From Alphaproteobacteria bacterium (lineage in GTDB: Bacteria; Pseudomonadota; Alphaproteobacteria; RF32; CAG-239), in NCBI GenBank assembly GCA_017621635.1, contig JAGASU010000030.1, positions 1 through 33,568 of the forward strand: a DNA stretch of 33,568 bases, written 5' to 3'. The notes below the pieces were generated by a model. It ran no database searches. It saw only the letters and a program-made list of their open reading frames with translations, and had not been told where the DNA came from. Each line of letters opens with the position of its first letter. Position 1 is the first letter of the stretch. Below are positions 1 to 33,568 of the stretch, one piece after another. The position numbers were made by a program, and so were the translations under genes.

Positions 1-416
1 GGGTAGACGCGCCGGATGTCGATCAGATTTGTTCTGACAGCGGTGGCAGAACATATAACTGCGGTGAAGAAGCCGCTTCCTGGGTCAGAGGCTGGATAGA
101 CAAGAATCCGATTGATTGTTATATTCTAAAAGTTGAACCCAAAGGAAAAGATTTGGCGACTTGCGTTTGGGGTGATTATGATATTGGAGCAGCGCTGGTC
201 GGAGCCGGTTGGGGCGTTGCCAACACAAGGGAAACACAAATTTACAAGCCTTATGAAGTAAAGGCCCAAAACGAATCTTCCGGTTTGTGGCAGGGTACAT
301 TTTATTCTCCTGAAGATTGGCGGGATATTAAGAGAAGACAAAACGATTTTACGATCAAACGGACAATAACAAAGAAAAGCGGTGGCGGGCTTTTTGATTT
401 CGGTTCTTGGTTTTAG
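1..416 (+). CDS. Thermonuclease (SNase)-fold protein, 5' end outside window
   Basis: The reading frame is open from the first base (codons begin at position 3) to TAG at 414-416, so the window cuts the gene and only about 138 C-terminal residues are seen. The order of elements matches the staphylococcal-nuclease-like family common in alphaproteobacteria: V-D-A-P-D near the start, an N-C-G-E-E-A segment, a C-V-W-G-D-Y-D-I strand, then G-L-W-Q-G-T-F and P-E-D-W-R near the end. The family usually has A-P-E and a D-x-x-G-R motif; here they read A-P-D and K-G-K, so two catalytic positions look changed. The last 25 residues are basic and then Gly/Phe rich. tsaE begins 2 bp after the stop. Family assignment is fairly sure; nuclease activity is doubtful. 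Confidence 0.7.
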   Translation, partial: VDAPDVDQICSDSGGRTYNCGEEAASWVRGWIDKNPIDCYILKVEPKGKDLATCVWGDYDIGAALVGAGWGVANTRETQIYKPYEVKAQNESSGLWQGTFYSPEDWRDIKRRQNDFTIKRTITKKSGGGLFDFGSWF

Positions 417-418
417 CA

Positions 419-883
419 ATGATTAAGCATAAAAAAATTGTTTGTAAAACGGAAGAAAACACACGTTTTTTAGCAAAAATGGTAGCAAAGGCGGCGAAAA
501 AGCGCGATGTTTTTGCTCTTTTTGGCACGCTTGGCGCCGGAAAAAGCACCTTTTCGCGCTATTTTATTGAGCACTTGAGCGGGGCAACAGAAATTCCCAG
601 TCCGACATTTACCCTTGTTCAAACTTATGATGCGCCGGATTTTGAAATTTACCATTACGATATGTACCGGCTTAAATCTCCGGAGGAAGCATATGAACTT
701 GACATTGAAGAAGCTTTTTATAACGGGGTCAGTTTGATTGAGTGGCCGGAAAAAATCGGCTCGCTTTTACCGAAAGATATATGGAAAATTACGATTACGA
801 CACAAGGGACGCAAAGAGTGTTTGATATTGAAACGTTTGGGGCGGAAAAATCTCAAAGACTTGAGGAGATTTTTGTTGAATAA
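419..883 (+). CDS. tsaE: tRNA threonylcarbamoyladenosine biosynthesis ATPase TsaE
   Basis: TsaE is the small ATPase that works with TsaB and TsaD to install t6A at position 37 of ANN-decoding tRNAs in the cytoplasm. The 154-residue product has the normal family length and motifs: Walker A G-T-L-G-A-G-K-S at 36-43, P-S-P-T-F at 60-64, H-Y-D-M-Y-R-L at 79-85 and L-I-E-W-P-E at 106-111. I chose ATG at 419 over the in-frame TTG at 407 because it sits just after the upstream stop and gives the usual N-terminus. No strong ribosome-binding site is visible, so translation may be coupled to the upstream gene. The 3' end overlaps hprK by 8 bp. Confidence 0.93.
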   Translation: MIKHKKIVCKTEENTRFLAKMVAKAAKKRDVFALFGTLGAGKSTFSRYFIEHLSGATEIPSPTFTLVQTYDAPDFEIYHYDMYRLKSPEEAYELDIEEAFYNGVSLIEWPEKIGSLLPKDIWKITITTQGTQRVFDIETFGAEKSQRLEEIFVE

Positions 884-1298
884 TATTCATGCAACACTTG
901 TCAGCTATCAGGGAAAAGGAATTCTTTTTACGGGAAAATCCGGCTCGGGCAAGTCTGATCTTGCTTTGCGTATGATTAGCGAAAAAGGAGCTGTTCTTGT
1001 GGCTGATGACAGGGTTGATTTAGAACTTATCGGGAATAAGCTTTATGGCAGTGCGCCCAAACAAATTGCCGGAAAATTGGAAATCAGAGGGGTTGGAATT
1101 GCCTCTGTGCCTGTAAAAGAAAAAGAAGAAATTTCTCTTTGTGTAGAACTTTGCTCTGACAGAAGTGAAGTTGAACGGTTGCCAGACACTTGTTTTGTTG
1201 ATTTTCTTGGGATATCCGTTGAAAAAATAAGGCTTTATCCGTTTGATTGTTCTACACTTTGTAAAATTATTGCAAAAATTTGTGGCATAATAAGTTAG
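876..1298 (+). CDS. hprK: HPr kinase/phosphorylase, short alphaproteobacterial form
   Basis: HPr kinase phosphorylates the phosphocarrier protein HPr on serine. This 140-residue form has only the C-terminal kinase domain, as is usual in alphaproteobacteria, and lacks the N-terminal domain of Firmicutes HprK. Visible motifs are Walker A G-K-S-G-S-G-K-S at 20-27, an Asp-Asp-Arg at 44-46 and the signature L-E-I-R-G-V-G-I at 68-75. The frame is open back to 738, but that part lies inside tsaE and reads as basic nonsense. I place the start at TTG 876 because GAGGAG (863-868) lies 7 bp upstream; TTG 873 is an alternative. The gene overlaps the tsaE stop, suggesting coupled translation. No HPr or EIIA gene is in the window. 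Confidence 0.85.
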   Translation: MNNIHATLVSYQGKGILFTGKSGSGKSDLALRMISEKGAVLVADDRVDLELIGNKLYGSAPKQIAGKLEIRGVGIASVPVKEKEEISLCVELCSDRSEVERLPDTCFVDFLGISVEKIRLYPFDCSTLCKIIAKICGIIS

Positions 1299-1337
1299 TT
1301 ATGCTAATTTTAAGTCTATAAAGAATTGAGGGAAAAT

Positions 1338-2129
1338 ATGATTACAAATTTAGCAGAATCGTTTTTAAGAGCTTTGGGAAAGCCTTTGGTCAGGTTTTTA
1401 TTTTCTTTAGGCGACTTATCGGCTTTTGTGGTAAAGGCGATTTATCATTGTTTTGTACCGCCGTTTTATTTTAAGCTGTTTTTAAAACAGGTTTTGGACA
1501 TTGGGTTTTATTCTTTACCGGTTGTCGGGTTAACGACGCTTTTTGCCGGTATGGTTATTGCTTTGCAGACTTACGCGGGTTTTTCCGGTTTTAAGGCTGA
1601 AGGGGTTATTGCTTCGGTGGTTTTGATTTCCGTGACGCGCGAATTAGCACCGGTTTTATCGGCTTTGATGGTGGCCGGACGAATCGGGGCGGCAATGGCG
1701 GCAGAAATCGGGACAATGCGTGTTACCGAGCAAATTGACGCGTTGGTGACACTGTCAACAAATCCTTTTAAATATTTAGTTGCGCCTCGTTTATGGGCGG
1801 GATTGCTGGTATTGCCGGTGCTGGTTTTGATTGGTGATATTATCGGTATTTTCGGCGGTTATATTGTCGGTGTTTATAAACTCGGGTTTAATCCGGCAAA
1901 TTACATTACGGCTACTTTTCAGGACTTGCAGATTATCGGTATTGTATCGGGTTTGGTTAAAGCGGCTGTTTTCGGATTTATTATTTCTATGATGGGGTGT
2001 TACCATGGCTATAAGTCCCGTGGCGGCGCACAGGGCGTTGGTAATGCGACAACTAATGCCGTTGTTTCTTCATCTATTTTGATTTTGATTTTCAACTACC
2101 TTATTACAGAAATGTTTTTTTCAAGATAA
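1338..2129 (+). CDS. mlaE: MlaE-family ABC transporter permease
   Basis: This is a 263-residue inner-membrane permease of the MlaE (Ttg2B, YrbE) family, which with the MlaF ATPase moves phospholipids between inner and outer membrane. About five hydrophobic segments are visible. The family's conserved region, T-R-E-L-A-P-V-L followed by A-G-R-I-G-A-A-M-A-A-E-I-G-T-M and a Gln-Ile-Asp-Ala run, spans residues about 100-137. The start is ATG 1338, with GAGGGA at 1328-1333 just upstream; the in-frame TTG at 1326 overlaps that site and is rejected. mlaF follows after 15 bp, so the two form one operon. The periplasmic substrate-binding MlaD gene is not next to them. Confidence 0.9.
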   Translation: MITNLAESFLRALGKPLVRFLFSLGDLSAFVVKAIYHCFVPPFYFKLFLKQVLDIGFYSLPVVGLTTLFAGMVIALQTYAGFSGFKAEGVIASVVLISVTRELAPVLSALMVAGRIGAAMAAEIGTMRVTEQIDALVTLSTNPFKYLVAPRLWAGLLVLPVLVLIGDIIGIFGGYIVGVYKLGFNPANYITATFQDLQIIGIVSGLVKAAVFGFIISMMGCYHGYKSRGGAQGVGNATTNAVVSSSILILIFNYLITEMFFSR

Positions 2130-2144
2130 GCGGAGGAAGATGTA

Positions 2145-2912
2145 ATGGCTAAAGACATAAAAATAAAAATCAGAAACCTTCATAAGAGTTTTGGGAAAAA
2201 ACAGGTTTTAGACGGGGTTGATTTAGACTTATGCAAAGGGGAATCGCTTGTTGTTATCGGTGGTTCGGGAACGGGAAAATCCGTTTTAATCAAATGTATT
2301 CAGGGACTATTAACTCCGGACAGCGGCTCTATTGAAATTGACGGAATAGAAATTATAAACGAGAATCCGGAAGTTTTAGATCGTATGCATGGCAAAATGG
2401 GAATGCTTTTTCAAGGTGGGGCTTTATTTGACAGTTTGACTGTGTGGGAAAACGTTGCATTTGATTTGATTCAAAACCGCGGTATGCGCAAGAAAGAAGC
2501 CAAGATTGTGGCGATTAAAGTTTTGCGTCAGGTCGGGCTGGGTGCAGACATAGCTGATTTGTATCCGTCTGAACTTTCGGGGGGAATGCAGAAACGTGTC
2601 GGATTGGCCAGAGCGGTTATTACCCGTCCGGAAATTATCTTTTTTGATGAACCGACGACCGGTCTTGATCCGATTATGGCGGACGTGATTAATGATTTAA
2701 TTATCGAATCGGCTAAAGATTTGGGGGCAACAACCTTAACTATCACGCATGATATGACTTCGGCCAGAAAAATCGCTGACAAAATCGCAATGCTTTATCA
2801 GGGCAAAATTATCTGGTATGGTACGGTTAAAGAGCTTGATAAGACGGATAACCCTTATGTTAAACAGTTTATAAACGGTTCTTCCAAGGGGCCGATTAAA
2901 GTGGAGAAATAA
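2145..2912 (+). CDS. mlaF: MlaF-family ABC transporter ATP-binding protein
   Basis: This is the cytoplasmic ATPase partner of the MlaE-type permease upstream. The 255 residues carry Walker A G-G-S-G-T-G-K-S at 39-46, the ABC signature L-S-G-G-M-Q at 144-149, Walker B with F-F-D-E-P ending near 170 and the D-loop G-L-D-P, and a switch His in T-I-T-H-D about 30 residues later. The G-M-L-F-Q-G-G-A-L-F-D-S-L-T-V stretch is typical of MlaF. A strong ribosome-binding site, GGAGGAAG at 2132-2139, fixes the ATG at 2145. radA starts 2 bp after the stop. Confidence 0.92.
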   Translation: MAKDIKIKIRNLHKSFGKKQVLDGVDLDLCKGESLVVIGGSGTGKSVLIKCIQGLLTPDSGSIEIDGIEIINENPEVLDRMHGKMGMLFQGGALFDSLTVWENVAFDLIQNRGMRKKEAKIVAIKVLRQVGLGADIADLYPSELSGGMQKRVGLARAVITRPEIIFFDEPTTGLDPIMADVINDLIIESAKDLGATTLTITHDMTSARKIADKIAMLYQGKIIWYGTVKELDKTDNPYVKQFINGSSKGPIKVEK

Positions 2913-2914
2913 CC

Positions 2915-4291
2915 ATGGCTAAAAAATCATCAATAGATTACGTTTGCCAGTCTTGCGGTGCCGTATACCCGAAATGGCAGGGAAAATGCGACGCCTGCGG
3001 CGAGTGGAATTCTATTGTTGAAGAAAAAAAGCCTACGGAAGAATTTTCTAATATTTCAGCCAAGAAAAAAGGAAATCTGATTGACTTTGTTTCGTTAAAC
3101 GGCGAAAGCCAAACTTATCAAAGACTGATAACGAATATGTCTGAAATTAACCGCGTTTCGGGAGGCGGGTTGGTGCCGGGGTCGGTTATTTTGGTGGGCG
3201 GAGATCCGGGAATCGGCAAATCGACTTTATTATTACAAATTTGCGCCGGTATGGCAAACCAGTTACCGGAAGACAGTTGCTTTTATATTTCCGGAGAAGA
3301 AGCCATTGATCAGGTGCGAATCCGTGCAAAACGGCTGGGATTAGCTGACGCACCGGTCAGGCTTGCCAGCACCACAAGTGTTAAGGACATTATTACCACA
3401 CTTAATAAAGAGAATCCCAAACTGGTTATTATCGATTCAATTCAAACTATGTATTTGGACGAGGTTGAATCGACACCGGGGAGCGTTGCCCAAGTTCGGG
3501 CAGCAGCATATGAACTGATTAAAGTTGCCAAGAAAAAAGGATTTACCCTCTTTTTGGTTGGACACGTTACAAAACAAGGGTCTATTGCCGGACCGCGCGT
3601 TTTAGAGCATATGGTTGACACCGTGCTTTATTTTGAAGGGGACAGAGGACATCATTTCCGGATATTGCGTGCGGTTAAAAACAGATATGGCGCGACAGAT
3701 GAAATCGGCGTTTTTGAAATGCAGGACAACGGACTAATTGAAGTTGAGAATCCATCGGCTTTGTTTTTGGCTGAACGGCAGGGGTGTGTTTCCGGTTCTT
3801 GCGTTTTTGCCGGAATTGAGGGTTCCCGTCCGCTTTTGGTTGAAATTCAAGCTTTGGTCGGCAACAGCGGCTATGCCGGAGCCAAAAGGGCAGTTGTCGG
3901 CTGGGATTCTAACAGATTAGCAATGATTTTGGCTGTTTTGGAAGCCCGTTGCGGAATGAATTTCAGCACACATGATGTTTATTTGAATATTGCGGGAGGA
4001 TTAAAAATTTCTGAGCCGGCAGCAGATTTGGCGGTTGCCATGGCGGTTATTTCCTCGATGACAAACAAGCCTTTGCCGGCTGATATGGTTGTTTTCGGCG
4101 AAATCGGACTTTCAGGAGAAATCAGAGCGGTCAGCCAACCTAATCTGCGGCTTAAAGAAGCTCAGAAGCTGGGTTTTACAAATGCGATTATTCCGAACTT
4201 TTTTAATAAAGATAAAAAGGCAAAACTGGTTTCAAATATGTCTTATCATGAAATCGGCAACGTTCAACGCTTAATTTCAAAATTCAGCTAA
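2915..4291 (+). CDS. radA: DNA repair protein RadA
   Basis: RadA (Sms) is a RecA-like ATPase that promotes branch migration during recombinational repair. The 458 residues match the family's usual length. Domains in order: a four-cysteine zinc finger (C11, C14, C25, C28), Walker A G-G-D-P-G-I-G-K-S at 95-103, the RadA-specific K-N-R-Y-G at 255-259 (usually K-N-R-F-G), and a C-terminal Lon-protease-like fold with G-E-I-G-L-S-G-E-I-R. The gene sits 2 bp after mlaF and 14 bp before a cvpA-like gene. A radA-cvpA pairing is common in alphaproteobacteria, but purF, often next, is absent here. Confidence 0.95.
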   Translation: MAKKSSIDYVCQSCGAVYPKWQGKCDACGEWNSIVEEKKPTEEFSNISAKKKGNLIDFVSLNGESQTYQRLITNMSEINRVSGGGLVPGSVILVGGDPGIGKSTLLLQICAGMANQLPEDSCFYISGEEAIDQVRIRAKRLGLADAPVRLASTTSVKDIITTLNKENPKLVIIDSIQTMYLDEVESTPGSVAQVRAAAYELIKVAKKKGFTLFLVGHVTKQGSIAGPRVLEHMVDTVLYFEGDRGHHFRILRAVKNRYGATDEIGVFEMQDNGLIEVENPSALFLAERQGCVSGSCVFAGIEGSRPLLVEIQALVGNSGYAGAKRAVVGWDSNRLAMILAVLEARCGMNFSTHDVYLNIAGGLKISEPAADLAVAMAVISSMTNKPLPADMVVFGEIGLSGEIRAVSQPNLRLKEAQKLGFTNAIIPNFFNKDKKAKLVSNMSYHEIGNVQRLISKFS

Positions 4292-4305
4292 AGAAGGAGA
4301 GGCTA

Positions 4306-5085
4306 ATGGAACAGTTAAATAATATTGATGTTGTTATTTTGATTGGCTTTGCTATTTCAATGCTGGTGGCTTTTATCCGAGGTTTTGTTAAGGAAGTTCT
4401 TTCTATTTTAGGGTTAGCGCTGTTTGTTCTTATCACAGTTTATTTAACTCCTGTTATGGAGCCTTGGATGAGCAAATATATTGCCAACAGTTTAATGGCC
4501 AAGTTTGTGGTTTTTCTTATTATTTTGGCTGTTTTCTATGCTATTTGGATTATCAGCACGGATAAATTGATTGCAAAAATCAGAACCAGCACCTTAAGCT
4601 TTATGGATAGGCTTTTCGGATTACTGTTTGGTTTTTTGCGTGCGGTGTTGATTTTGGGATTTTGTTTTATTTTGGTTAAAATCGCTTTACCGGAAGAACT
4701 TAAAAGCGGCAGTTTAAAAGAATCCAAATATTTTATGATGGCGGAAGAGTGTTCGGATTTAATTGAAAAGTTATTGCCGGAAGACTTTATTAAAAACACA
4801 ATGAAATCGGTTGAAGATTTGAACAAGGCTGAAAAGAAACCGCAGAAGGATAAAGAAAAGCAAAAAGAAGAGAGTGCAAAGAAAAACGAAGATAGTCAGG
4901 CAAAAGAATCCGGCTTGCCCTCGCAATTAGACCAAAAGCAGATGGATAAAATGTTTGAACTTTTGGTTAAACCTGAGGTTAAGGGAAGTAAAAAAAATCC
5001 TGCTGAAAAAACCAAGGAAAGCAAGGGCTATGACAATAAAGATGTTAACAGTTTAAACAGACTCATTGATATTACAACAAAATAG
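4306..5085 (+). CDS. cvpA: CvpA-family membrane protein with charged C-terminal tail
   Basis: The first 165 or so residues hold four predicted membrane helices (about 9-25, 29-47, 65-84 and 102-124), with F-I-R-G-F-V-K-E-V after the first helix and M-D-R-L-F-G before the fourth, as in the CvpA family (colicin V production; a conserved membrane protein whose exact role is unsettled). Residues 165-259 form a Lys/Glu/Gln-rich low-complexity tail not found in the shorter classical CvpA of about 160-190 residues. The ribosome-binding site is AAGGAG just before ATG 4306. The gene lies in the radA operon and is followed after 20 bp by a small secreted protein. Confidence 0.82.
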   Translation: MEQLNNIDVVILIGFAISMLVAFIRGFVKEVLSILGLALFVLITVYLTPVMEPWMSKYIANSLMAKFVVFLIILAVFYAIWIISTDKLIAKIRTSTLSFMDRLFGLLFGFLRAVLILGFCFILVKIALPEELKSGSLKESKYFMMAEECSDLIEKLLPEDFIKNTMKSVEDLNKAEKKPQKDKEKQKEESAKKNEDSQAKESGLPSQLDQKQMDKMFELLVKPEVKGSKKNPAEKTKESKGYDNKDVNSLNRLIDITTK

Positions 5086-5105
5086 ATTTTTAAGGGAGGA
5101 GCTAT

Positions 5106-5501
5106 ATGAAAAAGATTTTTATTTATGCGGCTTTATTGCTTTGCAGCGGTTTATGTTATGCCAGCCCGCTGACGATGTCACAATTTTATGAGATGCACCA
5201 ACAAACAAAGGATGTTTCGAGGCCTGATGAAAGGGTGGTTTATTATATTGCCGGAATTGAAGATACGTTAAATGCCAAATATATTACCCTTTATAAAAAA
5301 AATATCGAGGCGCTGCCTGAAAAAGAGCGGCTCGAGAAAATAAACCTCTGTATGAACAACCGAGCCGTTTTAATCGGGCTTTTAAATGATTTATACATTG
5401 AAAATATTGATACATGGAAAGACAAATACATCATCAGCGTTTTAGAAGCGCTTAAGGAATATTGTTTTGAAAAAAATTTCGGAACGGCGGCGATTAAGTA
5501 G
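5106..5501 (+). CDS. Small secreted protein of unknown function
   Basis: The 131-residue product starts with a clear signal peptide: Met-Lys-Lys, a hydrophobic core, and a likely cleavage after C-Y-A-S near residue 20. The mature part is helical-looking, with a V-Y-Y-I-A-G-I-E-D segment and two cysteines, one in N-L-C-M-N-N and one near the end in E-Y-C-F. That layout is reminiscent of the small Rap1a/Tai-type periplasmic fold, but the resemblance is too weak to name it. The ribosome-binding site is AGGGAGGAG before ATG 5106. It is the last gene before a strong terminator, so it probably shares the radA-cvpA transcript. Confidence 0.7.
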   Translation: MKKIFIYAALLLCSGLCYASPLTMSQFYEMHQQTKDVSRPDERVVYYIAGIEDTLNAKYITLYKKNIEALPEKERLEKINLCMNNRAVLIGLLNDLYIENIDTWKDKYIISVLEALKEYCFEKNFGTAAIK

Positions 5502-5502
5502 C

Positions 5503-5537
5503 AAAAAGCCGTATCTTTAATTAAGATACGGCTTTTT
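5503..5537. terminator. Two-way rho-independent terminator
   Basis: A perfect 15-bp inverted repeat, AAAAAGCCGTATCTT at 5503-5517 and its complement at 5523-5537, has a 5-nt loop and T-tracts in both directions. It lies between the convergent secreted-protein gene (+) and small membrane-protein gene (-), and can end transcripts from both sides. Confidence 0.92.
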
Positions 5538-5538
5538 A

Positions 5539-5754
5539 TTAAAATGGTAAAACAGGTTCGTTTCCGGAGCCTTCCAGTTTTCCGGTTTCCTTGTTAAAAA
5601 CAATTCCACCTTCAGTTCGCGGATACTCCTCGGGATGTTTGTTCGCTTTAATAAGGACTATCAAATTAATGACAGTCGCTATCAATTTTACTGCCGACCA
5701 CCCTAGTAATGAAAGTGAAATTACTAGAAGCAGTATTTCAATGCCTACACTCAT
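5539..5754 (-). CDS. Small single-helix membrane protein, unknown
   Basis: This is a 71-residue minus-strand frame. Its N-terminal half is strongly hydrophobic (I-L-L-L-V-I-S-L-S-L-L-G-W then A-T-V-I-N-L-I-V-L-I), giving one long or two short membrane helices. A polar C-terminal half ends in E-P-V-L-P-F. The stop lies beside the two-way terminator, as expected for a real gene. A TGAGGT sequence directly abuts the ATG, closer than is ideal for a ribosome-binding site, so the start is uncertain. I recognise no family. It is probably real because of its terminator and amino-acid composition, but it could be chance. Confidence 0.5.
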   Translation of the reverse strand: MSVGIEILLLVISLSLLGWSAVKLIATVINLIVLIKANKHPEEYPRTEGGIVFNKETGKLEGSGNEPVLPF

Positions 5755-5807
5755 ACCTCAATAATTTTTAAATTATTTATAAACTAATATTCTTTTGTTT
5801 CAAAGAT

Positions 5808-5838
5808 AAAACAGTTGCTTAAATAATGCAACTGTTTT
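5808..5838 (-). terminator. Terminator of tyrS
   Basis: The inverted repeat AAAACAGTTGC (5808-5818) and GCAACTGTTTT (5828-5838) has a 9-nt loop. Read on the minus strand, it lies just after the tyrS stop and ends in a T-run. Confidence 0.8.
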
Positions 5839-5864
5839 CTGGTATTATATCGGGATGAAAATTA

Positions 5865-7118
5865 CTATTTCAAAATCAACAGGCCGTGTTTCTTTTTGCC
5901 TTGTGAGAGTTTGATATTGCCCTCTAATTGATCTTTTGTGGTGATAATGTAATTTTCATCGGTTATCACTTTGTCATTGAGCTTTAAGCCGGCTTGTTTG
6001 ATTAAGCGGCGGGCTTCGCCTTTGCTGGCAACAAAACCCAGCGCTAAAAACGCGTCTAACACCCCTACCCCGTCTTTTGAAGCGGTTGCGGTTGGCAAAT
6101 CATCGCCTATGGTGCCTTTTTCAAAAGTTTTGGTGGCTGTTTCAAGCGCAGCTTTGGCTTCGGCTTCACCACGACAGATTTTTGTTGCTTCAAAAGCTAA
6201 AATCTTTTTCGCTTCATTAATTTCTTTATCCTGCAGAGCTTCTAAGCGACGAACCTCATCCATCGGCAAATCCGTGAAAATACGCAGGCATTTGCCAACT
6301 TCGGCATCCCCTATATTACGGAAATATTGGAAGTAGTTATATGAGGGGAGCTTGTCTTCATTAATCCAGACGGCGTTACCTTCGGATTTGCCCATTTTTT
6401 TACCGGCAGAATCGGTGATTATCGGGGAAGTAAAACCAAATAATTCCGTATCATAGCGACGGCGTCCGAGTTCTGTTCCCGAGACAATATTTCCCCACTG
6501 GTCAGCACCGGCGATTTGGGCGCGGCAACCGTATTTTTGCAGTAATACGCAAAAGTCATAGCCTTGCAACAGCATATAGTTGAACTCAAGGAAAGACATC
6601 GGCTGCTCGCGTTCGAGACGGCTTTTTACACTGTCCATCGTCAACATCCGGTTTACGGAGTAACAAGTGCCGATATCACGCAAAAATTCAAGATAATTGA
6701 TATTTTTAAACCAATCATAATTATCAACCATCAGCGCGTCGGTTTTGCCGTCACCGAACTTTAAGAACTTCATAAAAGATTTTTTTAAGCCTTGTACATT
6801 GTGTTGAAGTGTTGCTTCATCCAAAAAAGGGCGAAGTTTATCTTTGCCGGACGGATCACCGATACGGGCGGTTGCCCCGCCGACTAACGTTAATGGTTTA
6901 TGACCGCATTTTTGAAACCACCGCAACATCATTAACGGCACAATATGTCCGACATGAAGGCTGTCACCGGTTGGGTCTGAGCCTAAGTAACCGACGGCAG
7001 GGGTTCCCTTTTTTTCACACTCGGCGAGATATTCGTCAAAGCCTTGTTCATTAGTGCATTGGTTGTAAAAACCACGTTCATGCATTATGTTTAAAAATTC
7101 TGATTTAAAACTTGTCAT
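5865..7118 (-). CDS. tyrS: Tyrosyl-tRNA synthetase
   Basis: This class I aminoacyl-tRNA synthetase charges tRNA-Tyr. The 417-residue product has the bacterial TyrS length. The HIGH-type motif is H-V-G-H at 55-58, the KMSKS-type motif is K-M-G-K-S at 241-245, and tyrosine-pocket residues are seen in the Y-D-F and A-D-Q-W-G-N stretches. The last 65 residues form an S4-like RNA-binding domain (L-I-K-Q-A-G-L-K-L-N-D). ATG 7118 has AAGGAAG upstream on the minus strand. It is transcribed divergently from the AnmK-like gene and appears monocistronic. Confidence 0.97.
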   Translation of the reverse strand: MTSFKSEFLNIMHERGFYNQCTNEQGFDEYLAECEKKGTPAVGYLGSDPTGDSLHVGHIVPLMMLRWFQKCGHKPLTLVGGATARIGDPSGKDKLRPFLDEATLQHNVQGLKKSFMKFLKFGDGKTDALMVDNYDWFKNINYLEFLRDIGTCYSVNRMLTMDSVKSRLEREQPMSFLEFNYMLLQGYDFCVLLQKYGCRAQIAGADQWGNIVSGTELGRRRYDTELFGFTSPIITDSAGKKMGKSEGNAVWINEDKLPSYNYFQYFRNIGDAEVGKCLRIFTDLPMDEVRRLEALQDKEINEAKKILAFEATKICRGEAEAKAALETATKTFEKGTIGDDLPTATASKDGVGVLDAFLALGFVASKGEARRLIKQAGLKLNDKVITDENYIITTKDQLEGNIKLSQGKKKHGLLILK

Positions 7119-7148
7119 TTTTACTTCCTTATTCCTAAAACTTATGGC

Positions 7149-7176
7149 ATATTAGCATAGTAATTTGATTTTGCAA
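7149..7176 (-). promoter_or_regulatory. Candidate tyrS promoter
   Basis: On the minus strand TTGCAA (-35, 7171-7176) and TAATAT (-10, 7149-7154) are 16 bp apart. This places a start about 25 bp before the tyrS ATG. It lies in the 79-bp gap shared with the divergent AnmK-like gene. It is a sequence match only. Confidence 0.45.
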
Positions 7177-7197
7177 TTATAAAGAGGTATTTTTTAT

Positions 7198-8298
7198 ATG
7201 GTTATCAGGGGGCTGAATTGTCTCGGATTAATGGGATCATCGACTTTTAGCGGTGTTGAGTTGGCGTGGCTTAAAACTGATGGTTTGGATATTTTAGAGC
7301 ACAAAACGGCTTACGTTGTTCCCTACCCTGATGACTTAAAAGAAAAAATCCGTTCTGTTTTGGGATTAAAAAGAGATATAGACGGCAACGAAGAAAAATT
7401 ACAAGCTGTTAATTTGGAAGTTTCTGATTTTTATGTACAATTGATTAATGAGTTTGTTAAAGACTGCGATGAAGATATTGATGTTGTCGGGATTGAGGGA
7501 ATTACCGTTTTGCATAATCCGAACATTCATTACACCTATCAATTTGGCGACGGTCGTTATATTGCAAACAAAACAGGTATTAAAACCGTAACGCATTTTC
7601 GCAATGCGGACATTCTTAACGGCGGACAGGGAACGCCTATTTCTTCGGTTTATTTTAATGCTTTGGCTGATAAGGAAGAAAAGCCCGTTGTTTATATTAA
7701 CATCAGCGGAAAATCTAGTCTGACGTGGATTGGCTCTTTTGGCGAGATGGCAGGATTTGATTGCGGACCGGGGGATAATTTTATTAATCACTGGACTTCC
7801 AAACACGCACACATGGACAACGATTATAACGGCAGACTGGCAGCTTTGGGCAATGTGCATGAAAAAATTGTCAATTCTTTAATGCACCATAAGTTTTTTG
7901 CAAAATTTCCGCCAAAATCGGCTTATACCGGTATTTTTGCAGATAAAGCCGAGCATTTAGAAGGGCTTTCGCTTGAAGACGGTGCGGCTACGGCTACGGC
8001 TTTTGTTGCCGAGGCAATTTGTTATTCCATTTGTTTATACCTTTCCGAGCTTCCTAAAAAAATAATTATTTGCGGCAAAGGGGCGGCTAACCCGACTTTA
8101 GTGCGTTTTATCAGACAGAGAATCCCTTCTATTGATGTGGTTGTTTGCAGAGAAGCGGGGATTTCTGCTGATACTGTTAATGCTGAGGTTAACGCTTTTT
8201 TGAGTGCCAGAACAGTTTATTCTCTGCCGATAACATTTCCTTCAACAACCGGCGTTGCCGAACCCATGACCGGAGGTGAAATTTATGAAAAAGAATGA
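7198..8298 (+). CDS. AnmK-like sugar kinase with eroded active-site motifs
   Basis: The whole 366-residue length follows the anhydro-N-acetylmuramic acid kinase family, which recycles cell-wall sugar in the cytoplasm. The family framework is visible: the N-terminal L-G-L-M-G-S-S, F-R-N-A-D-I, G-G-Q-G-T-P, D-C-G-P-G-D-N at 188-194 (holding the catalytic-base aspartate of D-T-G-P-G-N), I-C-G-K-G and the final T-G segment. Several usual motifs are replaced: G-T-S-L-D-G reads G-S-S-T-F-S-G (13-19), G-C-H-G-Q-T reads G-I-E-G-I-T (98-103), N-I-G-G-I-A-N reads N-I-S-G-K-S-S (168-174) and P-K-S-T-G-R-E reads P-K-S-A-Y-T-G (239-245). It may bind a different substrate or be inactive. The 3' end overlaps the ABC ATPase gene by 14 bp. 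Confidence 0.75.
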   Translation: MVIRGLNCLGLMGSSTFSGVELAWLKTDGLDILEHKTAYVVPYPDDLKEKIRSVLGLKRDIDGNEEKLQAVNLEVSDFYVQLINEFVKDCDEDIDVVGIEGITVLHNPNIHYTYQFGDGRYIANKTGIKTVTHFRNADILNGGQGTPISSVYFNALADKEEKPVVYINISGKSSLTWIGSFGEMAGFDCGPGDNFINHWTSKHAHMDNDYNGRLAALGNVHEKIVNSLMHHKFFAKFPPKSAYTGIFADKAEHLEGLSLEDGAATATAFVAEAICYSICLYLSELPKKIIICGKGAANPTLVRFIRQRIPSIDVVVCREAGISADTVNAEVNAFLSARTVYSLPITFPSTTGVAEPMTGGEIYEKE

Positions 8299-9079
8299 TA
8301 CACAAAAGGCTTCGTTTTCTTTAGAATTATGCGATGTTGTCAAAGTTTATGAAAACATTACGGCGGTTAACAATGTTTCATTTAAAGCCAAAAGAGGTGA
8401 AATTATCGCTTTACTCGGCCCGAACGGTGCGGGAAAATCAACTTTAATGAATATGATTGCGGGGTATCTGGCTCTAAGCAGCGGCAAAATTTTGGTTAAT
8501 GGTGTTGATGTTGAAAAAGATGACTTAAAAACAAAAAAAGACATTGGTTTCTTGCCAGAGGGAGCGCCGATGTATGCTGATATGACGGTTCGCTTGTTTT
8601 TGAAGTATTTTATTGAACTAAAGCTCAATCTGACAGAAAGCGAGATATTATCAAAAAAACAAATTCAGATTAAATATGATGAAGAATTAGCCAGAATTAT
8701 GGAGCTTGCACAAATTGAGAGTGTTTCCCAGCAAAAAATCGAAACTCTTTCCAAAGGTTATACCAGACGTGTCGGATTTGCCGAAAGCCTTATCGGCAAC
8801 CCGCCTATTTTATTGCTGGACGAGCCGACGGACGGCCTTGACCCTAACCAGAAAGAGCATATCCGCAAACTTATTTGTGAAATGGGAAAAGATAAGACAA
8901 TTATTTTATCGACACATTTGCTTGAGGAAGCAGAATCTGTTGCTGACAGGATTATTTTAATCAACAAAGGAAAAATAGCCATAGAAGGAAGCTTAAAAGA
9001 AATTTTGACTGCTACCAAAACAAAAAATTTAGAACAAGCGTTTAAACTTTTAACTCAGACGGAGAAAAAATATGAATAG
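8285..9079 (+). CDS. ABC transporter ATP-binding protein (GldA-like)
   Basis: This is a 264-residue ABC ATPase with Walker A G-P-N-G-A-G-K-S-T at 45-53, a signature that reads L-S-K-G-Y-T-R-R at 155-162 and Walker B L-L-L-D-E-P-T-D-G-L-D-P at about 174-185, followed by a switch His in L-S-T-H-L. The L-S-K-G-Y form is typical of ATPases paired with ABC-2 permeases of the GldA/NatA type. A GGAGG at 8272-8276 is 8 bp from ATG 8285, so I prefer that over GTG 8276. It overlaps the next gene, a fused permease, by 8 bp, so the two are surely partners in one exporter-type complex. The substrate is unknown. Confidence 0.85.
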   Translation: MKKNDTQKASFSLELCDVVKVYENITAVNNVSFKAKRGEIIALLGPNGAGKSTLMNMIAGYLALSSGKILVNGVDVEKDDLKTKKDIGFLPEGAPMYADMTVRLFLKYFIELKLNLTESEILSKKQIQIKYDEELARIMELAQIESVSQQKIETLSKGYTRRVGFAESLIGNPPILLLDEPTDGLDPNQKEHIRKLICEMGKDKTIILSTHLLEEAESVADRIILINKGKIAIEGSLKEILTATKTKNLEQAFKLLTQTEKKYE

Positions 9080-12000
9080 TATAAAAACTATTATAAAATT
9101 TGAATTAGCCAGATATTTTTTATCTCCGTTAGCATATGTTTATCTTATCAGCTTTTTGATTTTAAGCGGTTCTTTAGCAATTTATTTCGGGAATTTTTTT
9201 ATAAACGGCGAAGCTAATTTATGGGCTTTGTTTGACTATCAGCCTTGGGTTTATCTGTTATTTATTCCGGGGATTGCCATGCGGTCCTGGGCTGAAGAAT
9301 TTCGCTCGAAAAGTGTTGTTTTACTTTTAACGACTCCTGTTTCGATTACAAATCTGGTATGGGGTAAATTTTTTGCCTCTTTAATTTTTGCCGGTATTGC
9401 TATTTTGCTTACGTTTCCATTTTGGATTACAATTAATTTTTTCGGAGAACCCGATAATGCGGTTATCATTGTAAATTATATCGGGTGTATTCTTTTGGCC
9501 GGCGCTATTCTTGCTATTTCACAAACAATGTCTGCTTTAACAAAAAATTCCGTCATTGCTCTGGTGTTAGCGATTTTTGTTAATCTTTTGTTTTTTTGGA
9601 GCGGGTTTGAGTATGTTCTCTTTTGGGCAAGAGAACTCTTTAGCGATACGATTGTTGACACGATTATTTCTTTTAGTTTTTTAAACCATTTTTCTTCTTT
9701 AAGCAGAGGCTTGGTTGAATTACGGGATTTAATCTTTTTTGTATCGGTTATCATCTTTTTTAATTTATTGACGATTGCCGTTATAAGGTTAAGAACAAAG
9801 GGGACATTTGATTTTATTTCTTCAACCGACGCCAAGCACGGGGGAATTGTTTTAACCTTGCTTTTTATCGGCTTTTTCGGGTTAAATATTATTGCAAATA
9901 ATCTTTTCAGACAGATAAGCTATGATTTTACGGAAGAAAAATATTTAAGCTTAACCAAAAACACCAAGGATATTTTACGCAAGCTTGACAGGCCGGTTAT
10001 TGCCAAACTTTATTATTCTCCTGTTTTGGGAAAAAGAAATCCGCAGCTACGGGATTTATTTGACAGAATAAAGTTAATGCTAAAGCAATATCGGGCTTAT
10101 AGCAACGGAAAATTCGATTATCGCATTTACACCCCGCATTTTTTGGATAAGGTGGAAGACAGAGCTATTGCGGACGGCATACAACCTATTCCTTTAGTTG
10201 ACATTAATCAAAATGCTTTGTTTGGCGTTAGTTTTTCTGACAGTTTAACCGGCAAAAGCGTTATTCCGTTTTTTTCCTTAGAAAGACTGTCTTATCTGGA
10301 ACAGGACTTTACAACGAATATCTATAAATTACAGCACAAAAAGAAAACTTTGGGATTGTTAAGTTCTTTGCCTTTATACGGGGATACCCGAATTGGCGAC
10401 GTGGTTGTTAACAAATGGGAAATTTTTAACCAAATCAGCGAGCTTTATGATGTCAAAGTTATTAAAAGCAAAGAAGAACTTGATCAAAAATTTGATGTTT
10501 TGATGTTGGTTCACCCGTTTGGCTTAGAAGATGATGTGATTGAAAAAATAAAAAAACATGAAAAAGTTTTTCTTGTTTTAGATGTTGCCGATGACGCGTC
10601 AAGACTGTATTCTCCCGCTAAAGATTTTAGCTTTTCTTCACAATTATCCGGTCTTGCCGATTATTGGGGAATATCTTTTTTAAGTAACGGGGTGGTGGCT
10701 GATTTTGACAATTCAATCACCGTTGATGAAACAATTAATTACAAAAAGAATCCGTCGTTTACACAAGATTTATTGCAATTCAAGGTTAAAAAAAGCAATT
10801 TGAATCCGAATCACCGGATTACATATAAATTACAAAATATTCTTTTCGCCTCGGCTTCAATGGTGGCTCCGAAAAACGACAGTGATGTTTCATTTTTTCC
10901 GCTTATTACCGCAAGTAATAATTCAAACATGCTTTCGGCAAATTTAGCGAAAGACAATGCTTCCCCCAGAGAAATTTTAAAACAATTTTCCCCGAGCAAC
11001 CGGCCGATTATTATAGCGGCGGAATTTTTAAGCAATTCTTCTGCAAAACCTTTTGACATTATTGCTGTTGCCGATACTGATTTTATGTATGATTCTTTTT
11101 GGGCAAAAGACCGGACTTTCTTAGATACAACCTATCGTATTGCCCTTTTTGACAATGCTAATTTTGTTCTTAATGCGTTGGATTATCTGACAAAAAATGA
11201 TGACCTTATCAGTTTGCGCGGCAAAAATATTAAGGAACGTTCCCTTTTTAAAATTGATAATATGCGCAAATTGAACATTTATCGTTACAAACTTAAAGAA
11301 AACGATATTTTTCAAGCTATTGACGGGGTCAGATCCCGTTTAACCGAGATTACCGCCAAGAAAAATTTTGAGGAAAGAGAAACTTTCAGTGCTGACGAAC
11401 TGGCAATTATCGGCAATATACGCCAAGAAATGAACGACCTCAGACAACAGTTAAGCGATGTCAGGACTAAAGCTAACGACAACATCGTCTCTATTGAGGT
11501 TTGGGTTAAATTTTTTAATATATATTTTATTGTGTTGGTTATTCTTTGCGCTATTTTGGCGGTTCTTATCAAACATAAAAAAATAAAATTGTTTTCTGCA
11601 AAAAGCCTGCTTGTCTGGGATAAAAAAACAGTTCTGCTTTTCTTATGGGTTATGCTGATTTCAGGAGTAGCTTGCCTGAGTGTTTATTTTGATAATAAAA
11701 ACAATATTTCTACATACGAAGATAAGCTTGTCTTCAAGGATTTTTCGAAAAAAATAAATAATATTACGAAAATAACGCTCAAAAATTCGTCTCATACTCT
11801 TACTTTTGAGAAGAAAAAAGGCGAATGGGTATTGAGTGAATATCCTGAATTTCCGGTTTATCAGAAAAGAATACGACGCTTTTTGACAACACTGGCTCAA
11901 ATGACTTATGCCGAAAAGAAATCTGATAAAGTTGAAGATATGAAATATTTTGGATTTTCACCATTAAAAAATCCAAAATCACCGATGACCGAAGTTATTT

Positions 12001-12524
12001 TAAATGACAAAGATGGTCAACAAATTGAAAAATTTGATATCGGGTGGTATGATATTGACATTGGCAGAGGTGCAAAAGCGGCGTTTATCCGGCTCAATAA
12101 TCAATTTCAGGTATGGCTTGCCGAGGCGGATTTTTATGACTTATCTTTAAATAAGAATGCTTGGACATACAGCAGTTTATGGAATTTAAGATTTGGACGA
12201 TTTATCAGCTACAACGGCATTGATGAGGATATGAAAGTTATGACGATGGTCAAAATTCTTCTTAACAGCTATGCTGAAAAAATTGTTGATACCATTGAAG
12301 GAAAAAAAGTTTTTGATATTAAAATTTTGGCTGAAAATGATAATAACGTCACTCTTTTGTTTTACAAATCCGAAAAAAACAATAAATACTATGTCTTGTA
12401 TGACTTCGGGCAGACAATATCGGGCAAACATTTAGAGTTTTTTGCGCAATATGTTAAGGGAAAATATTTAGAAATTTCAGCTGACACATGGGAAAAAATT
12501 TATGATAACACAACAAAAAAATAA
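9072..12524 (+). CDS. Three-part fusion: GldF-like permease, GldG-like domain, DUF4340-like domain
   Basis: One open frame of 1150 codons holds what are usually two or three genes. Residues 1-245 form an ABC-2 type permease with about six membrane helices, including the conserved I-A-M-R-S-W-A-E-E-F and T-T-P-V segments. A further helix at about 257-277 leads into a large periplasmic GldG-like region (about 280-780; D-R-P-V-I-A-K-L-Y-Y-S near its start, L-V-H-P-F-G in the middle). A coiled-coil-like stretch at about 765-800 precedes helices at about 811-836 and 852-873. The rest, to 1150, resembles DUF4340: repeated beta-type segments with F-E-K-K-K-G-E-W and a W-N-L-R region. Its ATPase is the gene just upstream. 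GldAFG proteins are known from Bacteroidota gliding; in proteobacteria the substrate is unknown. Confidence 0.75.
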   Translation: MNSIKTIIKFELARYFLSPLAYVYLISFLILSGSLAIYFGNFFINGEANLWALFDYQPWVYLLFIPGIAMRSWAEEFRSKSVVLLLTTPVSITNLVWGKFFASLIFAGIAILLTFPFWITINFFGEPDNAVIIVNYIGCILLAGAILAISQTMSALTKNSVIALVLAIFVNLLFFWSGFEYVLFWARELFSDTIVDTIISFSFLNHFSSLSRGLVELRDLIFFVSVIIFFNLLTIAVIRLRTKGTFDFISSTDAKHGGIVLTLLFIGFFGLNIIANNLFRQISYDFTEEKYLSLTKNTKDILRKLDRPVIAKLYYSPVLGKRNPQLRDLFDRIKLMLKQYRAYSNGKFDYRIYTPHFLDKVEDRAIADGIQPIPLVDINQNALFGVSFSDSLTGKSVIPFFSLERLSYLEQDFTTNIYKLQHKKKTLGLLSSLPLYGDTRIGDVVVNKWEIFNQISELYDVKVIKSKEELDQKFDVLMLVHPFGLEDDVIEKIKKHEKVFLVLDVADDASRLYSPAKDFSFSSQLSGLADYWGISFLSNGVVADFDNSITVDETINYKKNPSFTQDLLQFKVKKSNLNPNHRITYKLQNILFASASMVAPKNDSDVSFFPLITASNNSNMLSANLAKDNASPREILKQFSPSNRPIIIAAEFLSNSSAKPFDIIAVADTDFMYDSFWAKDRTFLDTTYRIALFDNANFVLNALDYLTKNDDLISLRGKNIKERSLFKIDNMRKLNIYRYKLKENDIFQAIDGVRSRLTEITAKKNFEERETFSADELAIIGNIRQEMNDLRQQLSDVRTKANDNIVSIEVWVKFFNIYFIVLVILCAILAVLIKHKKIKLFSAKSLLVWDKKTVLLFLWVMLISGVACLSVYFDNKNNISTYEDKLVFKDFSKKINNITKITLKNSSHTLTFEKKKGEWVLSEYPEFPVYQKRIRRFLTTLAQMTYAEKKSDKVEDMKYFGFSPLKNPKSPMTEVILNDKDGQQIEKFDIGWYDIDIGRGAKAAFIRLNNQFQVWLAEADFYDLSLNKNAWTYSSLWNLRFGRFISYNGIDEDMKVMTMVKILLNSYAEKIVDTIEGKKVFDIKILAENDNNVTLLFYKSEKNNKYYVLYDFGQTISGKHLEFFAQYVKGKYLEISADTWEKIYDNTTKK

Positions 12525-13428
12525 CCTTTTAAAAAAATCCGCAGCGATTGCAAGTATTGCGACGGCAATATTATTGATGATTTTCAAACTTGTGGCTTTT
12601 TTGAGGACTGATTCTCTGGCGATTTTTTCTTCTTTTATTGATAGTGCGACTGATTTACTTGCCTCGGCGATTTCTTTTATTGCTGTTTATTTTTCAACCA
12701 AAAACGCTTCGACGGACCATCGTTACGGCTATGGCAAATCTGAGGCTTTGAGTGCGCTTTTACAGGCACTATTTGTCGGCGGTTCGGGAGTTTTTGTTAT
12801 TATTGACGGTTTAAAAAGACTTATTCATCCGGTTAGTGTTATGCAAACAAGTACCGGTATTGTTATTATGCTGTTAAGCATTTTTGCCACTTTATTGTTG
12901 GTTTTATTTCAAACGTATGTTGCAAACAAAACTAATTCTTTAGCAATTAAAGCTGACAGAGCGCATTACACGGTTGATTTTTTAACAAATTCGGCGGTTA
13001 TTATTTCTTTATTGCTCGTTCATTTTACCGGATTTATGTATTTTGATGTGATTGCGGCTTTGTTTATTTCCGTTTACCTGCTTTATAATGCTTATTCTTT
13101 GGCTAAAGAAGCGGTTGAACAGATTACTGACAAAGAACTTAGCCCTGAGATACGCAAAAACATTGAAGATATTGTGCGCGGTAGCAAAGGTATTCACGGA
13201 ATGCACGATTTCAGGACAAGAAATCTGGGGGACGCTTATTACTTTGAATTGCATTTAGAAATTGACGGTTCTATTTCGCTTTTGAAGGCGCATGAATTAA
13301 CCGAAGCGGTTGAGCAAAAAATATCAGAACTTTATCCTGAAAGCCAGATTCTTATTCATCAGGATCCTTATGGAATCCATGAAGACAGGCTTGACCACAA
13401 AATTGAAGGTTCGTGCAAACTTGACTAA
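12502..13428 (+). CDS. Cation diffusion facilitator (FieF-type)
   Basis: This is a 308-residue inner-membrane metal/proton antiporter of the CDF family. About six helices are followed by a cytoplasmic alpha/beta domain. The metal-site signatures are D47 and D51 (I-D-S-A-T-D) in helix 2 and H155 and D159 (H-Y-T-V-D) in helix 5, matching the FieF/YiiP HD-DD site. D-H-R-Y-G-Y-G-K-S-E at 72-81 follows helix 2. The C-terminal domain has H-G-M-H-D-F-R-T-R and ends in H-Q-D-P. Metal choice (Fe, Zn, Mn or Cd) cannot be read from this. The start overlaps the previous gene by 23 bp, so translation may be coupled. Its stop lies 1 bp from the convergent rlmN stop. Confidence 0.9.
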   Translation: MITQQKNNLLKKSAAIASIATAILLMIFKLVAFLRTDSLAIFSSFIDSATDLLASAISFIAVYFSTKNASTDHRYGYGKSEALSALLQALFVGGSGVFVIIDGLKRLIHPVSVMQTSTGIVIMLLSIFATLLLVLFQTYVANKTNSLAIKADRAHYTVDFLTNSAVIISLLLVHFTGFMYFDVIAALFISVYLLYNAYSLAKEAVEQITDKELSPEIRKNIEDIVRGSKGIHGMHDFRTRNLGDAYYFELHLEIDGSISLLKAHELTEAVEQKISELYPESQILIHQDPYGIHEDRLDHKIEGSCKLD

Positions 13429-13429
13429 A

Positions 13430-14497
13430 TCAAGCTTTAGGGTGTTTTGATTTTAATTGCCCGCAGGCGGCTAAAATATCTTGTCCGCGGGCAACACGAA
13501 TCGGCGCGGCAAAGCCGGCTTTTTCTAAAATTTCTGAAAAAGCTTCAACGGTTTTTCTGTCACTGGGTGCAAAACTACACCCCGGCCAAGGATTAAACGG
13601 TATTAGGTTGAAAAGCGCTCTCAGCTTGTTTTTTTTGAGCAGAGAAACAAGCTCTTTTGCGTTTTCTTCGCTATCATTTATGCCTTTTAACAACAGATAT
13701 TCAAATGTTATGTAGCGGCTATGGTCGCCTTTTTGATATTCGGCGCAGGCTTTCATAACTTCTTCTATTTTAAATTTATCATTTATCGGCATTATTTGTG
13801 AGCGAATCGTATTGTTTGGTGCGTGCAAAGATACCGCCAAGCGGACGCCGGTTTTTTGCAGGGCTTCGACAATGCGCGGGGCAATGCCTGATGTTGACAT
13901 AGTGACACGGCGGCGTGAGATAGAAATTCCTTCATTATCTGTAATAATATTAAGAGCTTTAACAACATTATCAAGGTTATTTAAGGGCTCTCCCATTCCC
14001 ATAACGACAATATTTGACAGATACCTTGTTTCATCGGTCGGACTCGGCCATTCGTTATAGGTATCACGAGCAACCATAAACTGCCCGACGATTTCGCCTA
14101 CGGTTAAATTTCTGGTAAATTTTTGACTTCCGGTATGGCAAAAACGACAACCCATAGCGCACCCTACCTGAGTTGAAATACAGACGGCGCCCCTATCCTT
14201 TTCGGGAATATAGACCATTTCGACACGTTCGCCGTCTTTAAATTCCAAAAGCCATTTACGGGTTTTATCTATGGAAACCTGTTCCGTGATAATCTTCGGG
14301 CGGGTTATGGTATAATTTTCGCTTAACTTTTGACGTAAAGCCAAAGACAGATTACTCATTTTATCAAAATCCGTTTCGCCGCGATAATATATCCATTGCC
14401 ATAGCTGTTTGGCACGAAAAGCCTTTTCACCGATTTTGGTTATTTCAGCGGTTAATTCGTCTTTGGTTAAATCTGTCAGTTCTAATTTTTCAGTCAT
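13430..14497 (-). CDS. rlmN: Dual-specificity 23S rRNA/tRNA m2A methyltransferase RlmN
   Basis: RlmN is a radical-SAM enzyme that methylates A2503 of 23S rRNA and A37 of some tRNAs. The 355-residue product has the C-x3-C-x2-C iron-sulfur motif at C113, C117 and C120 (G-C-A-M-G-C-R-F-C), the G-M-G-E-P-L-N-N segment that binds SAM, and the second catalytic cysteine at about C345 in L-A-A-C-G-Q-L. It starts 1 bp after the stop of the IalB-like gene, so the two are cotranscribed from upstream of 15005. It ends nose to nose with the CDF gene, with no room for a terminator between them. Confidence 0.97.
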   Translation of the reverse strand: MTEKLELTDLTKDELTAEITKIGEKAFRAKQLWQWIYYRGETDFDKMSNLSLALRQKLSENYTITRPKIITEQVSIDKTRKWLLEFKDGERVEMVYIPEKDRGAVCISTQVGCAMGCRFCHTGSQKFTRNLTVGEIVGQFMVARDTYNEWPSPTDETRYLSNIVVMGMGEPLNNLDNVVKALNIITDNEGISISRRRVTMSTSGIAPRIVEALQKTGVRLAVSLHAPNNTIRSQIMPINDKFKIEEVMKACAEYQKGDHSRYITFEYLLLKGINDSEENAKELVSLLKKNKLRALFNLIPFNPWPGCSFAPSDRKTVEAFSEILEKAGFAAPIRVARGQDILAACGQLKSKHPKA

Positions 14498-14498
14498 T

Positions 14499-15005
14499 TT
14501 ATTTACATTTTGCAGTTATTGCTCTGTATGCGCCGGTAAAACCTGAAAGAGAGTATGTGTCTTTGGTTTTTGTTCCGCGGCTTGATGTTCCTTCCACAAT
14601 CATACGTTCTCCACGCTTCATGGCGTCTACTAATTTTTTATCTGTTGATGTATCCGGCGCCCAAGCGTTATCCCCGTTTGTAAAAAGGTTATGAAAACTT
14701 GTTGCGCCTATTTTAACGACAACATTTGAGCCTTTTTTGTAATCATAACCGGCGACAAAATTAACGACATTAAAGCTTTTATCAGCGGGACGATGTGTCA
14801 CAACGGCGTAAATATCACCTCTTTTTTTATAATTTCCTTCATCTTTTTTCGGGGTTGAAGCCATATAACAGATTGTGTTTTTGCCTTCTTTATAAGAATA
14901 TGCGGTCCAATCTCCGTATACACCCAGCTCGTTTGGAACAGAACCTGCGTAAGCAAGAGAGGGTGTTAATGCTGCTAAAAACAAAATTACATACTTTTTC
15001 ATCAT
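14499..15005 (-). CDS. Invasion-associated locus B (IalB) family secreted protein
   Basis: The 168-residue product has a signal peptide with probable cleavage after A-Y-A at about residue 20. The mature part follows the IalB family seen mainly in alphaproteobacteria: G-D-W-T-A-Y near its start, I-C-Y-M-A-S, then I-Y-A-V-V-T-H-R-P, V-V-V-K-I-G and a final S-G-F-T-G-A-Y-R-A-I followed by a cysteine three residues on. Two cysteines probably form a disulfide in the periplasm. The first ATG (15005) has AGGAAA at suitable distance. Bartonella IalB is linked to erythrocyte invasion, but free-living species carry homologues, so no virulence role is implied. It is upstream of rlmN in the same transcript. 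Confidence 0.85.
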   Translation of the reverse strand: MMKKYVILFLAALTPSLAYAGSVPNELGVYGDWTAYSYKEGKNTICYMASTPKKDEGNYKKRGDIYAVVTHRPADKSFNVVNFVAGYDYKKGSNVVVKIGATSFHNLFTNGDNAWAPDTSTDKKLVDAMKRGERMIVEGTSSRGTKTKDTYSLSGFTGAYRAITAKCK

Positions 15006-15103
15006 TTTATTTCCTAAAAAATTGCGCTTTGTTATATCATAGTTAAGACATTTATAATAAAGTATTAATAAGATGATTTAATCACAGAAAAAAGAGGAAA
15101 AAA

Positions 15104-16309
15104 ATGTTTCATCCCGAATATATTAATCCAAAAGTATTAATTAACAACGATGATATTTTACAGCTTTTCGGTTTGGTTGAAAAGCATGGCGGCGTTTTAC
15201 GTTTTGTCGGAGGTGCAGTCAGAGATGGTATTGCCGGTATTGCGCGGTCAGATATTGACTTGGTTACAGATATGTCCCCTGCGGAATTTTCTGATATGTG
15301 TGCTGATGAAGGATTGCGTTGTGTGCCTATCGGCATTCAGTTTTTTACAACCGGTGTGATTATTAATAACAGCTTTTTTAAGGTTACATCTCTTAATTCT
15401 GAAGAAGATAACAGCAAAGACGAATGGAAAAATGACGCGGCAAAACGTGATTTGACGATTAATGCCGTGTATGCTGATGAAAAGGGAAATGTTTTTGATT
15501 ATTACAATGGTATAAAAGATTTGGAAAACGGAGTCATAAAATTTATCGGCAATCCGCAAGAAACGATTGAAAACGATTATATACGAATTATGCGTTTTTT
15601 CCGCTTTTGTGCTATGTTTGGCAGAAAAATTGATAGAAAATCTTTGAAAGCCTGCATTGAAAACAGACATCTCTTACACAAGGTTTCACAAGAAAAAATT
15701 AAAGAAGAACTTTTTAAGATTATTATGGCACCTTATGCTGTCAGGGCATTAGAGCTTATTTTCAAACACAATATTCTTGATTTTTTAATTTCAGCACCGG
15801 AATTTTTAGATAATCTTGCAAAACTTGATAATCTGGTTGCTACTCTCGGACTTGAAAAAAGTATTATCCGGCGTGTTTATGTTATGTTTGAACCGCAGGA
15901 AAAACGCGCTCACCGGTTATCTGATATTTTCAGATTAAACAAGGAACAAAAAAAACATTTATTAAACCTTTGCCATGCTAAATTAACTTTAGATAATTTT
16001 AAAGACAGTGTTTCAATTAATAAAATAATTTATCAGTACGGAAAAGATGTTTGTAAAGACATATGGCTTTGTTTGAATTTAGAAAATTCTGATATTTCAT
16101 CTATCAGAAATATTTTAAATACACTGGATTCATCAACTGATCCTGTTTTTCCTTTGCAAGGAAAAGACCTTATTAAGATAGGTGCCGACACTAAATTTTT
16201 AGGATTGTATTTAGACGTCCTAAAAAAGGAATGGTTTGAAAGCGGATGTCTTGCTTCTAAAGATAAATTATTAGAAAAATATCAGGAAATTTTTAAATAC
16301 AGTGCTTAA
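15104..16309 (+). CDS. cca: CCA tRNA nucleotidyltransferase / poly(A) polymerase family
   Basis: This class II nucleotidyltransferase of 401 residues adds or repairs the CCA end of tRNAs. The catalytic head has G-G-A-V-R-D at 36-41 and the metal-binding D-I-D at 50-52. The R-D-L-T-I-N-A motif lies at 115-121 and the R-I-M-R-F-F-R-F segment at about 165-172. The remaining half is helical RNA-binding body. Length and layout fit alphaproteobacterial CCA-adding enzymes; a separate poly(A) polymerase role cannot be ruled out. AGAGGA lies upstream of ATG 15104. The gene is divergent from ialB-rlmN and stands alone. Confidence 0.88.
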   Translation: MFHPEYINPKVLINNDDILQLFGLVEKHGGVLRFVGGAVRDGIAGIARSDIDLVTDMSPAEFSDMCADEGLRCVPIGIQFFTTGVIINNSFFKVTSLNSEEDNSKDEWKNDAAKRDLTINAVYADEKGNVFDYYNGIKDLENGVIKFIGNPQETIENDYIRIMRFFRFCAMFGRKIDRKSLKACIENRHLLHKVSQEKIKEELFKIIMAPYAVRALELIFKHNILDFLISAPEFLDNLAKLDNLVATLGLEKSIIRRVYVMFEPQEKRAHRLSDIFRLNKEQKKHLLNLCHAKLTLDNFKDSVSINKIIYQYGKDVCKDIWLCLNLENSDISSIRNILNTLDSSTDPVFPLQGKDLIKIGADTKFLGLYLDVLKKEWFESGCLASKDKLLEKYQEIFKYSA

Positions 16310-16428
16310 CAGTACAAAATAATGTTAAATCAATAATTTAAAATATTATCTATTTTTTTGTTTTTGAGTAAGGGTTTTTGTTTATTTTGACCCATTGTTC
16401 GGAAAATACCAAAAAAGCGCTCTTGGCA

Positions 16429-16467
16429 AAAAAAATATGCCTTATTTTCGATTTGGCATATTTTTTT
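16429..16467. terminator. Two-way terminator between cca and parB
   Basis: AAAAAAATATGCC (16429-16441) and its complement GGCATATTTTTTT (16455-16467) form a 13-bp stem with a 13-nt loop and T-runs on both strands. It lies between the convergent cca (+) and parB (-) genes. The rest of the 182-bp gap is T-rich and shows no gene. Confidence 0.88.
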
Positions 16468-16491
16468 GATTTTTTATTCACGCCTTTGCGT

Positions 16492-17379
16492 TTACTGTTT
16501 ATTTTTTTCCAACAATTCCAAAATTGCATTTAGTTCTGCGGGATTTTTGTACTCAATAGTTACTTTTCCCTGATCGTTTTCTTTAGCGTTAATTTTTACT
16601 TTTAAGCCGATATTTTTCGTTAAATCTTTTTCAAGTTCTTTTAAATTCGGATCTTTTTTAACAGCTCTGCTTATTTGCTCCATTTTATGATTTTTCAGAT
16701 TATTTACCAAATCTTCGGTTTGACGAACAGTTAAACCTTTTAAAACAATTTTATCAGCAATTTCTTTGGCATTGTCCAAACCGATTAATGCTCTGGCATG
16801 ACCAGCTGTTAAAGAATTATTTTTTATCATTTCCTGCACATCTGCCGGCAAGCTTAACAAACGCAATGTATTTGTAATATAACTACGAGATTTACCGACA
16901 ATTTGCGATAGCGCTTCGTGCGTATGAGAAAACTCAGTAATTAAACGATTAAATCCTTCGGCTTCTTCTATGGCAGAGAGATTTTCACGCAACAAATTTT
17001 CCACCAACGCAACTTCTAGAACTTCTTGATTATCCAAATCTTTTTCTATCACCGGAACTTCATTCAAACCGGCCATTTTTGCGGCACGCCAACGACGTTC
17101 TCCGGCAATAATTTCATATTTTTCACCTTGTTTGCGAACTAAAAGAGGTTGCAAAACGCCTTTTTCTTTTACTGATGTTACCAAGGCTTCAAGAGCTTCC
17201 TGATTAAACTCCGTTCTCGGCTGATACGAACTCGGGGCCAGCTTATCTATTGGCAGGGTTTTAATTCCGGTATCGGTTATTTCTACGGTATTAATATTAT
17301 CAAGACTGAAATTTAAGTCATCTTCACCTAATAAAGCTTCTAATCCGCGGCCTAAACCATGTTTTTTATTTGTTGACAT
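16492..17379 (-). CDS. parB: Chromosome-partitioning protein ParB
   Basis: ParB binds parS and spreads as a CTP-dependent clamp to organise and segregate the origin region. The 295 residues show the chromosomal ParB start G-L-G-R-G-L-E-A-L-L at 8-17, the CTP-binding G-E-R-R-W-R-A at 93-99, a helix-turn-helix region at about 145-190 (T-H-E-A-L-S-Q-I-V-G-K-S-R-S) and a C-terminal dimerisation segment. ATG 17379 has AAGGAGATATAG upstream, inside the 3' end of parA. The gap to parA is 2 bp. Its targets are the three parS sites at 18728, 19153 and 21217. Confidence 0.96.
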   Translation of the reverse strand: MSTNKKHGLGRGLEALLGEDDLNFSLDNINTVEITDTGIKTLPIDKLAPSSYQPRTEFNQEALEALVTSVKEKGVLQPLLVRKQGEKYEIIAGERRWRAAKMAGLNEVPVIEKDLDNQEVLEVALVENLLRENLSAIEEAEGFNRLITEFSHTHEALSQIVGKSRSYITNTLRLLSLPADVQEMIKNNSLTAGHARALIGLDNAKEIADKIVLKGLTVRQTEDLVNNLKNHKMEQISRAVKKDPNLKELEKDLTKNIGLKVKINAKENDQGKVTIEYKNPAELNAILELLEKNKQ

Positions 17380-17381
17380 AA

Positions 17382-18152
17382 CTATATCTCCTTTTCTCTT
17401 TTTAATACTTCTTTGGCTAAATTCAAATAAGCTTTAGCGCCGGTGCTTTTGAAATCATAAATCAAAACCGGTTGCCCATGCGAAGGAGCTTCAGATATTC
17501 TGACACTCCGAGGAATAACGGTTTTATAAACTTTCGCGCCGAAATATTTGCGTACGTCACTTTCAACCGCCTGACTTAAGTTATTTCTTTTATCAAACAT
17601 TGTCAGCACAATTCCCTGCAAATCCAACTTGGAATTAAAATTCTTTTTAATGATATTAATATTTTTAATTAAATCGGTTAAACCTTCCAAGGCTAAAAAT
17701 TCGCTTTGCAATGGGACTATTACCGAATCTGATGAAACGAGTGCATTTATGGTTATCAAATTCAGTGACGGCGGACAATCTATCAAAATATAATCATATT
17801 TTGCGCTCAGACTGTTTAGAGCAGATTTTAAAACATATTCACGCTTGCTCACATCGATAAGCTCGATTTCCGCTGCAGCTAGAGCTGGAGCAGAAGGCAA
17901 AATATCAAATTTCTTTATTTCCGTTTTGACAATAGCGTCTTCCGCTTTGCAATTATTTATCATTAAATCGTATGTTGAAAATAAGCATTTATTTTTATTA
18001 ATTCCCAACGATGTTGTGGCATTTCCCTGCGGATCCATATCTAAAATAAGCACGCGTTTGCCGATTGCGGCCATAGCTGTTGCAATATTAACAGCGGTTG
18101 TTGTTTTACCTACTCCACCTTTACGGTTTGCAATAGATATAACTTTTACCAT
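17382..18152 (-). CDS. parA: Chromosome-partitioning ATPase ParA
   Basis: This 256-residue Walker-type ATPase makes the DNA-bound gradient that pulls ParB-parS complexes apart. Visible elements are the deviant Walker A K-G-G-V-G-K-T-T at 11-18, D-M-D-P-Q-G-N about 30 residues later, and D-C-P-P-S-L near the middle. There is no N-terminal DNA-binding extension, so this is the short chromosomal type (Soj-like), not a plasmid ParA. The ribosome-binding site AAGGAG lies inside the end of rsmG, and the two genes overlap by 7 bp. It forms an operon with rsmG and parB. Confidence 0.96.
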   Translation of the reverse strand: MVKVISIANRKGGVGKTTTAVNIATAMAAIGKRVLILDMDPQGNATTSLGINKNKCLFSTYDLMINNCKAEDAIVKTEIKKFDILPSAPALAAAEIELIDVSKREYVLKSALNSLSAKYDYILIDCPPSLNLITINALVSSDSVIVPLQSEFLALEGLTDLIKNINIIKKNFNSKLDLQGIVLTMFDKRNNLSQAVESDVRKYFGAKVYKTVIPRSVRISEAPSHGQPVLIYDFKSTGAKAYLNLAKEVLKREKEI

Positions 18153-18769
18153 TTTTTTCTCCTTATTTTGCTAATATTTAATATATGTCCTGAGATATCT
18201 GTTATGCTTTGTATAACTTCATATTCAAACTGCCATTGTTTTTTTGCTTGTTTTATTTCTTCTTGATAATTTTCTCCTTTTGGGAAAATCAGCCTTGTTT
18301 TTTCACTACAAAACGGATTTGAATATTCTAACAGCTTGGGCAAGGACGCCAACGCTCTTGATGAAATAATATCAACTTGTGATATTTTTAAGTTTTCGAT
18401 ACGTTCATGCCATATAGTGACATTTTTCAAATTGAGTTCCGTTTTTACGGCATTTAAAAAGGTTACCTTTTTACCGATACTTTCTACCAGATTAATTTTT
18501 AATTCAGGAAATAATTGTTCGGCAATGATTGCAATAACAATTGCAGGAAAGCCTGCGCCAGAACCAAAATCATATAAAACTTTATCGGTTGCTTTGATAA
18601 ATTGCATTAACTGAACAGAATCTATAATATGCCTGTTCCATAAAGTTTCTACCGATGACTTACTGACTAAATTAAACTTAATATTCCACTCTTTAACCAT
18701 GGATTCATAAGCTTTTAACTTGGCAATTGTTTCACGTGAAACATTATATGTATCTAAAATATCACTCAT
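18146..18769 (-). CDS. rsmG: 16S rRNA m7G527 methyltransferase RsmG (GidB)
   Basis: RsmG uses S-adenosylmethionine to methylate G527 of 16S rRNA. The 207-residue product has N-L-V-S-K-S-S at about 33-39, L-W-N-R-H-I-I-D-S and the SAM-binding D-F-G-S-G-A-G-F-P at 67-75, then L-V-E-S. The C-terminal end overlaps parA. The codons for residues 10-14 (V-S-R-E-T) carry a perfect parS site. The gene lies between mnmG and parA, the classic gidA-gidB-parA-parB order. Confidence 0.96.
   Translation of the reverse strand: MSDILDTYNVSRETIAKLKAYESMVKEWNIKFNLVSKSSVETLWNRHIIDSVQLMQFIKATDKVLYDFGSGAGFPAIVIAIIAEQLFPELKINLVESIGKKVTFLNAVKTELNLKNVTIWHERIENLKISQVDIISSRALASLPKLLEYSNPFCSEKTRLIFPKGENYQEEIKQAKKQWQFEYEVIQSITDISGHILNISKIRRKKW
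18728..18743. promoter_or_regulatory. parS: parS site 1, inside rsmG
   Basis: This is the perfect 16-bp palindrome TGTTTCACGTGAAACA, identical to the chromosomal parS consensus bound by ParB. It encodes V10-T14 (V-S-R-E-T) of RsmG. Confidence 0.95.
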
Positions 18770-18855
18770 ACTTTGATAATATTTTATCCAAAATTATTTG
18801 GTATTAAAAAAATAAGTTATAAACATTAAAAGAATTTTATTTATTCATTCCAAAT

Positions 18856-20700
18856 TTATTTTTTCATATATCCTAATATAGCTATTATTGCGGCAGGGGT
18901 TATACCGGATATTCTTAAAGCTTCGCCCAGCGTTGACGGGCGTACTTTTTCCAGTTTAGCAACAACTTCACGGGACAGACCGCCTATTTTTGCATAATCA
19001 ATATCCTTAGGTATATTTATAGATTCGTCTTTTTTAAACAGTTCTATATCTGCTGTCTGCCGTTTCATATAGCCGGCATATTTTGATTCGATACATATTT
19101 GTTCATATACATCATTTCTAAGCGAACTAAATTCAGGTGCAATTTCATTTATTGTTTCACGTGAAACATTGTTACACCCCATCAATGTAAAGAGTGTTTT
19201 TTTCTCACCTTCTTTTTTTATCGGAAGATTATATTTATCTATATCAGATGCTTTAATATTGGTTGATTTTGCAAACTCTCTTGCGTTATTCAAGCTCTCT
19301 TTTTTAGCTTTAAATACAGCGTATCTTTCATTTGATACGCAACCGATTTCATAACCCTTTTCGGTTAACCTTAAATCTGCATTATCAGCTCTTAAGTGCA
19401 ATCTGTATTCAGAGCGCGATGTGAACATACGATAAGGCTCATCAACGCCCTTGGTGATTAAATCATCAACCATCACACCAATATAACCTTCGCTTCTGTC
19501 TATTACAAATTCTTTTTCTTTACCTTTTGCATATAAAGCGGCGTTAACACCGGCTAACAATCCTTGCGCGGCGGCTTCTTCATAACCAGTTGTTCCGTTA
19601 ATCTGACCAGCCAAATATAATCCGTGAGCTTTTTTAACAGCCAAGCAATGGTTTAATTCTAACGGATCCACGTAATCATATTCAATTGCGTAGGCGTAAC
19701 GCAAAATTTCAACATTTTCGAGTCCTTTCATTGTATGAATAAACTCATCTTGCACATCAGCCGGAAGAGATGTCGATATTCCATTAGGATAAACAACATT
19801 TGTATCATATCCTTCCGGTTCTAAGAAAATCTGATGACTGGTTCTATCTGCAAATTTAACCAATTTATCTTCAATGCTAGGACAGTAACGCGGTCCGATT
19901 CCGGTTATCAAGCCAGAAAACAGCGCGCATTTTGAAAAATTATCCCGAATAATTTTATGCGTTTTTTCGTTTGTATGCGTGATATAACACTTGATTTGAG
20001 GTTGCGTTATTTTATCGGTTAAAAACGAAAAAGGCTCAGGATTATCATCTCCGCTTTGCTCATCCAAAACACCCCAATTAATCGTATTACCATTTAATCG
20101 CGCCGGTGTTCCTGTTTTCAGACGCCCTACTTTAAGATTTAGCTCTTTTAAATACGGTGTAATACCACTGCAACTTATTTCATTAACACGTCCGCCTATT
20201 GTTGTTTGATGTCCTGTAAACATAATACCATTTAAAAAGGTACCGGTAGTTAAAACCACAGCTTTTGCTAAATATTCTATTCCGTCTGATGTTTTAACTC
20301 CTTTAACCGTATTATCTTTTATGATTAAGCCCTCAACGGCATTTTCTATTAAGGTTAAATTATTTTGACTACGAAGCGCTTCTTGCATAAATTTTTTATA
20401 AAGTTTTCTATCCGCTTGCGCTCTCGGGCCTTGCACAGCAGGTCCTTTTGAAGAATTAAGCATTCTGAATTGAATACCAGCCTTATCAATAACTTTTGCC
20501 ATTAAACCATCAAGCGCATCAATTTCGCGCACAAGATGACCTTTCCCCAATCCACCGATAGCAGGATTACAAGACATTTCACCTAAGGTATCTATTTTAT
20601 GAGAAATCAAAGCTGTTTTAGCACCTGTTCTTGCAGCAGCAGCTGCTGCCTCGCAGCCGGCATGACCGCCACCAACAACAATTACATCAAAAGTATTCAT
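18856..20700 (-). CDS. mnmG: tRNA uridine-5-carboxymethylaminomethyl modification enzyme MnmG (GidA)
   Basis: MnmG is an FAD enzyme that, with MnmE, modifies the wobble uridine (U34) of several tRNAs. The 614-residue product has the FAD-binding [10 protein letters not shown] at 10-19, [17 protein letters not shown] and [10 protein letters not shown] segments of the family, and a helical C-terminal MnmE-binding domain ending in G-Y-M-K-K. An ATG 12 bp further upstream (20712) has no ribosome-binding site; AAGGA precedes the ATG at 20700, so I use that. Residues 512-516 (V-S-R-E-T) encode a parS site. mnmE lies 1.5 kb upstream, separated by an unknown gene on the other strand. Confidence 0.95.
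19153..19168. promoter_or_regulatory. parS: parS site 2, inside mnmG
   Basis: This is a second perfect TGTTTCACGTGAAACA, encoding V512-T516 of MnmG in the same codon phase as parS 1. It is 425 bp from parS 1. Confidence 0.95.
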
Positions 20701-20857
20701 TTTATCCTTCATTCAATTTTGTTTTTTTGTGATATTACTTAATTTCTGTTATTTTTCAAGATTTATATGCATTATTTGGCAAATAAAGAAAATAGTTGAC
20801 TTATAAAACTTTTTGTTTATTTTATTATTTAATACAACTTAAATAACGGGGTATATA

Positions 20858-22198
20858 ATGGAAAAAGAAGACGAAATACTGAATTTGAGGAAATATATTC
20901 TAATTACAAATATTTTAGAAAAACATGACTGCAGAAAATTATTCAATAATTATGATGCCTTATTAATAAAAAAACGTTTTGATAATGCTTACGAATTATC
21001 TTCAACCGAAAATATACTAAGAATAGATGTTATTGACCTTAAAGGAAATGATATTAATAAAATCATTGATAATTTTTATAAGGCAGTCGAAGATAAATCT
21101 TGTTTTGCAAAAAGAAATATTTATGAAATAATTAAAATTTCAAATCTTCCGGCGTTGAAATTAAATAAATATCTTTCTAAGGAAACATATTTAACAATCG
21201 GGCAAAAACTTAAAGATGTTTCACGTGAAACAAGTTTTATCAGTTTTGATTTTTTAAATTTAAGAGCGCTTGATAATTTTATAGCAAAAACAGATCAGTG
21301 GGCGGTTAAAAAAGAATTTATCCAAATAAAAAATGATATTATCAAAAAACTTATTATTAATGAATATACTCCGGAAACAAAAGAAAAGGAAAGCAATTAT
21401 TTTTGTTGGATTGACAGAATTTTATCTGCTTTAGAAAATAAAGAAATCACAATTCCGGACTATATTGTTTTAAATAAAAAAATTTTATCACTTATCACAC
21501 ATAGCATTGATACTTATTGGAAAATTTTTTATTCCACAAATGTCTTGCTATTACAACAAGAATTCAGTGCTAATCAAATTTTAAGGGATTTCAAAAAATT
21601 TATTTTCAGAACAATTATAACAAGCTACAAAAAAATACGAATATCCCAAGATGATATTTTAACGCTTATGATACGCACATTGGCAAAAAATCAATACACC
21701 AAAGAAGATTTTTATTATTTATTCGACTGCATGCAGATTTTTTCAAGTATATCAGATACAAATAAATCTTTTTGTTTGGATTTATGTTTATACATTTTAT
21801 ATATTAACAACAAACAAAATTTTATGAATCACCGGTTTGTACGCTATCGTTTTATGGATTTTTTGAGTGTTTTAGTCAGAGATTTAGATAATCTGGAATT
21901 AAAACAAAAAGAATTGCATATTCTGATAAATATGTTTCACACCGATTTATTTTTCTTGTTAGAGAAAAAACACATTTTTGAAAGCATTATAAGAATTCTT
22001 AAAACCATCAATAACGGAGAAGAAAAATTGACGCATAATAACTTTTACAGGTATTGCGATATTTTAGATTATATGATTGCAAACAATAATGATATAAGCT
22101 GCCCGAATATCATTAATGAACTCTGCTTACAAAAGGAAGACAGACAAAAAATCTTAAAAAAATTCAAGCTTTCTTTAAACTTAAAGAAGGTTGTTTAA
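20858..22198 (+). CDS. Unrecognised 446-residue protein carrying a parS site
   Basis: I do not recognise this gene. It codes for a soluble-looking, Lys/Ile/Asn-rich protein with no signal peptide or membrane helix and mostly helical-looking sequence, such as repeated L-x-x-L-x-x-I segments. There is no P-loop, zinc cluster or other clear catalytic motif. Its bases are more AT-rich than those of mnmG or mnmE. It sits between mnmG and mnmE but on the opposite strand, pointing away from oriC-side genes. Its residues 121-125 (V-S-R-E-T) are a perfect parS. A weak GGGG lies 8 bp before ATG 20858, and a possible -35 TTGACT is at 20796. The long uninterrupted frame and flanking gene boundaries support it as real. 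Confidence 0.8.
   Translation: MEKEDEILNLRKYILITNILEKHDCRKLFNNYDALLIKKRFDNAYELSSTENILRIDVIDLKGNDINKIIDNFYKAVEDKSCFAKRNIYEIIKISNLPALKLNKYLSKETYLTIGQKLKDVSRETSFISFDFLNLRALDNFIAKTDQWAVKKEFIQIKNDIIKKLIINEYTPETKEKESNYFCWIDRILSALENKEITIPDYIVLNKKILSLITHSIDTYWKIFYSTNVLLLQQEFSANQILRDFKKFIFRTIITSYKKIRISQDDILTLMIRTLAKNQYTKEDFYYLFDCMQIFSSISDTNKSFCLDLCLYILYINNKQNFMNHRFVRYRFMDFLSVLVRDLDNLELKQKELHILINMFHTDLFFLLEKKHIFESIIRILKTINNGEEKLTHNNFYRYCDILDYMIANNNDISCPNIINELCLQKEDRQKILKKFKLSLNLKKVV
21217..21232. promoter_or_regulatory. parS: parS site 3, inside the unknown gene
   Basis: This is a third perfect TGTTTCACGTGAAACA, encoding V121-T125 of the 446-residue protein. It is the nearest of the three to the proposed origin, about 5.3 kb away. 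Confidence 0.95.
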
Positions 22199-22228
22199 TT
22201 TAAATACAATGTATTTAGATATATTTTT

Positions 22229-23566
22229 TTATTTTCCTATGCAAAAACTGCCAAAAATATTATCAAGAATTTCATCGACTTTTACCGTTCCCGTGATTTG
22301 ACCTATTGCCCGACAAGCTAAACGTATATCTTCGGCAGCTAAAACAATTTCTTTATCCAAAGAAAATTCTTCGAGATTTTCCAGACAAATTTCAAGCGCC
22401 TTGCGGTATCTTGTTCTGGTGATTAAAAGATTTGATGATGATGTAAAATTATCTTTTATAATTTCCGTTATCAAGTTAAGCAATTGAGGTAATCCGTCAC
22501 CAAATTTTGCAGATATCAGCAAATGTTTTTTTGTTTCTATAATCTTTTTTTCACTATCCGACAGCTTATCTGCTTTATTAGCAACATATATAATATTTTT
22601 TGAAGAAAGAGATATTAAACTTTTATCAAAATCTTTTTCTGTTGCGTCATAAAGAGCAATTACGGCGTCTGCGTCTTCTATTTTTTGCAGAGCGCGGGTT
22701 ATACCTTGTTTTTCTATTGCATTTTCAGTTTCTCTTATACCTGCCGTATCCGTTATGATGACGGGATAGCCATTTAAATCCAAATTTATATCAACCGTAT
22801 CTCTGGTGGTGCCGGCAATATCTGACACAATCATTGTTTCACTTTTTGTCAGCGCATTTATTAAGCTTGATTTTCCCGCATTGGCTGCTCCGGCTATAAC
22901 TACGCGAAAACCATTTTTCAAACGTTCATTAACATTATTGCCTGATAAATGTGAAATTATCTCCGACTTTACTTTAAATACAGTGTTTGTTATTTCTTTA
23001 TATAACGTTTCCGGAATATCTTCTTCAGGAAAATCTATAAAAGCTTCAATATAAGATAAAATTTTAACTAAATCCTCTCGCCAAGATGAATACAAATTTT
23101 TTAAATTTCCTTCCATCTGACGCAACGCATATTTTTGTTGCTCACTTGTTTCAGCGTCAATCAAATCAGCTAATCCCTCGGCTTCAGTTAAATCCATCTT
23201 TTGATTATAAAATGCCCGCTTAGAAAATTCCCCCGGTTCTGCCAAACGCAGATACGGCAAGGACGAAAGGGTTTTAAATACACTGTTTAAAACAGCTTTT
23301 GAACCGTGACATTGAATTTCTGCGACATCTTCGCCGGTGAAAGAGTGAGGCGCTTTGAAATATAAAACAAGAGCTTTATCAAGCAACTCCTGCGTATTGG
23401 CAGTTTTTATATCACAAAAATAAGCATAGCGCGGTTTTATATTATCTACCTTAATGTTAGTTATTTGTTGTAAGACATTAAGAGCTTCCCGACCTGAAAT
23501 CCGGATTACGGCAACACCTGATTTGCCATAGACTGTCGACAGGGCATAAATTGTTTGATTTGTCAT
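22229..23566 (-). CDS. mnmE: tRNA modification GTPase MnmE (TrmE)
   Basis: MnmE is the GTPase partner of MnmG in U34 modification. The 445 residues contain the N-terminal formyl-THF-binding domain with F-T-G-E-D-V-A-E-I-Q-C-H-G, then the G domain: G1 G-A-A-N-A-G-K-S-S at about 225, G2 as T-T-R-D, G3 D-T-A-G-I-R and G4 N-K-A-D. The C-terminus is the family's conserved C-I-G-K (C442-K445). An AGGAG-type site precedes ATG 23566. The stop lies 30 bp from the convergent stop of the unknown gene; a weak AT-only hairpin (AAATAC, GTATTT) is in the gap. Confidence 0.96.
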   Translation of the reverse strand: MTNQTIYALSTVYGKSGVAVIRISGREALNVLQQITNIKVDNIKPRYAYFCDIKTANTQELLDKALVLYFKAPHSFTGEDVAEIQCHGSKAVLNSVFKTLSSLPYLRLAEPGEFSKRAFYNQKMDLTEAEGLADLIDAETSEQQKYALRQMEGNLKNLYSSWREDLVKILSYIEAFIDFPEEDIPETLYKEITNTVFKVKSEIISHLSGNNVNERLKNGFRVVIAGAANAGKSSLINALTKSETMIVSDIAGTTRDTVDINLDLNGYPVIITDTAGIRETENAIEKQGITRALQKIEDADAVIALYDATEKDFDKSLISLSSKNIIYVANKADKLSDSEKKIIETKKHLLISAKFGDGLPQLLNLITEIIKDNFTSSSNLLITRTRYRKALEICLENLEEFSLDKEIVLAAEDIRLACRAIGQITGTVKVDEILDNIFGSFCIGK

Positions 23567-23710
23567 ATATTACTCCTTTGGTTATTTGTTTTATAATGCG
23601 AGAGTTTAGAGATTGCAAGTTTTAAAAACATGGTGATTTGAGCTTAGATTATTATTTTTTTAATTGTTTGCGGTTATTTTAAGGACATATTGATTTTAGA
23701 GAGATGATTT

Positions 23711-24379
23711 ATGATAAAACTTATTATATGGGACTTTGACGGCGTTATTGCCGATACGGAAAAATTATGGCTGCAAAACAGGCAAAAAACGATTAATGAC
23801 ATTTTACACCTTAATTGGGATTTTAACACCACCAACAAATATCTGGGTGGAATGAGCGACCAAACAAAAAAAGAAGTGTTAGCTTCTTTACAAATTGATA
23901 CAGATGAAGATTTTTGGAAAAAAACTATTGAGCTTGATCAAAAAACTATGGCTGAAGGATTTGCCTTAACGCCGCATATTGAAGATGTATTTAAGTTGAA
24001 AGAGTTTAAGCAATGTATTGCAACGGGCGGCACAACGGCAAAAACGGCACAAAAAATTAAAATTACCGGTATAGAAAAATATTTTAACTCTGCAAATACC
24101 TTTACGGCAGATCAGGTGCAGAGAGGGAAGCCGGCGCCGGATATATTTTTATTAGCGGCTGAAAAAATGGGATTTTTGCCGGAAGAATGTTTGGTTATTG
24201 AAGATTCCCTTGCCGGATTACAAGCGGGACTTAGCGCTGAAATGATGACGATTGCTTTTATCGGTTGTGAAATGAATAATAATCCGGCTTATATTCAAGC
24301 TATCAAAAATTTAGGCATCAAAAACATCTTTAGTGAAATGATTTCGGTTAAAAAATTTTTATTTACTTTAAATCAATGA
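23711..24379 (+). CDS. HAD-superfamily phosphatase, beta-phosphoglucomutase-like
   Basis: The 222-residue product has the HAD motifs in order: I D-F-D-G-V-I-A-D-T with catalytic D8 and D10, II as A-T-G-G-T, III with the lysine of G-K-P-A-P-D, and IV as V-I-E-D-S-L-A-G. A helical cap lies between motifs I and II, as in the beta-phosphoglucomutase/phosphoglycolate phosphatase subgroup. The substrate cannot be told. A GAGAG precedes ATG 23711. The gene is divergent from mnmE and probably independent of it. Confidence 0.85.
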   Translation: MIKLIIWDFDGVIADTEKLWLQNRQKTINDILHLNWDFNTTNKYLGGMSDQTKKEVLASLQIDTDEDFWKKTIELDQKTMAEGFALTPHIEDVFKLKEFKQCIATGGTTAKTAQKIKITGIEKYFNSANTFTADQVQRGKPAPDIFLLAAEKMGFLPEECLVIEDSLAGLQAGLSAEMMTIAFIGCEMNNNPAYIQAIKNLGIKNIFSEMISVKKFLFTLNQ

Positions 24380-24390
24380 TATGTTATATT
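24362..24390 (+). promoter_or_regulatory. Possible promoter of the downstream membrane-protein gene
   Basis: TTTACT (24362-24367) and TATATT (24385-24390) are 17 bp apart. A start near 24397 would leave a short leader before ATG 24426. It is a sequence match only, in AT-rich DNA that also codes for the end of the HAD gene. Confidence 0.3.
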
Positions 24391-24425
24391 TGAGTTCTAA
24401 AATTAATTATTAAATAAAAAAAATT

Positions 24426-25109
24426 ATGAAAAAAATTATTGTTGGTTATAGCATATCTCTTGCATTAGTGGTATGTTATCTGGTGTTTTTCGAGTTTAGT
24501 TTCAATGTATTTCTGCCGAGTTTAGCTTTTGTGTTAATTACCGGGCTGGATATAAAAGAATTTATTTCGAAAAATAAAAAATTAGGATTGATGTGGCTTA
24601 TTTTTAACTTTGGTTTGTTTGGTTTAATATCATCGCTTCTCAGTTTCACCTGTGCAGCAGGAAATACTCTTTATGTTATTGGTATTTTTGTTGCCGGTGT
24701 TGTTTGTTGTTTATTACAAACTTACATAGAAGAAATATTAAATTTGATACAAGGTGGTGTAAAAGTTGATGATGCATTTTTTCCTTGTGTACCTTTGACT
24801 GCATTACTTTTTATTTGTATTGGTATTTCGGATTTTATAAGAAGTCAAATCGCAAATGAAGAAGTTTTGACTAAGCAACTAGCAGAAGAAAAATTTGTTC
24901 CGCTTGAGTTTTATACTCAAGAGATACACAATGGGCGTACTATTTATTTCTATGAAGCCAAAGGAAAAACATGTTATATTAAGCCTAATGAAGTACCTCA
25001 AATAAGAAAAGCCGGTAAAAATTTTAAGGCAAAAATTGTTTTAGGGAACTATTATTCTGGTTATGGTGCTTATAAAGTCGAAAAAATCGAGTTTGAAAAA
25101 AAGAAGTAG
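24426..25109 (+). CDS. Unrecognised polytopic membrane protein
   Basis: The 227-residue product has about five hydrophobic segments (roughly 5-21, 25-42, 55-75, 80-100 and 118-137), then a soluble tail of about 85 residues rich in Lys, Glu and Tyr that looks like a small beta domain (I-Y-F-Y-E-A-K-G-K-T-C-Y-I). I recognise no family. No ribosome-binding site is visible before ATG 24426; the upstream bases are an A-run. A strong terminator follows 12 bp after the stop. The terminator and membrane composition suggest a real gene. Confidence 0.7.
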   Translation: MKKIIVGYSISLALVVCYLVFFEFSFNVFLPSLAFVLITGLDIKEFISKNKKLGLMWLIFNFGLFGLISSLLSFTCAAGNTLYVIGIFVAGVVCCLLQTYIEEILNLIQGGVKVDDAFFPCVPLTALLFICIGISDFIRSQIANEEVLTKQLAEEKFVPLEFYTQEIHNGRTIYFYEAKGKTCYIKPNEVPQIRKAGKNFKAKIVLGNYYSGYGAYKVEKIEFEKKK

Positions 25110-25120
25110 CATCTAAAATA

Positions 25121-25153
25121 AAAAAAGAGCAGCTTAATTGCTGCTCTTTTTTT
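25121..25153. terminator. Two-way terminator between membrane gene and rho
   Basis: AAAAAAGAGCAGC (25121-25133) pairs with GCTGCTCTTTTTT (from 25140) around a 6-nt loop, with T-runs both ways. It serves the membrane-protein gene (+) and rho (-), which converge here. Confidence 0.92.
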
Positions 25154-25160
25154 AAGAAAA

Positions 25161-26414
25161 CTATGAATTCATATTATTAAAGAAGTCATTATTATCTTTG
25201 CTTAACTTTAGTTTTTCAAGCAGGAATTCCATACCGTCGGTCATTCTCATCTGCATTAAAACACGACGCAGGACCCACATTTTAGTCAATACATTTTTAT
25301 CAACCAAAAGTTCTTCTTTACGCGTACCGGAACGGGTTATATCAATCGTTGGGAAAAGACGTTTATCAGTCAACTTTCTATCCAAGATAATCTCTGAATT
25401 GCCGGTTCCTTTAAATTCTTCAAAAATAACTTCATCCATTCTTGAGCCGGTATCAATTAAGGCTGTTGCTATGATGGTTAAAGAACCGCCTTCTTCAACA
25501 TTTCTGGCGGCACCGAGCAACCTTTTCGGGCGTTGCAGGGCGTTTGCGTCAACACCACCGGTTAAAACCTTTCCTGATGAAGGGATGACCGCGTTATAGG
25601 CACGCCCCAAACGTGTGATAGAATCGAGCAAAATCACAACATCTTTTTTGGTTTCTACCAAGCGTTTTGCTTTTTCTATCACAAACTCGGCTACCTGAAC
25701 ATGACGGCTGGCCGGTTCGTCAAAAGTTGAAGATATCACTTCGCCTTTTACCGAGCGCGTCATATCGGTTACTTCTTCCGGACGTTCATCTATCAACAAA
25801 ACCATCAGGTAAACTTCTGGGTGGTTTGTAGCGATGGCGTGTGCTATATTTTGCAACATAACCGTTTTACCGGTTCTGGGAGGTGCAACGATTAGACCGC
25901 GCTGGCCTTTACCCTGAGGAGAAATCAAATCAATCACGCGGGTTGTGTAGTCTTTCTCGCCGCAGATAATATCAAAATTTAACTTTTCGGTCGGGTAAAG
26001 CGGGGTTAAGTTGTCAAAATTAATACGAAGTTTGGATTTTTCCGGATCTTCATAATTAATGGTATTTATTTTGGTTAAGGCAAAATAGCGTTCATTTTCT
26101 TTTGGGGCGCGGATTTCACCTTCTACCGTGTCACCGGTACGCAGGCCGTATTTTTTAACCTGCTGGGGAGAAACGTAAATATCATCTGCAGAAGCCAAAT
26201 AGTTTGATTTGGCTGAACGCAAGAAACCAAAACCGTCTTGCATAACTTCAATTACGCCGTCGCCATAAAGAACGTTGTCATTTTCAGCAACTTTTTTCAT
26301 TATAGCAAAGACCAAGTCTTGAACACGCATAGAAGATGCGTCTTCTACTCCTAAATCTTCAGCCTGGCTTAAAAGCTCTTTGGGAGATTTATCTTTCAAA
26401 TCTTTTAAATGCAT
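25161..26414 (-). CDS. rho: Transcription termination factor Rho
   Basis: Rho is the hexameric RNA helicase that ends transcripts. The 417-residue product has the bacterial length: an N-terminal helical domain, the RNA-binding cold-shock-like domain with D-G-F-G-F-L-R at 60-66, Walker A A-P-P-R-T-G-K-T at 177-184, [11 protein letters not shown] and [10 protein letters not shown] as Walker B, and the R-loop region G-T-R-K-E-E-L-L. There is no long acidic or Asn-rich insertion. It is read away from the origin region directly upstream. The ribosome-binding site before ATG 26414 is weak (TAGGTT). Confidence 0.97.
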
Positions 26415-26650
26415 GGGATAACCTATTGGGTAAGAAAATTTTAAGAATTATTTGTTAACTTGTTATACAGATATTTTTTTAAGAGTCAATTTAAATCGTC
26501 ACGAAAAAGAGTTCATTTTTTGCTTAGAAAAAAAGTAATTTTGCAAAAGAAAAATGCAGAGGCGATTGGTGAAAAAAATATCAACAGGGCTTTTCCAAAC
26601 AATTATTTTAAAATAATATTTTTTTGTTATTTGTTTATGGCTGTGAGTTG

Positions 26651-26659
26651 TGTGGATAA
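26651..26659 (-). promoter_or_regulatory. DnaA box, perfect
   Basis: TGTGGATAA, which is TTATCCACA on the minus strand, is the strongest consensus DnaA box in the window. Confidence 0.85.
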
Positions 26660-26737
26660 GTTTTTATGAACAATTTTATCCAGAGATTTTTTTGAGATGT
26701 TTAAAAGGTTGTGGAGGACTCTGAAAAGTCGTTTTAA

Positions 26738-26750
26738 AATCAATTTATTA
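26738..26750 (+). promoter_or_regulatory. IHF-type site in oriC
   Basis: AATCAATTTATTA fits WATCAANNNNTTR at every position. It lies between the two main groups of DnaA boxes, a usual place for an origin-bending protein, but AT-rich DNA gives such matches easily. Confidence 0.5.
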
Positions 26751-26781
26751 ATATTTTTTCTGATTTGAGGATAAAGTATGG

Positions 26782-26790
26782 TTATTCACA
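26782..26790 (+). promoter_or_regulatory. DnaA box, perfect
   Basis: TTATTCACA matches TTATNCACA exactly. Near-repeats flank it: TGAGGATAA just upstream and CGGGGATAA 12 bp downstream. Confidence 0.75.
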
Positions 26791-26813
26791 GGACTCACAG
26801 GCGGGGATAAAGT

Positions 26814-26828
26814 TTAAAAAAATGTTAA
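26814..26828. promoter_or_regulatory. CtrA-type box 1
   Basis: TTAA-AAAAATG-TTAA is a perfect TTAA-N7-TTAA, the binding pattern of the alphaproteobacterial cell-cycle regulator CtrA. It lies 24 bp from a perfect DnaA box. Confidence 0.5.
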
Positions 26829-26867
26829 TAAGTATTGTTTAAATTTTGGGTTTACGGGGATTATTTG

Positions 26868-26882
26868 TTAATCTTTTTTTAA
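26868..26882. promoter_or_regulatory. CtrA-type box 2
   Basis: TTAATCTTTTTTTAA is a second perfect TTAA-N7-TTAA, 54 bp from the first (start to start) and 9 bp before a perfect DnaA box. Confidence 0.5.
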
Positions 26883-26890
26883 TAATATAG

Positions 26891-26899
26891 TTATGCACA
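26891..26899 (+). promoter_or_regulatory. DnaA box, perfect
   Basis: TTATGCACA matches TTATNCACA and is half of an inverted pair with the box at 26914. Confidence 0.75.
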
Positions 26900-26913
26900 A
26901 TTTGGTTTCAAGG

Positions 26914-26922
26914 TGTGCATAA
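26914..26922 (-). promoter_or_regulatory. DnaA box, perfect
   Basis: TGTGCATAA reads TTATGCACA on the minus strand and is inverted to the previous box with 14 bp between them. It ends 20 bp before the coaE start, so DnaA bound here could affect coaE transcription. Confidence 0.75.
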
Positions 26923-26942
26923 AATAAAATTTTGAGGAAAAA

Positions 26943-27518
26943 ATGAAATTTATTGCAATAACCGGCTCTATTGGTTGCGGAAAGACAACTATTTCTAATA
27001 TATTGAGAAAACAGGGTTTCTTGGTGTATGATATAGATAAATGGGTTAAATATCTTTATTATAAGAAAGAGTTTTTAGAGGTTATTGAAAAGTTTTTTCC
27101 CGAGTGTTTTGAAAACGGGGTTTTTAATAAAAGAAAACTCAGGAATATTGTTTTTGATAATCCTTGTAAGCTAAAACAGCTGGAGGGATTGATTCATCCT
27201 TTTTTGACCCAAAAATTAAAACACATCATTCGCAGAAATAAAGATGAAGGATGTGTTTTTGTTGATGTGGCTTTACTCTTTGAAATGGGGTGGGATAAAT
27301 ATTTTGATTATGTAGTTTTGGCTTATACCGATGAAGAAACGCAAAAATTAAGAGTGATGAAAAGAGATAGTATTTCGGCAGAAGATTTTTATAAAATAAA
27401 TAAACTGCAGATGAGCGGGGAAGAAAAAATGCAAAAGGCCGATTTTATTATTGAAACCGGATGCGAGGAACAAAAGCTTTGTCGTGCGGTTTTGGATGTT
27501 TTGGGAGAACTTTTATAA
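26943..27518 (+). CDS. coaE: Dephospho-CoA kinase
   Basis: CoaE phosphorylates dephospho-CoA in the last step of coenzyme A synthesis. The 191-residue product has the P-loop G-S-I-G-C-G-K-T-T at 8-16, Y-D-I-D-K (the Asp of the family's D-A-D), L-I-H-P-F and V-D-V-A-L-L-F-E-M-G. GAGGA precedes ATG 26943. dnaQ begins 1 bp after the stop, so they form an operon. The coaE-dnaQ pair beside the origin is a recurring alphaproteobacterial arrangement. Confidence 0.93.
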   Translation: MKFIAITGSIGCGKTTISNILRKQGFLVYDIDKWVKYLYYKKEFLEVIEKFFPECFENGVFNKRKLRNIVFDNPCKLKQLEGLIHPFLTQKLKHIIRRNKDEGCVFVDVALLFEMGWDKYFDYVVLAYTDEETQKLRVMKRDSISAEDFYKINKLQMSGEEKMQKADFIIETGCEEQKLCRAVLDVLGELL

Positions 27519-27519
27519 A

Positions 27520-28233
27520 ATGCAGTCAATCAGAGAAATTGTATTTGATACTGAAACGACGGGTTTTGATCCGGAAACCGGGGATAAACTGGTTGAAATA
27601 GGTGCGGTTGAATTAATTAACCATGTTCCGACGGGAAAAACTTATCATCAATATATCAATCCGGAAAGGGAAGTGCCGGAAGAAGTTGTTAAAGTACACG
27701 GATTGACGACAGAATATTTAAAGGATTTTCCGATTTTTGCCAAAGTAGCTCAAGAGTGGGTTGATTTTATCGGTGATGATGGCATTTTAGTAGCGCATAA
27801 TGCAACATTTGATATGAAATTTATCAATTTTGAGCTGAAAAGACTCGGATTTGAGGAATATCAATGGGACAGAGTTGTTGATACATTAGAAATCGCCAAA
27901 AGTAAATTTCCGGGGCAACGTAATAATTTGGATGCGTTATGCCGGCGTTTTAATATTGATAACTCGGCGCGTACGTTTCACGGTGCTTTGCTTGACGCCC
28001 AGTTATTGGCGGAAGTTTATCTTGAGCTTTTGGGCGGTGCGGAACCGACAATGGATTTGGCGGCGGCAGTTAAAGATAATAAGGAAACTGCTTCTGCAGT
28101 TGAAATAAAGAGAGTTTATAGAGAACCCAGAGTTTTTGCTTTGAGTGAGGAAAGTTTAGCTTTGCACAGAGCGTTTTTGGAAAAAAATATTAAAAATCCT
28201 ATTTGGCTTGCTGATGAAAAGAGCGAAAACTAA
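27520..28233 (+). CDS. dnaQ: DNA polymerase III epsilon subunit (3'-5' proofreading exonuclease)
   Basis: DnaQ is the proofreading exonuclease of the replicase. The 237-residue product holds all three Exo motifs: D-T-E-T-T-G at 10-15 (D10, E12), H-N-A-T-F-D at 93-98 (D98) and H-G-A-L-L-D-A at 154-160 (H154, D159). The last 50 residues are the less conserved region that in E. coli binds the alpha subunit. The frame is open upstream to 27451 inside coaE, but ATG 27520, 1 bp after the coaE stop and with GGGAG upstream, gives the standard N-terminus. Its stop overlaps the pgeF start by one base. Confidence 0.95.
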   Translation: MQSIREIVFDTETTGFDPETGDKLVEIGAVELINHVPTGKTYHQYINPEREVPEEVVKVHGLTTEYLKDFPIFAKVAQEWVDFIGDDGILVAHNATFDMKFINFELKRLGFEEYQWDRVVDTLEIAKSKFPGQRNNLDALCRRFNIDNSARTFHGALLDAQLLAEVYLELLGGAEPTMDLAAAVKDNKETASAVEIKRVYREPRVFALSEESLALHRAFLEKNIKNPIWLADEKSEN

Positions 28234-28934
28234 TGTTTTATTTTGATTACATTGAGGGAAGAAAGGTTTTAAAATCAGATTTATTGTCCGGTTTGGAGCA
28301 TTTTTTTACGACAAGAGAACTTTGTCTTTTTTCTAAAGAAGAAGATATGTCGGCTAACAGGGGATTGGTTGAAAGTTATTTCAGAGAAAAAATGGCAACA
28401 AACCAGCCGGTGCATGGGGTGGATATTGCCAAGGTTGAGGCTGATAAATATTTTTACGAAAAGACTGACGCTCTTTTGGTTGAAAAAGGGGCGGCGTATA
28501 TGAATTTTGGCGATTGCACACCGCTTGTTTTTTCATTTAGCAAAGGAGCGATGATTGCACACGCCGGTTGGCGTGGCACGGTGCAGATGATGGCAAAAGT
28601 TGCAGTAAAAAGAATTTGTGAAGAATATGGTATTAAGCCGCAAGATATTAAAGTAGCAATTGGGCCGGCAATTTGCGGTAAATGTTATGATGTAGGACAA
28701 GATGTTTATCAGGCTTTGCTTACAACAGTTAATGGTGCAGGGCAGGGGTTTGCGCAACGAGATAATAAATGTTTTGTGGATTTGAAACAAATTAACCAAA
28801 GACAACTTTCAGAATGTGGGGTTAAACAAATTGATGTTTGTCCGTACTGCACGGCGTGCGGGGAAAAGCAGTTTTATTCTTATAGATATGAAAAGACCGG
28901 ATACAGGCATAGCGCCGTGGTCAGAGTTTTGTAA
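28233..28934 (+). CDS. pgeF: Peptidoglycan editing factor PgeF (YfiH, laccase-domain family)
   Basis: The 233-residue product belongs to the YfiH/DUF152 family, whose members act as purine nucleoside phosphorylase/oxidoreductases or help keep wrong amino acids out of peptidoglycan precursors. The metal ligands are seen as H61 (V-H-G-V-D), C95 (G-D-C-T-P) and H110 (A-H-A-G-W-R-G-T). I-G-P-A-I-C-G-K-C-Y-D-V and a C-terminal Y-S-Y-R complete the pattern. It shares one base with the dnaQ stop (TAATG), so it is translationally coupled in the coaE operon. Confidence 0.92.
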   Translation: MFYFDYIEGRKVLKSDLLSGLEHFFTTRELCLFSKEEDMSANRGLVESYFREKMATNQPVHGVDIAKVEADKYFYEKTDALLVEKGAAYMNFGDCTPLVFSFSKGAMIAHAGWRGTVQMMAKVAVKRICEEYGIKPQDIKVAIGPAICGKCYDVGQDVYQALLTTVNGAGQGFAQRDNKCFVDLKQINQRQLSECGVKQIDVCPYCTACGEKQFYSYRYEKTGYRHSAVVRVL

Positions 28935-28941
28935 ATATATG

Positions 28942-28970
28942 TTGCTTTATTTTATAATTTATTATATAAT
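28942..28970 (+). promoter_or_regulatory. Promoter of the downstream unknown gene
   Basis: TTGCTT (28942-28947) and a perfect TATAAT (28965-28970) are 17 bp apart, in the 68-bp gap after pgeF. Transcription would begin near 28977, with AGGAG at 28991-28995 before the ATG. Confidence 0.65.
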
Positions 28971-29002
28971 GAACTTATCATTTATAATTAAGGAGAACAG
29001 AG

Positions 29003-30013
29003 ATGAGTAAAGATGGTTTTAGTTTTGTTAGTATTTCCGAGGAAGTAGACAAGAAAATAACAGGCTATAAAAAAAGCAGATTTAATGATTTAGTTAAAAG
29101 AGAATACTCCAATGGGGATACTAAATTAGTTGTTGAAGGAGCGCGTTTAAATAGAACAGGTGTTTCTCAATGGGATACATCAGATATTTATACGGATAAT
29201 AAAGGATATACAATGACGTTTACGCGTGATAGTATGGGAAATCCTTTATCTATATCTATTCAGGTTCCAAACGGCTCTGAGATGACAAAGTATGTTATAA
29301 ATCAGCAAACGCTTTCCAGATATGATAATATTAATCCGATGGAAGCGAACAGAATTTTTAACAAAACGGAACAAAAAGTTAAGAAAGGGGCTTCCATAGA
29401 AGAAATTGCAAGAGATTTTTCTGATTATCAACGTTCTCCTTATTCAAGAGAGGAACTTAAAGAGATTGATAATCAAAAGTCTATTAATGAGGAAATAAAA
29501 GCAAAGTATGATAAATTAATGAGTAAAGGCAATTTTGGTATACATACTTTTGAAACCATTTCTAAAGATTTTGATAAACATATGCAAAGCAAGGCTGTTG
29601 GGGCGCCTACGATAATGTTGTCTCAAAACGACAGGGACGTAAGCGGTCGTTTAGATGATAAAATTTCTTTTAGTACACTGGCGGCTGTTACTTATTCTGA
29701 AAAAAGCAAAGATGTTTCTGAAATCAGACTATCTACCATAGATTACAGGCAAGGAATTAGCGGCTCTCCATCTTATGATGAAGTTTTGAATATAGAAACA
29801 TTAATGAAAAAAGGATATGACAGGGATACTGCCCAGCAAAAGTTAAATGACGTTATGCAACAGATATATGACGGAAAACCTTTGAAAGAGATATTTATCA
29901 GCAACAAGCAATTTTTGACTGAAAAATCAGAGAAGCTGTTTGCTCAAAATCTGGAAAAACAAAGACAGGATAGAATACCTAACTATATCAAGACTCCGAA
30001 AACAAGAGGTTAG
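29003..30013 (+). CDS. Unrecognised 336-residue soluble protein
   Basis: I do not recognise this gene. It has no signal peptide or membrane helix. The first 110 residues look beta-rich (Y-T-M-T-F-T-R-D-S-M-G-N-P-L-S-I), the middle (about 115-200) is charged and helical, and residues 200-270 again contain strand-like segments. The C-terminus is helical and ends in basic residues (K-T-P-K-T-R-G). It has its own promoter, a good AGGAG at 28991, and a terminator 28 bp after the stop, so it is a well-bounded single-gene unit. Base composition is like its neighbours. A secreted effector or phage relic is possible but nothing in the sequence shows it. Confidence 0.78.
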   Translation: MSKDGFSFVSISEEVDKKITGYKKSRFNDLVKREYSNGDTKLVVEGARLNRTGVSQWDTSDIYTDNKGYTMTFTRDSMGNPLSISIQVPNGSEMTKYVINQQTLSRYDNINPMEANRIFNKTEQKVKKGASIEEIARDFSDYQRSPYSREELKEIDNQKSINEEIKAKYDKLMSKGNFGIHTFETISKDFDKHMQSKAVGAPTIMLSQNDRDVSGRLDDKISFSTLAAVTYSEKSKDVSEIRLSTIDYRQGISGSPSYDEVLNIETLMKKGYDRDTAQQKLNDVMQQIYDGKPLKEIFISNKQFLTEKSEKLFAQNLEKQRQDRIPNYIKTPKTRG

Positions 30014-30040
30014 TAACGGATTTAGGCTGCTTCTGATAGG

Positions 30041-30073
30041 ACTGTTCTTTAGTTTAAAGAGCAGTTCTTTTTT
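30041..30073 (+). terminator. Terminator of the unknown 336-residue gene
   Basis: ACTGTTCTTTA (30041-30051) pairs with TAAAGAGCAGT (30055-30065), one wobble pair, around a 3-nt loop, and is followed by TCTTTTTT. Confidence 0.85.
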
Positions 30074-30087
30074 GATATAATATAAAT

Positions 30088-30110
30088 ACCCCCGTTTTGC
30101 AAACGGGGGT
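30088..30110 (-). terminator. Terminator of the outer-membrane protein gene
   Basis: ACCCCCGTTT (30088-30097) and AAACGGGGGT (30101-30110) form a perfect GC-rich 10-bp stem with a 3-nt loop. On the minus strand it lies 26 bp past the stop of the beta-barrel gene; the following T-run is broken. Confidence 0.75.
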
Positions 30111-30136
30111 GAATATTTTTGGAGATATAATTAAAT

Positions 30137-30916
30137 TTAGAACATATATCGAAGGCCTAGGGATAATTCTGTCATATTTTTAATAATATCATCATCGCTG
30201 AATTTAATATAACGCGCCATAGCGCGGAGTGCGATGTGTTCATTAATATTGTATTGTGCACCGATACCAAATCTATACCCCATAGTGTTTAGGTTATCTT
30301 TGTCAGTATAGATATAATATTCATCTTCATATGTACTTTTTTCATTAAAATTATATTGAGCAAGTCCAAGAGAAGCTAATAATTCAAGTTCCTGACTTAC
30401 GGGTAAATAACCAATTAAATCAATACCGATTGCATTGAATTGTATTTTTTCTTTATCATCCCAATCGTCTGTTTTTGTTTCTTCACTTGACTGTTGAATA
30501 AATGCTTCAATACCGAAGTTTTGATTAAATTTTGCGCCGGCATTTAAGCTATATGCTGTGTATGAAGTCGGTAGAACTTCTTTGTAATTGAAGCTATCTC
30601 CGTATTCGTCTTTGACGGATGAAAATTTCATTTTTGTTGTAGTAATATCTACTCCGACATAGGGGCGGATGGTGCTTGATGAGGTGTTGGTTAGTTGCCT
30701 TTCTTCATATTCTCTTGCTTCCTCTCTTGATAAGCGGCGATAGCGGACGGGTTCCTGACTGGTATTTGTATATTTAGGTTCTTCACGATAACGAACTTGG
30801 CGTTCATAGCGAGGTTTTTCTTCGTAGTAATATCCGTTTTCTTCATAATATCTCGCTTGCGCGTTATTATAGGCTAAAACGGTGAATATACCTGCTAGTA
30901 TTAAAAGTTTTCTCAT
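30137..30916 (-). CDS. Outer-membrane beta-barrel protein
   Basis: The 259-residue product begins with a signal peptide (M-R-K-L-L-I-L-A-G, cleavage probably after A-Q-A near residue 23). A Tyr/Glu/Arg-rich stretch of about 60 residues follows. From about residue 85 (I-R-P-Y-V-G-V-D) alternating beta segments run to a final phenylalanine (L-G-L-R-Y-M-F), the usual outer-membrane sorting end. The pattern fits a small eight-stranded porin or OmpA-type barrel of the kind common in alphaproteobacteria. The frame is open to 31015, but ATG 30916 has AAGGAAG upstream and gives a clean signal peptide; the longer frame would run through the leader hairpins. Expression is probably set by the structured leader upstream. 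Confidence 0.82.
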   Translation of the reverse strand: MRKLLILAGIFTVLAYNNAQARYYEENGYYYEEKPRYERQVRYREEPKYTNTSQEPVRYRRLSREEAREYEERQLTNTSSSTIRPYVGVDITTTKMKFSSVKDEYGDSFNYKEVLPTSYTAYSLNAGAKFNQNFGIEAFIQQSSEETKTDDWDDKEKIQFNAIGIDLIGYLPVSQELELLASLGLAQYNFNEKSTYEDEYYIYTDKDNLNTMGYRFGIGAQYNINEHIALRAMARYIKFSDDDIIKNMTELSLGLRYMF

Positions 30917-30947
30917 ATCTAACTTCCTTTTCTTACGATAGTTTAAA

Positions 30948-31140
30948 GAAAAAGCCATCTTTTTTAAGATGACTGGAAGTTGAAAGCTATGAATAGTATA
31001 GTGCGGTATATTCACCGCATAGGTTTATTTTACCGCCTTCCAGTCCAAGACCAAAAGGCATGTAAAGTGTCGTCTTTACATATAGACGCTATTCAAGAGG
31101 CTTTCAAACCTCAGAATACCTTTTTTTGATATTCCGAGGG
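30948..31140 (-). ncRNA. Structured leader or small RNA with attenuator-like terminator
   Basis: On the minus strand, upstream of the beta-barrel gene, five hairpins line up: 31109-31139 (10-bp stem, one wobble), 31061-31080 (7 bp), 31035-31059 (11 bp, loop UUG), 31002-31019 (6 bp) and a terminator-like stem at 30954-30973 with a T-run at 30949-30953. The 3' arm of the third hairpin, GACTGGAAG, is also perfectly complementary over 9 bp to 30971-30979 (CTTCCAGTC), which overlaps the terminator stem by three bases. So two exclusive folds exist. This fits a cis-acting attenuator or riboswitch-like leader, or a free small RNA ending at the terminator. It matches no riboswitch class I know. Confidence 0.55.
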
Positions 31141-31143
31141 TAT

Positions 31144-31174
31144 ACTATAAGAGAAATGTTTAATATATCGTAAA
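31144..31174 (-). promoter_or_regulatory. Possible promoter of the leader RNA
   Basis: Minus-strand TATAGT (31144-31149) has TTTACG (31169-31174) 19 bp upstream, or 18 bp if the -10 is read as TTATAG. It would start RNA near 31138, at the first hairpin. The spacing is longer than ideal. Confidence 0.35.
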
Positions 31175-31200
31175 GATTAAATAATTTTTATATTGTATAA

Positions 31201-31335
31201 GGTGTGCTTTGCACAAGTTATGGATTGCCGCAGTTGCGTATGGCTGACGCCATGCACCTCGCAATGACTCGCGGGGGGTGTTCCGCCATAGCAACACTAA
31301 GAGAAGTTTGTCATGCGCTTTGCAATGATTCATGG
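31201..31335. repeat. REP-like palindromic intergenic element
   Basis: This GC-richer island in AT-rich intergenic DNA has GGATTGCCGC at 31222-31231 and CTCGCAATGAC at 31258-31268 as imperfect inverted ends around an inner hairpin (GTATGGC, GCCATGC). GTCATGCGCTTTGCAATGA follows at 31310-31328. GGATTGCCGC with CGCAATGAC is a form seen in dispersed palindromic repeats of many bacteria. Only one copy is in this window, so its repeat nature is inferred. The 31141-31529 stretch has no gene besides this element and the ppdK leader. Confidence 0.45.
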
Positions 31336-31400
31336 GAAAAATAAAACTCTCCTATAATGTTGTTTTAAAACTTTAATTTAAAATGAAAAATAAAAAGTTT

Positions 31401-31430
31401 TTGCTTGAATATTCTAAAATACTGTTATAA
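31401..31430 (+). promoter_or_regulatory. Possible ppdK promoter
   Basis: TTGCTT (31401-31406) and TTATAA (31425-31430) are 18 bp apart. A start near 31437 would give a leader of about 93 nt before ATG 31530. TTGCTT also forms the -35 of the promoter at 28942. Confidence 0.4.
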
Positions 31431-31529
31431 GTTTGTGTCAGAATTTATTGTTCTGCCGTGTGCTTAACGATAATGTTTTTGTGTGCGGCTGTTTTTAACT
31501 AACTTTAAGCTGATAGGAGCTCTATAACC

Positions 31530-33568
31530 ATGAGTAAATGGGTTTATACATTTGGTAACGGCAAAGCCGAAGGCGATGCTTCCATGAGAAATCTCCTCGG
31601 CGGTAAAGGTGCTAACTTGGCAGAAATGAACAAAGTTGGCTTGCCTGTTCCTCCGGGATTTACGGTAACAACAGAAGTTTGTACATATTACTACAATAAC
31701 AACAAGACTTATCCGGCTGATTTGAAAGATCAGGTTCGTGCAGCATTAGCTCACGTTGAAGGGATTATGGGCAAAAAGTTTGCTGATAATACTAATCCGT
31801 TGTTGGTTTCTGTTCGTTCCGGCGCACGCGTTTCCATGCCGGGTATGATGGATACCGTATTAAACCTCGGTTTGAATGATGAAACAGTTAAAGCTTTGGC
31901 TAAGGCTTCCGGTAGTGAGAGATTTGCATATGATGCTTATCGCCGTTTCTTACAAATGTTCTCAGACGTTGTTTTAGGCGCTGATTTGGATTTGTATGAA
32001 GAAGCTTTAGAGAATATGAAGAAATCTAAAGGTTATAAATCTGATACAGATTTGACTGCTGACGATTTGAAAGAATTGGTAAAAGAATATAAAGAAATCG
32101 GTCAGAAATTAGGTAAAGTTGTTCCGCAAGATCCGTGGGATCAATTGTGGGCGGGTATCGGTGCCGTATTCGGTTCATGGATGGTTGATCGTGCTATTAC
32201 ATATCGTAAATTAAACAATATTCCGGGTGACTGGGGTACAGCTGTTAACGTTCAAACGATGGTATTCGGTAATGCCGGTGATGACTGCGCTACCGGTGTT
32301 TGCTTCTCTCGTGACCCTGCAACCGGTGAAAATGTTTACTATGGTGAATATCTTGTAAACGCACAAGGTGAAGACGTTGTTGCCGGTATTCGTACGCCGC
32401 AACCGATGGCTTCTAAAGGTGATGGCACTTCTTTGGAAGAAAAATGGCCGCATTTGTATCAAGAGTTGGTTGATGTTCGCAACAACTTAGAGGCTCACTA
32501 CAAAGATATGCAGGATATGGAATTTACTATTGAGCATGGTAAATTGTGGATGTTGCAGTGCCGTAACGGTAAGAGAACTGCTGCTGCTGCCGTTCGTATG
32601 GCTGTTGAAATGTATGAAGAAGGTATGCTGACAAAAGAAGAAGCTATTATGCGCGTTGGTGCTGATCAGCTTGATCAGTTGTTGCACCCGATGTTGGATC
32701 CGAAAGCAGAAAAGAAAGTTATTGCTACCGGTCTTCCGGCTTCTCCAGGTGCTGCTGTCGGCCGTGCCGTATTTAATGCAGAAGACGCTGAAGCTTGGGC
32801 TGCAAAAGGTGAAAAAGTTATTCTTATCCGTAACGAAACATCTCCTGAAGATATTGGCGGTATGCACGCTTATCAGGGTGTGATTACAGCTCGCGGCGGT
32901 ATGACATCTCACGCTGCTGTGGTTGCTCGCGGTATGGGTACTCCTTGCGTTTCCGGTTCTCCGGATATTGTTATTGATCACAAAGCTAAAACAATGTCTA
33001 CAAAGTCCGGTGTTGTTGTTAAAGAAGGCGACTGGGTATCTTTGGATGGTGCTAAAGGCCAAATCATTGAAGGCAAAGTTCCGACAGTTCAAGTTGAGAT
33101 GACAGGTAACTTTGGCAAGTTGATGACATGGGTTGATGAAATCAAAACCATGAAAGTTCGTGCTAACGCTGAAACTCCGAAAGATGCTAAACAGGCTCGT
33201 GATTTTGGTGCTGAAGGTATTGGTTTGGCTCGTACAGAACATATGTTCTTTGATGCAAGCCGTATTGCCGATATGCGTGCAATGATTTTGTCTGATACTG
33301 AAGAAGGCCGTCGTGCTGCTTTGGCTCGTTTGTTGCCTTATCAGAAGCAAGACTTCATTGATTTGTTCACCATTATGGATGGTCTGCCGGTTACTGTTCG
33401 TTTGTTAGACCCGCCGTTGCATGAATTCTTGCCGCATACCGATGCTGAAATGCAGGAATTAGCTGATAAAATGGGTATGACTTTGGCTCAGGTTAAAACA
33501 CGTGCAGAAAAATTGCATGAATTGAACCCGATGCTTGGTCACCGTGGTTGCCGTTTGGCTGTTACCTA
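31530..33568 (+). CDS. ppdK: Pyruvate phosphate dikinase, 3' end outside window
   Basis: PPDK converts ATP, phosphate and pyruvate to AMP, diphosphate and phosphoenolpyruvate, and reversibly. The frame is open from ATG 31530 to the window end, giving 679 of the usual 880 or so residues. The ATP-grasp domain shows L-L-G-G-K-G-A-N-L-A-E-M near the start, V-S-V-R-S-G-A and M-P-G-M-M-D-T; M-L-Q-C-R-N-G-K-R-T ends it. The phosphohistidine domain has G-G-M-T-S-H-A-A-V-V-A-R-G with catalytic H461. The C-terminal TIM-barrel part begins and includes L-A-R-T-E-H-M-F and G-H-R-G-C-R-L. Codon choice (GGT, GCT, CGT, CCG) is more biased than in neighbouring genes, as for a highly expressed gene. AGGAG lies 11 bp upstream of the ATG. 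Confidence 0.95.
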   Translation, partial: MSKWVYTFGNGKAEGDASMRNLLGGKGANLAEMNKVGLPVPPGFTVTTEVCTYYYNNNKTYPADLKDQVRAALAHVEGIMGKKFADNTNPLLVSVRSGARVSMPGMMDTVLNLGLNDETVKALAKASGSERFAYDAYRRFLQMFSDVVLGADLDLYEEALENMKKSKGYKSDTDLTADDLKELVKEYKEIGQKLGKVVPQDPWDQLWAGIGAVFGSWMVDRAITYRKLNNIPGDWGTAVNVQTMVFGNAGDDCATGVCFSRDPATGENVYYGEYLVNAQGEDVVAGIRTPQPMASKGDGTSLEEKWPHLYQELVDVRNNLEAHYKDMQDMEFTIEHGKLWMLQCRNGKRTAAAAVRMAVEMYEEGMLTKEEAIMRVGADQLDQLLHPMLDPKAEKKVIATGLPASPGAAVGRAVFNAEDAEAWAAKGEKVILIRNETSPEDIGGMHAYQGVITARGGMTSHAAVVARGMGTPCVSGSPDIVIDHKAKTMSTKSGVVVKEGDWVSLDGAKGQIIEGKVPTVQVEMTGNFGKLMTWVDEIKTMKVRANAETPKDAKQARDFGAEGIGLARTEHMFFDASRIADMRAMILSDTEEGRRAALARLLPYQKQDFIDLFTIMDGLPVTVRLLDPPLHEFLPHTDAEMQELADKMGMTLAQVKTRAEKLHELNPMLGHRGCRLAVT

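Follow-up and report, generated by a model that had tools for sequence, protein, structure and literature searches.

The window analyzed here, the whole 33,568-nucleotide stretch of contig JAGASU010000030.1 from an alphaproteobacterium of the CAG-239 lineage, carries a structured leader on its minus strand at 31135-30921, between a promoter-like site and the ATG of a beta-barrel gene (Table 1). Near relatives of the encoded protein match PF13505, and its NCBIfam matches are weak and under cut-off. An earlier note had placed an attenuator-like element at 30948-31140; the element is real, and its limits are better drawn at about 31135-30921, slightly wider than proposed. Divergent from the leader, a plus-strand gene runs from 31531 onward, which we take to resemble pyruvate phosphate dikinase, and some relatives keep a similar neighbor sequence. 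The intergenic segment 31195-31345 is a dispersed palindromic (REP-like) repeat with 56 matches in the window genome. At 30087-30111, a strong hairpin is usable as a bidirectional terminator between convergent genes ending at 30013 and 30137.

Folding of the minus strand from 31140 to 30915 (226 nt) gave a minimum free energy of -81.4 kcal/mol, compared with -43.7 (sd 4.21) in 200 dinucleotide shuffles (z -8.95), none of which equaled the leader. The opposite strand displayed a fold z of -6.64, as expected because inverted repeats also fold there. The 11-bp stem that had been described is present (GCCUUUUGGUC/GACUGGAAGGC, 31059-31049 with 31045-31035), and its 3' arm begins with nine letters (31045-31037) that can pair without mismatch with 30979-30971, the alternative partner that had been claimed. 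This second strand is in turn overlapped by a terminator-like stem at 30974-30953 followed by a U run, again as proposed. We refer to the 11-bp stem as P4 and to the alternative pairing as ALT.

Table 1. Predicted elements of the leader and its surroundings, in window coordinates.
Feature	Position	Strand	Basis and remarks
Promoter-like site TTTACG-19-TATAGT	-35 31174-31169, -10 31149-31144	-	Weak alone; ends 31 nt upstream of first conserved hairpin
P0, 5' hairpin close to expected transcript start	31113..31135	-	Fold; outside covariance model
P1 hairpin GAGG-UUUGAAAG-CCUC	31097..31112	-	Paired in 99.2% of cells
PK-A 5' strand (P1 loop)	31106-31101	-	PK-A 99.3% paired, 6/6 pairs with compensatory change
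P2 5' strand GAAUAG, partner 30996-30991 (P7 loop)	31089..31094	-	96.5% paired, 6/6 compensated
P3 hairpin CGUCU/AGACG	31071..31088	-	93.0% of cells paired
PK-B, P3 loop with downstream strand	31081-31076 with 31065-31060	-	80.6% of cells paired; weaker, alignment gaps interfere
P4, wobble-rich 11-bp stem, 3' arm in common with ALT	31035..31059	-	90.9% of cells paired
ALT helix 5' strand GACUGGAAG	31037..31045	-	99.6% paired, 8/9 compensated; not model-imposed
P5 (GGU/ACC, GC/GC extension possible), A-rich internal loop, P6 hairpin	31003..31034	-	Alignment
P7 hairpin CUAU/AUAG, loop contains P2 3' strand	30987..31001	-	99.7% paired, 3/4 compensated
PK-A 3' strand CUUUCA	30981..30986	-	Covariation
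ALT helix 3' strand CUUCCAGUC	30971..30979	-	Covariation
Intrinsic-terminator-like hairpin (30974-30953) and U-rich tail	30943..30974	-	Four-nt overlap with ALT 3' strand
Ribosome-binding site GGAAGUU, complementary to AACUUCC at ALT 3' strand	30921..30927	-	Sequence, predicted fold
Putatively regulated gene, 259-aa outer-membrane beta-barrel protein	30137..30916	-	Translation

The leader recurs within and beyond the window genome. A blastn search located it at four places in this genome, all with E-values of 1.1e-4 or lower, and gave matches in 13 of the 18 genus genomes. A covariance model (R1) built from 27 aligned copies detected the leader in 124 of 152 family genomes, representing 15 of 16 genera, and in 27 of 385 genomes of the class, with up to 20 copies per genome, a possible lower bound since 20 candidates were scored in each. 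Two family genomes (G138 and G033) reached 20 matches each within 1.6 Mb, subject to the same bound. The window genome has six R1 copies, one before the beta-barrel gene and five before prepilins. A 20-base pattern occurred in at least 104 stretches of named genomes, and nearly all of the matches listed were from uncultured alphaproteobacteria or proteobacteria, many labeled gut or rumen. Pattern matches in Serratia symbiotica, Bittarella and a Clostridiales bin (loci L119, L165 and L100), as well as at loci L181 and L188, were unconfirmed by the covariance model and were set aside. An exact search of the viral_contigs set with one 20-base pattern found no match, nor did blastn of the window leader against phages or of another leader (L377) against plasmids.

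Covariation was assessed in a model-based alignment of 100 copies drawn from 197 mutually different loci, the other 97 being left out. With PK-A and PK-B included, 93.6% of cells were paired, and the covariation score was 0.548, compared with 0.220 after shuffling and 0.05-0.08 when partners were slid. The nested helices P1-P6 rest partly on the covariance model, from which PK-A, ALT and P7 are absent. The ALT helix had 41 cells altered on both sides, compared with 5.6 in shuffles; P4 is kept less well in mid-stem, its two worst pairs failing in 34 and 27 of the 100 copies. P4 and ALT are mutually exclusive partners of one strand and both are conserved, which is the signature of a switch. The conserved core also holds nearly invariant unpaired A-rich segments. 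The conservation and covariation in relatives, whose lack would have spoken against the element, are thus both present; three pseudoknot-type helices are backed by the covariation, and so, separately, is the predicted alternative pairing.

The flanks of the leader are conserved as well. From 272 model matches, we retained 226 distinct copies after dropping identical cores. A -35/-10 pair was recognized in 135 of 221 copies, compared with 10-28 after shuffling, ending at most 45 nt upstream of P1 in 133 of them and mostly at 25-31 nt; the possible promoter suggested previously is weak singly, yet it recurs at a nearly identical place in these 133 copies. A terminator-like hairpin with a U run followed 214 of 226 copies, against 5-14 in ten rounds of shuffling, and it overlapped the ALT 3' strand in 208; a recognized terminator was missing in 12. 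Together with the compensatory changes in ALT, these terminators bear out the proposed layout of a read-through/stop switch. Downstream, 204 of 226 copies are followed by a reading frame starting at a median of 49 nt (IQR 44-54), a value to be read knowing that the script picking the starts favored about 48 nt, and 22 copies have no nearby frame.

The ribosome-binding site (RBS) appears to be drawn into the same exchange. Complementarity between the RBS region and the ALT strand averaged 13.69, compared with 12.49 (sd 0.13, maximum 12.73 of 50 rounds) when strands were swapped among 194 copies, a test in which shared ancestry remains. Complementarity of the RBS thus tracks the ALT strand, and the same strand can therefore also cover the RBS, as the ALT 3' strand does in the predicted minimum-free-energy fold of the window leader. 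The terminator-only reading of the switch accordingly holds for the transcription stop and falls short in that the switch probably acts on the RBS too. At the level of sequence, aptamer strand and expression platform of the leader pair in mutually exclusive ways, as is expected of a riboswitch.

The genes that follow the leaders are unrelated to one another and include beta-barrels, prepilins, lipoproteins and glycosyltransferases. The Pfam scan covered 150 of the 163 non-redundant proteins encoded downstream and left out 13; the matches, from families that overlap, comprised OMP_b-brl (22), PilS (6), HTH_3 (5), Glycos_transf_2 (4), PEGA (4), PLDc_2 (3) and others. Prepilin motifs were present in 29 of 156 downstream proteins and in 1 of 699 neighboring frames, and a lipobox in 28 of 156 and 27 of 699, the background in both cases consisting of overlapping six-frame frames.

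Comparison with Rfam linked the leader to sRNA-Xcc1 (RF02221). The window scores 32.9 bits against this family, below the cut-off of 53, and nevertheless aligns over model positions 1-87 with a 9-bp closing stem enclosing hairpins in the same order. Sub-threshold matches in the 3' half were obtained at 3 of 16 loci and at 7 of 20 more distant loci of the class (best 45.5 bits), and RF02221 itself exceeds its cut-off in 39 of 398 phylum genomes. Shared with the window are, in order, the closing stem (equivalent to ALT), P5/P6, P7 and the PK-A 3' strand. The family as filed covers only 87 positions and is described as a stand-alone sRNA. The two types differ in the P3 region and the expression platform and in their genes, RF02221 copies lying before phage or SymE genes and window-type copies before surface genes.

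The 5' half, on which the Rfam model is silent, also accompanies RF02221 at its loci in phages, in prophages of E. coli and in other members of the Pseudomonadota. We read the sequence upstream of 20 of these loci: in 18, the strand preceding the closing stem has a partner of at least 6 nt there, mostly visible as a P1-like hairpin loop, and a P2/P7 pairing of at least 6 nt occurs in 13, so that P1/PK-A and P2/P7 are found upstream of the Rfam part outside the class as they are in the window; a P4-like stem was seen by eye in several. Adding 40 loci gave 60, or 58 distinct after dropping identical 3' strands. In this set the upstream partner reached at least 6 nt in 54, with a mean of 8.17 compared with 5.68 (sd 0.15) when permuted, and the RBS-region partner averaged 6.26 compared with 5.11 (sd 0.12), shared ancestry remaining in both tests. 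The RBS-region partner reached 6 nt in only 33 of 58 loci, 27 of which share strand letters with the upstream partner. The RBS there often repeats the 5' strands, and both would therefore compete for one 3' strand.

A second covariance model (R2), built from alphaproteobacterial leaders only, recovered 5 of the 20 RF02221 loci with E-values up to 0.01 (lowest 1.1e-6) and missed 15 even at E 10; it found 11 of 15 further Xcc1-type or borderline loci (weakest 0.013), and a strict scan of the phylum returned only 2 of 398 genomes. Given the 15 missed loci and the sparse phylum scan, the case for homology draws on architecture no less than on score. The window genome has three Xcc1-type copies besides its own type, one of them before a prepilin, which ties both leader types together. 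Judged by this shared architecture, the leader is homologous to sRNA-Xcc1, and RF02221 represents the 3' half of this predicted structure. The earlier statement that the leader resembles no nameable riboswitch therefore holds in that no Rfam riboswitch matches at threshold, and has to be amended in that a divergent cousin, sRNA-Xcc1, can be named.

PMC2996969 gives sRNA-Xcc1 as an 88-nt RNA by RACE, and reports an RNA of about 100 nt from Xanthomonas that was detected by Northern blotting and RACE mapping; PMC12444791 places sRNA-Xcc1 upstream of symE in integron cassettes. The 87 positions of the Rfam model run from the ALT 5' strand to 8 nt beyond the ALT 3' strand, and the mapped sRNA ends would therefore flank the ALT helix. 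We infer that these ends reflect processing or termination of the leader.

Matches to an Xcc1-type leader were obtained in 41 phage records and in 160 of 5426 E. coli genomes. In the phage and E. coli regions that were read, it stands in front of antirepressor genes that belong to unrelated types (AntA/AntB, Bro-N, ORF6N and P22AR), and Pfam assigned the 48 proteins downstream of RF02221 loci to SymE (5), Rha (2), Bro-N (2), P22_AR_N (1), KilA-N (1) and others. One E. coli locus (L381) shows how much of the leader Rfam captures: with starts at 1201 for the leader, 1311 for the RF02221 match and 1431 for the gene, the match accounts for 85 of the 195 letters counted from P1 to its own end. Across 12 E. 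coli and phage copies, the P1 loop, its 3' partner and the RBS region vary together in 10, the remaining two being unparsed, and the P2 strand, the P7 loop and the RBS region likewise vary together in 10 of 12. In E. coli GMM060, which has 13 leader places in its genome, an Xcc1-type leader, a P22AR-domain gene and an ISL3 transposase jointly interrupt bcsE (locus L382, 3001-5425).

RNA control of phage antirepressor genes is also known from the C4 system of P1-like phages, in which C4 acts as a separate antisense RNA. The two kinds of control occur side by side in E. coli strain 350 (locus L383, 580-1389), where a 0.8-kb stretch of broken antirepressor genes holds isrK, C4 and its a1/b1 target together with an Xcc1-type leader.

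Collectively, we consider it very probable that the 5' leader contains an RNA switch, homologous to sRNA-Xcc1, that acts in cis to decide whether the gene is read. In the model suggested by the sequences, one 3' block (P7 loop, PK-A 3' strand and ALT 3' strand) would have two sets of partners. P4 could form first, cotranscriptionally. Pairing of the 3' block with the 5' domain (P2 5' strand, P1 loop and P4 3' arm) would then yield a compact multi-pseudoknot fold in which ALT unmakes the base of the terminator and frees the RBS, turning the gene on; pairing of the block with the terminator arm and RBS would shut both, turning it off. A signal, which may be a small molecule, a protein or folding kinetics, would tip the balance. 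That the pseudoknotted fold is the ON state is fairly likely, and simultaneous formation of the pseudoknots and signal sensing are parts of the model that we infer. For the window, energies computed with pseudoknot contributions excluded were -68.2 kcal/mol for the OFF fold and -59.5 for the ALT fold, 8.7 worse, as would suit a gene that is off by default and needs a signal.

The sub-case in which the RNA alone binds a small molecule, making it a riboswitch in the strict sense, is a serious candidate that we place a little short of even. Its long conserved, aptamer-like core with nearly invariant A-rich segments, its multiple pseudoknots and its mutually exclusive expression platform argue for it, and with terminator-type riboswitches such as SAM and GEMM/c-di-GMP it shares a structured 5' leader, strand exchange between aptamer and terminator, and RBS control. 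Against it, the gene content indicates no single metabolite, and a protein-bound leader would look alike. The leader differs from those riboswitches in having no Rfam riboswitch match at threshold, and the window as a whole had no Rfam match at the gathering threshold; we know of no riboswitch class with its pseudoknot layout. Matches by E-value to ARRPOF, CRISPR-DR45, PhotoRC-II, Phe_leader and others were far under cut-off and treated as chance, the Phe_leader score bearing on an amino-acid attenuator being 16.4 bits against a cut-off of 55. Comparison by eye with the R/L box consensus of integron attC sites found no such boxes. c-di-GMP is unlikely as a ligand because no GGDEF match was found in 4 of 20 carrier genomes (G000, G017, G219 and G508), including the window genome, which is 97.9% complete, and G017, which is 100% complete and has ten leader copies; the GEMM classes, which also gave no Rfam match at the gathering threshold, were set aside on these grounds.

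It is improbable that the element is an independent or processed small RNA that works in trans from its own promoter and terminator, with the downstream gene incidental. The Northern and RACE signal of about 100 nt in Xanthomonas (PMC2996969) and the promoter and terminator flanking the element are what such an RNA would present, but a terminated leader would yield an identical Northern signal, and the nearly fixed distance to the start codons of unrelated genes, the RBS pairing that tracks the RNA and the biased downstream gene content speak for action in cis. Chance folding of a dispersed mobile or palindromic (REP/MITE-like) repeat deserves almost no credence and was rejected for the window type, since its copy number (up to 20 per genome, possibly a lower bound) and the E. 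coli GMM060 case (13 places, the copy read traveling with an ISL3 transposase) are outweighed by covariation, with pairs kept in copies widely divergent in sequence, and by conserved promoter, terminator and start-codon spacing.

The cis-acting switch in the leader thus remains our preferred reading. No description of the full element was found in the literature searched. Its 3' half is known through Rfam; the same literature gave no account of the predicted 5' half, the putative cis role with two exclusive folds, the copies of pseudoknot strands in the RBS or the branch that serves surface genes in alphaproteobacteria. Whether all of this forms one system we regard as an even call: an unrecognized ligand- or protein-sensing switch class across Pseudomonadota, with an RBS copying pseudoknot strands, that would be carried by phages, insertion elements and integrons before antirepressor or SymE genes and would govern a surface-gene regulon (pili, porins, lipoproteins and glycosyltransferases) in small-genome alphaproteobacteria, sRNA-Xcc1 being its stable fragment or terminated form. 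A filed "small RNA" would then become the visible half of a widespread leader switch. The switch would also make a strong candidate for an orphan riboswitch, both of its folds having independent support, and E. coli prophages would offer an experimentally easy version. For the little-studied alphaproteobacteria of the gut, the leader suggests how surface genes may be coordinated.
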